A stretch of 64,000 bases of DNA from Roseibacillus sp. (lineage in GTDB: Bacteria; Verrucomicrobiota; Verrucomicrobiia; Verrucomicrobiales; Akkermansiaceae). Positions 1 through 64,000 of this stretch are shown one piece after another. The stretch is from assembly GCA_002686085.1 (NCBI GenBank), contig NZAC01000011.1:106539-170538 (forward strand), written 5' to 3'. Each line of letters opens with the position of its first letter. The first letter of the stretch is position 1. The translations under genes and the position numbers were made by a program. The notes under the pieces are model-generated. The model saw only the letters and a program-made list of their open reading frames with translations. It was not told the origin of the DNA and did no database searches.

Positions 1-1017
1 GAGTCCATCGACCTCCAGATCTACATCTGGGATAACGATGATATCAGCGTCGCCTACGCTGACATGGTGAAGCAACGAGCAACGGCTATCCCTACCAGGA
101 TTCTTCTGGATGACATTGGGTCCACGATTTCCGCAAGTCTCAACCCAACCACCCCTGGTCCTCCTGGATTCCGAGCCGTGCCAGACATTACCACCTATCT
201 TCGCCGCGACTCAGAGCTACAGCTTCGCCGTATTCTGGATCCTTGGGCCATTATCGATCATTGCAAGTTGCTCGTTTTCGACGGCAAAACCGCCCTGCTC
301 GGAGGAATAAATATTGGACGAGAATACTACTCAGAATGGCACGATCTGATGGTTCGCGTCAAAGGTCCCGTGGTGAACCAGCTCCAGAATGAATTTAACA
401 AAAAATGGCGCACCGCCCATCCACTGGGAGACCTTGCTCTTCTCTTCCCGCCTCCGCCCTCACCGGCGAGAGCCGGTTTACCTTCTTCCAAATCATTCCC
501 GGTTCGCATTCTGAGAACCAATCTCCTTGAAGGCCGCCGGGAACCCCTCACTGCGATCCTGGAAGCTATCAGAGCGAGCCGCAACCGCATTTGGATTGAG
601 AACGAATACATCACCAGCGACCGCATCCTTGATGCTCTGCTTGGAGCCTGCCGGCGCGGCGTCGACGTCAGGGTAATCATTCCAAAACTTCCCTTCGAAG
701 AAATCATGGAGATTGCTAACCACCAAGCCGCAGGCGAACTCCTGCGAGCTGGCGCTAAAGTCTACCGCTACCCCGGGATGACCCACATGAAAGCGGCTAT
801 CTGCGACGGATGGGCAACTGTTGGCGCAACGAACTTCGACACCCACAGCCTGCAGATCAGCCATGAGCTCAATATCTCTTTCAATGATCCCAGAACCGTT
901 GAGACCCTCGCGAGGCGTGTTTTCAAGGCCGACTTCGCCGTCTCCAAGTCGCTTACCATTGAGGATACCAAGCACTGGCTAAACCCTATCGCGGAAACCC
1001 TCGCCGATCAACTTTGA
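1..1017 (+). CDS. Phospholipase D-like / cardiolipin synthase family protein (5' truncated by window edge)
   Basis: Frame is open from base 1 (ESIDLQIYIWDNDDISVAYADM...). HCKLLVFDGKTALLGGINIG and HMKAAICDGWATVGATNFD are HKD-like PLD motifs. Confidence 0.85.
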   Translation, partial: ESIDLQIYIWDNDDISVAYADMVKQRATAIPTRILLDDIGSTISASLNPTTPGPPGFRAVPDITTYLRRDSELQLRRILDPWAIIDHCKLLVFDGKTALLGGINIGREYYSEWHDLMVRVKGPVVNQLQNEFNKKWRTAHPLGDLALLFPPPPSPARAGLPSSKSFPVRILRTNLLEGRREPLTAILEAIRASRNRIWIENEYITSDRILDALLGACRRGVDVRVIIPKLPFEEIMEIANHQAAGELLRAGAKVYRYPGMTHMKAAICDGWATVGATNFDTHSLQISHELNISFNDPRTVETLARRVFKADFAVSKSLTIEDTKHWLNPIAETLADQL

Positions 1018-1082
1018 GCAGCGCCTGACAGCGCAGTGTCAGCACGGATAGGACGAGGGCGCAGGACAGGCAATCAAGACCG

Positions 1083-1967
1083 TTAGCGGACAATACAGGT
1101 CTCCACTCCGTGCTTGAGGGATTTGAAGGGGTCCTCCCATGTCGGAATAAACTCCTGCGCGACGTAATCTGTGAATCCCGTCTTAATGATCTCTTTGATA
1201 ATCGGCGGATAATTGATCTCCTGGCTGGCGTCTATCTCTCCCCTCCCCGGATTACCCGCCGTGTGGTAATGCCCGATGTAATCCTTGTATTCCCGGATCC
1301 GCCGAATGACATCCCCATTCATGATTTCCACATGGTAAATGTCAAAGAGCAGCTTGAAGTTCTCCGAACCTACCTGCTTTACGAGATCCACACAAAAATC
1401 GACATCGTCCCCGAAGTAGCCGGCATGGCCGGTCATCTTCCCCTCCGTGGCTCTCGAGTTAAGATGCTCAAAACAGATTGTGATCCCTTTCTTCTCGGCA
1501 AGAGGAACCACCTTTTTCCACGTATCCACGCAGAGCTTAGCGGCCTTGGTGTCGTCCATCCCATCGTATCTCATTCCCGTAAAGGTAATGACTCGCTTTG
1601 CCTTGACCTGACTTGCCACCTCGATGCCATCTTTCAGCTTTTCGATCACCATATCCGTATATTTTGGATCACATGGCCCCTGCGCAAATCCATGGCTTCC
1701 AACCAGGGAGATCTCAAGACCAAGTTCCATCACATCCTTATAGGCTGCCTGCGGAATTCCCTCCATCCCGTGCATGCCAAGCTTGACGCACCACTCTCCC
1801 AGCTCTTTGGGCTTCACCCCTCGACCCCCAAAACACCAGCCCATCACTGAGTGCTTGAACGGCGTATCAATCTTTGCGGGCGCAGAGAGACCTCGTCCGG
1901 CAGACAGACCAAGTCCCCCTGCTGTAAGGGCCGCTCTACTGATAAAATTTCGTCTAGAGAAACTCAT
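1083..1967 (-). CDS. Tat-exported TIM-barrel protein, hydroxypyruvate isomerase-like
   Basis: Start chosen at MSFSRRNFISRAALTAGG (twin-arginine). The body resembles the Hyi/xylose isomerase-like TIM barrel (CFEHLNSR, LLFDIYHVEIMNGD, GHYHTAGNPGRGEI). Confidence 0.85.
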   Translation of the reverse strand: MSFSRRNFISRAALTAGGLGLSAGRGLSAPAKIDTPFKHSVMGWCFGGRGVKPKELGEWCVKLGMHGMEGIPQAAYKDVMELGLEISLVGSHGFAQGPCDPKYTDMVIEKLKDGIEVASQVKAKRVITFTGMRYDGMDDTKAAKLCVDTWKKVVPLAEKKGITICFEHLNSRATEGKMTGHAGYFGDDVDFCVDLVKQVGSENFKLLFDIYHVEIMNGDVIRRIREYKDYIGHYHTAGNPGRGEIDASQEINYPPIIKEIIKTGFTDYVAQEFIPTWEDPFKSLKHGVETCIVR

Positions 1968-2054
1968 AGGGTCATCGTAAGACAACGGAACGCCAGTTTC
2001 CAACCCACAAAAACGCTTAGGGCTTTGCGGACCCCGGGAGACTAGCTAGAGAAA

Positions 2055-3614
2055 ATGTTCACACCCTCTATTCCCGTGTCTGTTTGCCACCTCTTTTTTT
2101 CCCACTCCACACTGCACCTCGCCCTTCTCCTATCTAGCCTCTGTAGCTATGCCACGGGAGAGCAGCAGGGCAGGAGAACAAAGGACCTCCCTAATTTTAT
2201 TGTCATTCTGGCTGATGACCTTGCCTGGAACGATATCGGCGCCTTCGGCAACACAAAGGTTCACACTCCAAATCTCGACCAACTTGCCTCTCAGGGAATG
2301 TGCTTCGATCAGGCGTTTCTCACCTCCAGCTCATGCTCCCCGAGCCGTGCGAGCATTCTCACCGGCCGATACCCTCACCAGACAGGCGCGGAGCAGCTCC
2401 ACTGGCCGATACCAGAATCGCAGAAAATTTTCCCGGAGCGCCTGAAGCTTGCAGGATACTTTGTCGCAGCAGCAGGCAAATGGCATCTTGGCGAGGCCAT
2501 GCGCAAGCACTTTTCCATGGTCCGGGAGGTGGACACTTCAGGTTTCCAACTCCCCGCAAATCCGGGAGCCGGAGCCAACGATAAGTTTGCGGAGTCCTCG
2601 ACGGGTGATGATCGGAGCGGATGCACCGAGTGGGTAAACCTTCTGCGTGAAAGAGATCCACAAAAGCCCTTTTTCCTCTGGCTCGCAGCAGTCGACCCTC
2701 ACCGTCCCTATGAGGATCGGATCTCGACACAGCCTCACCCTCCGGAGGACGTCCTCCTCCCTCCCTATCATCCGGATACCGATCTGGTGCGCCGGGACTA
2801 CGCCAGATATTACGACGAGATTCGCAGGCTTGACCGCTTCGTGGGACTCGTTCTCAACGAGCTCGAGCTTCAAAAAGCAGCTGATAACACGATGGTGATC
2901 TTCCTCAGTGATAACGGACGTCCTTTTCCTCGTGATAAGACCTCTCTTTACGACAGCGGAATTCGGACACCACTCATCATTCGCTGGCCAACTACGATCA
3001 AGCCGGCGTCACGCTGTCACCAACTTGTCAGCGCAATTGACCTTGCTCCTACGATCCTCGCTCTTGCTGGGTTCCCGGCCGGTCCGTCCTACGTAGGAAA
3101 AAGCTTTACCCCGCTGCTAGAGGGAAAAGACACCGCTATCCGTGATGCAGTATTTGCCGAGAAAAATTGGCACGATTATGAAGACCGCTCACACGCTGTC
3201 AGGGACAAACGCTTCAAATACATTGTGAACCACTATGCGGATCTTCCGGCAACGCCCCCGGCCGATGCGGCCCGAAGCGACACCTTCAAGGAAATGCAGC
3301 GTCTGAGGGCAGCAGGAACCCTGCCGGAGGTGCAATCCAGCTGTTTCCTTGCACCAAGACCACGGGAAGAGCTTTATGATCTCAAAGCAGACCCTCATGA
3401 ACTCAGGAATATCGCAGGACTGCCTGCTCATGAGGACACGCTCACGCGCCTGCGCGCTGAGTATCGCCAGTGGCGGGTCCGAACGCAGGAAAAGACCCCT
3501 CGCTTGAGAACCCCTGATGAGTTTGACCGGGTCACCGGTAAACCAACCCCGGCCCGCATCCGCCCCCGTTGGTCGAAACAGAAGATGATCGAAGAGGGTA
3601 TTATTCTTCCCTGA
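2055..3614 (+). CDS. Sulfatase (S1 family, Cys-type)
   Basis: PNFIVILADDLAWNDIG; active-site CSPSRASILTGR; GKWHLG. Confidence 0.92.
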   Translation: MFTPSIPVSVCHLFFSHSTLHLALLLSSLCSYATGEQQGRRTKDLPNFIVILADDLAWNDIGAFGNTKVHTPNLDQLASQGMCFDQAFLTSSSCSPSRASILTGRYPHQTGAEQLHWPIPESQKIFPERLKLAGYFVAAAGKWHLGEAMRKHFSMVREVDTSGFQLPANPGAGANDKFAESSTGDDRSGCTEWVNLLRERDPQKPFFLWLAAVDPHRPYEDRISTQPHPPEDVLLPPYHPDTDLVRRDYARYYDEIRRLDRFVGLVLNELELQKAADNTMVIFLSDNGRPFPRDKTSLYDSGIRTPLIIRWPTTIKPASRCHQLVSAIDLAPTILALAGFPAGPSYVGKSFTPLLEGKDTAIRDAVFAEKNWHDYEDRSHAVRDKRFKYIVNHYADLPATPPADAARSDTFKEMQRLRAAGTLPEVQSSCFLAPRPREELYDLKADPHELRNIAGLPAHEDTLTRLRAEYRQWRVRTQEKTPRLRTPDEFDRVTGKPTPARIRPRWSKQKMIEEGIILP

Positions 3615-3637
3615 TCTGTAGCGAGGCAGGCGCCCTT

Positions 3638-5107
3638 CTAACTGTCGGAGTCGATTTTCTGCAGGTCTGCCCTCGTCTCGGCGTAACTCCGGTCATACGC
3701 AACTACCCGGGGATCGGGTTCCTCTCCCCGGTTCTTACACACCTCCCTGTAAAGATCAGGCCACCAGTTATGATGCTCGGTCAACCCCTCTTCCTTCCAC
3801 TTCTCCCACTCAGAAACAACCTTGTTCCAGCAAGCGTTTCCATATTCCGCTGCAGCCTCGGTTGTTTCAAAGTCCTTTACGTACCACTCCCGTCCAATCC
3901 GCGCATGCAGCACCTCATCCGCCCAGTCAAAATCCTGAATCAACTCGGAAAACACGTCACCTGAATCCGTTCCCAGCTCCCATTCAAAACGCTTTCCGGT
4001 CTTTGACATGAGCCCCTGTTCGATGAACCAGAGAACCGCGTGACGCTCCCGCGGGGTCAGTTGCTGGTTCAGCCCCTTCGACCACGTAGAATTGACCCGA
4101 ACCGTAGCCGGCCAGTTGACCCCGGAGCGAGCAAAGCCCACTTCGCCCATCATGGCATGCCGAGCCTCATCCCATAGCTGCCGGGTCATGTCTCTGTAAA
4201 ACCCCCACGGCTTCTTACTTCCCTCTTCTTCTCCCTTTCCTGTGACCGTTTCATAGAGAATCGAGGCCATCATTTCCGGGACATCGATTTCCCGCAGGCG
4301 CTTGAAGAACATCATGAAGACCTTATCACGACTCTCAAACGATGAGTCGTGCAGAAACTCCTCCGCGTGCACTCCCATGTTGTATGGATCAGGAAATCTC
4401 TCGTCCCTTTTAGGCGTGCTGTCATAGACAAATTCCTCGGAAGAGTAGCGTGGATTTGGCGCAGCAACTGGCTCTCTGGTTGCCGCCAGCCCTCCTGCTG
4501 CCGCAAGCCAGCCCTTCAGTTCCTCCCGCCACTCCTGCAGGTCCTCATGCGGACCAGAAACGGCCTCTTCCAGAGCCTTACAGGATGCCTCTCCCCACCC
4601 AATCATCTCCTCCAGTTCCTGCAGAATCACCCGTAAAAGCCGGAGGCTTGGAGCATCAGTCAGGGGGTTGGTATCTTCGCTGTATTCCTTCATGCTCTCA
4701 CGCAGAGCGGGAAGCGCCACCCGATAGAGCCCTTCCATTACCATCCCGCAATCCGGCGCGTTTCGAATCTCATCAAACAGAACCTGAAGGTTCTGGTCAG
4801 GAACACGATGCAGACGCAGGGGCGGGTGGCGCAATTCTGCAACCCGGTCCCTGAGAAGGGTAATGTGCTCTGCAATAAGATGCGCATGATAACTATAACC
4901 CATTTTCAACTCATAAATCGGCTCACAGGCAATTCGGGTGAGGAGCACCTGCCACGTGCGCTGCAAGGCGTAGTGGAAGCACTTCAGACGGTCTACACAC
5001 TCCTGCACCCCTATCCCCGGCCCCGCAGCACCAGCAAAGGTCGCCACGCCGGCAAGCTCCGGGAGTCCATGAAGGGAACGGTATTTATCCATTGCTTGTT
5101 GATTCAT
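3638..5107 (-). CDS. Ferritin-like (putative di-metal carboxylate) protein of unknown function
   Basis: Start chosen at MNQQAMDKYRSL. Two ExxH-type helices in the C-terminal half (DEARHAMMGE; DWADEVLHARIGREW). Confidence 0.55.
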   Translation of the reverse strand: MNQQAMDKYRSLHGLPELAGVATFAGAAGPGIGVQECVDRLKCFHYALQRTWQVLLTRIACEPIYELKMGYSYHAHLIAEHITLLRDRVAELRHPPLRLHRVPDQNLQVLFDEIRNAPDCGMVMEGLYRVALPALRESMKEYSEDTNPLTDAPSLRLLRVILQELEEMIGWGEASCKALEEAVSGPHEDLQEWREELKGWLAAAGGLAATREPVAAPNPRYSSEEFVYDSTPKRDERFPDPYNMGVHAEEFLHDSSFESRDKVFMMFFKRLREIDVPEMMASILYETVTGKGEEEGSKKPWGFYRDMTRQLWDEARHAMMGEVGFARSGVNWPATVRVNSTWSKGLNQQLTPRERHAVLWFIEQGLMSKTGKRFEWELGTDSGDVFSELIQDFDWADEVLHARIGREWYVKDFETTEAAAEYGNACWNKVVSEWEKWKEEGLTEHHNWWPDLYREVCKNRGEEPDPRVVAYDRSYAETRADLQKIDSDS

Positions 5108-5256
5108 CGGTTTCTCTTCCAACGGTAGCGATAATACTCCCTCGCACAATACCAAGACACGATTCATCCAGCCCCATCGCAAGGCTTCTGGATGCCCGCC
5201 CTGCCCCGGCGGCACCTGCACAACTACCGCCTTCCCCGGCGTTCCACGCCTCGAGC

Positions 5257-5919
5257 CTATTTAGATTCGCGGATCTTCAAATTCCGCCACGCCACCGTAA
5301 AGGGCCCCCGGTTTCCGACGCCATGAACCTGCAGGCCGATAAACCCACTCGGGTGACTTTCAAACGCTTTCTCGTGGACGAGGTCAGAGACTTGCTCTCC
5401 ATTCACCCAGACTTGGATCCGCGAACCTTTCGCTTTTACGAGATACTTGTTCCACTCGCCGTCCTTGAAGTGCTTGTGGGGCTTGCGACTCTCCTTCGGA
5501 GTCATCCACCCGTAGCAGGCCTCGCCATAGACGTAACCGGCCTCCGCACCTTTGGCCCCGCTCGCCTCGATCTCGATCTGCGGCCCATTCACCCGCTGCT
5601 TGGGGTCATCATTCTTCGTCTTGGACCGGATCTGCACCCCTGAGTTCAATTGATTGTGACACTTGACCTCAAAAGTCAGCTCAAAGTCTCCATATTTCTT
5701 GTCTGTGCACAGAAACGAGTTGGGACTGCCCTTCGCAGTAGTTCCTAAAATGGTCCCATCCACCACCTCGTATGTAGCAGACCCGTTTCGCTGGGTAAAT
5801 CCACTGAGATCCTTGCCGTTGAAAAGATCCTTCCAACCGGATTCCTTATGATGATCCGCCACACATGGGAGGACCAGAAGATGGGAAAACAACAGAATAG
5901 GGGCAGCGAGTAGTTTCAT
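5257..5919 (-). CDS. DUF1080 (3-keto-disaccharide hydrolase-type) secreted protein
   Basis: Signal peptide, then WKDLFNGKDLSGFTQRNG and GVQIRSK; LamG-like DUF1080 pattern. Confidence 0.88.
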   Translation of the reverse strand: MKLLAAPILLFSHLLVLPCVADHHKESGWKDLFNGKDLSGFTQRNGSATYEVVDGTILGTTAKGSPNSFLCTDKKYGDFELTFEVKCHNQLNSGVQIRSKTKNDDPKQRVNGPQIEIEASGAKGAEAGYVYGEACYGWMTPKESRKPHKHFKDGEWNKYLVKAKGSRIQVWVNGEQVSDLVHEKAFESHPSGFIGLQVHGVGNRGPFTVAWRNLKIRESK

Positions 5920-6001
5920 AATAATATCTATGTTCTCTTACGCAGGAGGGTCCAGTGATATATCACAAACGACATTCTCCAACTCCGAAATCAGGGTTCT
6001 C

Positions 6002-7336
6002 TCACTCTGCAAGGTCAATCCGGATGAGCTCCTTGTCGTTTCGGAGAAAAACTGAACGCATCGCAAAGGCGGGATGACTCCAGAGCACCTTCCTTGAGCC
6101 AGAAGTGTTAGTGGGCTCCAGAACCCGCGCACGACTCACCTCGCGGTATCCTTGCGGTGAAAGCTCCGCCACAATGAGATCCCCCATTTCGCCAAGGATC
6201 CAGAACTGCTTGTTGCCTGGATGGTAGACCAGAAAGGCGGTTCCATACCGTGGAACTCTGGAACGGGTAGCGATTTCCGGGGACAGGCAGGGAGCTCGAC
6301 TTTCCCAGAGGCGCTTTCCGGATTCCATCTCTACCGCCATCAACGCGCTCCTGTCGACGTCAACGCCATAGATAATACCATCCAGAAGATAGGGCGTACT
6401 ATTGACAGGGTAGACTCCTTCTTTCGGACCACTCCTCCACAAAATCTTCGCCGCAGGGCGCTCATTACTTAATTCGATCATCCCGCCGATACGATTGTAT
6501 CCGCTAACGAACAGCCTGTTGCCCAGCTTTCTTGGCATCGCGATTGCTGATCCATTCGTCGGCTTTATTGGGACACTCCAATATACCCTGCCAGTTTCTG
6601 GATCGTGTCCCGTTACCCCAGCTGGATGCCAGGCAATGAGCTGCTGGGTTCCTCCATGGTCCACAATCTGGAGAGGACAGTAGCCACCATGACGTGCGGA
6701 GAGAGCCCTCCATATCTCCTTTCCCGTCAGACGATCGAAAGCCACGATCAGCGAGCCTTCCCCTCCAACCATGCAGATGATCATCTCCCCATGGACCAGC
6801 GGGGGAGAGGAGTGCCCCCACATCGGCAGCGGCGCTCCGTATTCCTCTGCTAAGTTCTTCTGCCACTGGATCTTCCCGTCCGTTGTAAAGCAGGCAAGGT
6901 GACCCATGGTCCCAAGTGTGAATACCTGATCTTCTACCACCGTCGGAGTCGCTCTGGGTCCCCCGGGATAAGACACCTCATAGTCTCGCCGTTCCTCATG
7001 ACTCCAGAGCATTTTTCCCGTTGAGGCGTCCAGACAAAGAACCCGCTCCCTGCCTGCCAGTTTTGCCTGCGCGCCCGCATCATTAATGATTTTCCCTTCG
7101 TCAATGATGAGATCCATCAGGTAGACCCTTCCCCCAGAAACAGCGGGGCCGGAATAACCGGTGCTTACCGGCGCCCTCCAGACCACAGCGGGACCTCCCT
7201 CCGGCAATCGCCGGACCACCCCTTCCTCGCGCCATGTTGCGTCTCGATCTTTGCCGAGCCACTGGGGCCAGTCATCAGCCTTGAGCGGGCTGATTCCGCA
7301 CAGCAGCACTGGCAGCAAATAAAGCAATCGATTCAT
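6002..7336 (-). CDS. PQQ-like beta-propeller repeat protein
   Basis: Signal peptide MNRLLYLLPVLLCG; DWPQWLGKDRDATW; repeated GKMLWSHE/GKEIWRA/GRVYWSV blades. Confidence 0.88.
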   Translation of the reverse strand: MNRLLYLLPVLLCGISPLKADDWPQWLGKDRDATWREEGVVRRLPEGGPAVVWRAPVSTGYSGPAVSGGRVYLMDLIIDEGKIINDAGAQAKLAGRERVLCLDASTGKMLWSHEERRDYEVSYPGGPRATPTVVEDQVFTLGTMGHLACFTTDGKIQWQKNLAEEYGAPLPMWGHSSPPLVHGEMIICMVGGEGSLIVAFDRLTGKEIWRALSARHGGYCPLQIVDHGGTQQLIAWHPAGVTGHDPETGRVYWSVPIKPTNGSAIAMPRKLGNRLFVSGYNRIGGMIELSNERPAAKILWRSGPKEGVYPVNSTPYLLDGIIYGVDVDRSALMAVEMESGKRLWESRAPCLSPEIATRSRVPRYGTAFLVYHPGNKQFWILGEMGDLIVAELSPQGYREVSRARVLEPTNTSGSRKVLWSHPAFAMRSVFLRNDKELIRIDLAE

Positions 7337-7401
7337 ATCGTAAAACATCGGGCCGCAAGCCACCCTTCTTGTCAACCCTACCAGTATATTACTCGATCAC
7401 C

Positions 7402-8823
7402 ATGATCCGGCTTTTTCTCCCTTTCCTGCTTCTACTCAGCCCTCCCTCTTTTGCCGAAGAGACTAACACCCCCAACTTCATCCTCTGCATGGCTGATGAC
7501 CTGGGATGGGGAGACTCCGGCTTCAATGGCCACCCAAAGATCATTACTCCTCATCTCGATGAGATGGCCGGAGCGGGGGTTCGTCTCACCCGCTTTTACG
7601 CTGGAGCTCCAGTCTGCTCCCCAACCCGCGGCAGCTGTCTCACGGGTCGTAATCCCTTCCGGTATGGCATTCCGACCGCCAACACTGGACACCTCCGTGA
7701 GGAAGAAATCAGCCTCCCTGAGCTTCTCTCCATGAAAGGATACACCAGCGGCCTGTTCGGCAAATGGCATCTTGGCACTCTCAGCCCTGAGTTCAGTGGC
7801 AAGGGGGCCGGGCGGAAGGCTGGGCGGAACTTCATGACTCCACGGATGGCGGGGTTCAGCGAGTGGTTTGCCAGCGAGTTCTCAATCGCCACTTACAACC
7901 CCTACGATCCTGAGAATGGACATTGTGCAGCCGCTCGCGAAGGAGACATGCGGGCCCTTTTCTGGCATAATGGAAAGCCACTCGCCGAGCCTCTCAAGGG
8001 CTGCACCTCCGAGATGGTCATGGACAGGGCTCTCCCCTTCATCAGCCGTGCCACGGAACAGAAAACCCCATTCTTTGTCGCTATCTGGTTTCATGCTCCC
8101 CACCTTCCGGTTGTTGGTCACCCCGAATATATGAGGGCCCACTATCAGGGTTTGCCCGATAATCAGCAGCAATATTTCAGCTGTATCACCGCACTCGACG
8201 CCCAGATGGGGCGGCTGCGCGCGCATCTCAGAAAGCTCGGTATCGAAAGCAATACCATGCTGTGCTTTTCGAGTGACAATGGCCCGGAGGGAAATCCAGG
8301 ACCGCGGGGAAACGCACAGGGAACTGCCGGTGAGTTCCGGGGACGGAAACGCAGTCTCTACGAGGGAGGATTACGTGTTCCCGCGCTCGTCGAATGGCCC
8401 GGGACGTTGCAACCCCGTGACGTCAAAGTCCCATGTGTAAGTAGCGATTACTTTCCCACAATTTCTGCCATTGCTGCCCTCCCCCTAGCCAAACGCCCCT
8501 ACGACGGCATAAATATTCTTCCAATTCTGAAAGGAAAAAAGAGCCAGCGGAATCACTCCATCGGCTTTCGCTTCGGCAAGGATCGCACCCTCGTCGACGA
8601 CCGCTATAAGCTCGTCCATAATGCTGGAGGCCTCAGCCGTCGTCGCTCAGATAATGGCACGACACCTGTAAGAGAATTTGAACTCTATGACCTCGATTCC
8701 GACCCCTCTGAGACGCAAAACATTGCTACCTCTTCTCCTGCGGTAATGGCCCGCATGAAAGGCGAACTCATCGCCTTCATCAAATCATGCACGGCAAGCG
8801 CTGAGGGTGCTGACTACCGCTAG
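7402..8823 (+). CDS. Sulfatase (S1 family, Cys-type)
   Basis: PNFILCMADDLGWGDSG; CSPTRGSCLTGR; GKWHLG; SDNGPEG. Confidence 0.92.
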   Translation: MIRLFLPFLLLLSPPSFAEETNTPNFILCMADDLGWGDSGFNGHPKIITPHLDEMAGAGVRLTRFYAGAPVCSPTRGSCLTGRNPFRYGIPTANTGHLREEEISLPELLSMKGYTSGLFGKWHLGTLSPEFSGKGAGRKAGRNFMTPRMAGFSEWFASEFSIATYNPYDPENGHCAAAREGDMRALFWHNGKPLAEPLKGCTSEMVMDRALPFISRATEQKTPFFVAIWFHAPHLPVVGHPEYMRAHYQGLPDNQQQYFSCITALDAQMGRLRAHLRKLGIESNTMLCFSSDNGPEGNPGPRGNAQGTAGEFRGRKRSLYEGGLRVPALVEWPGTLQPRDVKVPCVSSDYFPTISAIAALPLAKRPYDGINILPILKGKKSQRNHSIGFRFGKDRTLVDDRYKLVHNAGGLSRRRSDNGTTPVREFELYDLDSDPSETQNIATSSPAVMARMKGELIAFIKSCTASAEGADYR

Positions 8824-9025
8824 GTCAGCACAGATCTCGCTGCGGCTGGCTAAGAGTCACTCTAATGATCCACCAAAATCCGGCAGCAAGATTTCGGCAG
8901 AAAACTAGGACATCAGGTTTTCTTATCCGAAAATCTCGAAGATTCTTCGTGCTCTCTCGCTCAGGGAAGGGTAAACCCCGCACTCGATCCTTATTGGACC
9001 GACTCTCAATCCACCAATTTAAATA

Positions 9026-9586
9026 ATGGCAGTCGTCGCGACCAAATTGAACAAGGGCCAGTGCATCCGCTACGAAGGAGACATGGGCGTCGTACTTCAC
9101 ATCGAGCACAGAACTCCAGGCAAGGGCAACGCCCTCATTGCAGCGACCATCCGCTCCTTCAATTCCGGAAATAAGAAAACCATCCGCTTTGCCTCTTCGG
9201 AAAAGGTCGACATTGTGGAAACCCAGCGTCAGAAGCTGGAGTTCTCATATTCCGACCCATCGGGGGCCCACTTCATGGACTTGGAGACCTATGAAACAAT
9301 CACCCTCGACGAGAGCCTTGTTTCAGACTGCCGCAGCTTTCTAAAAGAAGGACAGGAGGTCGAAATCCTCTTCATCGAGGCAAACGCTGTGAGCGTGAGC
9401 CTGCCTGCCACCGTTGAGTTGAAAGTAACGGAATCCTCAGAGGGTATCAAGGGTGACACCGCTAACAACCCCACCAAACCCGCCACCCTTGAAACTGGAG
9501 CTACGGTGCAGGTTCCACTTTTCGTTAAACCCGATGATGTCCTCAAGATTAATACCGAGGATGGGAGTTACGCCGGGAGGGCCTGA
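9026..9586 (+). CDS. efp: Elongation factor P
   Basis: KLNKGQCIRYEGDMGVVLHIEHRTPGKGNALIAATIR, FMDLETYE, and C-terminal VQVPLFVKPDDVLKINTEDGSYAGRA. Confidence 0.93.
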   Translation: MAVVATKLNKGQCIRYEGDMGVVLHIEHRTPGKGNALIAATIRSFNSGNKKTIRFASSEKVDIVETQRQKLEFSYSDPSGAHFMDLETYETITLDESLVSDCRSFLKEGQEVEILFIEANAVSVSLPATVELKVTESSEGIKGDTANNPTKPATLETGATVQVPLFVKPDDVLKINTEDGSYAGRA

Positions 9587-9625
9587 GCTTGGGAAAACTC
9601 TGGTAGTTGATTCCATCCCATCAGA

Positions 9626-10666
9626 TCATGGCTGCTCTACCCGGAGCCGAATAAAATTCTGGTCCCCGGACAAAAGGACCACTGTGGGCAGGATCTCCCC
9701 AACCGGAACAGGGTTCTCAAACCCGAGGAGGAGAAAGGGATCCAGCGTAGTCCATCCTGCCTGATTGAAATTTCCCTCTACGAGAATGGGCGCTCGAATT
9801 CCCGCTGGCCCGTGCTCTACGATGATGTCCACCTGCCCCGGGATCAGAGGATCAGGAACAAAGAGCGTGGGTCGAGCATCTGCATCATATCCCAGAGCCC
9901 AGAGAAGTCCGTTGGGAACTCCATCGCCATCGTGATCTCCTGCGAAAGGGGCATCCGGAATACCCTGCAGTTCCGCCCAAGCTACAAAAGGATCCAAGGG
10001 AACCTCTATCACACCCTCAAATTGAACTGTTGAGTCCACCCTCACGTCCACTCCCTCCTGAAGCGGATTACTGAACTCAACCGGCAAAACCACCACGACT
10101 CTGTAGGTTATCGTATTGCCCTTGATGGCCATACGGGAAAGCGCCACCTCTCCTGTCCCCGAGCCAGTTCCGGAAACCGGGCTCTCGGAAAAGTTTTCGT
10201 TGACCTCACCAACAACAGACGTCCCCGTGATTACTCCCTCACTCAAGGTTACTTCGTGTTCACCAGCATCGAACTGCCCGGTTGCTGGGTCTACCCAACC
10301 CACCTGTGAGGTAGCAATCGTAGCCTCGATTCCGTTAAGGCTAACCTCTGCCAAGCTGATCTCACCAATTGCCAGAGAGAAGCTCATATCCGTTGCCGTA
10401 AGATTTGCCGAGTTGATAGTTAGCCTCGAAACCTGGTCCGTCCCGGGATTAATTTCGAGAGTGGCCTCCACCGCCCCGGAGAGATCACTGCTCTCTTCGT
10501 CTTCAATGCCGAAAGCAGAGAGGGTGACATTGAGAACATTAGCTGCGGGTTCTTCAGACAGCGAGAGAGACGTCGTGATACGGATTTGAGCCGGAGCAAG
10601 TCCGGGCAGGACTCCAAAGAGAATAACTCCCAACGGTCGAAGGAAAAAGGACAGGCGGACAGGCAT
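9626..10666 (-). CDS. Secreted protein of unknown function with Verrucomicrobia-type C-terminal region
   Basis: Signal peptide (LGVILFGVLPGLAPAQ). The DHDGDGVPNGLLWALGYD segment is common in Verrucomicrobiota extracellular proteins. Confidence 0.6.
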   Translation of the reverse strand: MPVRLSFFLRPLGVILFGVLPGLAPAQIRITTSLSLSEEPAANVLNVTLSAFGIEDEESSDLSGAVEATLEINPGTDQVSRLTINSANLTATDMSFSLAIGEISLAEVSLNGIEATIATSQVGWVDPATGQFDAGEHEVTLSEGVITGTSVVGEVNENFSESPVSGTGSGTGEVALSRMAIKGNTITYRVVVVLPVEFSNPLQEGVDVRVDSTVQFEGVIEVPLDPFVAWAELQGIPDAPFAGDHDGDGVPNGLLWALGYDADARPTLFVPDPLIPGQVDIIVEHGPAGIRAPILVEGNFNQAGWTTLDPFLLLGFENPVPVGEILPTVVLLSGDQNFIRLRVEQP

Positions 10667-10874
10667 GAGAATGAGGCTTGGGTTTCCCCTCAGGCCTACT
10701 CACCCAAACCCCTGCGTCAATCAAATCTCAGATGCAGCGCTCTGGTGGAACACTGCCGTTACCCCCTCCCGGCCATGATATAACGCCCCCTCCAGATTCC
10801 TCTGTAGGCAAACCCACCAGCCCCGGCCCAATATTCTTTAACTTTTACAAAATATCTACTATCTCACCACCAGC

Positions 10875-11783
10875 GTGGCAAGACGCCGAAAACAACTCCA
10901 TCTCAGACGGGCCGCTGAAAACCGGAAGGCGAACCATCCCTCGCTCAGGGACGCACTCCGGGAAGCAGATCGAAGAGCAAGACATCGGGCCAACCAGCGC
11001 TCGTGGCGCCGGCGTGGACTAACCTCTGTAAAATCTGCCATCGCCGAGTCTCACTATAATGAGAGCGAGCTCGGCTGGGCGACAAGAGCCCTTCGTATTC
11101 TGGCCGGGCTAGCTCTTCTGCCCTTCTGCTTCATTACCACTGTCACAATACTCAACCCCCACCTCCATGTTTCGGGAGAAGCCGGCAGCGAAACTTCTTT
11201 CTGGCTCCAATTCTGGCGTAGTAACGCATTTCTCTACTTCACCGTAGGCTTCCTCCTCTATTCGGGCTGGTTTTTCACGAAGCTCCTTCAACCAGTTTTT
11301 CTCTATTTCTACGTGCTGGGCCATGAACTAACCCACGTCGTCTTTGTCTACCTGTGCCTTGGACGAGTCAGCGGATTCCGCGTTGGACTCGATGGAGGAC
11401 ATATCGTGACAAACAAGTCTAATATCCTGATCGCACTGTCGCCCTACTTCATCCCTTTCTGGTCGGTGGTGGCCTTTCTCCTCATGGCCGGCATCGGTCT
11501 GGTCTTTGCATTTCCTCATCAGGAAAAATTCCTTTACGGTTTGATTGGAGCTACATGGAGTTTTCACCTTCTGTGGACCCTCTGGATCATTCCGCGTGAC
11601 CAGCCTGACCTGAAGGAAAACGGAACATTTTTTTCCCTCTCCCTGATTTACCTCTCAAATGTGCTACTACTCTCAGGCCTGCTTTGCCTTGCCTCTCCAG
11701 AACTGACATGGCGGCACTTCGTCTATAACTGGGCAAATAACTTCATGGACGTTATTACTTCCGCTCGTGCAGCTCTCCACTGA
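10875..11783 (+). CDS. Polytopic membrane protein with HExxH motif (M50-like putative metallopeptidase)
   Basis: Basic soluble N-terminus, then hydrophobic helices; HELTHVVFVYLCLG and GGHIVTNKSN inside the membrane region. Confidence 0.6.
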   Translation: MARRRKQLHLRRAAENRKANHPSLRDALREADRRARHRANQRSWRRRGLTSVKSAIAESHYNESELGWATRALRILAGLALLPFCFITTVTILNPHLHVSGEAGSETSFWLQFWRSNAFLYFTVGFLLYSGWFFTKLLQPVFLYFYVLGHELTHVVFVYLCLGRVSGFRVGLDGGHIVTNKSNILIALSPYFIPFWSVVAFLLMAGIGLVFAFPHQEKFLYGLIGATWSFHLLWTLWIIPRDQPDLKENGTFFSLSLIYLSNVLLLSGLLCLASPELTWRHFVYNWANNFMDVITSARAALH

Positions 11784-12490
11784 TGAGAGACTCGCAAAAT
11801 ATGGGCATTTTCCTGAAATCCTCATTTGCTCTGGCTCTTCTAACGGGAGTGCCATCGGTTGAAGCAGGCCAGACCCGCGTATGGCACTACACCGATGGAA
11901 GGACATTCACGGCAGAATACCAATGGTCGAATCAGAAAACTCTCTATCTCAAGGATCGCAAGGGACGTGAGTTCCAAGTGGAGCTGGGTGCTCTTTCCAA
12001 TGCTGACCTCGAATATACCCGGGGGTTGCGCGCCCAAGATAACGCAGAAGGAATTATTTACCACGCTCCCCTGACCTGGGAAGAGTATCGATCAAAGAAA
12101 ATCACGACATCCAAAGCGAGAGAGCTTGGATATTACCCCATCAACTCGCAGCCCAGCAGCGGCGGCAGCCTGCGGCTCCAATTCCGCCGTTTTGGTTCAC
12201 CGCCCTCGATCGCGGAAAATCAGCGGGTCGTCCTGCGAGTGACCACCCAAGCCCGCGGAGGGACAAGAAGTACCATACGGGTTCAATCTGGTGGAAAAAC
12301 CATCGGCGCAGTAAAGGGAGCTCCTTCTGGCGCTTCATTCGACATCCTCCTGCCTCCCGCCGTTTTTCAGGGCTCAGAAAGCATTGTTTTCGACCTCACC
12401 GGCGGAGGGGATACTATTCTGGTTAGGTCTACAGAGTCAGGGGCGGGACCCCGCCTCCTTATCTTGAAACCCAAACAAAACAGCCCGTAA
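11783..12490 (+). CDS. Secreted SHD1-like domain protein
   Basis: Leader peptide, then VWHYTDGRTFTAEYQWSNQKTLYLKDRKGREFQVELGALSNADLEY (SLA1 homology domain 1-like). Confidence 0.6.
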   Translation: MRDSQNMGIFLKSSFALALLTGVPSVEAGQTRVWHYTDGRTFTAEYQWSNQKTLYLKDRKGREFQVELGALSNADLEYTRGLRAQDNAEGIIYHAPLTWEEYRSKKITTSKARELGYYPINSQPSSGGSLRLQFRRFGSPPSIAENQRVVLRVTTQARGGTRSTIRVQSGGKTIGAVKGAPSGASFDILLPPAVFQGSESIVFDLTGGGDTILVRSTESGAGPRLLILKPKQNSP

Positions 12491-12559
12491 TGGGCTCAAT
12501 TTCTTGACACCTGCATAAGATCACGCATTCTCCCCGCCCGCCACTCAGGGCGTCATTTC

Positions 12560-12838
12560 ATGAAAGCGGATCTCCACCCAGAATACAATCCGGTCATCTT
12601 CCAGGACATGAGCACCGGTAAGCAGTTTGTCACACGCTCTACTGCCAAGTCCGATCGTGTGGAGCAGGTTGACGGAGTGGATCATTTTGTCATTTCAATC
12701 GGCGTCACCGCTGACTCTCATCCGTTCTTCACCGGTCAGAAGCAGTTCGTTGATACAGAGGGACGTATCGACAAGTTTCAGAAGCGCTTCGGCGCTGTGC
12801 GCCGGGCAAAGAAGCCCAAGGCAGAAAGCGAAGAGTAG
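12560..12838 (+). CDS. rpmE2: 50S ribosomal protein L31 type B
   Basis: MKADLHPEYNPVIFQDMSTGKQFVTRST...SHPFFTGQKQFVDTEGRIDKFQKRF; no zinc CxxC. Confidence 0.93.
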   Translation: MKADLHPEYNPVIFQDMSTGKQFVTRSTAKSDRVEQVDGVDHFVISIGVTADSHPFFTGQKQFVDTEGRIDKFQKRFGAVRRAKKPKAESEE

Positions 12839-12961
12839 AATCTTTCTTCTTGCGGCAGAGTACTTGCAGAAAACACGGGGCAGTCCCTGACGCTGCAGGA
12901 CACCTGCGCAGCATCGTTCTGCAGCAAAGCCACGGATCCATGGCGGGGTCCTGTATGTAAA

Positions 12962-12997
12962 AACGCCCCGAGGCGGCGTCGACCACCCCGGAGCGTT
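12962..12997 (-). terminator. Rho-independent terminator of rpsA
   Basis: On the minus strand AACGCTCCG pairs with CGGGGCGTT (9 bp incl. one G-T), followed by TTTTT. Confidence 0.6.
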
Positions 12998-13019
12998 AAA
13001 TATCTGAGCTTGGAAGAGT

Positions 13020-14783
13020 TTACTCGGACTTTTCTTCTTCCTCGCCGGAGTCGGATTCTGTGGCCCCACTCGGACTCCACTCTTCCTCTGACGGAGCGCC
13101 CGTGGCTGCTGCCAGGTTGAAGGCCTGCTCCAAGCCTACGAGGTCGCTGGATGGACGTAACGTCTCGAAGCTCTGGGATTCCTTCTGAAGCTGCTCTGCG
13201 CTGTATTCAACCGCCTTGATAGACAGTCCAATACGACGCTCGATCTTGTCGACCTTGATCACTCGGGCTTCCACCTCATCGGCAACATTGAGAATATCCT
13301 TCACACGCTCGACGTGCTCTTCACTCAACTGCGATATGTGAATCAGGCCATCGATATCTCCATCGAGGCTGACGAATGCACCAAAGCTGGCGATCTTGGC
13401 CACAGTTCCCTTGGCTATGTCTCCGACCTTGAACTTCGTATCAATATCGGACCATGGATCTGTATCGAGTTGCTTGATTCCCAGTGAAACGCGCTGGTTC
13501 TCCTTGTCGATGGCAAGAACGATGGCTTCCACCTCTTCGCTCTTCTTGAGAATCTCGCTGGGGTGGTTAATTTTACGCGTCCAACTGAGGTCGGAGACGT
13601 GGATCATGCCGTCGATACCTTCCTCGAGGCCCACGAAAGCCCCGTAAGCAGTGAGGTTGCGAACCGCGCCGTTGATCTTGGTGCCAATCGGGTAACGGCC
13701 CTCGATCTCATCCCATGGATTGGGCTCCAACTGACGGACCCCGAGAGAGATTTTCTGCTCTTCGATACTGATTCCAAGCACAACCGCCTCAATCTCCTGA
13801 TCAAGTTCAAGCACGTCACTCGGCCGAGTGATCCGCTTGACCCATGAAAGCTCAGACACATGCACAAGGCCCTCAACTCCCCGCTGCAGTTCTACAAAGG
13901 CCCCGTAAGGTAGTAGCTTGGTGATCCGACCTTTCACATGGGATCCCATTGGGAATTTCGCCTCGATGTCCTCCCATGGGTTGTCGGTCATCTGTTTCAG
14001 TCCGAGCGACACCCTCTCCTTCTCGCGGTCCACATCCAGAATCTGCACGTCGATTTCCTGACTGATTCTCAGCATTTCACTGGGGTGATTGATTCGGCCC
14101 CAGCTCATATCCGTAATGTGCAGGAGTCCATCCATGCCCTCAAGGTCCACAAATGCACCAAAGTCGGTGAGATTCTTGACCTGCCCAGTGACCTTGTCTC
14201 CGACCTTGACGGTCTGCAGGAACCGCTGCCGCCGCTCCGAGCGTTCGGCCTCAATCACCTCGCGGCGGCTCAAGACAATATTCTGCCGCTCATCGTTAAC
14301 CTTGACGATCTTGAACTCGTAGATCTTCCCGACAAATTCATTCAGATCTTTTGGAGGAATAATGTCTACCTGCGAACCAGGCAGGAAAGCCTCGACGCCG
14401 ACGTTCACCGTCAGGCCACCCTTTACCATGCTCTTGACCTTTCCTTTAACCAGTCCCCCGTCTTCAAATACTTTGACGATCTTGTCCCAGTTCTGCTTGT
14501 GCGCAGCCTTTTCCTTGGACAGGACGATCATGCCCTCATCATTTTCGAGGCGCTCAAGAAGAACCTCTACCTCGTCCCCTTCCTCGATTTCATCATCTTC
14601 AAACTCAGAGGCAGGGATCACCCCCTCTGACTTATACCCGACATCGACAATCACTACCTGTGGGCGGATATCGAGGATCGTTCCATTAACGATGGAACCT
14701 TCTTTAAATTCGCGGAACTTGGAATCGATCAGTGCATCCAGCTCAGCATTAATCGTCGCACCCGCGACGGCTTCGTTACTCAT
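13020..14783 (-). CDS. rpsA: 30S ribosomal protein S1
   Basis: 587 aa with multiple S1 repeats (GTILDIRPQVVIVDVGYKSEGVIPASEF; GAFVDLEGMDGLLHITDMSWGRINHPSE). Confidence 0.95.
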   Translation of the reverse strand: MSNEAVAGATINAELDALIDSKFREFKEGSIVNGTILDIRPQVVIVDVGYKSEGVIPASEFEDDEIEEGDEVEVLLERLENDEGMIVLSKEKAAHKQNWDKIVKVFEDGGLVKGKVKSMVKGGLTVNVGVEAFLPGSQVDIIPPKDLNEFVGKIYEFKIVKVNDERQNIVLSRREVIEAERSERRQRFLQTVKVGDKVTGQVKNLTDFGAFVDLEGMDGLLHITDMSWGRINHPSEMLRISQEIDVQILDVDREKERVSLGLKQMTDNPWEDIEAKFPMGSHVKGRITKLLPYGAFVELQRGVEGLVHVSELSWVKRITRPSDVLELDQEIEAVVLGISIEEQKISLGVRQLEPNPWDEIEGRYPIGTKINGAVRNLTAYGAFVGLEEGIDGMIHVSDLSWTRKINHPSEILKKSEEVEAIVLAIDKENQRVSLGIKQLDTDPWSDIDTKFKVGDIAKGTVAKIASFGAFVSLDGDIDGLIHISQLSEEHVERVKDILNVADEVEARVIKVDKIERRIGLSIKAVEYSAEQLQKESQSFETLRPSSDLVGLEQAFNLAAATGAPSEEEWSPSGATESDSGEEEEKSE

Positions 14784-15086
14784 TTTCTGTTGTTAAGGTT
14801 GGTTGTTGGTTGATTTGCCTTCCGACATTTGCCCCATTTTGCGACGGCAATGGGGCTCCAACAGCCGTCGCTTTCCCCCGAACTCTCGGCTCGAGGGGGG
14901 CTGAACCTAGGGGTAGAACCCTAAAAATCAAGGGAAATATCGCGCATCCCGGGGTTGAAGGAATCAGCCCTTTAAAAGGGGCACAGACCCACCATGCAGA
15001 TACCCAGGGAGGTCCTGTTGATGGGCAACCCCACTTGACACAATCCTGCAATTCCCTACCTTCCGCCCTCGCCATTGCTGGCATGT

Positions 15087-15163
<77 letters not shown>

Positions 15164-15252
15164 CTTGGCCCAGCCCACCGGCTGCTGCTCAGCGGAGCCT
15201 TCGCCCGCTGAGTCACTGAACTTATCAGCAGATCCGCCTCGGTGGCTACCGC

Positions 15253-16800
15253 CTACTGCGCATCCTTTCCGGGATTAAGAAGGGGAGTCGCAAAATCAAT
15301 CTGGGGAAATTTCTGTCCAAACTGCTCACAGACAAGGTTCGAGCTGATCCTGCCCGACTCATAGATCGTGGGGAGTCCCGAGCCGGGGTGTGTTCCGCCT
15401 CCCACCAAATACAGGTTTTTGAAGTTTCTGTAGCGGTTGTGTGGACGCAGATAAAGAAGCTGATTCAAGGTGTGTTTCAAGTTGAAGGTCGCACCAAGGT
15501 AGACGGAATAGTCGTCCTTCCAGTGCCGCGGTGAGACGAGGCGCTCTTCCACGATGTGATCCCTCAGATCCTTCATTCCGGTGCGCTCTTCGATCCGTTG
15601 AAGAATGCGGTCCCGATATTCCTGTTGCGTCGCATCCCAGTCAGCTCCATGCCGCAAGTTGATTGTCGGGACGAGAACATAGATACCTGAGCCCCCTGCG
15701 GGAGCTACGTGCGGATCCGTGACAGAAGAATTGCGCACGTAGATCGACATATCCTCCGAGACGTCCTTCTCGTTCTGTACCTCGGTAATATTACGGCGGT
15801 AGTCATCAGCGAACAAAATATGATGGTGCGGCTCGTCCTCGTAGATTTTGTCCAAACCCAGGTAGAGCATGAAGGTGGAGCACGAAAACCCCTTCCGCCG
15901 CATCTTCCGGTCTGACACTCCCTTGCCATTCAGCAGCTGCGTTACCGCCGCCCCGTAATCTGCATTTATCACGACTGCATCAGCCTTGATCACCTCGCCG
16001 GAAGAAAGCCGCACCCCAGCAGTGGTGCGTCCCGCCGTCAGCACCTCCTCAACCGGAGAGTCCAGTCTCACCTCCGCTCCGTCAGCCGCCGCCACCTCCG
16101 CCATTTTTTCGGAGATCTGGCAAAGGCCTCCCTGCACATGGTAGACGCCAAACTGATACTCCAGATACGCCAGAATGCTGAAAAGCGCCGGACATTTCCA
16201 AGGAGACATCCCTAGATATTTGGACTGGAACGTGAATGCGAGCCGCAACCGCTCATCGGTAAAATAGCGCTCAAGCAATTTGAACACGCTGTCGCCTGTC
16301 GCTACATAGGGGAGAGCCCGGAGTAACTTCGGACTCACGAGGTCCACAGCGCGAGTGTAGGGCTTTTGCAGGCAGGGAAAAAGAACTCGGAGCTTCGCCT
16401 CATGGTCCCGCATGAACCGCTCAAAACCAGCGCTCTCTCCCGGAAACTTACGCTCAATTTCCTCTGCCATCTTGCCAGCGTCACAACTGGTCTCGAGACT
16501 TTTTTCTCCCCAACTAAGGCGAGTCATGGGGTCAAGCAGAACTAGGTCCAACTCTTCATCGAGATCCCTCCCCGCCTCCGCAAAGACCTCATCGAGGGTG
16601 AAACGCTGGTGAAGAAATGTCGGCCCTGTGTCGAAAGAGTAGTCTCCAGCGCGAAGCTCCGCGTTCCTTCCTCCCACCCGGTCCCCTTTTTCCACCACTG
16701 TTACTCGAAATCCTCGGTGAGCGAGGATCATGGCGGAGGTTAACCCTCCCGGTCCGGCGCCCACGACGACAACGTGACGTGAGTTATTGTTGTGCTGCAT
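15253..16800 (-). CDS. crtI: Phytoene/carotenoid desaturase (CrtI/CrtN family)
   Basis: VVVVGAGPGGLTSAMILAHRGFRVTVVEKGDRVGGRNAEL; C-terminal YLVGGGTHPGSGLPTIYESGRISS. Confidence 0.85.
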   Translation of the reverse strand: MQHNNNSRHVVVVGAGPGGLTSAMILAHRGFRVTVVEKGDRVGGRNAELRAGDYSFDTGPTFLHQRFTLDEVFAEAGRDLDEELDLVLLDPMTRLSWGEKSLETSCDAGKMAEEIERKFPGESAGFERFMRDHEAKLRVLFPCLQKPYTRAVDLVSPKLLRALPYVATGDSVFKLLERYFTDERLRLAFTFQSKYLGMSPWKCPALFSILAYLEYQFGVYHVQGGLCQISEKMAEVAAADGAEVRLDSPVEEVLTAGRTTAGVRLSSGEVIKADAVVINADYGAAVTQLLNGKGVSDRKMRRKGFSCSTFMLYLGLDKIYEDEPHHHILFADDYRRNITEVQNEKDVSEDMSIYVRNSSVTDPHVAPAGGSGIYVLVPTINLRHGADWDATQQEYRDRILQRIEERTGMKDLRDHIVEERLVSPRHWKDDYSVYLGATFNLKHTLNQLLYLRPHNRYRNFKNLYLVGGGTHPGSGLPTIYESGRISSNLVCEQFGQKFPQIDFATPLLNPGKDAQ

Positions 16801-16856
16801 AACCGATGTGTTTCAGGAGTAGAGATACTTTCCGTTATCTTCCAAATGAAAAAGTT

Positions 16857-17789
16857 TTAAGCCGGACCCGGAGACTGTATTTCCTGACTGACCAACCATT
16901 GGTGAGCTGGGGTCACAATCGCAAAGAAGATAAGAAGAATAATTGCAGTCCTCTCAGGCGAATGGAGGCTTCCAGTGCCCCAAGCGAGCACCCCGATCAC
17001 TACGAGAGACGGAAAGAAAAATGGCCCCGATAGCCGGTAAAGCCATCCAAGTCCTGCCCCGGGATGGCTGAACTCCCGAAGGTGGGAGATGTGGCGCAAA
17101 CTGTGCCAGCAGAGGAAGTAAGCACCAAGTGCGAACAACGGATGGAGAAAGGCGAAAATCGCAATCAGAAGAAAGGTCTCGAGGGCCAACCACCAGGCGG
17201 CTCGTGGGTTTGAAGCTCGCAACAGTGCTACCATGACCACCATAGAGATCACAGCCGACAAAGCAAAGATTCCAAGGATGACCTCTTGAAAGGCGTTACT
17301 AAATTCGGAGGGAATCCACGAAGAACTGAGCATCGCGCACCACGCCTCGCAAGCACCGAACATATCAGCAAATCGAAATACAAACGGAGATGTCACAATC
17401 AGCATTCCCCTGGAGAAAGCAGTGACCCATAGAAGACGGCGTCGGGCCTTGAGTTGAAATTGGTCCCCGAAATCATGGGCGTCAGCGCCCCCGAAATGCC
17501 ACGCGGAAACGACAAGAAAAAGGACTAGCCCTAAGGGCGGGGTGAAGAACACCACGCAGGTGGAGGTCAGCAGCAATGCGCTGTAAATTGCCACCCCTCT
17601 TATACTCCGTGCCCGATTCTTCCGTGCTACCAACCTGCAAAGCACACCCCAATCTGCGGCCCCATGTGGCAAGCCAATTAACACCGCCGAAATGAGGAAA
17701 GGGAGAAACCACCAAGTGTCCACCCACTCGCTGGCGAAGGCCCCACTGCCGGCCAGGAGAAACAAGAGTAGCGGCGGAATGAAATACAT
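16857..17789 (-). CDS. blh: Brp/Blh family beta-carotene 15,15'-dioxygenase
   Basis: GLPHGAADW, SAWHFGGADAHDFGD and CWHSLRHI motifs in a polytopic protein; adjacent to rhodopsin. Confidence 0.88.
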   Translation of the reverse strand: MYFIPPLLLFLLAGSGAFASEWVDTWWFLPFLISAVLIGLPHGAADWGVLCRLVARKNRARSIRGVAIYSALLLTSTCVVFFTPPLGLVLFLVVSAWHFGGADAHDFGDQFQLKARRRLLWVTAFSRGMLIVTSPFVFRFADMFGACEAWCAMLSSSWIPSEFSNAFQEVILGIFALSAVISMVVMVALLRASNPRAAWWLALETFLLIAIFAFLHPLFALGAYFLCWHSLRHISHLREFSHPGAGLGWLYRLSGPFFFPSLVVIGVLAWGTGSLHSPERTAIILLIFFAIVTPAHQWLVSQEIQSPGPA

Positions 17790-17891
17790 CTAGCGCGGTC
17801 TTGGCGACGTTTTCCGGAAGAGTCGGCGGTGACAGTCTTCACCGCCGACTCAATACCGTCACAATAATTCAAATATTCATTAAGTGGAGCT

Positions 17892-18626
17892 CTAAGCCTC
17901 TTTTTGCTCAACTGCGCTCATCGTCTTCACAGCGTAGTAGGCAACCAGTCCGAAGCCAACCTTGTTGATGACGTCAGCAACGTTGTATGCGATCTCCCGA
18001 ATGCTTCCTCCGTCTTCACCCGCAAGAGCAAGAAGGAATCCGACCGGGTAGATGATCCACCCGACGGCGATGAAAAGCCGCATTTGCCGAAGCCCCTTCG
18101 CGATAGGCGGGGCGGCACCTTCGATAGCTCCTCCAATACCCGTGAAGAGCAGGCCAATGATGGCGGCCCACGCGACAACTGCGACGAGGAAAAACGTCCA
18201 CCACGTGCCGGACGCGATCTCAGAGACCTCAGCAATGTAGGCTGTAACAATCATAATCAGATCCAGCACCACGAGCTGCGTGAGCCACTTTTTACCCTTC
18301 GCGCCGAGGCCCAACAGCATGGGAAATTTGATGAGCATCAAAGGTGTTGTGATAATCCAGTCGATATACCTGTATTCAGTGGGAAACTCACCACTCTTGT
18401 AGACGTTGGCCATCGTGAAGTAATGGTAGGCTGCAATACCCGTAATCAGGCCAGAGACGATCAACGTGCTTCGGTATTTCGGCAGAACGTCATTCTTCGA
18501 AAGCCAGAAGAAGGCTGTTCCACTCGCCATTGCGATAAAGCCAATCCAGAAAAGATACTGGGTCAGTTCGTTGACGGATAACCCGCCTGCGGCGGTGTTT
18601 GCTAGTAGTGTGTGATCTAAGTTCAT
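17892..18626 (-). CDS. Type-1 microbial rhodopsin (proteorhodopsin/xanthorhodopsin-like proton pump)
   Basis: TM3 YRYIDWIITTPLMLIKFPMLL; TM6 GWIIYPVGF; TM7 YNVADVINKVGFGL with the retinal Lys. Confidence 0.93.
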   Translation of the reverse strand: MNLDHTLLANTAAGGLSVNELTQYLFWIGFIAMASGTAFFWLSKNDVLPKYRSTLIVSGLITGIAAYHYFTMANVYKSGEFPTEYRYIDWIITTPLMLIKFPMLLGLGAKGKKWLTQLVVLDLIMIVTAYIAEVSEIASGTWWTFFLVAVVAWAAIIGLLFTGIGGAIEGAAPPIAKGLRQMRLFIAVGWIIYPVGFLLALAGEDGGSIREIAYNVADVINKVGFGLVAYYAVKTMSAVEQKEA

Positions 18627-18837
18627 GTGTTGGTTTTCATTGGTTCATTCTGAAGGTCTCTGAGCGGCTGGACCTTTTTGCCGTGGAAAGCACCCTCTTT
18701 GAAATGCCTCTAGAACGAGTGGGTTGTGATCTAAACAGCGTAAAAAGGGCCCAAATGTTGGCATAGGGCGTCAACTAGAACAAATTCCATTCAAAACATA
18801 AACAACCGTTTCTCAGGACTTTATTATTTCAACCTTT

Positions 18838-18885
18838 TATCAACAAATTTTTTTCTACCGTCCATGTGTATTTTCTGTAGAGAAA
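18838..18885 (+). promoter_or_regulatory. Candidate MerR operator/promoter copy 1
   Basis: TATCAACAAA(18838-18847) then TGTGTATTTTCTGTAGAGAAA(18865-18885), containing dyad TTTTCT-GTAG-AGAAAA. Near-repeated at 19141-19190. Confidence 0.5.
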
Positions 18886-19140
18886 AAAGTTCCAGAGAAA
18901 ACTACCCCAAGCAGCAAAATGAGATCATGGAAAACCTTCGGGATCAAAGCCCCCGCGCAGCAGAGTTGGGCTTTCCGCGCCCAACATTCGCATTTGGGAG
19001 GTCTGCTGCGTGCCCGTTGCTCCTATCCCTAATTCTCGGATCTGCTCTGCTTAAAGCAATAGGGCGAATCAATTTTGTTGAGAATATCGAGGGCAGGAAA
19101 GCTGGTATGCATTGTCTTGACCTCGCTTTTTTCGGTCATA

Positions 19141-19190
19141 TATCAACAAAATAGAACTTTTTGCGATTATGTGCATTTCCTGTAGAGAAA
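19141..19190 (+). promoter_or_regulatory. Candidate MerR operator/promoter copy 2
   Basis: TATCAACAAA(19141-19150) then TGTGCATTTCCTGTAGAGAAA(19170-19190), with ATTTC..GAAAT dyad; ~28 nt upstream of the MerR start. Confidence 0.5.
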
Positions 19191-19218
19191 TACGCGTCCT
19201 GCGCTACTCTGGAATATT

Positions 19219-20148
19219 ATGGAAAATGGAACCCGGCAGACTTTTGGCATAGGCGCTGTGGCTCGCAGGACAGGACTATCAGCGTCAAACATCCGGATGT
19301 GGGAATCACGGTATGAGGCCGTCGTGCCTGACCGGTCCCCGTCGAATCGGCGACTTTACGGCAGAGAGGATATTGAACGCCTCGCACTCCTGAGGAGTCT
19401 GACCCTCCGCGGGCACTCCATCAGTAGCATCGCGGACCTGACCCACGAGGAACTCGAGGAGCGCCTCGCCGGTGATCAGGTCCCCTCCGCCCCGCTGGCG
19501 CCAAGGAAACGGATTCTCGTCGTCGGGTCCTCAATTGCTGAGACCCTGTCTGCTAATCCCTCGTTTGATCTGGAACTAAGCGAAGTTTTTGGAGATCTCC
19601 GGTCTGCCTATGAGGCTCCGAGGGTTACCGAGGCCGATCTGGTCGTGATTGAAGCGGAGACTCTCTTTCCAGAAACAATTTCTTCCGTGAGGGAACTGGT
19701 TCGCCGCACTAAGGCTTCGAAGACGGTTTTAATTTACCATTTTTCAGCGAGCAGCACTGCTACTGCTCTAGCGAAGGCCATCGAGGGGGTTCAGCTTGTT
19801 AAGGCCCCAGTGTCTGGGGAACAGCTTTTCCGGCATTGTATGATCCAACAGAGCCAGCAGGGGATTCCAATAGATCCCGGACCGATTCCTGCCCGCCTCT
19901 ACACCCAAGACCAGCTCGGGCAACTAGCCAAAGTCTCGACCACCGTAGAGTGCGAGTGCCCCCAGCACTTGGCAGGACTTCTTCAGGGTCTTGCGGCTTT
20001 CGAAAAGTACAGCAGCGAGTGCGAAGACAGAAGTCCTGAGGATGCTGTCCTTCACGCATTTTTGTATCGGACCACCGCACGAGTTCGCCGGACCATGGAG
20101 GAAGCTCTACAGCACGTCGTCCTTGCCGAGGGCATCACAGTCGAGTGA
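19219..20148 (+). CDS. MerR family transcriptional regulator (light/carotenoid-type context)
   Basis: FGIGAVARRTGLSASNIRMWESRYEAVVPDRSPSNRRLYGREDIERLALLRSL; alpha/beta middle domain; C-terminal VECECPQHLAGLLQGLAAFEKYSSECEDR. Confidence 0.88.
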   Translation: MENGTRQTFGIGAVARRTGLSASNIRMWESRYEAVVPDRSPSNRRLYGREDIERLALLRSLTLRGHSISSIADLTHEELEERLAGDQVPSAPLAPRKRILVVGSSIAETLSANPSFDLELSEVFGDLRSAYEAPRVTEADLVVIEAETLFPETISSVRELVRRTKASKTVLIYHFSASSTATALAKAIEGVQLVKAPVSGEQLFRHCMIQQSQQGIPIDPGPIPARLYTQDQLGQLAKVSTTVECECPQHLAGLLQGLAAFEKYSSECEDRSPEDAVLHAFLYRTTARVRRTMEEALQHVVLAEGITVE

Positions 20149-20163
20149 TGATCGCGGCCGGAC

Positions 20164-21423
20164 ATGAATGAGGCACACAAGGTTGTCATTGTGGGTGGAG
20201 GCTTAGCCGGTCTCGCCTGCGCGGTGCGCCTCCACGAGGCGGGCTTCCGTGTAATGGTAATCGAGTCCTCCAGTGGGCTGGGAGGAAGGGTTCGCTCAAG
20301 AATCCACAATGGGTTTATCCTCGACCGTGGATTTCAGGTGTTACTCGACGCCTACCCCCAGACTGCAAAATTTCTCGATCTCAAAGCACTCAATCTGAAA
20401 CCTTTCCGCCCAGGAGCGCTCGTATTCCAACACGGCACCCTTCACCGCCTGATGGACGTTTTTCGATGTCCGCAATATGCACTCTCAACCCCCTTCCAGC
20501 CCATCGGCAATCTCTGGGACAAATTGCTGGTAGGAAAAATGAGACTGGAGGCACTCATACCAAGGCGCAATCCCCTCCAGGAAGACTCCTCAACGGAATC
20601 CTATCTGAGAGACTATGGCTTCTCCGAGAACATGATCGACGGGTTCTTCCGAGCTTTTTATGGAGGCATCTTCCTCGAGAGGGATCTCAGAACCTCTAGT
20701 CGCATGTTCGAATTTACCTTCCGGATGTTTGCTACCGGAAACGCCACGATTCCCGCCAAAGGTATGCAGGAAATTCCCCGGCAGCTAGAAGCCCGGCTAC
20801 CTCCAGATGTCATCCGCACCAGCACCACCGTGGACTCCCTTGAAGCGAACCAGGTCACCCTCACCGATGGGGACATCATCTATGCGAATCGGGTTGTTGT
20901 GGCTACCGATGCAGAATCTGCAGCTAAGATCGTGCCGGGGCTTCAGAGGGACCCGGTGCCGTGGCGATCCGTCACGGGGCTCTACTATTCTGCTCCTCGA
21001 TCTCCACTGAAAGAGGCTATCATTGCGCTCAATGGGGAGGCGAGCGGCCTTGTTAACAACGTCTGCGCGCTCTCTGATGTCGCACCGGCTTACGCCCCAG
21101 ATGATCAGGCATTAATCTCGGTTTCTGTGCTGGGCCTCCATGAAGGCACTCAGTTTGAGGCCGCAGTTCTGCGCGAACTCCAACAGTGGTTCGGAGAACA
21201 AGTTCAATTGTGGAAACACCTGCACACTGACCGGATCAGGCGCGCTCTGCCGGAACAGAGTCCAGATCAGGACGCCGAGAAAAAAGACGAATTCCAGAGT
21301 CACGGGGGAGTCCTTATCTGTGGGGACCATTGCACCAGCGCCTCCATCGAGGGAGCCCTGACCTCCGGCCTGCGCGCGGCTGATTTCATCATCGAAAAAA
21401 ATGCGACCTCAAAATGTCAATGA
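20164..21423 (+). CDS. NAD(P)/FAD-dependent oxidoreductase (amine oxidase/CrtI-like superfamily)
   Basis: VVIVGGGLAGLACAVRLHEAGFRVMVIESSSGLGGRVRS; C-terminal GVLICGDHCTSASIEGALTSGLRAADFI. Confidence 0.85.
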   Translation: MNEAHKVVIVGGGLAGLACAVRLHEAGFRVMVIESSSGLGGRVRSRIHNGFILDRGFQVLLDAYPQTAKFLDLKALNLKPFRPGALVFQHGTLHRLMDVFRCPQYALSTPFQPIGNLWDKLLVGKMRLEALIPRRNPLQEDSSTESYLRDYGFSENMIDGFFRAFYGGIFLERDLRTSSRMFEFTFRMFATGNATIPAKGMQEIPRQLEARLPPDVIRTSTTVDSLEANQVTLTDGDIIYANRVVVATDAESAAKIVPGLQRDPVPWRSVTGLYYSAPRSPLKEAIIALNGEASGLVNNVCALSDVAPAYAPDDQALISVSVLGLHEGTQFEAAVLRELQQWFGEQVQLWKHLHTDRIRRALPEQSPDQDAEKKDEFQSHGGVLICGDHCTSASIEGALTSGLRAADFIIEKNATSKCQ

Positions 21424-21557
21424 GTCAAACACCTGAAACCGCCATCCGCACAAGTCGGACCAGCCTTCAGCCAATCTCCCCTCAAGCTGCGGCAGAATCT
21501 GATTCACCGCAGGCCCGATCAGGATTTGAGTTTGACTCCAGTCGCTCACGCTGACCC

Positions 21558-22241
21558 ATGATTGCAGGAGTCGATGGATGCAGAGAAGGCTGGGTCGGAG
21601 TATGGCTCGACCAGTCTGGAGCAGTAGCCGGGACGACATCCTCTGCCTCTCTGAAGAAGGTTCTCCAAAGCATACCAGAACTGGAAGTAGCCGGGATCGA
21701 TATGCCAATTCACCTCCTGGATGCCCCGACCAGGCTTGCAGATACTCACGCAAGGCGAGCCCTCGGGCCGGAACGCGGGAGGAGCATTTTCCCGGCACTG
21801 CCACGATTCACGATAGAAGAGAGGTGGCTCAAGGCAGAGTTTAATGATGTGAACACAACATGCCGGCAGCTTTACGGGAGGGCATTCTCCCGGCAGAGCC
21901 TTCATCTCCGTTCGAAAATTGCAGAAGTGAATCGGATGGAGCGAGAGGGGTTTCCAGTGATTGAAGTCCACCCTGAGCTCTCTTTCACTGCGATGAACGC
22001 TGGCCAACCTCTCACCTTTTCAAAAAAAACGTGGGGTGGATTTCGTGAGCGGATTTCACTCCTCGAAGAGAACGGCCTCCACCTGACTGATCACCTTCTC
22101 TTGCCTGTCCGGCACCTTGCTCCCGACGATATCGTTGACGCCGCAGCAGCGGCGTGGTCCGCCTATCGTCACTCTTTTGGCGGTGCCATTTCCTACCCTC
22201 CAAGCGATCAGAATCTCAGGGAACCCCGAATATGGGCATGA
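21558..22241 (+). CDS. DUF429 family protein
   Basis: MIAGVDGCREGWVGVWLD, IDMPIHLLD, VIEVHPELSF, HLAPDDIVDAAAAAWSA. Confidence 0.8.
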   Translation: MIAGVDGCREGWVGVWLDQSGAVAGTTSSASLKKVLQSIPELEVAGIDMPIHLLDAPTRLADTHARRALGPERGRSIFPALPRFTIEERWLKAEFNDVNTTCRQLYGRAFSRQSLHLRSKIAEVNRMEREGFPVIEVHPELSFTAMNAGQPLTFSKKTWGGFRERISLLEENGLHLTDHLLLPVRHLAPDDIVDAAAAAWSAYRHSFGGAISYPPSDQNLREPRIWA

Positions 22242-22548
22242 AGCTTCTTCCCGAAAAATCCCGTCGTGAGGCCGCCTGTTTTCTCCAAGCCTGATCATTA
22301 CATGGAGAGTGCTCTAATCTGCAGGTCACAGAGGTCGTGCCACTCGATCGATGGGCGCTTGAATCCCGTCCCTGTGGGTAATAGCCGCGCGCTTTCTGAA
22401 AAGCCATTAAGTCTCTTGCACTATTGCAAGGCAGGGCCATCTGTTACCCTGAAAAATTCACCATGTGATTCTCCCTTGGGGATAGCGGACTTTAGAGAGT
22501 GTAGAGGCCTCTGAGTCAGCTTTCTACCCTTTCTCAAGATCAAGCCCA

Positions 22549-23802
22549 ATGACCCGTGACCTTTTCCCCCCAGATGCGATCCAGTTTGCATCCACCCGCT
22601 CGGATGCTCTTCAGCAACTTCAGGAATTTGTCCCCTTCGCCGGGCGCTATTCACGCCACCGCAATCATGTATTCCCGGGACACAAGAACGTTTCTCGCCT
22701 TTCCCCTGCCATCAGGCATCGCCTTATTACGGAGGAGGAATGCTCTGCCGCACCTTTAGAACGTTACGCTCCTTCAACCATCGAGAAATTCACCCAGGAG
22801 ATCTATTGGCGCCGCTACTGGAAAGCGTGGCTCTCCCTGCGCCCACAGGTGTGGAGCAACTACCTCGATGATCTCCAGTTGATCAATAACAGTCCCCGCT
22901 ACGAAATGGCACGAGAAAGAGCTACCCTGTGCCAATCTGCCAAAGGACCGGTGGCCCTGATGAATCATTTCGCTAGGGAACTGCAGACCACAGGCTACCT
23001 GCACAATCATGCTCGTATGTGGTTCGCTGGCTGGTGGATTCATGTCGAGCGACTCCCATGGCAGCTCGGAGCCCACTTTTTCTTCAAGAACCTCCTCGAT
23101 GCTGATCCAGCATCGAACACTCTGTCATGGAGGTGGGTCGCAGGCCTTCAGACCCCGGGGAAGACCTACCTGCCACGGCGATCCAACATCGAAAAGTATA
23201 TGAGTCCTGATCTCTTGGATACGCTACAGGAGGGGCTTGAGATCCTTGAAAGACCCACAGCAGTTCACCCCGAGGCTGTGGAGAGGGAACGAATCACTCA
23301 CCCGGGCCCTGACCCGGAGACCCTGCCTGATAACCGGAATGCCGGCATCTGGGTTCACGAGGAAGATTTACTCCCGGAAGCCAGTCCCCTTTCCCCTCTT
23401 AAGCCAAAGGCAGTATTGGTAAGTGGAAATTCTGAAGCTTGGGAAAAATTTGACTTCGGTGGCCCCAAAAGGAAATGGCTGATGGCCGCATTGGAAGATG
23501 TACGTCTGCGCGCAGAGAACCACTTCCGGGTTTCGCCCGAAATCGTGACCCAGACCCATCAGCTTCAATCAATCACAAAATGGGCAAGGCGGGAGAAGCT
23601 CCGCCAAGTCGTAGCACTTCGCCCCCAAGTCGGACCTCTTGCTGATTTGATACCGAGCATCCGTCAGGAATTGGCCAGTCATGATGTCGAGCTTCTCCTT
23701 CTTGATCGAGCGAAAGACCGGGCGGCTCGCTCCCTCGCTACGGGAAGCTTTTTTTCATTTTGGAAAAAGTGCCAGAGAGAATTCCCTGAGCTCTCCGCAT
23801 AG
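22549..23802 (+). CDS. Photolyase/cryptochrome-type FAD-binding domain protein
   Basis: YSRHRNHVFPGHKNVSRLSPAIRHRLITEEE..., MNHFARELQTTGYLHNHARMWFAGWWIHV...LPWQLGAHFFFKNLLDADPASNTLSWRWVAGLQTPGKTYLPRRSNIEKY (FAD domain). Confidence 0.85.
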   Translation: MTRDLFPPDAIQFASTRSDALQQLQEFVPFAGRYSRHRNHVFPGHKNVSRLSPAIRHRLITEEECSAAPLERYAPSTIEKFTQEIYWRRYWKAWLSLRPQVWSNYLDDLQLINNSPRYEMARERATLCQSAKGPVALMNHFARELQTTGYLHNHARMWFAGWWIHVERLPWQLGAHFFFKNLLDADPASNTLSWRWVAGLQTPGKTYLPRRSNIEKYMSPDLLDTLQEGLEILERPTAVHPEAVERERITHPGPDPETLPDNRNAGIWVHEEDLLPEASPLSPLKPKAVLVSGNSEAWEKFDFGGPKRKWLMAALEDVRLRAENHFRVSPEIVTQTHQLQSITKWARREKLRQVVALRPQVGPLADLIPSIRQELASHDVELLLLDRAKDRAARSLATGSFFSFWKKCQREFPELSA

Positions 23803-23858
23803 AACGCCTAGAGCCTGCGATGTTCTCGCCATATGTCACGCCGCAAAGGAGAGCTTCC

Positions 23859-24092
23859 CTACGCCGCCTGAGGCCCGGCACTAAAATTGTCAAAAACCCT
23901 GTCCCGGAGTAAGCGGGCTCGCTCCAGATCCCCTGTTCCCAGCGAGAACCGAAGACGTCGCGAAAAGAGACCCTGATGGACGGTGATCTGGCACCACCAA
24001 GTCCCATTGTTATTGGTAAGATGATGGTTCGGATGTGATTCTCTTTCCCTGCTTACGAGGTGCATTGCTGGCCTGATGTTTGAGTAACTCAT
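23859..24092 (-). CDS. Small protein resembling the N-terminal DNA-binding region of tyrosine recombinases (stand-alone or remnant)
   Basis: MSYSNIRPAMH...NHHLTNNNGTWWCQITVHQGLFSRRLRFSLGTGDLERARLLRDRVF; no catalytic domain follows. Confidence 0.5.
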   Translation of the reverse strand: MSYSNIRPAMHLVSRERESHPNHHLTNNNGTWWCQITVHQGLFSRRLRFSLGTGDLERARLLRDRVFDNFSAGPQAA

Positions 24093-24106
24093 GATACTGA
24101 TTCTTC

Positions 24107-24264
24107 GTGGAGGAGAAGCACCCGGACTCGCGGTCCGAAAGGGCTGAACGAACACCTGTGAAAGCAGAAATGGGAGACCTTCGTTCAGCCCTTTCGGGCA
24201 GCGCATCGTGCCAGCTGGCACAGGCACCTTGTCGTCTCCGCGACAGGTTGCCGGATTTCTCCAC
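24107..24264 (-). repeat. Structured intergenic element: 18-bp perfect inverted repeat plus two further hairpins
   Basis: CCGAAAGGGCTGAACGAA(24135-24152)/TTCGTTCAGCCCTTTCGG(24180-24197); GTGCCAGCTGGCAC(24208-24221); imperfect stem ~24223-24252; outer GTGGAG(24107-24112)/CTCCAC(24259-24264). Confidence 0.65.
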
Positions 24265-24476
24265 CTTACGGCTGAGGAACCACTCTGAATGCTGCAAAAC
24301 CCTGCACTAAGGCTCTTCCAGAAGCAAGACGGCAACGCTACGAAAAGTGACATAATACCAGACGCCACAGTTCCAGGATTCTGAAATATGCCTGCGAAAG
24401 CCCTCCTCTCGTCCTACCTTCGCAGGGGAAGATCCCGTTTGCGCTCTCCTTGATAATTCTTACCATGCCGTTAGAC

Positions 24477-27068
24477 ATGAACCGATTCGTCGTCGTAATT
24501 CTCTCTCTGGCTTGCTCAACCCTAATAGGGATCTCGAGCGCCGAGGAGGAAACAAATCGATCCACCGGAATCAATCTGGCGCAAGGACGCGAGTTCTGGT
24601 CTTTCCGGCCCCTGAAGTCGGTTAGCCCGCCCGAAGTGAAAGATGAGTCGTGGGGGCATACACCCATCGATCCTTTCATTCTAGCCGAACTCGAAAAGAG
24701 ATCGTTGCGCCCCAACCCTGAGGCTTCCAGAAAAACGTTGCTCCGCCGGGCCATGTTTGGCTTGTGGGGTCTGCCGCCAGAGCCCTCTGAGATTGAGGCC
24801 TACCTCAACGATGAGTCCCCAGAGGCCTATGAGAAGCTCATCGACAAGCTTCTCGCCGGTCCCCATTACGGAGAGCGTTGGGCCCGACACTGGCTGGACC
24901 TCGCCCGCTTCGCCGAGAGCAATGGCTACGCCTTCGATAAGGACCGTGCTGACGCCTATCATTTCCGCGATTTCGTCATCAAGGCCCTGAACGAGGACAT
25001 GCCCTACAATCGCTTCGTGCGGTTGCAGATTGCGGGTGACCAGATGGAACCGGAAAACTATATGGCCCAGGCCGCCACCGGCTTCCTAGCTGCCGGCCCC
25101 TTCACCTCCCAGCAGACCCAGAAGGAGCGGGAACGCAGTCGCTATGAACAACTGGATGATATCGTCCACACCATGGGCACCTCGATGCTTGGTCTGACCA
25201 TCGGCTGTGCCCGATGTCACGACCACAAGTATGACCCTGTCCCCATCCGTGACTACTACCGGTTGGTCTCCTGTTTTTCCGAGACGGGATTTCAGAATCA
25301 TGCCCACGATCCGAACCCGGCCAAAACACGGGAGGAAAAGCAAAAGTTCGATGCAGCCCACGAAAAGCTCGTTGCCTCCAGGACAAAGTTCGAGCAGGAG
25401 GTTCTTCCCTCCCGGCTGAGTGACTGGCTTGCAACCCGTGAGGAACCTGTAGAAGCCGAGACTCTCAGCCCCTGGAGCCACATTGGCCCCTTTGGAGCCT
25501 CGGATTTTAAAAAGGCCTACAACGAAGCCTTTCCCCCGGAGAAGAGCGTCAACCTCTCCGAAATCTACGAAGATCGGAAATGGGTGGCCCGCCCCGAATG
25601 GAAGGACGGAGCCATCCACAACACTCTTAAGGGCGACAACAGCGCAAATTACCTGTTCCGCACCATCGAAGTCTCTTCAGCACGGTCTCTTCCTGTCTCA
25701 TTCGGCAGAGACGATGCCATCAAGGTGTGGTTGAATGGCGAGTCCGTACTCGCCAAGGAAACTCAGGGCGGAGTCGCCAAAGATCAGGATAAACTCACCC
25801 TCGAGCTCAAGGCTGGATCCAACCAGCTGCTGGTAAAAATCGTCAATGGAGGAGGGGGTTCGGGATTCTACTTCAGCACCTCACCCGAGGTGCCAGAGAA
25901 GATCAACACTATTCTCGCTCTGGCGAAAGAGGCCCGGAGTGAAACACAGACACTGGAGGTGCTAAAGTGGTATGCCCCGCGGGATCCAGATTGGAGTAAG
26001 CTGAACGACGCCGTTGATGAGCATGCCAAGAAAGCTCCCAAACCCGCTCTTATCAATATTTATGCTGCCCGAAAAGGCGGGGCGACGTACAACTTTGGAG
26101 CCGATACTCGTAAGGTCTACTTTCTCGAACGCGGGGAATCGAACTCTAAAAACGGACTCGCAACCCCGGCGTTCCTCCGTGTCCTGCAGTCCGAAGATGC
26201 CACCGAGGACTACTGGCTCAAAGAGACTGAGGCCCGCCCACCCCGGGTCGCTCTCGCCCATTGGATAACGGACGAGCAAAAGGGCGCCGGACACCTCTTG
26301 GCGCGAGTTATTGTAAACCGCCTCTGGCAACATCATCTCGGGCTCGGCATCGTGAGGACTCCAAGTGACTTCGGCGCACAGGGCACGCCCCCAACTCATC
26401 CTGCTCTCCTCGACTACCTCGCCGGAGAACTCATCAGGAACGAATGGAGGCTTAAGCCCCTGCACAAAATGATCATGATGAGCGCTGTCTACCGCCAGCA
26501 GGGGAACTCCAATCAGATGGCGATGAAAGTGGACCCGGAAAACAAACTCTGGTGGAGGCGGGGAGCCACACGCCTCGAGGCGGAAGTCATCCGCGATTCA
26601 CTGCTGGCGGTCAGCGGAACACTGGACAAACGAATGTTCGATAAGGGGACGGTCGATCAGCGGCACACCCGCAGAAGTATTTATCTCACCGTAAAGAGGA
26701 GCAATCTGATCCCCATCCTTCAGCTCTTCGACGCACCTGACGCCATGCAAGGTATCGGGCAGCGTATTGCCACCACTGTTCCACCCCAGGCTCTCGCCAT
26801 GATGAATTCTCCCTACGTGCGGGAACTTGCTGAAAAGTTTGCCCTTCGCATCCGCCCGGATGAGAGCGTCGCAATCCCCGAGGTCATCCACCGAGCCTAT
26901 GCTCATGCGCTATCCAGACCTCCTTCAACCGTCGAGGAGCAGCAAATGAGCTCCTTCATCAAAGGACAGGCTGAATCCTATGGCAATACGGACGAGGCTA
27001 TGAAAATGGCAATTGCCGACTTCTGCCAGACCGTGATCTGCCTCAACGAATTTATCTTTGTCGACTGA
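24477..27068 (+). CDS. DUF1549/DUF1553 (PSCyt2-PSD1) protein with inserted beta-sandwich-like segment
   Basis: WSFRPLKSVSPPEVKD..., HYGERWARHWLDLARFAESNGYAFD, IGCARCHDHKYDPVPIRDYY, ARVIVNRLWQHHLGLGIVRTPSDFGAQG. Confidence 0.9.
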   Translation: MNRFVVVILSLACSTLIGISSAEEETNRSTGINLAQGREFWSFRPLKSVSPPEVKDESWGHTPIDPFILAELEKRSLRPNPEASRKTLLRRAMFGLWGLPPEPSEIEAYLNDESPEAYEKLIDKLLAGPHYGERWARHWLDLARFAESNGYAFDKDRADAYHFRDFVIKALNEDMPYNRFVRLQIAGDQMEPENYMAQAATGFLAAGPFTSQQTQKERERSRYEQLDDIVHTMGTSMLGLTIGCARCHDHKYDPVPIRDYYRLVSCFSETGFQNHAHDPNPAKTREEKQKFDAAHEKLVASRTKFEQEVLPSRLSDWLATREEPVEAETLSPWSHIGPFGASDFKKAYNEAFPPEKSVNLSEIYEDRKWVARPEWKDGAIHNTLKGDNSANYLFRTIEVSSARSLPVSFGRDDAIKVWLNGESVLAKETQGGVAKDQDKLTLELKAGSNQLLVKIVNGGGGSGFYFSTSPEVPEKINTILALAKEARSETQTLEVLKWYAPRDPDWSKLNDAVDEHAKKAPKPALINIYAARKGGATYNFGADTRKVYFLERGESNSKNGLATPAFLRVLQSEDATEDYWLKETEARPPRVALAHWITDEQKGAGHLLARVIVNRLWQHHLGLGIVRTPSDFGAQGTPPTHPALLDYLAGELIRNEWRLKPLHKMIMMSAVYRQQGNSNQMAMKVDPENKLWWRRGATRLEAEVIRDSLLAVSGTLDKRMFDKGTVDQRHTRRSIYLTVKRSNLIPILQLFDAPDAMQGIGQRIATTVPPQALAMMNSPYVRELAEKFALRIRPDESVAIPEVIHRAYAHALSRPPSTVEEQQMSSFIKGQAESYGNTDEAMKMAIADFCQTVICLNEFIFVD

Positions 27069-27069
27069 A

Positions 27070-28506
27070 ATGAGTAATCTTCCCTTCTATAATTCCCGCC
27101 GCAATTTCCTTCAGAAGGCTGGCCTCGGTTGCGGCTCCCTTGCCCTGACCAAGCTGCTCAGCGAAGAAGGCCTGCTGGGGCAGACAGCTATCGAATCCGG
27201 GTCGTCGCTGGCAGTTCCCGGGCCACACTTCGCCCCGAAGGCCAAGTCTGTGATATGGCTCTTTATGCCAGGCAGCCCCTCTCAGGTAGATACCTTCGAT
27301 TACAAGCCTGAGCTCCAGAAGCGCAACGGGGAAAAACTCATCGGGGCGGATCCCAAGACCGGGTTTTTTACCACCGATGGTAAGATTCTCGCTTCCCCTT
27401 TTTCATGGAAGCAGCACGGAGACTCCGGGACCTGGGTCTCCGAGATTTTCCCGAGCATGGCGCAGCATGTTGATGACATGGCTTTTCTCTATTCCTGCTA
27501 CTCGCAATCCAACAACCACACCCCGGCGATGCTGGAAATGAATTCCGGAATGTTCCTGCAGGGACGCCCCGCAATGGGCTCCTGGGTAACCTATGGCCTT
27601 GGCAGTGAAAACCAGAACCTTCCCGGGTTCGTTGTCCTGCACGGTGCCATGCCGCGCGGCGGAAAACCTATCTGGGCACCCGGCTTCCTGCCAAAGAAGT
27701 TTCAGCCTACTGCCATTAACGGAACTAATCCCATAGGCAACCTCGCACGACGAAAGAATATGGGTGACCAGCACCAGCGTGCCCAGCTCGATATTCTCAG
27801 GTCGATGAACCGGGCTCACGGAGAGCCCCGATCTCTTGAACGCGATCTCGCTGCTCGGATTGAGTCTTTCGAACTCGCCTACCGAATGCAAACCGCCGCC
27901 CCGGAAGCCATGGATGTGGAAAAGGAATCAAAAGCCACTCAACGAGCCTATGGACTCGACCAGAAGGAGACCCAGCTCGTTGGCCGTCAGTGCATCATGG
28001 CCCGGAGGCTTATAGAGAGAGGGGTCCGTTTCGTGCAGCTCTACGCAGGCACCAACGGCGGCGGAGGAGGAGTGGCCGACGTTCCGTGGGACGGTCATAA
28101 CGATATCGGGGCCAATCACCGAATCGCAGCCAAGAGCGTCGACCAGCCAATTGGCGCCCTTCTTTCCGACCTCAAGTCCCGGGGAATGCTCGAGGATACC
28201 CTCGTGGTCTGGGGAGGAGAATTTGGGCGCACCTCCGACGCACAGAGCGGTAAGGGTCGAGATCATAATCCCAACGCCTTCACCATGTGGATGGCCGGAG
28301 GAGGCATCAAGGGAGGTGCCCACTACGGAGCAAGTGACGAATTCGGCTACAAGGCTGTGGAAAACCGAGTCCACGTCAACGACCTCCATGCCACCATCCT
28401 GCACCTCCTCGGTATCGACCACGAACGCCTCACCTATTTCTTCAATGGGCGCAACTTCCGTCTCACTGACGTAGCTGGAAAGGTGATCAACGAGATTCTG
28501 GCCTGA
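27070..28506 (+). CDS. DUF1501 domain protein (Tat signal)
   Basis: NSRRNFLQKAGLGCG; VIWLFMPGSPSQVDTFDYKP; WGGEFGRTSDAQSGKGRDHNPNAFTMWMAGGGIKGG. Confidence 0.92.
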   Translation: MSNLPFYNSRRNFLQKAGLGCGSLALTKLLSEEGLLGQTAIESGSSLAVPGPHFAPKAKSVIWLFMPGSPSQVDTFDYKPELQKRNGEKLIGADPKTGFFTTDGKILASPFSWKQHGDSGTWVSEIFPSMAQHVDDMAFLYSCYSQSNNHTPAMLEMNSGMFLQGRPAMGSWVTYGLGSENQNLPGFVVLHGAMPRGGKPIWAPGFLPKKFQPTAINGTNPIGNLARRKNMGDQHQRAQLDILRSMNRAHGEPRSLERDLAARIESFELAYRMQTAAPEAMDVEKESKATQRAYGLDQKETQLVGRQCIMARRLIERGVRFVQLYAGTNGGGGGVADVPWDGHNDIGANHRIAAKSVDQPIGALLSDLKSRGMLEDTLVVWGGEFGRTSDAQSGKGRDHNPNAFTMWMAGGGIKGGAHYGASDEFGYKAVENRVHVNDLHATILHLLGIDHERLTYFFNGRNFRLTDVAGKVINEILA

Positions 28507-28535
28507 CGCGATTCCACTCGCATGGGCCTACCGGT

Positions 28536-30128
28536 TCAGGACCCGGGTCGGGACGACTTCTTTCTCTTCGAACTGCTAACCTTTTCCTTGTATTCCGGAA
28601 CAGGCAACCCGTCATCAGGCTGATTCCAGAGCCGGTAGGGATCATCGAGCCGGCGCATCTCGGCCAGAAGGAGTGTCTCCATTTCCTCCAGCTTCCCGGC
28701 GTATCCCGGATCATCCGCGAGGTTTCGCTGGTGCTGCCCCGGCTTGTTGCCGGTGAGGTCAATTACTTCCTGGCTGTGATGCTGGCTGACGAGCTCGTGC
28801 GGATTCCGTGCGAGATGGAAGAGCTGGGTTTCCCGTATCTTCCCCTTGTCGGATTGATACTTGATCAGTTTCCAGTCCCCTTTCTTCACGCACCGCATGC
28901 CCGGACGGGCCCCACCACAATAGACCCCGTAGAGTAGCTCTCGGACCGATTGCTTCTCCCCGAGCAATACAGGCTTGAAGCTTTTCCCTTCGCTGGTCTT
29001 CGGTGCCTCGATGCCAGAGAGGTCACAAAGGGTCGCGAGAACGTCGAGGAGGTAGATATTACCAGGTGCCCGGGAGCCTGGCCGGATGCCCGGGCCCTTG
29101 ACGATGAATGGGATCCGCCAGGTGTGCTCGTAGAGGTTCTGTTTCCCCTGTAGTCCATGCCGGCCAATGGCCATTCCATGATCTGCGGTATAAAAGACGT
29201 AGGTGTTCTCCAACTCTCCCATCTCCTCAAGCTTGCGGAGAACCCGGCCAATCTGGATATCAATATTCTCGCTGCAGGCAAACTCTCTCCCCAGTTCATT
29301 ACGGATGGTTCGCTCATCCCTCCGCTTCCAGACCCCGGGAACGGCAACCTCGTCGCGAACGGTCATGTGAGTATTATCGAAGGGGTGCTGCGGCAGGTAT
29401 CCTACGGGAAGTGGAGGCTGCTTTGTATTCGCGGGTGGAGGAGACCCCGGATCCGTGTGATTCACCGCCCCATACTTGGCCAGCAATTCCGGTTTTCCAT
29501 CCCGCACATCGTGTGGGTGAGAGAACCCAAAGTAGATCAGGAACGGGGCCGTGTCCTTTTCCGATTCCCTCCCGGACAGGTAATTGAGGACCTGCTCCGC
29601 ATGCCAGGCGCTTCCGCTCTCATCCGTGCCTCCCCTCTTGGTCGCATCGTGACAGACCTTGAAGAGCGCGTTAGCCTTGTCATAGCTGTTACCCCGTTTG
29701 CAGGTCCGCATGGTGTCATAACCAGCCCGGTTGAAGACCGCCGGGATCGTCTGCATGGCGAGGTCAGGGGGAACCATTGCCGGGTTAGAGGCGTGGGGGT
29801 TCATGACGCGGTTCAATCGGTCCGGGATGTGCCAAACCGTGCGACCCGACATCACCATGTGCCGGGAGGGCGTGCAAACCCCACCCACCCACGCTCCCAT
29901 GTGGTGAGCTCCGTCGAAAACCATGCCTCCGGACGCCAGGGCATCAAGGTTCGGAGTTTCCAGAGGCGACTCCGAATTGTAAATCTTCAGGTCAAAAGGA
30001 GATTGATCATCGGCGATGATGAACAGGATGTTGGGCCGCTTCTCCGCTGCGGAGCATGGAAGAAGAAAAAGGCACCCTGCCAGCATGAGAAAGAGACCCG
30101 GAGGACAGGAAATACTTAAATTTGTCAT
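28536..30128 (-). CDS. Sulfatase (S1 family, Cys-type)
   Basis: PNILFIIADDQSPFDL; CTPSRHMVMSGR; FYTADHGMAIGRHG. Confidence 0.92.
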   Translation of the reverse strand: MTNLSISCPPGLFLMLAGCLFLLPCSAAEKRPNILFIIADDQSPFDLKIYNSESPLETPNLDALASGGMVFDGAHHMGAWVGGVCTPSRHMVMSGRTVWHIPDRLNRVMNPHASNPAMVPPDLAMQTIPAVFNRAGYDTMRTCKRGNSYDKANALFKVCHDATKRGGTDESGSAWHAEQVLNYLSGRESEKDTAPFLIYFGFSHPHDVRDGKPELLAKYGAVNHTDPGSPPPANTKQPPLPVGYLPQHPFDNTHMTVRDEVAVPGVWKRRDERTIRNELGREFACSENIDIQIGRVLRKLEEMGELENTYVFYTADHGMAIGRHGLQGKQNLYEHTWRIPFIVKGPGIRPGSRAPGNIYLLDVLATLCDLSGIEAPKTSEGKSFKPVLLGEKQSVRELLYGVYCGGARPGMRCVKKGDWKLIKYQSDKGKIRETQLFHLARNPHELVSQHHSQEVIDLTGNKPGQHQRNLADDPGYAGKLEEMETLLLAEMRRLDDPYRLWNQPDDGLPVPEYKEKVSSSKRKKSSRPGS

Positions 30129-30141
30129 TAGTTGAACTAGG

Positions 30142-31551
30142 TTAATTCTTCTTATTACTCTTCTTGCGCTTCCGTCTTCGATCCTCTTTTCCCGCCCTCC
30201 GGTCATCCCAGAGCTCGAGATCGAATTCGTTTTTCTGCGCAGGACCGGGCGTGCTGCGACCCCGGTCGATGTAGCTCTGCATGAGGGCGGTCAACTTAGC
30301 AGCGACTTCACCTCTCGATACACTGAGATCACTCGTCTCCCCGATATCCCCCTGCAGGTCAAACAACTCCCTTCGTCCATCCCGGTGGAAGATCTGCTTC
30401 CACGGACCCTGCCGGATGGCCAACCCGCCGGAGGCTTGATGAACAATCGCTTCTCGTACCGGTTCCGAACCACCTTCCAGAAGGGGTAGAATGCTCACGC
30501 TGTCCTCCCCAGCCCCGGGAGGAAGCTTTTCCTGAAGAATGTCCGCACAGGTCGCAAGGAGATCGTTCAGGCAGATCAGCTCAGAACATACCGACCTGGA
30601 CTTAATCCGGGCTGGCCAGCGCGCTGCAAAAGGCTCCCGGTGCCCTCCCTCGTAGATGCTGCCCTTATCCGCTCGCAAGGGCGGATAGGCGCGCCCAGCC
30701 GCGCCATTATCACCAGTCGCGATGACGAGGGTGTTCCTGCTCAACCCCTTCTTCTCCAGTTCATCAAGAATCAGTCCCAGCATGTAGTCGCCCTGATAAA
30801 CCCAGTCCGCATATTTGCCTCCCTTACCAGCACCCCCTCCCTTTCCGGCAAATTCGGGTGCCGGGGTGATCGGCTTGTGCGGCGGACACATCGGAAAATA
30901 GAGGAAAAACGGTTGCTTCTCTGAGCGAGACCGCTCGTCGATATACTCAAGCGCTTTCGCCATCATGAGCGGCTGGTTCTCAACTGCTTCCACATGGGAA
31001 ACCACAACGTCCTGCTCCAGGATACAGCCGATGTTGCGGGCATGGGTAAACCCGTAAAAGTAATCGAATCCGAGAGTATTCGGCCCCTCTTTGAAGCGGG
31101 TCCCGATGACCGGAGTAGACGGCCGGGTCTTCTTGTCTCCTGCCCAACCCAACCCGAGGTGCCATTTTCCGATGCAGGCAGTATGATAGCCGTGGCTCTT
31201 GAGAAAGGACGCTACCGTCAGGCGCTCTTTCGGGATGATGGGCCCAGAATAAGTATTCAGGACCCCGAATTGCCCGATGCGGGACGGATAGCGTCCCGTA
31301 AGGAGGCCATACCTGGTCGGCGTGCAGCTGGCCGCCGCCGAGTGGGCATCCGTGAATCGCATTCCGCCCCGAGCCAGACGATCGAAAGCGGGAGTCCTGA
31401 AAGGTGAATCTTCCCGGTTGCTTGGCGGCTGGCCCCAGCCGAAATCGTCAAACAGGACAAAGACGATATTCGGGCGCTCAATCGCCGCACCTACAGGACC
31501 TGTAAGGATTAGCACTGCCAGCAGCACGACGGATGGCACCCGGAAATTCAT
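30142..31551 (-). CDS. Arylsulfatase (S1 family, Cys-type)
   Basis: PNIVFVLFDDFGWGQ; CTPTRYGLLTGRYPSR; GKWHLGLGW; TGDNGAAG. Confidence 0.92.
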   Translation of the reverse strand: MNFRVPSVVLLAVLILTGPVGAAIERPNIVFVLFDDFGWGQPPSNREDSPFRTPAFDRLARGGMRFTDAHSAAASCTPTRYGLLTGRYPSRIGQFGVLNTYSGPIIPKERLTVASFLKSHGYHTACIGKWHLGLGWAGDKKTRPSTPVIGTRFKEGPNTLGFDYFYGFTHARNIGCILEQDVVVSHVEAVENQPLMMAKALEYIDERSRSEKQPFFLYFPMCPPHKPITPAPEFAGKGGGAGKGGKYADWVYQGDYMLGLILDELEKKGLSRNTLVIATGDNGAAGRAYPPLRADKGSIYEGGHREPFAARWPARIKSRSVCSELICLNDLLATCADILQEKLPPGAGEDSVSILPLLEGGSEPVREAIVHQASGGLAIRQGPWKQIFHRDGRRELFDLQGDIGETSDLSVSRGEVAAKLTALMQSYIDRGRSTPGPAQKNEFDLELWDDRRAGKEDRRRKRKKSNKKN

Positions 31552-33026
31552 CTGGTAGTGGCACCTGGAAGTTCCGTGGCCTCAATTCCAACCTCTTGGA
31601 CCTGACGTTTGAGCTCAACCTCCAAGTCCGCAATGGCATCCCGATAGGAAGGTCGCCCCGCCACGTTATATAACTGCTCCGGATCCTCTTTTCGGTCAAA
31701 CAACTCGGCCGGATGACCAGGGATCTTCAGGTAGGTGAAGCGACCGGTCCGGATACCGTAGTGACCCGGGATCCCCCAATAGGTGTAAAACTGGGACTTC
31801 CTCCAATCCACCACCTCCTGCCCCTTGAGCAGGGATACCATACTGCGACCCTGCATGGCCTCCGGCACCTCCACCCCAGCAAGTTCCAGCAGGGTTGGGG
31901 CGATATCGACGTTGATGCAGAGCTCCTTGTTCACGCTGCCGGGCCTGATCAGCCGCGGATACCGGATGAGGAAGGGCATGCGCATGGAAGTCTCCAGAAT
32001 CAGCCGTTTGTCGTAGAGCCCGTGCTGACCCAGCCAATACCCCTGGTCCGAGGTGTAAACCACCACGGTGTCCTCGGTGAGACCCTCGGCATCGAGATAG
32101 TCCAGAACCCGCTTCAGGTTGTCATCGTTACCGGTGGCACAGCGGATGTACTTGTGAATCATGTGCTGGTAGGCCACCCGGATCTTGTCCCGGTCACTTT
32201 CAGAATCATGCTTCCACATCTGGTTGGGCGCATCATCCTTCAGATGGCGGGCATAGTAATTCGTGGTTGGGTCCCTCCTGCTGTCCGTCTTGGTGGAATA
32301 CAGCATGTGGAACTTGGTTCCCTGCAGGAAAAGCCGCTTCAGGTTGGAGTCGGTGTTACGGATGTCCTCATACAGTGAAGGAGGCTCGGGAATGCTCACC
32401 CCGGCCAGAAGATTATCATAACGCCTGGCATGACCATAGTCGTGATGAGGGGCCTTGAACTGAAGGCTCAGCAGGAAAGGCCTCTTCCGATCACGAGCCT
32501 TGAGCCACTTCAGGGCCATATCCGTATAAACGTCTGTGGAGTATCCCTCCACCTGCTTCCGATCCCCTTCGCTCCCACTGAAAGTTGGATCAAAATACTT
32601 ACCCTGCCCTTTGACCCTCATGTGTTTTTCATAGCCCTTGGGCTTACTCCGAAGGTGCCATTTCCCAACCAGCCAAGTCTGATAACCCACCTTCTGTAGC
32701 TCGACCGGGTATTGAGGCGAGGCCTCGTTAATGGATCCATTAAGCCCTCTCACCCCATTTTTGTGACTATACTGCCCGGTCAGGATGGTGGCGCGACTTG
32801 GGGAACAGATGGAATTGGCACAGGTGAAACTGTCGAAACGCATCCCTTCCTTCGCCAGTCGATCAATGGCCGGCGTCTTCGCGTGGTTCTTGAGATAGGT
32901 CCCATAGGCCGAAATAGCTTCAAAGGCATGATCATCCACGAGAACGATCACCATGTTTGGTCTTGCCGCCTGGGTAGGACTACCGCACAGGACACCGAGA
33001 AGAAGAATGGCAGAGAGGTATTTCAT
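31548..33026 (-). CDS. Sulfatase (S1 family, Cys-type; N-acetylglucosamine-6-sulfatase-like)
   Basis: PNMVIVLVDDHAFEAISAYG; CSPSRATILTGQ; TSDQGYWLGQHGLYDKR. Confidence 0.92.
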   Translation of the reverse strand: MKYLSAILLLGVLCGSPTQAARPNMVIVLVDDHAFEAISAYGTYLKNHAKTPAIDRLAKEGMRFDSFTCANSICSPSRATILTGQYSHKNGVRGLNGSINEASPQYPVELQKVGYQTWLVGKWHLRSKPKGYEKHMRVKGQGKYFDPTFSGSEGDRKQVEGYSTDVYTDMALKWLKARDRKRPFLLSLQFKAPHHDYGHARRYDNLLAGVSIPEPPSLYEDIRNTDSNLKRLFLQGTKFHMLYSTKTDSRRDPTTNYYARHLKDDAPNQMWKHDSESDRDKIRVAYQHMIHKYIRCATGNDDNLKRVLDYLDAEGLTEDTVVVYTSDQGYWLGQHGLYDKRLILETSMRMPFLIRYPRLIRPGSVNKELCINVDIAPTLLELAGVEVPEAMQGRSMVSLLKGQEVVDWRKSQFYTYWGIPGHYGIRTGRFTYLKIPGHPAELFDRKEDPEQLYNVAGRPSYRDAIADLEVELKRQVQEVGIEATELPGATTR

Positions 33027-33120
33027 GAAAGGGTCCTGCCCTGCGCTCCGAGATCTTCGGGAACAAGCCAGTTCCTCAACCTAGGGCTTCGCATTCCTCA
33101 AGTCCAGCCTCCCCCCTGCG

Positions 33121-33618
33121 CCTAGCCGCCCGGACGTAGCCGACCTCCTGGTCAACGCCGAATCGATAGCTGCTCTCAACGTCTTCGGAGAAACCTGTGA
33201 GCCAGCGTCAGAAGGAAATGCCGGCAACCTGACTCCTCTCCTCCCAGCCATGGAAAGTAGGCAGGCAGAAATCGCCCTCCTCTTCATCAAACACCACGAA
33301 AACGTCTTTGCTGAGTCCTCCCTGCTCGAGAAAGTGAGGGAGAGCCAACTAAGTGACGTGGAAGAATATCTTCAGAACCTTTTCCGGTTTGAGATTGTCC
33401 CAGTGCATTACCGGAACGGATATTTCCAGGTTCATATCGATTATGCGGGATTCGATGACTCGACCCGTTACCAACTTGAGAGCTCGGCTGATCTGGGAAG
33501 CTGGGAGAGCGTGGAAGGATCAATTCATTCGTTTGAGGACAGCACCGAGCGAATTTTTCCCCTTCAGCTTCCGGGCGAATCCTCGAAGTTCTTCCGGCTC
33601 CGGCGACTGGGAGAGTGA
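33121..33618 (+). CDS. Hypothetical protein or gene remnant; ORF open upstream of the ATG at 33250
   Basis: In-frame open from the TAG at 33082; ends ...YQLESSADLGSWESVEGS...FPLQLPGESSKFFRLRRLGE, like C-termini of Verrucomicrobiota exported proteins. No clear start codon upstream. Confidence 0.35.
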   Translation, partial: PSRPDVADLLVNAESIAALNVFGETCEPASEGNAGNLTPLLPAMESRQAEIALLFIKHHENVFAESSLLEKVRESQLSDVEEYLQNLFRFEIVPVHYRNGYFQVHIDYAGFDDSTRYQLESSADLGSWESVEGSIHSFEDSTERIFPLQLPGESSKFFRLRRLGE

Positions 33619-33635
33619 ACGCAGAGCTTATCTGT

Positions 33636-35108
33636 TTAGTCCTTGCGTGAAACACGGGCGGCGAATCTTTTCAAGGTGGTCGCGTGTTCCGGTCGACCAG
33701 CAAGGTTGGACCACTCGTTGGGGTCAGACTTGAGATCGTAAAGCTCTTCCTCCCCGCTGGCATACCGGATGTAACGCCAACGCTCACCCCGGAGAGAGAT
33801 GTTGCCTCGATCAAAGGTAGTGGTTACCACCCGTCCCGTGGACCGCGAGGGCTTCCGTAGCAGCGGCTCCAGGGACTGCCCGTCCAGGGTTTCGGGCCCC
33901 TGCAAGTCACAGAGTTTCACCAGGGTAGGATACAGATCCAGCAGGCTCACAGGCTGGTGACACCGCGATCCACCTCCCGCAAACTTCTCGGCCTTTGTCC
34001 TGGGGGGGACCACGATGAGAGGAACCCGGGTCGACCGCTCCCAGCCAGTCCACTTTCCCCAGTGCTCCTTCTCCCCGAGGTGCCAGCCGTGGTCAGACCA
34101 CAATATGATCCACGTATCTTCCCCCATCGCACTCTGGTCAAGAGCCTTGAGTAACCGGCCGATCTCGTAATCCACGTAGGTTGTGCAGGCAAGATAGCCT
34201 TCCACCGCTGCCTGCCACTGTCCGTATTCCACTACCGTGGCATGACTACCCGCCGTGACTGCCTCCCTTGCCCACTTGCGACCCATTTCACCAAGATCAT
34301 TCAGATCGGACCCCTTGACCGGAGGAAGTTTCCCCGGGTCATCCTTGAATCGATCGAAGAATCGCTTGGGGGCCCAGAGGGGAATGTGTGGGCGGTAGTA
34401 TCCCACCGCGAGGAAGAGTGGATCTCTTTCTCTCTCCTTCAGCTTGCCAATCGCCCAGTCCGTGATCTTGGTGTCCCCGAAGTCCGTATCCTGCACGTCC
34501 CACCCACCCCAGTCGAAGGACTCCCCATCAGTCAGAGTGGGTTTCCGGTCCGAAGGCATGCGATTCAGAGGCAGGACAACCTTTCTTCCGAGACTATCCT
34601 TTGTGAGATGCCGGGGATTGGCCGTTGCCTTGCTGGGAAGCTCCTTGCGGGTATATTTCACCTCCTCCTTCGAGAGGGGACTCCAACGCTGGTTCACTCC
34701 GTAGTATTCTCCAAAGGACTTTCCCCCGCGGGAGTGAAGCAGTTTCCCCGCCCCGCGAGTCCGGTAACCCGACTCCGCAAAAGCCGTACTCAGAAGACGA
34801 GCCTCGGGATAGCGACGAGACAGTGAACCGCTCTGATTGGACCAGACCCCGGTCACGTCGGGCATACGACCACTGAAGACCGCTGCTCGCGATGGATTGC
34901 AGGCCGGAGACACACAATGGGCATTGGTGAACAGGATCCCCCGCGCAGCGAGCCGGTCCATATTGGGGGTGAGTGCCTGTGGGTGCCCCTCGAGACAACC
35001 GATCCAGTCGTTAAGATCATCGACCGCAATGAAAAGAACGTGCGGGCGCCCGGCACCCGAAGTGCACATCAGAATCAGAGTGAGAAGCAGAAAAACCAGA
35101 GAACGCAT
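33636..35108 (-). CDS. Sulfatase (S1 family, Cys-type; iduronate-2-sulfatase-like)
   Basis: PHVLFIAVDDLNDWIGCL; CNPSRAAVFSGR; WSDHGWHLGEKEHWGKWT. Confidence 0.92.
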   Translation of the reverse strand: MRSLVFLLLTLILMCTSGAGRPHVLFIAVDDLNDWIGCLEGHPQALTPNMDRLAARGILFTNAHCVSPACNPSRAAVFSGRMPDVTGVWSNQSGSLSRRYPEARLLSTAFAESGYRTRGAGKLLHSRGGKSFGEYYGVNQRWSPLSKEEVKYTRKELPSKATANPRHLTKDSLGRKVVLPLNRMPSDRKPTLTDGESFDWGGWDVQDTDFGDTKITDWAIGKLKERERDPLFLAVGYYRPHIPLWAPKRFFDRFKDDPGKLPPVKGSDLNDLGEMGRKWAREAVTAGSHATVVEYGQWQAAVEGYLACTTYVDYEIGRLLKALDQSAMGEDTWIILWSDHGWHLGEKEHWGKWTGWERSTRVPLIVVPPRTKAEKFAGGGSRCHQPVSLLDLYPTLVKLCDLQGPETLDGQSLEPLLRKPSRSTGRVVTTTFDRGNISLRGERWRYIRYASGEEELYDLKSDPNEWSNLAGRPEHATTLKRFAARVSRKD

Positions 35109-35223
35109 AACGAGGATCTACCGCGTCTTAACGCCAGTCCCCGTTACGATCAAACACATGTGCTCATCTTTAGCTCCGGAGACCCACCGGAATTGACCTC
35201 TTTCCAGCTAGTGATTAAAAACC

Positions 35224-38184
35224 GTGAAACCCTCAACCCTTATGCGCTCAATACTTACAGCCCTTTGCTCCACACTGGGCACTCTGGGAAATTTATATGC
35301 TGTGCCTGCAGATTTTCCAATAGTGGCTGAGGACCTCGCCGTCTCCCTTTTCGCCCGGGATCCGATCGTGAGGAATCCCTGCGCCCTGACCTTTGATTCG
35401 CAGGGGCGACCCTGCGTTGGCATGGGCCCCCAATACCGCTCCCCTGATCCTGACACCGAACCTGACTCAGTCTGGATTCTTAAAGATCAGGATAAGGATG
35501 GCCTTGCCGATGCCGGGCACAAGTTTGCCACTGGCTTCAATTCCATTCAGGGACTTGCCTGGAAAGGGGATTGGCTCTGGATCGCCAACGCTCCCGATTT
35601 AACCCGTGTCCGTGATACTGATGGCGACGACGTGGCTGACGAATACGTCCGGGTCTACACCGATTTAGGGAATCTTGAGCATGGGCTGCACGGACTGAAC
35701 TTCGGTCCGGACGGGCGGCTCTATATGTCCAAAGGTAACTCCAAGGGCTTATCCATCATACCGGACCGTCTCGCTCCTCAGGCTTTCCGTGAACTGTGGA
35801 GCATCGAAGTTCCCCCCGGGACACCAGAGCCACAACCAACCATCTTCACTGCCGCAAGCTATCAAAAGAACTACCAGAATCCCCGCGACGACTGGGGTGT
35901 CACGGGAGGAATTCTCCGCTGCAACGACGATGGTTCGAATCTGGAGATCATTTCACGAGGCTTCCGGAACCCATGGGACATCGCATTCGACAACCGCTTC
36001 GATTGGCTCGGCACTGACAATGACCAGACCATGGGCGACAAGATCTTTACTCCATTTTTCGGCTCTCACTTCGGATGGGGTCATCCGTGGAGTTATGATT
36101 GGAAAGGTGACGATCATCTCCCTACCGCGCCCTCCAGCGGCCCACTTTTCGAGGGTTCAGGAGCAGGCGTGATTCACTGTGCCATTCCGGGATATCCCAG
36201 TAATTACAACAACGTATTCTTCATCAACGACTGGCTCAACCGTGAGATCTTCATCTATCGGAGCCGATGGGATGGAGCCTGGCGCAAGCCGGACCGACTA
36301 AAGCTTGAGATTCTGGCCCACGCCGGGGGTGGGCGCAGTATGCCCCTGAGCAAGGGCCGGTCCTTCGATCCCGTCGATATCGAGATGGGGCCCGATGGAG
36401 CAATCTGGATCACCAGCTGGGGCCGCCAGTACGGAGCCCACTATGAGAATAACAAGCTCGCCAATGAGGGCAGGATTTATCGCGTCTGGCCCAAGGACTA
36501 CTCTCCCTCTTATCCGTCGAGAGATACCCGGACAGTTGAGGGGCTCATCGGCGATCTGGGAAGCCATCTACCAGCGTGGCGCACCAACGCCCAGGAGGAG
36601 CTGATCCGGCGAGGCAAGAGTATCGAGCCCTTCCTCCGTGCTGCCCTCCGGAAGCCTGACCTTTCCGTCGCCCTCGAAACTTGGCTGGTCTGGACCATTG
36701 GTCGAATCAATCCCGAGAGCTGGTTCGAGGAAAACACCAACCGGAAGATCCAGTCGATTCGGGTTGCTGCCTTCAATGGGAGGCTGCACCCAGCCATCCG
36801 ACAAGCGCTCGCAGACAAGGAACCGAAGGTTCGATTAGCGGCTGTAATCGCTCTGAGAGAACTTCGAGCCTCCGGCTCAACAGCAGCTCTCCTCAATTTG
36901 GCAGCCCGTGAATCTGATCGAATTGTCTACTACGCAGCGTGGGGAGCCCTCATGGACCTGCTTCCCGAAAACCAGCGCAAAACGCTTCTTGGTGATCGTC
37001 GTGCATCGATCCGCCTCGCAGCTCTCCTTGGCCTTCTGGAGGAAGACGCACTGTCCAAAAAGGAAATTGATCCCCACACAAAGGACAAGGATGCTGTCAT
37101 TGCCGCTCTCAGCGCACGCCGTCTTGGGGGAAAACATCAATTCGAACATCGTGGACGCCCCCTTGCTGCAACGGGCCAGGTCCAGCCGCCAGAGCCTCTG
37201 GCAATTCCTTTCTCGAATGTTCGGGCAAGTAGTGGCCACGCATATCGGGCTGCCACTTTGCGTCGTGGTGCAGCCTGCTACACCGACCGCCCCTATCTCC
37301 TGACCCATGTTCCTCCGGAGCTCGAAGGTCTGACTTTTCTTCAAACCGCCTGCGATGATGCCGATTCGGAATCCGGGATTACAGTCAGTCTGAATCTGAA
37401 GTATCCTTCAACGGTATACCTTATTGATGACGCCCGCGCCGAATCCATGCCGAGGTGGGCGCAATCACAGTGGAAACCCACTTCCCTCGTGATTAAGGGC
37501 AATGATCCCAAAAGACTGAAAGTCTACCGTGCTGAGCTCCCCTCCGGTCCCCTCACTCTCGGAGCAAGTCGAGATGGAATTCAAGCGAGGAAGGGAAATT
37601 ACATCATCGCTGTTCAACCCCGGATCCTTGCTCCTGATGGGAAGGTAGCCACCGTAGAGTCCGTTCTACCGCTCCTAGAAGGGGCCAACCTCGAGCGTGG
37701 TCAGGATCTCTTTTTCAGCCTCCACGGAGCGAATTGTGCCTCTTGCCATCAGGTCAAGGGGCGCGGTAATAATCACGCACCCGACCTTAGCGAAATTGGA
37801 TCACGAGCAAGCGCCAAAGTGCTCTTGGAATCCATTCTTAAGCCTAGTGCCAGCATCGTGGAAGGTTTCGCAGCACAGGTCATTTCCACACGTAGCGGCG
37901 AATCTTATACCGGAGTCGTTCTCGAGGAGACAGGCAAGCGCATCACTATGGCCATGCTCGGAGGCAAAACTTCCACGATTCAAAGGGCCGACATCTTGAG
38001 TCGAGAGAGCCTTCCGATCTCAGCGATGCCCCCCGGATTTGGCGTCATCATGAATCGTCAGCAATTAGCTGACCTGACGGCCTGGCTGATAGGCTTAAAG
38101 AAATCTAGCACCCACAGGGACCCCGACAGCAGCTTTGTTCCGCAGAGTCTCCTCCAGAAGATAAATATCCAACTCCTCCGGTGA
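35224..38184 (+). CDS. PVC-type membrane-bound dehydrogenase: beta-propeller + HEAT-like repeats + C-terminal cytochrome c
   Basis: FGPDGRLYMSKGNSKG, GFRNPWDIAFD; HEAT-like VRLAAVIALRELRASGSTAALLNLA; heme motif NCASCHQVKGRGNNHAPDLSEIG. Confidence 0.9.
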   Translation: MKPSTLMRSILTALCSTLGTLGNLYAVPADFPIVAEDLAVSLFARDPIVRNPCALTFDSQGRPCVGMGPQYRSPDPDTEPDSVWILKDQDKDGLADAGHKFATGFNSIQGLAWKGDWLWIANAPDLTRVRDTDGDDVADEYVRVYTDLGNLEHGLHGLNFGPDGRLYMSKGNSKGLSIIPDRLAPQAFRELWSIEVPPGTPEPQPTIFTAASYQKNYQNPRDDWGVTGGILRCNDDGSNLEIISRGFRNPWDIAFDNRFDWLGTDNDQTMGDKIFTPFFGSHFGWGHPWSYDWKGDDHLPTAPSSGPLFEGSGAGVIHCAIPGYPSNYNNVFFINDWLNREIFIYRSRWDGAWRKPDRLKLEILAHAGGGRSMPLSKGRSFDPVDIEMGPDGAIWITSWGRQYGAHYENNKLANEGRIYRVWPKDYSPSYPSRDTRTVEGLIGDLGSHLPAWRTNAQEELIRRGKSIEPFLRAALRKPDLSVALETWLVWTIGRINPESWFEENTNRKIQSIRVAAFNGRLHPAIRQALADKEPKVRLAAVIALRELRASGSTAALLNLAARESDRIVYYAAWGALMDLLPENQRKTLLGDRRASIRLAALLGLLEEDALSKKEIDPHTKDKDAVIAALSARRLGGKHQFEHRGRPLAATGQVQPPEPLAIPFSNVRASSGHAYRAATLRRGAACYTDRPYLLTHVPPELEGLTFLQTACDDADSESGITVSLNLKYPSTVYLIDDARAESMPRWAQSQWKPTSLVIKGNDPKRLKVYRAELPSGPLTLGASRDGIQARKGNYIIAVQPRILAPDGKVATVESVLPLLEGANLERGQDLFFSLHGANCASCHQVKGRGNNHAPDLSEIGSRASAKVLLESILKPSASIVEGFAAQVISTRSGESYTGVVLEETGKRITMAMLGGKTSTIQRADILSRESLPISAMPPGFGVIMNRQQLADLTAWLIGLKKSSTHRDPDSSFVPQSLLQKINIQLLR

Positions 38185-38317
38185 TCACTCGGCGGACAGG
38201 GACCCCGGTTTCTGGGTGAACCTCCAGTGCAGGCTCGTGGATACTTTGCCGCCACTCAAAACGCTCACGGTCCTTTGAAGAATCGGCTGGAATGGTCTCG
38301 TAAGTATACGTGATCAT
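38105..38317 (-). CDS. FmdB-family-like protein lacking the zinc-ribbon cysteines
   Basis: MITYTYETIPADSSKDRERFEWRQSIHEPALEVHPETGVPVRRVITGGVG... aligns in layout with the FmdB core; C-terminus CCRGPCGC. Overlaps the 3' end of 35224-38184. Confidence 0.7.
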   Translation of the reverse strand: MITYTYETIPADSSKDRERFEWRQSIHEPALEVHPETGVPVRRVITGGVGYLSSGGDSAEQSCCRGPCGC

Positions 38318-38368
38318 CTTAGAGTTTTCTAATGCTTGAGGTGGCTCAACAAGTTCTTCCTTCGAGAT

Positions 38369-39352
38369 TTAAGCACTCGCTCCCGGGATATATCCAAACT
38401 CTTCAGAAACTAGCAGCCTGATTGCTGCTGAATCTAAATCCATCCCCAAGCAAAGGAGGGAGGAAGAGACACTCGATGTAAGGGGAACAGGAACAGGCGA
38501 CGGAGACACCTCACGGCCACATCTTTCAAAGAGCCACTGGGAACCCGGGTCCTCGACAGTCTTGACCAGAGCCTTGGCCCGAAGCACTCCACCGGGCAGA
38601 TTCCTTAACAAATGCTCAATACCCGCTCGGCGTACTTTAGGTGGCAGAGGAATCTCGCATCCTCGAACCTGATGCGAAAGCAGGTGGACCGGATCCTGAC
38701 TACGTTCAGCGGGGAGAGGCTGAGGTTCTTTGGGAAAGACCGAAACACCATCCTTCGTGGTTTCAAAAGCCACGGAAATGAGGGCCTCAGCCAGCTGATT
38801 GACATCCGTCTGTCGTGAGTCCGGGAAATTTTCTCTGACGACTGCCCCAACTGTATCAGTCTCAGTCTTCGAGACCAGGTCTTCATGCGAGAGAAGATAG
38901 AGCCCAGCACCGGTCATCTGGCGCTCTTCCAGCGGGGTAAGCTCGCCTCGCTTACCCCAGTGCCGAGCATCTATCACACATGCGTGAATCATGGGGTAGA
39001 AAGGCAACTCCTCCCGGAGCAGCGCGAAGGATTCAAGCAAGCCAAGTGGATCAGCTGTGCCATTCAATTCAATCAACAGCAAATCCCCTTTCCCCTCGGC
39101 CGCAGTCCGGCAGAGCAACACTAACTCCTCGAGGCTTTCACAGCAGGCACAGCTGGCTGCAAGCGGTGAGATGCTCGCAGCATGATCAGGGTTGATACTT
39201 GCGGCATCAATATTCGCATTAGCTATATCGTTGAGGATCACGTCCGCCCTCATGCCTCTACGCTGGAACTGCGCAAGCAGAGACCGTATCAGGCTTGTCT
39301 TCCCGGCTCCAAGGAACCCAGCGACGAGCAGAAGCGGTCTGGGAGAAGGCAT
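38369..39352 (-). CDS. COG0523 (CobW/ZigA-type) GTPase, putative metallochaperone
   Basis: VAGFLGAGKTSLIRSLL; CxCC motif in SCACCESLEELVLL; LIELNGTADP. Confidence 0.88.
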   Translation of the reverse strand: MPSPRPLLLVAGFLGAGKTSLIRSLLAQFQRRGMRADVILNDIANANIDAASINPDHAASISPLAASCACCESLEELVLLCRTAAEGKGDLLLIELNGTADPLGLLESFALLREELPFYPMIHACVIDARHWGKRGELTPLEERQMTGAGLYLLSHEDLVSKTETDTVGAVVRENFPDSRQTDVNQLAEALISVAFETTKDGVSVFPKEPQPLPAERSQDPVHLLSHQVRGCEIPLPPKVRRAGIEHLLRNLPGGVLRAKALVKTVEDPGSQWLFERCGREVSPSPVPVPLTSSVSSSLLCLGMDLDSAAIRLLVSEEFGYIPGASA

Positions 39353-39364
39353 GCCTCGCCAAGA

Positions 39365-39853
39365 TCAGAGCTGCGTCGGATTGGGCGTATCTCCGTAGAC
39401 AGCCTCGGGATCAAAAGACTTTTCAGATTCGATAAAACGAAGAGCTGGACCCTCCTGTTCATCAACGATTTCTCGATAGAAACAGCTCCGATAGCCAACG
39501 TGGCAGGACGCCTCTTCGCCTCCAGCATCCGGGCTGGTCAGCGCTACCTCCAGGACAAGGCAGTCCTGATCATCATCGATCAGGATTCGCTGAATGTTCT
39601 GACGCATCCCCGACGTCTCCCCTTTCTTCCAGAGTTTCTTCCTTGATCGTGACCAGTAATGAGCCTGCCGGGTATCGATAGAGAGCCTCAGCGCCTCTTC
39701 ATTCATGAAGGCGAACATCAGGATCTCACCAGTCGCGGCATGACGGGTGATACAGGGCATCAAGCCGTGCTCGTCGAACTTCGGAGCAAGAACATCTCCC
39801 TCCTCTACCTGCTCGACGCTGCTGCGTGGGGCAAATTGCCAATCGTCTTTCAT
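39365..39853 (-). CDS. hisI: Phosphoribosyl-AMP cyclohydrolase
   Basis: MPCITRHAATGEILMFAFMNEEALRLSIDTRQAHYWSRSRKKLWKKGETSG; CHVGYRSCFYR. Confidence 0.9.
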   Translation of the reverse strand: MKDDWQFAPRSSVEQVEEGDVLAPKFDEHGLMPCITRHAATGEILMFAFMNEEALRLSIDTRQAHYWSRSRKKLWKKGETSGMRQNIQRILIDDDQDCLVLEVALTSPDAGGEEASCHVGYRSCFYREIVDEQEGPALRFIESEKSFDPEAVYGDTPNPTQL

Positions 39854-39884
39854 GATGGGGAGAGCAATACAAACGACGGTTACT

Positions 39885-40562
39885 TCAAGCAACCGCTTTC
39901 TCTGCTGCGCAACAGGCACACCGGCAAAGGTTGCCAATGTGCGTAGCAATCAGGAACAGCCCCCCGATCGTCGTCAGGACACTCGCCAGAGGAATATGGA
40001 GTTTCCAACCTCCGTCTGCGGTTGCCTGAATAGAAGGGCAACACGCATCAACGCATTCTCCCGCAGCTAAGTCCGCATCACCCTCCGTGGAGGCCATTTC
40101 CACACCCTCCGAAGACTCCTCACCGGCACTCTCGTCGAATTCGGAGAGACTTGCGCAGGTTTCGGAATCGGCTGCAGCTCCTTCCGGGCCGCTCTGTACA
40201 CCCCCAGCGACGGAATAAGTATTCGTATCCTGTCCGGAATTCGATTCAAAACCTGGTGCGGCGGCACCCACAAGGACAAATCCAATCCCCAGCACTCCAC
40301 TCGCAATGACCCACCTTCTGCGGTGCCGTTTGTAACCTGTAGCTACAGTCACTCCAGCAAGCGGAACCACAAGGAGAGCCATGATCCAGTGCGAGGCAGG
40401 ATGCGCCCATACTTTCCCAAATACCGGGAGAAATAGTAACAGGAAGGGGGTTGCCGCACAGTGAATCGCGCACAGCACGGAGGCAAAAACCCCGATCCGA
40501 TCCCCACCAATCGGCCAAAATGACCAAGAAAGGGAAAAAGGAGTATTGCGAACGTGTTCCAC
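39885..40562 (-). CDS. MerC-domain membrane protein
   Basis: DRIGVFASVLCAIHCAATPFLLLFLP... and C-terminal GLFLIATHIGNLCRCACC; acidic Cys-containing middle. Starts with GTG. Confidence 0.75.
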   Translation of the reverse strand: MEHVRNTPFSLSWSFWPIGGDRIGVFASVLCAIHCAATPFLLLFLPVFGKVWAHPASHWIMALLVVPLAGVTVATGYKRHRRRWVIASGVLGIGFVLVGAAAPGFESNSGQDTNTYSVAGGVQSGPEGAAADSETCASLSEFDESAGEESSEGVEMASTEGDADLAAGECVDACCPSIQATADGGWKLHIPLASVLTTIGGLFLIATHIGNLCRCACCAAEKAVA

Positions 40563-40599
40563 TGAAGACTGCTTACCATCAGAAATGGGCCAAGATCAA

Positions 40600-40616
40600 A
40601 TGCAAATTAATTGCAT
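40600..40616 (-). promoter_or_regulatory. Palindromic operator candidate upstream of merC-hisI-cobW-fmdB (Zur-like by context)
   Basis: ATGCAA-ATTAA-TTGCAT, perfect 6-bp arms, 38-54 bp upstream of the MerC-like start codon. Confidence 0.45.
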
Positions 40617-40833
40617 CTCCGCAGCAGTACTTGAAGGGCGGATGCAATCTGCACAACCAATACATCCCTTCAAATACGCTGTGGTAATCACCTCTCTGGC
40701 TACACCTTCACGTGCGGGCAGACATTAAGGACCAGCTGCAATCGCCTTTGGCCTCCCCCACGCAGCGATCTGGCGAAAGATGGATTTCACCTTGCCCACC
40801 TGCAGATAATGCCCATCCTTCGCGCCCCACAGT

Positions 40834-40914
<81 letters not shown>

Positions 40915-40937
40915 GCCGCTCCTCCCCGTGGCTTTGT

Positions 40938-43202
40938 TTATCCACCCGAAATCACGCTTTCGCCCTCGGTAGACAAGCCATTCTCCGTGCTGAGACGCCT
41001 CCTTATCTCTTCAACCAGCACTTCGAATTTTGCGGTCTCATCCTGCGGGAGTCCTGCAGGATCAAAACGTGCTCTCCAATAAAAGCCCAAAGCTTGGTGC
41101 AAGTCTGGAGCGAGTCCGGGGAAAAACCTCAGCAGGCCGAGGATCCACTCACTGAATGTCCTGCCCTCACCCCGTGGCCCTAGAAGTTTCTCTGCTGAGG
41201 GGATCAATTCATGGAGAGCGGTATGCCTTGTTTCTCCCTTCCAACGATACCCGGGATCACTATCCTGACGTGTTCGGTCCTTCCACAGGCGCATGGTGAG
41301 GTAGACCACCAAAAACGTCCCTGCTATCAGGAGGACCCAGTTAATTTTTCCAGCGTTTCCTGGTGAAGTTCTCCAGATAAGAGCATCCTCCCGAATGTTG
41401 TGCCACCAGTCGACTAACTGTTGAGACCATTTTTTTCCTGAGCCCTCCAGCTCAGGCCATCGAGGAGTAGTCGCATCAAAGTCTTTCCAGCGCCCATAGG
41501 AGGAGAGATCCTTTCCATCAGGAATCTCATCGGGAGGAATTGTTCCATGCCATACTCGGCACCACGCGTGAGCATGGCTTCCCCGCAAAAGCCATTCTCC
41601 ATCATCGTTTTTTTCCTGTCCGGAATACCCAACACAATAACGAGCAGGGATTCCAGCCTCGCGAAGGAGCAACACCGCCGCAGTGGCATAATACTCGCAG
41701 TGCCCTACCCTTGTGTCAGAGAGAAACCTCGCAACAGCCGAGCTCTTCTGGCTCGGGTGCTCACTCCTCAGGAACATGCTGTAGGTGAATTCTCTACTGA
41801 AAAATTTATCCCTGATGACCTGAACGGCCGCGCCCGCGGAAAGCCCTCGAAGTCCCCATGCCTCGCAAACATCGCGAATACCCTTCCGCGCGGGATCTTC
41901 CACCCACTTCTCATTGGCGTCGAGACGCCCGGGCGCACGCTCGGCCAGAGGGACCTGCAAATCACGCTCTGGATCAGGTAATGCTTCATGCAGAGGGCGG
42001 CCTCCAACGAAAACCTCGAAGGAAGTGACTCCGTGATCAGGATTTTCGAGGCGGACAGTGCCCAGAGAATTGACATCCACCCCACCATCCGTGACCTGAA
42101 GTCCGGCAAGTCTTTGTGCATCATCGGGAAGTGGAAGAGGCGTCTTGGTATCGACCTTCCCTTTAACGGTGAGTTTGCGCCGCTTGTCTGGATCTCGTGC
42201 AAACTCCTTTTCGTCAAAAGCAAACTCACGAATCCCATCCTCTGATACCCGGTCCCACAACAGTTCGTAGTCTCCCTCCCTCTTGTCGACTTCACTGCTC
42301 TCCTGCTTACTCTTTCCCCTGAGTTCCACCCGTCTCCCTCCGCCCTCTCCACCTCTCTCAGGGATCGGCCGATGCCACCACTGGGCATCCGAGTAGTGGT
42401 TGTAAACTGCTTCCCTGAAAAGACGTGGCTCCTCCGCCGGAGCCTCCTGCACTCGCCACCGGATTCCCTTGGACTGCTTGAGTGTTCCGAGCTTTCCAAT
42501 CGCAGTCTGGGAAAGGTCTCCGGAGGTGAACCCTCCTCCCGTCCGGCTGTAGGGGCTATCGAGGCGCAGCCACAAGGCCTTCAGACCAACCGAGCCTCCT
42601 GCCCCAAAGATGAAAACAAGGAACAGTGCAATCACGGTTCTGGCTGGCCTCAACCGGCTGACCGAGCTGGCAAAAAACAAGGATGCCGCCATCAGTATCC
42701 CTGCCCCCGCAAAAAAAGCTATCTCGTCAATTCGAGTCATGGCTGAAGCAACCATGACAAAGCAAAGGTAGGGGTAGCCAATGTGAACCTGAATTGGTCG
42801 CACATCCCGACCTGCCTTCCGATCAATCAGCATCTTTCGCCTGGCCACTACCGAAAAAGTATTGAGCGGCATAGTCGACTCCGTGGCGTAATTCTGGGCA
42901 AGAATCACCGGTAAGAGACACACTGGAACCCACTCGAGAGCCTCAAAAAGAAAGATCGGACTCGCACTCTCCAACCAGACCCAGGCAGAGGCAACAAGGC
43001 CCATCCCAATGGAAAGATACCAGGCGCGAACGAAACCACGCTCGCCAAATTTCCAGCGAAGGTCTGTCCATGAGCGCGCCTCGACCAGAAGAGCACAGAG
43101 AAGTCCAATTACCGGATGACCCGTCACCCCACCCCAGAAAAGCAGAGCCCCACCCTCAAGAATTCGGGGCGGCTCATGAAAGTGTTGGAAATTATCCTTC
43201 AT
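40938..43202 (-). CDS. TgpA-like transmembrane protein with transglutaminase-like domain (DUF3488)
   Basis: N-terminal multi-TM; VGHCEYYATAAVLLLREAGIPARYCVGYSG, GSHAHAWCRVW, DFDATTPRW. Confidence 0.9.
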   Translation of the reverse strand: MKDNFQHFHEPPRILEGGALLFWGGVTGHPVIGLLCALLVEARSWTDLRWKFGERGFVRAWYLSIGMGLVASAWVWLESASPIFLFEALEWVPVCLLPVILAQNYATESTMPLNTFSVVARRKMLIDRKAGRDVRPIQVHIGYPYLCFVMVASAMTRIDEIAFFAGAGILMAASLFFASSVSRLRPARTVIALFLVFIFGAGGSVGLKALWLRLDSPYSRTGGGFTSGDLSQTAIGKLGTLKQSKGIRWRVQEAPAEEPRLFREAVYNHYSDAQWWHRPIPERGGEGGGRRVELRGKSKQESSEVDKREGDYELLWDRVSEDGIREFAFDEKEFARDPDKRRKLTVKGKVDTKTPLPLPDDAQRLAGLQVTDGGVDVNSLGTVRLENPDHGVTSFEVFVGGRPLHEALPDPERDLQVPLAERAPGRLDANEKWVEDPARKGIRDVCEAWGLRGLSAGAAVQVIRDKFFSREFTYSMFLRSEHPSQKSSAVARFLSDTRVGHCEYYATAAVLLLREAGIPARYCVGYSGQEKNDDGEWLLRGSHAHAWCRVWHGTIPPDEIPDGKDLSSYGRWKDFDATTPRWPELEGSGKKWSQQLVDWWHNIREDALIWRTSPGNAGKINWVLLIAGTFLVVYLTMRLWKDRTRQDSDPGYRWKGETRHTALHELIPSAEKLLGPRGEGRTFSEWILGLLRFFPGLAPDLHQALGFYWRARFDPAGLPQDETAKFEVLVEEIRRRLSTENGLSTEGESVISGG

Positions 43203-44605
43203 AGCTGGAGTTTCATTAATTCCTCCTGGATTGCCGGCGGCTCAAGCAGGTAGTGCCGACAGGGTATTGGCCTTTCCTCGGTTCTAGCACGGACGTCCGA
43301 CGCATCCCTGCAGAGGATCAGAGCCGTCATTTCCAGCCCCGTCATCGATAGGCGTCTCAGAAAATCTGCCCGAGCGAGACTCCACCCCGTAAACACCACG
43401 ATTCCTGCTGTCAGCCCTTCGCGGTGACTTATGAGGACCTTCTCCAGCTCTTCGAGACGCTCCTCCGGCTCTCCCCCGATCTCCGCAAGAGCCTTCATAA
43501 TGTTTTCCGACCGGCCAACCCCCTGCCCTTCCCGAACGACAACGGCCTCATCTTTCATCGTAACCAGATCCAGCGTATTATGGCTTGTGTCAATAGCCCT
43601 CGCAACCGAAGCCGCCACGGAAATGGAATCCTCCAGAAGATCCTCGTCTCCATGCTCTACAAAGTTATCGAGGATCAGCGCATAGTGTGGCAGTGACACA
43701 TCCTCAAATTCTCTCACAATAGGACGCCCGGTTCGTGCCCAACCCTTCCAGTGAATTCGGCGCATGGGATCTCCACTCCGATAATCTCGAATCCCGAGGA
43801 AGTCCCCTGATTGTCCAGCAGTAGTTGAAAGAGCATCTCCACCGTGCTCGACAGACGCCTGACCTGAAAATTTTATGGGGGCCAGACGGTAGTAGCGTGG
43901 GAATACTATAACACTATCATCCCCACTAAGCACTTTACGACAGCGCTGAAACAGGCCCAGGGGATCAGGCAGGCGAAGTCGCAGGTCGCTTAGTGGAATG
44001 AGGCCACGTTTTCGTGGAAGGAGCTCCATTCTCACTCTCACGGAATCACCACGATCAACCATCTTCTGGCCACTTCCTCTTACTCCTTCAAAGAGCAGCC
44101 GTCGTTCAAGTAACCAACGCCATCGGTAATACACAAAAAACCGGTCAAAAGCATTTCTTCGCTCCTCGCCAGGCTCTCCGATCCGCGCAAAACTCAAAAG
44201 GCTTGGTCTCGCATCTGGAGGCCATTCATCGAGAAAAAATCCCCTCACCGCATGCCGCCCTCTGTTTGTGACTGTCACAAAATAAGAAAAGCTCTCCCCA
44301 ACTGTCGCATATCTTGGCAACTCCCGTTCCACTATTAGACGTCCGCGACGACACCAAGCCCATCCCAGCGAAACCGCCAAGGCCCCCAGAATAAGGGAGA
44401 ACAGCTGGTAAAGAGTCGATTTGGAGAAGTCCACTCCAAGAATCGCAGTAAGCAGGAGCAGAGAAAGAATTCCCCAGCCTACAGGAGTAACCCTGCGGTT
44501 GAAAAACAGTGAGACGATCGACCCCAGGGAGTAACTCCGATAGAGAGCCCGATAGAACCATGAGACCTTGGGTGCCACTGGAAAGGCAGGGTTACGGCGA
44601 CTCAT
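43199..44605 (-). CDS. DUF58 domain protein
   Basis: DFLGIRDYRSGDPMRRIHWKGWARTGRPIVREFED. Confidence 0.9.
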   Translation of the reverse strand: MSRRNPAFPVAPKVSWFYRALYRSYSLGSIVSLFFNRRVTPVGWGILSLLLLTAILGVDFSKSTLYQLFSLILGALAVSLGWAWCRRGRLIVERELPRYATVGESFSYFVTVTNRGRHAVRGFFLDEWPPDARPSLLSFARIGEPGEERRNAFDRFFVYYRWRWLLERRLLFEGVRGSGQKMVDRGDSVRVRMELLPRKRGLIPLSDLRLRLPDPLGLFQRCRKVLSGDDSVIVFPRYYRLAPIKFSGQASVEHGGDALSTTAGQSGDFLGIRDYRSGDPMRRIHWKGWARTGRPIVREFEDVSLPHYALILDNFVEHGDEDLLEDSISVAASVARAIDTSHNTLDLVTMKDEAVVVREGQGVGRSENIMKALAEIGGEPEERLEELEKVLISHREGLTAGIVVFTGWSLARADFLRRLSMTGLEMTALILCRDASDVRARTEERPIPCRHYLLEPPAIQEELMKLQL

Positions 44606-44640
44606 TGACTACCCTTTTTTCTCTGAAGCCAGATACCATC

Positions 44641-45627
44641 TCAGGAGGGAACCGGAATATTCTGGAGTAATTCTTCGACAATCACACGGCCAGACCGCCC
44701 GGAGTATTCTGCCTCCGGTTCAACCACTAGCCGGTGGGCGATGACATCAACTGCAAGCTGCTGGATTGTCTCTGGCACAACAAAATCACGCCCCTCAAAG
44801 AGAGAGAGAGCTTGCGAGACTCGCATAAGAGCAAGAGAGGCGCGGGGGCTGGCTGCCAATCGGACCTCCTTGCATCCTCGGGTCGCAGAGACTACCGCCA
44901 CTATGTATTCCTTAATCTCCTCTGTAATTCGAACCTCGCGTGCCGCAGCTACAAGTCCCAGCAACTCTTCTCTGGTTAAGGCAGGCTCATGGCGGTCCAG
45001 AGGGTGATCATGTGTCTGACTGGAGATAATAGCCACCTCCTCCGAGGCAGCCACGTAACCAAGAGCGCACTGCATCGTAAATCGGTCCATCTGAGCCTCT
45101 GGAAGGGGATAGGTCCCCCGGAACTCCACCGGGTTCTGTGTAGCCACCACAAAAAAAAGCCCGTCCATTTTATAGAGCTTGCCATCTACAGTCGCCTGAC
45201 CCTCCGCCATGGCCTCCAGAAGTGCACTCTGGGTCCGTGGCGAAGCCCTGTTGATTTCATCCGCGAGAAGGATATCGGTGAATACAGGACCCGGCATAAA
45301 ACGAAATTCCCCACCCTTCTGGTCATACACGGAAACACCGAGTACATCCGAAGGAAGCAGATCAGGGGTGAACTGAATCCGTGAAAACTCTGCTCCACCA
45401 ACCGAGGCTGCTATGGCCTTGGCGAGAGTGGTTTTTCCAGTTCCCGGAAAGTCCTCGAGAAGGAGATGCCCCCCCGAAACGAGGCAACCCAACACTCTCC
45501 GGACCACAGGACCATGCCCCACGACGACTCTCCCAACGGACTCCTCCAATCGGCGGGCAGCCTTAAAGGCCTGCTCAAAACCACCACGGCTCAGGGCCCC
45601 TGGTCCATCGTGTTGCTCTTCATCCAT
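44641..45627 (-). CDS. MoxR-family AAA+ ATPase
   Basis: GHLLLEDFPGTGKTTLAKAIA; ILLADEINRASPRTQSALLEAMAEGQ; FFVVATQNPVEFRGTYPLPEAQMDRF. Confidence 0.95.
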   Translation of the reverse strand: MDEEQHDGPGALSRGGFEQAFKAARRLEESVGRVVVGHGPVVRRVLGCLVSGGHLLLEDFPGTGKTTLAKAIAASVGGAEFSRIQFTPDLLPSDVLGVSVYDQKGGEFRFMPGPVFTDILLADEINRASPRTQSALLEAMAEGQATVDGKLYKMDGLFFVVATQNPVEFRGTYPLPEAQMDRFTMQCALGYVAASEEVAIISSQTHDHPLDRHEPALTREELLGLVAAAREVRITEEIKEYIVAVVSATRGCKEVRLAASPRASLALMRVSQALSLFEGRDFVVPETIQQLAVDVIAHRLVVEPEAEYSGRSGRVIVEELLQNIPVPS

Positions 45628-47633
45628 GCGTCCAGATCAGTCTTACTCCGTGCAACATGTCTCTCAAAAAGCAATCGCACAAGAGCGCTCTCCTCTTCCT
45701 CAAGGAACAAGTCGATACGTTCCCAAACCCTCTCATTCAGGACTTCACGACCTTTATTTGTTGCGAGACGCAAACCCACATCTACCACGATGCGGGGACC
45801 CTCCTCGGTAGCGACCAGAAGATACATGGGATAACTCGGACTACTTCCCGGCCCAGAATCAACCCGGAGGGTGACTGCAGCCCAGCTTTTCCCTGACTGC
45901 ACGTGGACCTGATGGTCGAGAACTGCTGAACGCTTTGCTCCTCGATACTCATAGCTCATCCCGTTCAAGGCCTCCCACATACCATCGTTGGAATCGAGTA
46001 AGGCCCCACAGGAGAGCAGCTCCATGAGGTTTCCTTTCCGTATCAAGCTTCGGAACTTGCTCACCAGTTCACCTGCTTCTTCCGCACTGACCACTCCACC
46101 TTCCACTGGCGCAGCTTTCTCAAAGCGCCTCCGAAGGTCTGACGTCGCTTTTTCCATCAAATCCTCGCGCTGATTCTCAAAGCGGCGGTGCACTTCGGCT
46201 TGCTGCTCCTGACTGGCCTTACCTAATTTCGCAAAATTCCCGCCAGTAGTCACCCCAGGCGCTATTGACCAACCTTGCTTGTCCCGCATCAGGATCAGCG
46301 GATTGAGCTCCAGATGTTTGTCCTGCGCAGTAGATACAATCTGAAAAATGAGGGCTCCGGCATCTTCATGCTCAATCACATCCAACAAACTTCCATCAGA
46401 GGCAGCCTTCGCCTCTTGATGGAATTGGTTCCAGAATGCGCCGAGATACCGGTAAGCAGCACGCCTTTCTGGTTCAGAGAGCTCTGGGTTCCGATGAGCA
46501 AAACGCAGGAAGTCCCCGAGTGACCCTTTCCTCAGTATTTTCTCTATTTCCTCCGCAGCCGCCTTGATCGTGGCAGTCCTTAAGGGGGCATTCTGGGCCT
46601 CGAACTCCTCTTCAAACTTATTTTTCAGAGCGTCATCCTCGTCATAATTCTGGTCCCGAAGAAGCGCCCTGCGGAAAGTCTCCCGGCTTTCGTTGGAAAG
46701 ACGCAAGCCGCTTGGCAACTCGATAGTCCACCGCTTCCCGACATATAACAGAACAAAACGGATGAGGCTTACGGGCCTTCCGCGGCGTGGATCGAAGACA
46801 AGAAGCGAAACCTCGGCATCGAGATCATCACCCCCCTCCTCCTGAACCACCACCCGAACCACATCGTTCCTCGTCAGGAAGTGCCAGTATCCTCGACTGT
46901 CAAGGCCCTGCAAGCCAAGGGATACTACTCGCTGCAGGCGTCGTTTTTCCTCCGAAAGATCGCCCTCGAACTGACCAAGAAGGACCATCGCTGCTGGAAG
47001 ATCGCCCTTCTGGCAAGCCTCCGAGAATGCCTTCACCAGTTGACGGGGACTGACTGCGGCCTCCAAGGCTGCAGGCTCTGCCTCATCCATACGCGTTCGC
47101 AGGTCTTCCAGAACTTCATCTTCGAGAGCGCGCAACTTAACCAGCCTCTCCCTGCCCATCCATAATTCAAGAGCATCAGCTCGCTGCTCAAGAGCATTGT
47201 CAAAACCAAGATCCACATTATCAAAGCTCCCGGGAACCGGCGCCACCGCCCAACCATCAGCGCCTCTGTCCCGCAATCCGAGACCAAAGACATCCACCTC
47301 CAGCGGGTCCTGACTGCTTACCGCATTGATGGTGACCGCTGCCAGGTCGCCATCACGCTTTTCACTGGAGACCTTGAGGTCATAACGGTTGTTCCGGAGA
47401 TACCGACCGAGAAGCGCCAGACGCTGAGAGATCGCAGACCGGCGAACGGCTCCAGTATGACGTGACAGGACACTTCCTTTAAGAAGTTCGTTGGGTGTGG
47501 ACTGCTCATCACGGAGACCCATCATGAAGTTAAGAGCCGCCTCTCCGGGACCAGCCGCTCCCGAGGCGAAACCGGCTCCCAGCAGAAAAGCAATCGGGGG
47601 AACCAGTCGAACAAACCATGCGCTCCGCTTCAC
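45591..47633 (-). CDS. Secreted protein of unknown function, linked to MoxR/DUF58/transglutaminase genes
   Basis: 680-aa ORF with a signal peptide; contiguous and co-oriented with the MoxR operon. Confidence 0.7.
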   Translation of the reverse strand: MKRSAWFVRLVPPIAFLLGAGFASGAAGPGEAALNFMMGLRDEQSTPNELLKGSVLSRHTGAVRRSAISQRLALLGRYLRNNRYDLKVSSEKRDGDLAAVTINAVSSQDPLEVDVFGLGLRDRGADGWAVAPVPGSFDNVDLGFDNALEQRADALELWMGRERLVKLRALEDEVLEDLRTRMDEAEPAALEAAVSPRQLVKAFSEACQKGDLPAAMVLLGQFEGDLSEEKRRLQRVVSLGLQGLDSRGYWHFLTRNDVVRVVVQEEGGDDLDAEVSLLVFDPRRGRPVSLIRFVLLYVGKRWTIELPSGLRLSNESRETFRRALLRDQNYDEDDALKNKFEEEFEAQNAPLRTATIKAAAEEIEKILRKGSLGDFLRFAHRNPELSEPERRAAYRYLGAFWNQFHQEAKAASDGSLLDVIEHEDAGALIFQIVSTAQDKHLELNPLILMRDKQGWSIAPGVTTGGNFAKLGKASQEQQAEVHRRFENQREDLMEKATSDLRRRFEKAAPVEGGVVSAEEAGELVSKFRSLIRKGNLMELLSCGALLDSNDGMWEALNGMSYEYRGAKRSAVLDHQVHVQSGKSWAAVTLRVDSGPGSSPSYPMYLLVATEEGPRIVVDVGLRLATNKGREVLNERVWERIDLFLEEEESALVRLLFERHVARSKTDLDAWMKSNTMDQGP

Positions 47634-48718
47634 AATTCCTGATGAAAGCTATCCCGAGCCCGCAGAGACATCACGAAGCCGGCCATCAAGTTAATGGTAT
47701 TTTGGACATCGCCAAGATCGGCTGTCTCGACCACAGAGTGCATGCAACGGAGGGGGAGTGAAACAAGAGCACTTGGCACGCCCTCCCGCACCGTGAAGAT
47801 CTTATCAGTATCCGTACCGGTGAAACGGCTGGAGGCCTCATGCTGGATCGGAATTCTTTTCGAGCGAGCTACCTTTTCGAGTCGCTCAATCACCAGGGGG
47901 TGATTCGCTCCTCCATGGGTAAGAGTCGGTCCTCCCCCCAGTCTCACATGTCCATGCTGCGCATTATCAATACCCGGTGTATCAGTGGCATGGGTGACAT
48001 CCAGGCAGAGACTGACATCCGGCATGAGGCGATGGGTCGCCATCAGCGCACCATTCCCACCGATTTCCTCTTGCACCGCATTGAGACAGATCAAGCGGAA
48101 AGCTGTCTTTGCCTTCGCGGCTGCCACCTTCTTCATGACCTGCGCGATTATGAAGCCCCCAATCCTGTTATCAATGGCACGGCTCACCACTCTCTGCTTG
48201 GTCAATTCCATGGGCTCATCGGCGTAAACCGCCGGATGTCCAACCCGAATACCGAGACCCGCTACTTCGTTTGCAGAACTCGCTCCCACGTCAACCCATA
48301 GCTGATGAGCTCTCGGGGCCTTTTCATTGGCAAGATCACGCCGCAGATGAATCGCAGTATTTCCAATGATCCCAGCCACTTCCTTCTTATCACCAAAGAT
48401 ACGCAAACGACGACCACGAGCGGTTGCACTATCACTTCCTCCAAGGCGGTCAATTCGCAGGAACCCATCAGGCGTTACCTGTTTGACCATGTAGCCTATC
48501 TCATCAGCATGGGCTTCCAACATGACGCTCTTCTTTCCTTCCCCCAGAGTTCCCCACGTTGACCCGTAGGCATCGCACTCCACTACATCAGCTGTCTTCC
48601 CAAGATATCGCGCCCAAACCCTCTGGCCTGGCATCTCGAAACCCACCGGGCTCGGGGTCTGCAGCAACTCAAACAAAAAGTCCTTGTCTCTTCTGGTCAC
48701 GGGGCAACTCAAGCACAA
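47630..48718 (-). CDS. M42 family metallopeptidase (FrvX-type aminopeptidase)
   Basis: VMLEAHADEIGYMVKQVTPDGFLRIDRLGG; RAIDNRIGGFI; NAVQEEIGGNGA; MHSVVETADLGDV. Confidence 0.92.
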   Translation of the reverse strand: MCLSCPVTRRDKDFLFELLQTPSPVGFEMPGQRVWARYLGKTADVVECDAYGSTWGTLGEGKKSVMLEAHADEIGYMVKQVTPDGFLRIDRLGGSDSATARGRRLRIFGDKKEVAGIIGNTAIHLRRDLANEKAPRAHQLWVDVGASSANEVAGLGIRVGHPAVYADEPMELTKQRVVSRAIDNRIGGFIIAQVMKKVAAAKAKTAFRLICLNAVQEEIGGNGALMATHRLMPDVSLCLDVTHATDTPGIDNAQHGHVRLGGGPTLTHGGANHPLVIERLEKVARSKRIPIQHEASSRFTGTDTDKIFTVREGVPSALVSLPLRCMHSVVETADLGDVQNTINLMAGFVMSLRARDSFHQEL

Positions 48719-48811
48719 CCTGACACGCCCGCAAATCCAGAAAAAGATCAGTATGATTCACGAATCACCTACATCTTCCGTTTTCACCGGTAAGCAGAGT
48801 CACCTTTAACA

Positions 48812-49663
48812 CTACGTCTTGATATCCCTGACCCTGAAAGCCATCCACCCAAGAACAAACAGAGTCAGATCAAGACCCACCAGAGCAGTATAGCTCTCTG
48901 CCAGCTTGGCCCACGAGATATTGTTCTCAAGGGCGAAGACCCAGTTACTCATCCGGTGGGTCAGTAAATGCTCCCGGTATGGGGCCATGAATGGAAGCAT
49001 CTGAAGGACCGAATCCACGAAAAGCACGCTGAGCGCCAGAATAGTGGCAGCCGCAGGCTTAATCTTGAGGCAGGAAAAAGCGAACCCGATCGAAGAGAGC
49101 GTGCACATGCTCAGACTGAGAAGGAGAAGGGCCAGGCAGAGCCGTCCAATGCCCGCACTCAACTCGGGGAAGAATGCAAAGACCTTGAGCTCATAATTCC
49201 ACACGAAAAGGCCTCCATCCCAGCCCAGAGCGATAGCCGACATCAAGTACCCTGAGATCCCTACAAACCAAACGAAGGTGAGGGTATAGACAAGAACCGC
49301 CACATATTTGATGGTAAGGACTCTGAGTCGGCTGATAGGCCGCGCCAGAACCATCCTGAGATTTCCGTCCTCACTTTCCTTAGCGACGATATCTCCGGAT
49401 ACAAGAGCAAGGTAGATCGCGCCAAGCATCGCCATGCTAAAGCCGATCATCCAGTAGGTCACAGTCAACGCTGAGTAATAGTGATCAACCTCCAGACCCG
49501 CATCTGAAAGAATCTTGGCCATTTCCTCCCTTGGCTTATCAAGGTGAAACACCCACAGAATCACCAGTTCGAGAATAAGGAATGCCCCATACCCGATGTA
49601 GGTCCGCCGGCGGGCGTAGAGCTTCTTCAACTCACTCCGAACCTGGATGAGAAAAAGACTCAT
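48812..49663 (-). CDS. ABC-2 type transporter permease
   Basis: Multi-TM; GDIVAKESEDGNLRMVLARPISRLRVLTIKY. Confidence 0.85.
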   Translation of the reverse strand: MSLFLIQVRSELKKLYARRRTYIGYGAFLILELVILWVFHLDKPREEMAKILSDAGLEVDHYYSALTVTYWMIGFSMAMLGAIYLALVSGDIVAKESEDGNLRMVLARPISRLRVLTIKYVAVLVYTLTFVWFVGISGYLMSAIALGWDGGLFVWNYELKVFAFFPELSAGIGRLCLALLLLSLSMCTLSSIGFAFSCLKIKPAAATILALSVLFVDSVLQMLPFMAPYREHLLTHRMSNWVFALENNISWAKLAESYTALVGLDLTLFVLGWMAFRVRDIKT

Positions 49664-50598
49664 GCCTCACCCTCCTCTCCGACGTCCCTGCTGCTCACCT
49701 CGAGATACACATCCTCAAGCGAGCGCCGGACCGGAGTAAGTTTCCGCAAGGCCACTCCAGCGCCGACAAGCTCACCTGCGACATCGGCAGGATCGGTCCC
49801 CTCAGGAAAAACCACCCTCGAGGAACCTTCTTCCTTCTTCCCTCCCAATCTCTGATAACACATCGCCGCTTGCGCAGATGGATCCGCCTCGATCTCGAGC
49901 GTCACCTGCTCGTCCGCGATTCCCCCGAGCCGGCCATCATAAACCTTTCTTCCCTGCCGAACGATTGCGACCCGGTCACACATCTGCTCCACCTCTGAAA
50001 GAAGGTGAGAATTGAAGAGCACGGTGATTCCCCGCGTTTCGCGAAGTCCAAGAATAAAGTCGCGGAACCACTTTATTCCCTCCGGATCGAGGCCGTCGGT
50101 AGGTTCATCAAGTAGCAGAAGGCGAGGTTCTGGAAGCAACGCCTGAGCAAGCGCCAGTCGCTGCCGCATGCCGTGGCTGTAGGTCGAAACCCGGGAATGG
50201 ATCCGATCCTTGAGGCCCACTTCCTCCACAACTCGAAGAGCGGCCTCTTTCTCAAACCCTCCGGAATAACTCATCAGGACCTTGAGATTATTCCAGCCGC
50301 TCAGGTAATCATAAAAAGCCGGGGATTCAAAAATTGCGCCAGCATACCGGAGAGCATTCGCCCTTTTGCGCTGCACGGACTGTCCTCCAATTTTCGCTTC
50401 ACCATGGTCGGGCTCCACCATGCCCAGCAAGATTCCCAAGGCCGTGCTTTTGCCCGCCCCATTATGTCCCAGCAGCCCAAATATCTCTCCCTCCCGGACT
50501 GTAAAGGAGAGGTCTCGTAGAGCCGGCTTTCCCCCAAACGACTTGGAGAGATTTGCGGCCTCGAGAATTACCCCGGGATCAGAATCACTTGTCACCAC
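49660..50598 (-). CDS. ABC transporter ATP-binding protein
   Basis: GLLGHNGAGKSTALGILLGM; YSHGMRQRLALAQALL; LLLLDEPTDGLDPEG. Confidence 0.93.
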   Translation of the reverse strand: MVTSDSDPGVILEAANLSKSFGGKPALRDLSFTVREGEIFGLLGHNGAGKSTALGILLGMVEPDHGEAKIGGQSVQRKRANALRYAGAIFESPAFYDYLSGWNNLKVLMSYSGGFEKEAALRVVEEVGLKDRIHSRVSTYSHGMRQRLALAQALLPEPRLLLLDEPTDGLDPEGIKWFRDFILGLRETRGITVLFNSHLLSEVEQMCDRVAIVRQGRKVYDGRLGGIADEQVTLEIEADPSAQAAMCYQRLGGKKEEGSSRVVFPEGTDPADVAGELVGAGVALRKLTPVRRSLEDVYLEVSSRDVGEEGEA

Positions 50599-51220
50599 GC
50601 GAACCCTCCCACTGTGGGATCCGCATCCGCTGGATCAGCTCTCCCGCAATCTCAATCAACTGGAGAAACTCCATGATTTCATCCGGCTCCTTCCCCTCCA
50701 TTGCAGCACGCCATCCGGTTTGTCCAATTCTCTCATGCTCTTCCGCGGCATTCAGGAGTTCGTAACTCTCCAGCAGATCGGGTGGCAACTCTTCCCGCGC
50801 TGCCTTCACTGCTCGCTTGACTAGCTTCCGGCGGCGCTCAGCGGGTAGACTGTCAAAAAGTATGATATAGGTATCCAGTCCCTCCAGCAGGCGAGCGACA
50901 AACACTTTTCGCTCCCCCGTCGACAATTTGGAATAGAATTGGCTCCTGAGTTCGCTGAGACGAACCTTGGTGTCAGGGTTGAACTCCTGCCGAGTGAGGT
51001 CCGAAACGACTTCTTCGATTCTCTTGCCCCGAATCTCTCTCTCTTTTCCAAAGGGCTCTTCCTTCTTCCCCGACCAGTCTCTGAATGCGCTTTCCTCGAC
51101 AACCTTGCCCAGGTTATCCGCCGTTCTCCTCATTCCCCGAAAGTAGCCCTGAGCAGCCACTACAAGTGTCCAGATCAACACACAGATCAGGATTCCACTG
51201 CTGAAGACACGAACTTTCAT
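50585..51220 (-). CDS. Hypothetical membrane-anchored protein
   Basis: N-terminal TM (GILICVLIWTLVVAAQG) and helical soluble part; co-oriented with the ABC genes. Confidence 0.55.
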   Translation of the reverse strand: MKVRVFSSGILICVLIWTLVVAAQGYFRGMRRTADNLGKVVEESAFRDWSGKKEEPFGKEREIRGKRIEEVVSDLTRQEFNPDTKVRLSELRSQFYSKLSTGERKVFVARLLEGLDTYIILFDSLPAERRRKLVKRAVKAAREELPPDLLESYELLNAAEEHERIGQTGWRAAMEGKEPDEIMEFLQLIEIAGELIQRMRIPQWEGSRGDK

Positions 51221-51275
51221 TAATTGAACGCAAGAAACCTAGGCTTCATGACCTTTCTCGCAACCGCGATTTTCA

Positions 51276-53363
51276 CTAGTTCTCCCGCCCCCTGTCCGCT
51301 ACGAGGCTTGAGCGCAAGGCAGACAATGAGGTAGCACCGAGCGACAGGGCCAAGGCGCCGTATACCGTTATTCCTGTTCCTACAATCAGAGCGAGCGCAA
51401 TCATCCTCTGCCACAACGTTCCACTCAACCACGACTCAAGCGCAAGGCCTGCAAGGTAGACTACTGCCCCCATGAGCAGGCTCGCCAGAGCCATCCGCAA
51501 AAGACGTTGCCACTCCGAACGCGGAATCTTTACAAAACCATCCATGCCCCGCCAGAGAAGCACCACATTGACCCAAGCGGAAACTGCAGTTGCGATCGCG
51601 ATTCCAACGTGCCCGTAACCCCCGGGAAGAAGGAGGCGGAAAAGGAGGAGGCTGCACCCGATGTTCACTGCCACTGCCACGCCAGCCATGATCATGGGCC
51701 TCTTTGTATCCTCTCGTGCAAAGTACGCGGGCTGCAGGACCTTGATTAAGACATAACCGGGCAACCCCAGCGCGAATCCCGCCAAAGCCCACCCCGTCTT
51801 AGCCACATCCTCCGCACTGAATTTCTCTCCAGCAAAGAGACCCTGAATCAGGGGCTCGTGAACAGCCACCATCGCAGCAGCCGCGGGAAGGGTGAGAAGC
51901 ATGGCCAATTCCATGCCCCGAAGAATACTGTGGGCCGCTTCCGCCTCTCGACCACTACGAAGACGGCGAGTCACCTCCGGCAAGAGCACGATTCCAAGAG
52001 CAATCCCGATCATTCCCAAAGGCAGCTGATTGACCCTGTCCGCGTAATAGAGAGTCGAAATGGCTCCCTGCTGAAAAGACGCAATCACCCCACCCACCAA
52101 AAGATTCACCTGCTGAATTCCGGCGGCAATCACCCCCGGACCCATCAGGAAAAGGAGCTTTTTGAGTTCCGGATTCCAGAGAGGCTTGTGAGGAACCATC
52201 GCAGCCCCAGCCCGGCTACACGCAATCCAGAGAACCACAAATTGCAAAAATCCAGCCAGCGCAACTCCCCAAGCGAGGGACTTCCCTACCTCAAGATCTC
52301 CCTCCCAGCGCATGAACCACACCAATCCCAGAGATCCCAGCATGACAAGATTCAGTAGAATGGGAGCGCCCGCGGGAACGGCAAAATACCTGAAGGTGTT
52401 CAAGACGCCACTCAAGTGCGCGACAAGAGCCATGAAAAACAGGTAACAGAACATGATCCGCGAAAGAGCCACCGTGAGATCAAAATTCTCGGGGTGATTC
52501 CGGAAAATACGCAGGACCGCTTCCCGGATCTCCGTACCCTCGTCGACCTTTCCGACCATCACCCGGACAACAAAGTGTTCCATCCCGTGATCCTGCGGCA
52601 ACTGAATACGAGCCAATCCCGTCGGATCCATTCCAAAAATAACCTCCAATACATCTTCGCCCTCTCTTGGAACAAAGCGTTTCCGAGGATCAACATCACG
52701 CCCTACCCCGCTGTGCTTGTCCCCACTGAGGCTGAGCTGGGTAAGGATAAGCCCTTCGGAGGCGATCTCCTTCTGTCCACTGGCGACTATCGGGAATCCC
52801 TCATCTTTCAATGAGACCAGTAGCTTGCGCTTGTTACCCTCGGGGTCAAGGAGGTGCATGTCCTCGACCCTCGTTCTCGCAGACCAGTGTCTTACCGCAG
52901 CTTCGGACTTACCGGTAATTTGAAAGTAAATTTCCCGCGCACCCTTGACGTCGACCCTGGACTCATAAAACGACTTACCGTGACCGATTCCCCCAAGGTC
53001 TTTCTCGAACTTCGGCAGAAATCCCGGGACAACCACCATCATAATCCAGTGCATGCATGGAATCGCAACTAGGGTCAGGATCCCTACTGCCCAGACCAGT
53101 GCTGAAAAGGTATTTCGGGCAAAGCCTACTGCTGCTTCACTCCCCAGCTCTTCACACTTTCGACCGAAGAGTGGAACAAAGGCCGCATTATAGGCACCCT
53201 CGCCGAAAATTCGGCGAAACATGTTAGGAAAGCGAAAGGCTGCCACGAAGGCATCTGCCACCGGCCCGGTTCCCACGAACCTGGCGATCAGAACGTCCCT
53301 CAGGAACCCAAGAATTCGGCTCACCAAGGTGAGCCCGGACACCGTCATCATTGCCCGCAACAT
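51276..53363 (-). CDS. murJ: MurJ/MviN lipid II flippase family with large insertion
   Basis: SGLTLVSRILGFLRDVLIARFVGTGPVADAFVAAFRFPNMFRRIFGEGAYNAAFVPLF; ~170 extra residues before ENFDLTVALSRIMFCYLFF. Confidence 0.9.
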   Translation of the reverse strand: MLRAMMTVSGLTLVSRILGFLRDVLIARFVGTGPVADAFVAAFRFPNMFRRIFGEGAYNAAFVPLFGRKCEELGSEAAVGFARNTFSALVWAVGILTLVAIPCMHWIMMVVVPGFLPKFEKDLGGIGHGKSFYESRVDVKGAREIYFQITGKSEAAVRHWSARTRVEDMHLLDPEGNKRKLLVSLKDEGFPIVASGQKEIASEGLILTQLSLSGDKHSGVGRDVDPRKRFVPREGEDVLEVIFGMDPTGLARIQLPQDHGMEHFVVRVMVGKVDEGTEIREAVLRIFRNHPENFDLTVALSRIMFCYLFFMALVAHLSGVLNTFRYFAVPAGAPILLNLVMLGSLGLVWFMRWEGDLEVGKSLAWGVALAGFLQFVVLWIACSRAGAAMVPHKPLWNPELKKLLFLMGPGVIAAGIQQVNLLVGGVIASFQQGAISTLYYADRVNQLPLGMIGIALGIVLLPEVTRRLRSGREAEAAHSILRGMELAMLLTLPAAAAMVAVHEPLIQGLFAGEKFSAEDVAKTGWALAGFALGLPGYVLIKVLQPAYFAREDTKRPMIMAGVAVAVNIGCSLLLFRLLLPGGYGHVGIAIATAVSAWVNVVLLWRGMDGFVKIPRSEWQRLLRMALASLLMGAVVYLAGLALESWLSGTLWQRMIALALIVGTGITVYGALALSLGATSLSALRSSLVADRGREN

Positions 53364-53430
53364 CCGCCTTCAGAATGCCTTATTCATTCCGAACATTCAA
53401 TGCCTCATCGAGGGACACATCAAAGGCTCT

Positions 53431-54465
53431 TCAACGGAACGCTGCGCGGCGCAAACGGTCCATAATGGCAGAACCAAGACCCACATCGCTGACAGGCTCA
53501 GCCACGATTGCATCGATCCCCTCAGCATCCAGACTACGCAGGGAATGGAAAAAACGAACTGCGGCCTCCGCTAATTTCCCCTTGCCGGGGCTGAGGACCT
53601 CCACCCGGACCCAGTCATGGCGTTCGAGATAGCCATCCTTGGCCTCTCCCCTGTAACTCAGAAGAGCGTAGCGTTTGCCCTCTTCCGGCTCAAATTCCTC
53701 CGGGCTATCATGCAGCAGAACCGGAATCTCCGGGGCGTAATGAGAATCGAGGCTACCCGGAGCCTCTGGCCGATCACCCTTACCCCGGCCAGCTCTCAGA
53801 ACCTTGCCAAACTTCTGGAGTTCTTCCCGGGTTACCGGACCGGGCCGAAGCAATCGGAAGACAGGGCGTTTCTCTCCCACCTCTACTGCAATGATCGTAC
53901 TCTCCAATCCGTTCGAGCAAGCTCCTCCATCCACAATGAGGGGAATGCTCCCCTTCAGCTCGTCCAACACCGCACTCGCCGAGGTAGGGCTGATGCGACC
54001 AAAGCGATTAGCACTCGGAGCAGCGATAGGACCTAAGTCCTTAGTGAGAAGCCGCATGACCTCGTGCTTGCTGACACGCACTGCCACCGTAGGGAGGCCA
54101 CTGGTCACAAGATCGGGAATGTCCTCATGCTTTGGCAGGACCATCGTCAATGGTCCCGGCCAGAAGGCTTTTGCCAACTGCCGCACAACGTCCTCAAGTT
54201 CCTCGGAAACAACCGCTACCCGATGGAGATCCCGAATACCCGCTATATGCACAATGAGGGGATCGAAGGAGGGACGGCCCTTGGCCTCGAAAACCTTGGC
54301 CACCGCCTCCGCATTAAAAGCATCAGCCCCCAACCCATAAACGGTCTCGGTGGGAAGCGCCACCACCTCTCCCGCCCTCAGAACCTTGGCTGCATCCTCC
54401 GCAACCGCCCGCCAGTTTTCAAAGTCAGCTATTTCCACCCGGGTCTGCACGCCAAACTGTAACAA
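53431..54465 (-). CDS. L-threonylcarbamoyladenylate synthase (Sua5/YwlC); true start probably a few codons inside
   Basis: LRAGEVVALPTETVYGLGADAFNAEAVAKVFEAKGRPSFDPLIVHI; C-terminal Sua5 domain. Confidence 0.92.
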   Translation of the reverse strand: MLQFGVQTRVEIADFENWRAVAEDAAKVLRAGEVVALPTETVYGLGADAFNAEAVAKVFEAKGRPSFDPLIVHIAGIRDLHRVAVVSEELEDVVRQLAKAFWPGPLTMVLPKHEDIPDLVTSGLPTVAVRVSKHEVMRLLTKDLGPIAAPSANRFGRISPTSASAVLDELKGSIPLIVDGGACSNGLESTIIAVEVGEKRPVFRLLRPGPVTREELQKFGKVLRAGRGKGDRPEAPGSLDSHYAPEIPVLLHDSPEEFEPEEGKRYALLSYRGEAKDGYLERHDWVRVEVLSPGKGKLAEAAVRFFHSLRSLDAEGIDAIVAEPVSDVGLGSAIMDRLRRAAFR

Positions 54466-54496
54466 TTAATTGTTATGGTTTAGAATTTAGAAATTC
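54460..54496. promoter_or_regulatory. Divergent sua5/aroK promoter region with two palindromes
   Basis: TAACAATTAATTGTTA (54460-54475, perfect 16-bp palindrome) and GAATTT-AG-AAATTC (54483-54496). Confidence 0.4.
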
Positions 54497-54515
54497 ACTT
54501 TAAACTACCGTCCTG

Positions 54516-55064
54516 ATGAGCGGAGGAGAGACATTTCCCAGCGAAAACATAATTCTGATTGGGTTCATGGGGTCAGGAAAATCCTCTATTGCCCGTGATC
54601 TCTCCACCGCACTGGGATACCCGGTGGTAGATACCGACTCTCTGGTCGTCGAGCAGGCAGGTAAGCCGATTCCTGCGATTTTCGAAGAGAATGGTGAGGA
54701 GGAGTTCAGGGACCGTGAGACTGCTGTGCTTACCGAACTGGAACAATCTGGCCCAACCCACCGGATTGTCGCCACCGGCGGCGGCATTGTCGAACGCCCA
54801 GCCAACCGCAATATCCTGAAAAAAATGGGCTTTGTCGTCTGGCTCGTGGTGTCCCCGGAGGAAATCCTGCGGCGCACTGCCAAGAACCGCGAGAGGCCAC
54901 TTCTTAATACCGACGATCCGGAGGAAACAATCCGCCGTTTGCTCGAGAGGCGAGTGGACTTCTACCGGGATACCGCACATCAGGAGATTGAAACTGATGA
55001 TCTCACCTTCCCGGAAATTACTACCGGAATCGTTGAATCGGCTCGCTACTTTTTCTCTGGTTGA
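54516..55064 (+). CDS. aroK: Shikimate kinase
   Basis: IILIGFMGSGKSSIARDLSTALGYPVVDTDSLVVEQAG; IVATGGGIVERPANR; NRERPLL. Confidence 0.92.
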   Translation: MSGGETFPSENIILIGFMGSGKSSIARDLSTALGYPVVDTDSLVVEQAGKPIPAIFEENGEEEFRDRETAVLTELEQSGPTHRIVATGGGIVERPANRNILKKMGFVVWLVVSPEEILRRTAKNRERPLLNTDDPEETIRRLLERRVDFYRDTAHQEIETDDLTFPEITTGIVESARYFFSG

Positions 55065-55097
55065 AGAACGGCCCGTTCCCTGTCACGTCCTATCTCC

Positions 55098-56162
55098 GTG
55101 GATCCCGTCATCGCCAAGCGTAACGTAAAGTTCATTGCCACCAAGCTCGGCTTTGACGATTGCCGGGTTGCGCCTGCCCGCAGGGCGAGGCATGCCGATG
55201 AGTTTCTGCGCTGGGCGGCGGAGGGTAAGGCCGGTGACATGAAATGGCTTGAGCGCGATCCCGAGCGCCGAACCGACCCCCGCAATATTCTTCCCGGTGC
55301 GCAAGCTGTTGTCTGCCTTGCCCTTAACTACTACCCGGGACCGGCCGACCCTAATCCAGCCTATCAGATCGCCCGCTATTCCTGGAATGAGGACTACCAC
55401 GACATCATCGAGGAAAAGCTCAGAGATCTCGACCTTGCAATGAAGGAGCTTGGCGGCACCCAGCGTTACTACGTGGATACCGGTCCGGTTCTTGAAAGAG
55501 ATATGGCAACCGAGTCCGGACTGGGATGGAATGGGAAATCCTGTGTTCAAATCCACCGCCGGTTGGGGGCGTGGTTTTTTCTTGCCGAATTAATCACCAC
55601 TCTTCCACTTGAGCCCGATACGCCGACCCAGAATTACTGTGGGAAGTGTATCGCCTGTATCGACACGTGCCCCACAAATGCCATCACTCGCCCTCACCAC
55701 GTGGACGCGCCAAGGTGCATTTCCTACCTCACCATTGAACACAAGGGCTCCATCCCCGAGGAACTCCGTCCTCTCATCGGGAACCGTCTCTACGGATGCG
55801 ATGACTGCCTCGCAGTCTGCCCGTGGAACCGTTTTGCAAAAGCCAGTCGTGATATTCGTTTCCATGCACGAACGGAAGTATTCGAACATCAGCTTCGTGA
55901 TTTCCTAGCGCTCACAGACGAGCAATTTCGCAGTCTCTTCAGGAAATCACCAATTAAGCGTATCAAGAGAAATCGCTTTCTTCGTAACGTTTGTGTCGTC
56001 CTCGGGAACGTTGGTGATTCTGGAGATCTCCCCGCCTTAGAGGCTGCCGTGGAAACAGAGGACCCCCTCATTGCCGAACACGCGGCGTGGGCGATCAGCC
56101 AGATCAAAGAACGCATGGATCCGACGACATGCACTTCAGGAGCTCGCAATCTCCCCGCGTAA
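55098..56162 (+). CDS. queG: Epoxyqueuosine reductase QueG
   Basis: CGKCIACIDTCPTNAI and CDDCLAVCPWNRFA Fe-S motifs; HEAT-like C-terminus. Confidence 0.93.
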   Translation: MDPVIAKRNVKFIATKLGFDDCRVAPARRARHADEFLRWAAEGKAGDMKWLERDPERRTDPRNILPGAQAVVCLALNYYPGPADPNPAYQIARYSWNEDYHDIIEEKLRDLDLAMKELGGTQRYYVDTGPVLERDMATESGLGWNGKSCVQIHRRLGAWFFLAELITTLPLEPDTPTQNYCGKCIACIDTCPTNAITRPHHVDAPRCISYLTIEHKGSIPEELRPLIGNRLYGCDDCLAVCPWNRFAKASRDIRFHARTEVFEHQLRDFLALTDEQFRSLFRKSPIKRIKRNRFLRNVCVVLGNVGDSGDLPALEAAVETEDPLIAEHAAWAISQIKERMDPTTCTSGARNLPA

Positions 56163-58001
56163 TTTACGCCGCATCCAATCTGAGAGAACGTCTCCTGCAA
56201 ACACAACCGCAACTCCAAGGAGAACATAAAACAGCATCTCGTCGTAACGAAGCCAGTTATGTGCGATTGAGACATAGTAGCCAAGTGATGAGATGCCCAG
56301 CATCCCGAGGATCGTTGCCTCCCGGATACAAGTCTCCCATCGATAAAAGAAAAAGAGGAGAAAGCGGTTGAAGGACAACGGAGCCAGGCTTCCGCAATAG
56401 GATTGGACTCGCCCCGCACCACTTTGGATCCAATGCCTCGGAACCTCTGGCCTCTGATTCTCCATCACCTCTCCCCACAATCGACCCAGAATGCCGAGAT
56501 TATGGAGCGCCAGGGCGAACACGAGAGGCCACGCGCTTGGCCCAAGTAGACCAACGAGGAGAAAGGCGTAGACATATTCCGGCACCGCCCGGGCGAGAAT
56601 AAAAAGGCTCCGGGTCAAAAAACCGACTCCACTCCACCACCAATGAACCCATCGGGAAGCGGCCCCAAGAACACCGAATGGCTCGCCCCGGGCGAGCGCC
56701 CGACTTCCTGCAGGGAGAAGCAAAGCAGCTCCCATAGCTGCAAGAACTATCGCTGAGCTGGCAATCGCCACGGTATTAAGCAGTGCCTCTGCTCCGTTTC
56801 GTGACCATAGATCCACCGCCCAATCCTTTACTGCCTTCCCCTTCCCCTCCAAGGCCTCTATCCGCTCGCTTCCGGATGCCGTAGAATTCTCAGGGCGGGC
56901 TGGTGCCGGGGTCAGCTTGGTAAGAAACCGACCTATCCGCGCATCCCGTTGCTCCGCAGCCATATTTATTCCGAGCTCTCTCCCATTGGTCCATGAGATT
57001 AAAACCAGCATCATACCCGCGAGGAGCCCTCCCCGCACTATCCAGTCGCGCGGCGCTGTTCGCCGCAAACGCGCTTCGGACCTCCCCGATTCCAACTTGC
57101 TGAGTTCCGGCACCGCCTTTCGAGTCGCGCCCCGGTTCAACCTATCTCGAAGGCGGGCACCCAAGGTATCAACTCCCACCACCACGATCACTAGGGCATA
57201 GAGCTGGGTCCATACCTCTCCATAATAGAGGCTCTCATAAGACTGGCGAATTCCCAGCCCGATGGTTTCGACACCAATGAAGCCAAGGACCGCGGACGAA
57301 CGCAGAGCGCATTCGAACCGATAGACGGTGTAAGTAAGCATCTCTGGTAATGCAGAAGGCAGAAGCGCACTCAAAAAGGCCTGCACCGGAGAGGCTCCCG
57401 TAGCCATGAGCGTGGAACGGGAACCCTGGGATTGCTCATCGATTAATTCGGAGAAGACCTTGCCAAGTGTTCCCGCGAAGGGCAGCGCCAGCGCACTGCA
57501 CGCCGCGATAGGGGCATCTCCAAGGGCCGAGAGAAAAAATAGCGCCCAGACCAGCTCATGAATCGATCGTCCCAGGGTAATGAGAAAGCGGCAACCCCAC
57601 CGGAGCAGGCGAAGCATACCTCGCATTATAGTCCTCCCTACGGGGGCCTTCCCATACCGCATTCCTCCGGGCCACCATGCGGACGAGGCAAGAAACCCCA
57701 GCACCAGTCCCGAAGGCACCGCGAGACTGATCGCGATTAGTGCATAACGGAAAGTACGAAGCAGGCTCTCTCCCAAGCGGAGGAGGAACGGACGAGCATC
57801 CTGGGGAAGGGAAGGATTCTCATCGGCAAGAGAGGGCGAAAGAGCTGCTCCGAAGAAACGTCCTGCCTCAGCAAAGGGATCCGCACCTTCACTCAGCTGG
57901 ATAATCCGGGGTCCCAGAACCCATCCGGAAACCAGGAGCACACCAAGCAACGCCACTACCGCCAGGCGCTTTCCAAGCCAGAATGTGCCTGGCACTTTCA
58001 C
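56136..58001 (-). CDS. phnE: Phosphonate/phosphite ABC permease, fused double PhnE
   Basis: 621 aa with two PhnE-like halves (IHELVWALFFLSALGDAPIAACSALALPFAGTLGKVFSE... and RAVPEYVYAFLLVGLLGPSAWPLVFALALHNLGILGRLWGEVME...). Confidence 0.88.
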   Translation of the reverse strand: MKVPGTFWLGKRLAVVALLGVLLVSGWVLGPRIIQLSEGADPFAEAGRFFGAALSPSLADENPSLPQDARPFLLRLGESLLRTFRYALIAISLAVPSGLVLGFLASSAWWPGGMRYGKAPVGRTIMRGMLRLLRWGCRFLITLGRSIHELVWALFFLSALGDAPIAACSALALPFAGTLGKVFSELIDEQSQGSRSTLMATGASPVQAFLSALLPSALPEMLTYTVYRFECALRSSAVLGFIGVETIGLGIRQSYESLYYGEVWTQLYALVIVVVGVDTLGARLRDRLNRGATRKAVPELSKLESGRSEARLRRTAPRDWIVRGGLLAGMMLVLISWTNGRELGINMAAEQRDARIGRFLTKLTPAPARPENSTASGSERIEALEGKGKAVKDWAVDLWSRNGAEALLNTVAIASSAIVLAAMGAALLLPAGSRALARGEPFGVLGAASRWVHWWWSGVGFLTRSLFILARAVPEYVYAFLLVGLLGPSAWPLVFALALHNLGILGRLWGEVMENQRPEVPRHWIQSGAGRVQSYCGSLAPLSFNRFLLFFFYRWETCIREATILGMLGISSLGYYVSIAHNWLRYDEMLFYVLLGVAVVFAGDVLSDWMRRKLRGEIASS

Positions 58002-58768
58002 AAGACCACCGCCTTGTCTCCGAGATCAAAGAGAGCCGAGAGGCCTTCACTCCCCAACTCAGAGGGTTTCCCATCGAAATGAACGTTTCCATGCTTGAGT
58101 CCCACAAGGCGCGGAAAAAATTCCCGTGCGAGATCCAGTTGGTGCATGGATACCAGAAGAGTCAGGCCTTCCTCTTCACTCAGACGAGTCAGGAGCTCAA
58201 GGACATCCCGGGCACGGGCCGGGTCAACTGCGGAAACGGGCTCGTCTGCCAGAATAACCGCCGGCTCCTGGAAAAGTGCCCTCGCCACCGCCACCCGCTG
58301 TTGCTGCCCGCCGGAGAGTGTATCCGCTCGGTCATACATTTTTTCCGCAATTCCGACCCGCTCCAGAAGCTCATAAATGCGCCGGCGGACTCCTACCGCC
58401 GGCAGGATTAAATCACGCAGGCTTCCCAGAATTGACCTTCGCCCGCATCGCCCTGCGACGACATTCTGAAGAACTCGCAAATTGGGCACAAGGCCCAGAT
58501 CCTGGGGGAGATAGCCCAATCGCGACCGTAACTCTCTGAGCTTTCGTTCCCCGAGAACGAGGGGATTGCAGCCCAGCACCCGGACCTCCCCACGGTCCGG
58601 TGCGAGCTGCGCTCCAAACAGGCGAAGAAGCGTCGTCTTACCGCTTCCGGAGGCCCCAATTAGGGCCACTCGCTCGCCCCTGGCGATCTGGAGATCGATG
58701 CTCGAGAGTGCATGCACTGCCCCAAAGCTCTTGCGAGCCTGGGAAAGCTCGAACACCGTCTCCATCAT
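57998..58768 (-). CDS. phnC: Phosphonate ABC transporter ATP-binding protein
   Basis: LIGASGSGKTTLLRLFGAQL; LSGGQQQRVAVARALFQEPAVILADEPVSAVDPARA. Confidence 0.9.
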   Translation of the reverse strand: MMETVFELSQARKSFGAVHALSSIDLQIARGERVALIGASGSGKTTLLRLFGAQLAPDRGEVRVLGCNPLVLGERKLRELRSRLGYLPQDLGLVPNLRVLQNVVAGRCGRRSILGSLRDLILPAVGVRRRIYELLERVGIAEKMYDRADTLSGGQQQRVAVARALFQEPAVILADEPVSAVDPARARDVLELLTRLSEEEGLTLLVSMHQLDLAREFFPRLVGLKHGNVHFDGKPSELGSEGLSALFDLGDKAVVL

Positions 58769-58792
58769 CCTCGGATCTTTACCCTCGTCGAC

Positions 58793-59692
58793 TCAGTCGA
58801 ACGAGACCTTTTCCATCACGGCCGCGATGCCTGCGAAAGTCTCATTGTTGACCTTCACCAATTTTTCCCGACCCAGTGCCTTGAGAGCCGCCTCGTCCTG
58901 ACAATCCACCAGCGCTTGCTGCAGTTTGTCCAGAAATCCCTCACCGAAGGCATTCTCCAGATCTGGATGAGCGGTCATGTTGTAATCGGCATACGTCGGT
59001 GTTTCCCATATTTTCACACACTTTTCCGGGTCTACCTTCCCAGCTGCTACCAACTTTTCGTAGGTGCCAAAGCTCAACGCGCCAGCTTGGAAGGATCCAT
59101 CCTGCACCAGCATTGCAGTCTTGTCATGCGCTCCGGAGAATCCAGGCTTTTCCTTGAAGAACTCCATAGGAGTCTTCCCGGTGTTCTCGATGATGAAATG
59201 GCTCGGCATGATACACCCCGAGGTTGAACTGGAACTGCCATAGGTAAATTTCAGGTCAGCAATGGCAGTCGGAAAGTCTTCCGAGGCTTCCAGTCCAGTC
59301 GAGGCATTGGCGATAAAGTAGGATTTAAAGGCGAGATCTTTCTGACCAGCGACGAGCGCACGGGCACCCGGCACTCGGGACATGGCCTGCACTCCAGTGA
59401 CTCCACCAAACCAGGCCAGCTGAACATCGTTGTTTTCAAATTTCTCCACCGAAGCTCCGTAATTGATCGACGGGACAAACTCCACGTCGATTCCCAGAGC
59501 CTTGGAGAGATAATCTGCTACCGGTTGAAACCTCTCCTTCTGCGCGGTTGTATCTTCATCCGGGATCGCTGAGAAGCGAAGTACCTTCACAGCTGCCTCA
59601 TTTTCTGCAGATTCCTTTTCATTTCCTCCACAGGCGATGAGGAGGCCAGCTATTCCTGCTACCGCCAGGCGCGGCAGTGTATTTTTGATCAT
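58793..59692 (-). CDS. phnD: Phosphate/phosphite/phosphonate substrate-binding lipoprotein
   Basis: Lipobox LLIACGGN; LRFSAIPDEDTTAQKERFQPVADYLSKALGIDVEFVPSINYGASVEKFENNDVQLAWFGG. Confidence 0.92.
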   Translation of the reverse strand: MIKNTLPRLAVAGIAGLLIACGGNEKESAENEAAVKVLRFSAIPDEDTTAQKERFQPVADYLSKALGIDVEFVPSINYGASVEKFENNDVQLAWFGGVTGVQAMSRVPGARALVAGQKDLAFKSYFIANASTGLEASEDFPTAIADLKFTYGSSSSTSGCIMPSHFIIENTGKTPMEFFKEKPGFSGAHDKTAMLVQDGSFQAGALSFGTYEKLVAAGKVDPEKCVKIWETPTYADYNMTAHPDLENAFGEGFLDKLQQALVDCQDEAALKALGREKLVKVNNETFAGIAAVMEKVSFD

Positions 59693-59759
59693 GGTTTGAC
59701 GTGTGTTTCTTGTTTTTTAGTTAGGGCAAGCGGAGCGTCCAAGGGCTCTTCAAGTGCAC

Positions 59760-59801
59760 AAAAAAACCGCAGGTCCACTGAGAGTAAGCGAGACCATGCG
59801 G
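59760..59801 (-). terminator. Leader hairpin plus U-tract upstream of phnD (attenuator-like)
   Basis: Minus strand CCGCA(T)GGTC...GACCTGCGG followed by TTTTTTT; arms at 59792-59801 and 59767-59775. Confidence 0.6.
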
Positions 59802-59934
59802 CAGGTTGCCGTTTCGCTGAGCGCCGACCGACGCTCGGTAATTCTTTCTCGTTTTCGTCTCATGGAACCGCAATGTTTTCCGGAGGGAGAAGCCTATCAA
59901 CTAATTGCTCCCTCGGAAAGGAAAAGGAAGCTCA

Positions 59935-60684
59935 TTATCCAGCACTCCCTGCGTCCAGTCCACATATCTGCTTAAGACACCGGAGAGCCATCGCTCGCCG
60001 GTTGGAGAACGGCCGACTGGGGCATACGGCTTTCCATCCACGGCTCTCCGCAATCTTCCTCAGAGCCTCTCCCGGATTCACAACAGTGACCTCCTCACAC
60101 AGTTCCAGCATGGGCAGATCCACCGTGCTGTCCGAGAAGCCACTGCTATTCTGTTGGATCCCCTTTTCGAGGACTTCTCCCTCCTCGAGGAGCCGTGATA
60201 CTTTTACCTCCCGCTTGTTGTTGCCCCCAATAAAATCAGGGAAAAGCGGCATCGTGCTTTCAAACTCAACTCTCGTCCCGTAACTCGCATCAAACCCCAG
60301 CGCCTCTCCAAGAGGCCGAGCATAAAACTCAGGACTCGCCGAGACCAGAACCAACCGGCGCCCCTTCGCACGCTCTTCTGCAAGCACCTCCAGCATTGAT
60401 GGATAAAACGACCGCGGCACATGGTAAGCCACAAATTCCTCTACCAGTTCTTCAAGTTGCTGACGTGGCATTCTCCAGAGAAAGGACAGGAAGATTCTCT
60501 TCATCCCCTCGGATCCAAGCACTCTCGAAAGGACGAGAAAGGGAACAAAGACAACGAGGTAGAGCCTGCGCACAGGCTCCTTCCGCAGCACCCAGTTGCA
60601 GAAAAGAAGCTGGGTGTCCCAAGCGATCAAGGTCTGGTCGAGATCAAAGAGTGCAAGACCACCTGTTCTCTTTTGTTGAGCCAT
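59935..60684 (-). CDS. HAD-IB family hydrolase (SerB-like)
   Basis: LALFDLDQTLIAWDTQLLFCNWVL; LVLVSASPEFYARPLGEALG; DLPMLELCEEVTVVNPG. Confidence 0.88.
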   Translation of the reverse strand: MAQQKRTGGLALFDLDQTLIAWDTQLLFCNWVLRKEPVRRLYLVVFVPFLVLSRVLGSEGMKRIFLSFLWRMPRQQLEELVEEFVAYHVPRSFYPSMLEVLAEERAKGRRLVLVSASPEFYARPLGEALGFDASYGTRVEFESTMPLFPDFIGGNNKREVKVSRLLEEGEVLEKGIQQNSSGFSDSTVDLPMLELCEEVTVVNPGEALRKIAESRGWKAVCPSRPFSNRRAMALRCLKQICGLDAGSAG

Positions 60685-60702
60685 GAGAGGTAAATACAGA
60701 AG

Positions 60703-62595
60703 TTGATTGTCCCAATTCGGACTCTTCCACCGTCTTCACGACACCTCCTTCTGGCAACTGAAATCGTTATCGAAGGCTTGCTCCATGACTCTGGTTACCA
60801 GAAACCGGTATTGCCATACGGTCGCCCCTCGCATTTGCTGGGCCTCGTGAAACATGTGTTGTCTATCCCGAAGGTCCTCGCCATCTCCCTTATCATGGCG
60901 AGCTTTCTTTGGGCCGGGGACGAGCCCACGAATGTCAGGGTCGCCACTCCTTTCCTGGCTTCGACCTCCATCGAGGTCGCCTGGATCGATAACTGTGACG
61001 ACGAGACCGGATACGAACTGCAAGTTCGACCCGAAGGAGAAGACTGGTTCACAGTCGTAGTCTCACCGGCGAACAGCACCCTGCTGTCACTCCGCGGAGG
61101 CAGTCCAGGGAGCACCTTGAGTTTCCGGGTCCGAGCGCTGAGGCCCGAGGAGGACTCCGGCTGGACTGAGTCGCCTGATGTCACTCTGCCCTCGGGATTC
61201 GCGATCGAAGCTGGGAGATTTATCGGCGGAACTGTTGGAACCCCACTCACCAGCCCGCTCCTGACGGTCTACACCCTCGAAGGAGAGGGAAACGCCTCGA
61301 GTTTCGAGGTGTCAGACCTCCCTGACGGCTTCGTGTTTGATGCAAGTAGTGGGACATTCTCGGGCAGCCCCCTCGCACCGGGAATCTACCGGCCGATGAT
61401 TTCGGCGACCGACGGCAATACTGTGGCCACCACCTTCATCACCCTGCGGGTCAAGCCCACTACTGCCGGCCCTGAGGCACTCTCTCCCCTTCCAAGCCTC
61501 CTCTTCCTCAGCCCTCCTGTCGCGCCCATTCGTTACGACCTTGCTCCTCACTTTCACGACCCAGACACCTCCACCGCAATCCGCTTCCAGACCAATCTCG
61601 GAACCATCGACTCTATTCTTTACCCCGAGGCCTGTCCCGCTCACGTCGAAAATCTCCTGAACTATATCAACCGGGGTGACTATGATGGTGCCATCTTTCA
61701 CCGCTCCGCGATCACCGCCACCTCCGGAGTCGCAGTCGTGCAGGCAGGACTCATGAAATTGGATGCGGAAGAGAACTTCACCCGCATTGTCACAGATCCG
61801 TCCGTGGTGGATGAACCCGCCCTCTCTAACCTCAATGGGACTCTCGCCATGGCCAAGACCGGCGCCCCCGACAGCGGTTCCAGTCAAGTCTACTTCAATA
61901 CCATCGACAACCTCAACCTTGATGGACCCCAGTCCAACGGTGGCTACACCGTCTTCGGCAGGGTAACCACGGAATCACTTCCAGTCATCGCCGACATCTC
62001 CGCCCTGCCTCGCGGGACCTACACCGCCAGCATTGACAGCCTTCCGCAAACCCTCAGCGACTGGCCGACCACCACCGTTCCAGAGGACAGCATCCCTGCC
62101 CCCGCAGAGCTGGTCCAGATTACCGAGGCCACTCAGCTCGAGAATCTGCTCTCCTACCGCCTCGGGCCAGACGGAGACTCATCTCTGGTTTCCAGCTCCC
62201 TCACCGATACCGAGCTCACCCTCGCCCCGGTTCCCGGTGCCACCGGCACTACCTCGATCACCATCGAAGTAGAAGATCTCGATGGCACCGTCCTACCGGC
62301 CCTGATCTCCTACTGTGTCCTTGATCTCGATTTTCACCCTCTGCTCTCTCCGGCTGGTCACCCCGCGGTCACTTTCCGACACGAGAAGACCCCGGCAGCC
62401 CTCTCCTATGAGGTGCAGAGTTCACTGGATGGGCAGCAGTGGAGCACCGTCTGGAGAACCGAAGAGGGCACCGCGAGCCCAGCTGTGATTGACCAATCGG
62501 ATCTGGGAAGCGCATGGCAGCTCACCATTGAAGATTCAGCAATCACCGCCCCCGCTGCAGGGGTGGCCCTCGTGCGTATTGCTGTCACCAAGTGA
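60703..62595 (+). CDS. Exported FN3 + Ig-like + cyclophilin-type PPIase domain protein (start uncertain)
   Basis: FN3-like N-terminus; Ig/cadherin-like middle; IRFQTNLGTIDSILYPEACPAHVENLLNYINRGDYDGAIFHRSA...VVQAG cyclophilin core. Confidence 0.78.
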   Translation: MIVPIRTLPPSSRHLLLATEIVIEGLLHDSGYQKPVLPYGRPSHLLGLVKHVLSIPKVLAISLIMASFLWAGDEPTNVRVATPFLASTSIEVAWIDNCDDETGYELQVRPEGEDWFTVVVSPANSTLLSLRGGSPGSTLSFRVRALRPEEDSGWTESPDVTLPSGFAIEAGRFIGGTVGTPLTSPLLTVYTLEGEGNASSFEVSDLPDGFVFDASSGTFSGSPLAPGIYRPMISATDGNTVATTFITLRVKPTTAGPEALSPLPSLLFLSPPVAPIRYDLAPHFHDPDTSTAIRFQTNLGTIDSILYPEACPAHVENLLNYINRGDYDGAIFHRSAITATSGVAVVQAGLMKLDAEENFTRIVTDPSVVDEPALSNLNGTLAMAKTGAPDSGSSQVYFNTIDNLNLDGPQSNGGYTVFGRVTTESLPVIADISALPRGTYTASIDSLPQTLSDWPTTTVPEDSIPAPAELVQITEATQLENLLSYRLGPDGDSSLVSSSLTDTELTLAPVPGATGTTSITIEVEDLDGTVLPALISYCVLDLDFHPLLSPAGHPAVTFRHEKTPAALSYEVQSSLDGQQWSTVWRTEEGTASPAVIDQSDLGSAWQLTIEDSAITAPAAGVALVRIAVTK

Positions 62596-62648
62596 CCCAG
62601 CCGAGCGACTCCCAATTCACACTCGACGCCCAAGACCTACGTTTCCTC

Positions 62649-63926
62649 ATGCTCCGGCCTGCCATCCTGCTTTTCCTTGTCGCCGTGATCAGTCCCGCCC
62701 GGGGTCAGATCCTTGCCGATTTTGAAATTTCCCTGCAGGACAAGGAATTTGGCCGTTTCACCATTCAGCTGGATCAATACAACTCCCCCCACGCGACCGC
62801 CAATTTCATTCGTCTCGCTGAGGGGCTGGTTCCCTGGGTGGACAGCAGAGGAGGGCAGGTGCGCCAAGCCCCTTTCTACGATGGACTCTCCTTCCACTCC
62901 CTCACCGCCGGCACCGAGATCGCAAGCGGCTCCCGAGATGGAACTGGCAGAGACAATGCAGGATGGACCCTCCGGGACGACTTCACCCTGCCGGGGAGTG
63001 GGACCTACACCGTCTATATGGAAAATGACGGACCAAATTCCAACGGAAGCCGGTTCTTTATCAACATCCCCAGCGCTCTCAGCAGCAACCCCGTCCGGGC
63101 CGGGAATGCCTACACTGCCTTCGCTCGAGTTCTCCAGCCCACCTTCCCCCCGGGAGGGAATGGCCGGCTCACCGTGGCAGCCCTCTCCAACAGTCTCCCC
63201 GGTTTCCACATCATCGATTCGGTGCGCATCCGCTACCTGACCCCGGGAGACCTTACCTTCCGCCGCAACCTCCTTGATCCGGAACATTTCTCCCTCTTTC
63301 TACTGCCGTCCGCGCGCACTCCACTCTTCAGCTTTCGACGCTCTGGCCCTACATCATTTCTAAACTGGAACTCCACTCCAGGCTCTACCCTCCTGCTATG
63401 GAGCTCCCTCGATTTACGCAACTGGCTCGGCCCCTTCTCTCTCAACCACCTCCCCGGGAGCGAATTTGAGGGCTATGATCTCAGTTCAACTCAAGCCTTC
63501 GCCTCCCGGGCCTTTTTCCGGGGCGGAGTGGTGGAATATCCCCACTGGCCTTCCACCGAGCGCAATTTTGGGAATGCGTCCATCCTCCTGAACTTCCGCG
63601 ACCCCAACCGGGGAATTGTCAATGCCAGCTGCTTCTTCGATGAGACCGGCTACGCTGGCACTTACCAAGGAACCTTCGGCACCGGCGAATTCATCATCTC
63701 GCGAGAAAAAACCAGTCCCTATGCTCGGGAATTTCAGCTCGCGGCGACCACCGGGAACCAGCCCACCTATCGCTTCATCCTTCATTACGACCTCGCCTGG
63801 TCCAACGGCTCCCCACCTTTCTCTATCCCGGTTCTGGCGAACCCCAGTCGCCTTGAGGGCTCCGACCTCCTGAACGCGGCTGATCCTCTTGAGAATGGTA
63901 GCTGGCGGTATGTGCCAGCCCCCTGA
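62649..63926 (+). CDS. Exported cyclophilin-like protein, probably catalytically divergent
   Basis: Signal peptide MLRPAILLFLVAVISPARG; FGRFTIQLDQYNSPHATANFIRLAEG...FYDGLSFHSLTAGTEIASGS. Confidence 0.75.
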   Translation: MLRPAILLFLVAVISPARGQILADFEISLQDKEFGRFTIQLDQYNSPHATANFIRLAEGLVPWVDSRGGQVRQAPFYDGLSFHSLTAGTEIASGSRDGTGRDNAGWTLRDDFTLPGSGTYTVYMENDGPNSNGSRFFINIPSALSSNPVRAGNAYTAFARVLQPTFPPGGNGRLTVAALSNSLPGFHIIDSVRIRYLTPGDLTFRRNLLDPEHFSLFLLPSARTPLFSFRRSGPTSFLNWNSTPGSTLLLWSSLDLRNWLGPFSLNHLPGSEFEGYDLSSTQAFASRAFFRGGVVEYPHWPSTERNFGNASILLNFRDPNRGIVNASCFFDETGYAGTYQGTFGTGEFIISREKTSPYAREFQLAATTGNQPTYRFILHYDLAWSNGSPPFSIPVLANPSRLEGSDLLNAADPLENGSWRYVPAP

Positions 63927-63966
63927 TCCCCGGGCTGTATTCGAGGTTTCCCTTCCCTCCACAAAA

Positions 63967-63994
63967 AAGCGGCTCCGGTTTCCCGGAGCCGCTT
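63967..63994. terminator. Strong rho-independent terminator hairpin
   Basis: AAGCGGCTCCGG-TTTC-CCGGAGCCGCTT, perfect 12-bp stem, just after the cyclophilin-like gene. Confidence 0.8.
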
Positions 63995-64000
63995 GAAAAT

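Follow-up and report, generated by a model that had tools for sequence, protein, structure and literature searches.

The murJ gene in the Roseibacillus sp. DNA analysed here (a stretch of 64,000 nucleotides, referred to as the window) encodes a lipid II flippase of 695 amino acids that carries a conserved domain between TM3 and TM4. The MurJ machine itself is known; what is new is a conserved periplasmic domain within the TM3–TM4 loop in one group of Verrucomicrobiales. With a probability of about 0.5, the whole explanation is a normally working MurJ equipped with an accessory periplasmic docking domain, the flipping mechanism being unchanged.

The murJ locus and the position of the insert

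The features of the locus are compiled in Table 1. The murJ reading frame starts with ATG and has zero internal stops, in line with the total length given in the initial annotation. Matches to the TIGR01695 equivalog (E = 1.1e-112, 377 bits) and to PF03023 (E = 7.1e-97, 325 bits) lie above the respective cut-offs of 235.55 (curated) and 27.4. AlphaFold predicts the MOP/MurJ fold for the 695-residue protein, TM13–14 included (pTM 0.80), and comparison of the core with 7waw in Foldseek gave a TM-score of 0.92 (target-normalised).

Table 1. Coordinates of murJ, its segments and the flanking genes in the window.
Feature	Position	Strand	Basis or remark
murJ CDS, 695 aa + stop	51276..53363	(-)	ORF, TIGR01695, PF03023, core fold
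MurJ residues 1-115, TM1-TM3	53019..53363	(-)	R16, R22, D23, D37, E55 conserved
Insert, residues 116-290, periplasmic TM3-TM4 loop	52494..53018	(-)	Alignments, 175 aa
Insert block 1, residues 119-183	52815..53009	(-)	AlphaFold pLDDT about 70-79; hhalign
Insert middle, residues 184-246	52626..52814	(-)	Variable, predicted disordered
Insert block 2, residues 247-290	52494..52625	(-)	Three strands; LP..H conserved, N289 invariant
MurJ residues 291-695, TM4-TM14	51279..52493	(-)	R443 invariant
Threonylcarbamoyl-AMP synthase (Sua5/TsaC), upstream neighbour	53431..54465	(-)	Conserved with and without insert
211-aa protein, downstream neighbour	50585..51220	(-)	No Pfam match found; conserved in locus

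In Thermosipho africanus MurJ, the cavity and gate residues Arg18, Arg24, Asp25, Asp39, Glu57 and Arg255 matter (PMC6465408). The first five correspond to R16, R22, D23, D37 and E55 of the protein described here, and Arg255 to R443, the latter equivalence being a motif reading. R16, R22, E55 and R443 are invariant in 43 sequences, D23 and D37 nearly so; the essential cavity and gate residues of MurJ are thus present. A second match to the MurJ profile in the genome, on C22, is partial and weak (E = 1.6e-10). Because the genome scan found neither a second clear MurJ nor Amj, the 695-residue protein is probably a working lipid II flippase, and the sole one.

The alignments of the protein to PF03023, TIGR01695 and every solved MurJ chain fall into two stretches, with a gap at about 117/287–290. 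In relatives that lack the insert, the same site reads 'PGF-..PE.FDL', i.e. PGF is followed almost directly by PE.FDLTV, and the bounds of the insert (Table 1) were set from the alignment with these sequences. An insertion of about 170 residues between TM3 and TM4 had been proposed beforehand; at 175 residues this holds, and the earlier coordinates are off by no more than a codon on either side.

The insert is not peculiar to the window. It was found in 14/14 genomes of the same genus, in one of which murJ is divided between two contigs, and in other genera as versions of 118–188 residues, at the same site and in open frame without stops. The reading frame is hence undisturbed in relatives. 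An artefact of assembly or annotation, or an intein-like element that is spliced out, can be practically dismissed: many independent genomes share the site and the open frame, the insert is under purifying selection (see below), and no intein or other known element was matched at low threshold. Recurrence in genomes and purifying selection rule out an intein, a frameshift and a misassembly alike.

The TM4–5 loop of MurJ, together with the loop-side ends of TM4 and TM5, is cytoplasmic (PMC6465408), which places the TM3–TM4 loop on the periplasmic side. The loop charges mostly follow the positive-inside rule in agreement with this topology, and the insert is devoid of a membrane span (maximum KD19 of 0.82). 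Together, these data strongly indicate that the insert is located on the periplasmic side, as claimed in the initial annotation; this puts it at the outer mouth of the N-lobe.

Two further observations concern the flanks. The 211-residue protein, which separates murJ from an ABC transporter, is conserved in the locus though diverged. Farther away, positions 56136–58001 encode a 621-residue protein with two BPD_transp_1 permease stretches, adjoined by an apparent ABC ATPase ORF (57998–58768); the former resembles two permeases of a phosphonate-type importer fused into one.

Predicted fold and likeness to NPCBM domains

AlphaFold predicts strands at residues 119–122, 132–138, 144–151, 164–172, 178–182, 250–254, 263–269 and 282–287 of the insert, and a helix at 154–163. 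Block 1 comprises a beta-hairpin ('RVDVKGAREIYFQITG'), the short helix and two more strands, and resembles the C-terminal half of NPCBM. In the context of the full-length protein, most elements outside 184–244 are predicted with a pLDDT of about 70–80; over 184–244 the value drops below 50, and the length of this middle part varies among genera. Folded alone, the insert gave a pLDDT of 60 and a pTM of 0.64. The underlying alignments are shallow (18 and 43 sequences), limiting confidence in the structure of the insert. We therefore describe it, at moderate confidence, as a predicted beta-domain broken by a disordered loop of about 60 residues. The earlier proposal of a beta-rich domain within a periplasmic loop of a lipid II flippase is supported, the domain being soluble.

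Database searches assigned no family. At low threshold, neither Pfam nor NCBIfam matched the insert, a sequence profile search of the PDB was negative, and Foldseek of the isolated domain returned nothing significant (best E of 0.25). With regard to the galactose-binding-like beta-sandwich typical of NPCBM, the data thus comprise a predicted beta-domain and a negative structural search. Likewise, 18 inserts searched against Pfam NPCBM (PF08305) gave no match at E up to 10. The sole non-MurJ protein retrieved by the insert profile at E below 0.05 bears an NPCBM-like permuted segment. In these genomes, circular permutation affects many NPCBM domains, with profile positions 86–136 ahead of 3–83, and the insert follows the same order. 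Such permuted domains (C-terminal half before N-terminal half) are carried by large secreted proteins in the genus and its relatives (L117, L119, L136 and L138, and also L144, L148 and L115, e.g. G000:C37:19512-19946), where the Pfam NPCBM model matches them only as two separate halves.

Of the families tried, NPCBM gave the best profile score. When compared with 20 permuted NPCBM domains in hhalign, the insert scored 31.6 globally (over 123 columns, with a pairwise E of 6e-6 and a probability of 68%), a value somewhat overstated as evidence, as the comparisons were picked after the likeness had been noticed and the E-values refer to single pairs. Laminin-G and F5/8-C controls scored 2–13, and column shuffles of the block profile at most 18. 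The signal stems mainly from the first hairpin; block 2 alone does not rise above shuffles. What is shared is the strand order, the hairpin 'V.V.GA..IY' and the subsequent '..LP....F......LRIF', in the same permuted arrangement. Conversely, the insert lies below Pfam detection, contains a long disordered loop and resides inside a membrane protein. The H/D-x-x-W motif at the ligand site of NPCBM is not conserved: HW is found in the genus of the window and partly in g8, whereas the region is gapped or missing in most other genera with the insert. In the absence of a Pfam match and of a conserved H/D..W motif, the insert is termed NPCBM-like and not filed as a member of the family. Its origin from a circularly permuted NPCBM-type domain may be considered, with moderate confidence and as probable at best. 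An origin from laminin-G or F5/8 type C domains was ruled out by the profile comparison.

Distribution, history and selection

Those relatives that bear a name are assigned to Roseibacillus or to other Akkermansiaceae or Verrucomicrobiales. Within the family of the window, the insert is present in genera g1, g8, g9, g12, g13 and g15 and in one genome of g10; in a second family, f2, it is present in g28 and g32. Among the genomes examined it is absent from g4–g7, g16 and the other f2 genera. A search of 390 Verrucomicrobiota genomes, drawn evenly, with the insert profile revealed the domain in three further genomes, all from the family of the window, plus two sub-threshold matches elsewhere, and most Verrucomicrobiota MurJs match the MurJ model unbroken. 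Almost none of the other Verrucomicrobiota examined carry the insert. These data rule out a PVC-wide envelope trait, and the suggested link to the atypical PVC envelope was not borne out. Four insert-less sequences (L026, L054, L230 and L231) have a TM3–TM4 loop that is 22–30 residues longer, rich in W/F in L026; these loops are possibly an intermediate or an independent extension.

In a FastTree phylogeny of the core, all 32 sequences with the insert form one clade (support 0.966). IQ-TREE also groups them together, with weak support (59) for the node that separates them from insert-less relatives. The gene order tsaC, murJ, 211-residue protein, ABC transporter is common to Haloferula, which lacks the insert. 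Because of this match in gene order, the insert was probably gained once, in Verrucomicrobiales, within an existing tsaC-murJ-ABC cluster. No clean loss was identified in the tree of the insert clade.

The f2 sequences and the g10 genome (G023) fall inside the insert clade and apart from their taxonomic neighbours in IQ-TREE. Their murJ genes (L023 in G023, L024 in G049 and L025 in G055), which represent a single genome from a genus that otherwise lacks the insert and two genera of the second family, are nested within it. This placement points to horizontal transfer of murJ together with its insert, or to replacement elsewhere.

The murJ of the window and its relatives in the core tree group with alphaproteobacterial MurJ, the single outside group in the tree, and apart from the other Verrucomicrobiota sampled (bootstrap 100). 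It is possible that this part of Verrucomicrobiales long ago exchanged its murJ for a laterally acquired one. Arrival of the insert along with murJ from Alphaproteobacteria was rejected, as the alphaproteobacterial MurJs compared do not have it. In one alphaproteobacterial record (L101), the MurJ match extends over 2.8 kb in two separate reading frames; this murJ is perhaps duplicated or broken.

Within the genus, dN/dS of the insert is mostly 0.1–0.3, compared to about 0.05–0.1 for the TM4–14 core, with about 0.06 as a summary value; one very close pair showed a value of 0.5 for the insert. The insert evolves about 3–5 times faster than the core, and both the LP..H motif and N289 persist in the two families. 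Judged from these ratios, the insert is translated and constrained, under purifying selection that is looser than in the core.

Possible roles of the insert

As the core and key residues are unaltered, the usual alternating-access mechanism most likely applies to the flipping of lipid II. The insert at the outer mouth would act as an accessory docking module, tethering the flippase near a periplasmic partner or gating it through that partner; a peptidoglycan synthase or the nascent glycan are candidates. The insert may also be regulatory, as suggested in the initial annotation. We propose the docking role tentatively. It fits the position at the periplasmic mouth, the intact core and the constrained but fast evolution. 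Still, fast evolution and a long, variable, disordered loop do not make a tight conserved interface obvious.

Alternatively, the insert could be a working carbohydrate-binding module of the NPCBM type that binds the glycan of peptidoglycan or the headgroup of released lipid II, and senses or pulls flipping. We regard this as unlikely: the profile similarity to permuted NPCBM domains of the same genomes, the permuted segment in the first non-MurJ match and the presence of NPCBM proteins in the genus argue for it, whereas the lack of any Pfam or NCBIfam NPCBM match among the inserts, the missing or gapped D-H/W motif region in most insert genera and a second half not exceeding shuffles argue against it. 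It is likewise doubtful that the insert is a tolerated structural ornament with a role in folding or stability at most, kept since clean removal is unlikely. Selection is relaxed relative to the core, the middle part and overall length are strongly variable, and close relatives with the same locus lack the insert, all of which an ornament would explain; a dN/dS well below 1 across deep divergence, the retention of LP..H and N289 in two families and the failure to identify a clean loss inside the insert clade speak against it.

Lysis proteins that lock MurJ are known for the E. coli protein (PMC10229422). An insert that shields the outer face of MurJ, or serves there as a decoy, against such phage proteins or antibacterials would be in line with the solved complexes and with an arms race as the cause of fast insert evolution, but there is no sign of positive selection, dN/dS being below 1 in all measured pairs. 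We know of no such phages for these bacteria, and the known resistance site lies in TM7 and not in the TM3–TM4 loop. This makes a protective function very improbable. The docking domain on an otherwise normal MurJ remains our preferred reading.

In comparison with solved MurJs (PF03023, TIGR01695; 7waw, 6cc4 and 5t77), the protein shares the fold, the 14-TM core, the key residues and the probable role as sole flippase; it differs by a 175-residue domain where these have a short TM3–TM4 loop. Mycobacterial MurJ (MviN) has extra C-terminal domains, and the added soluble domain is thought to control wall synthesis. That domain is C-terminal and unrelated, whereas the insert described here is internal and on the periplasmic side. 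TacF, Wzx and RFT1 belong to the same MOP superfamily as MurJ and act on lipid-linked glycans; the passages of PMC13385700 consulted describe them as proteins with 12–14 TMs and do not mention an inserted soluble domain of this kind. The set of papers searched held nothing relevant on MurJ in combination with Verrucomicrobia or domain insertion.

MurJ is essential and a target of antibiotics and phages; the common picture is that of a membrane carrier without additional domains. The coupling of flipping to wall synthesis beyond the membrane is a general open question. A glycan-sensing or synthase-docking module in MurJ might couple flipping to the state of the periplasmic wall in this one lineage; we consider this a speculative, rather unlikely scenario that, if true, would represent a control point not known for MurJ. 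Being a naturally occurring MurJ whose periplasmic domain is conserved, the protein offers a handle for a partner search, and syntenic relatives that carry or lack the insert (e.g. Haloferula) allow for a direct comparison.
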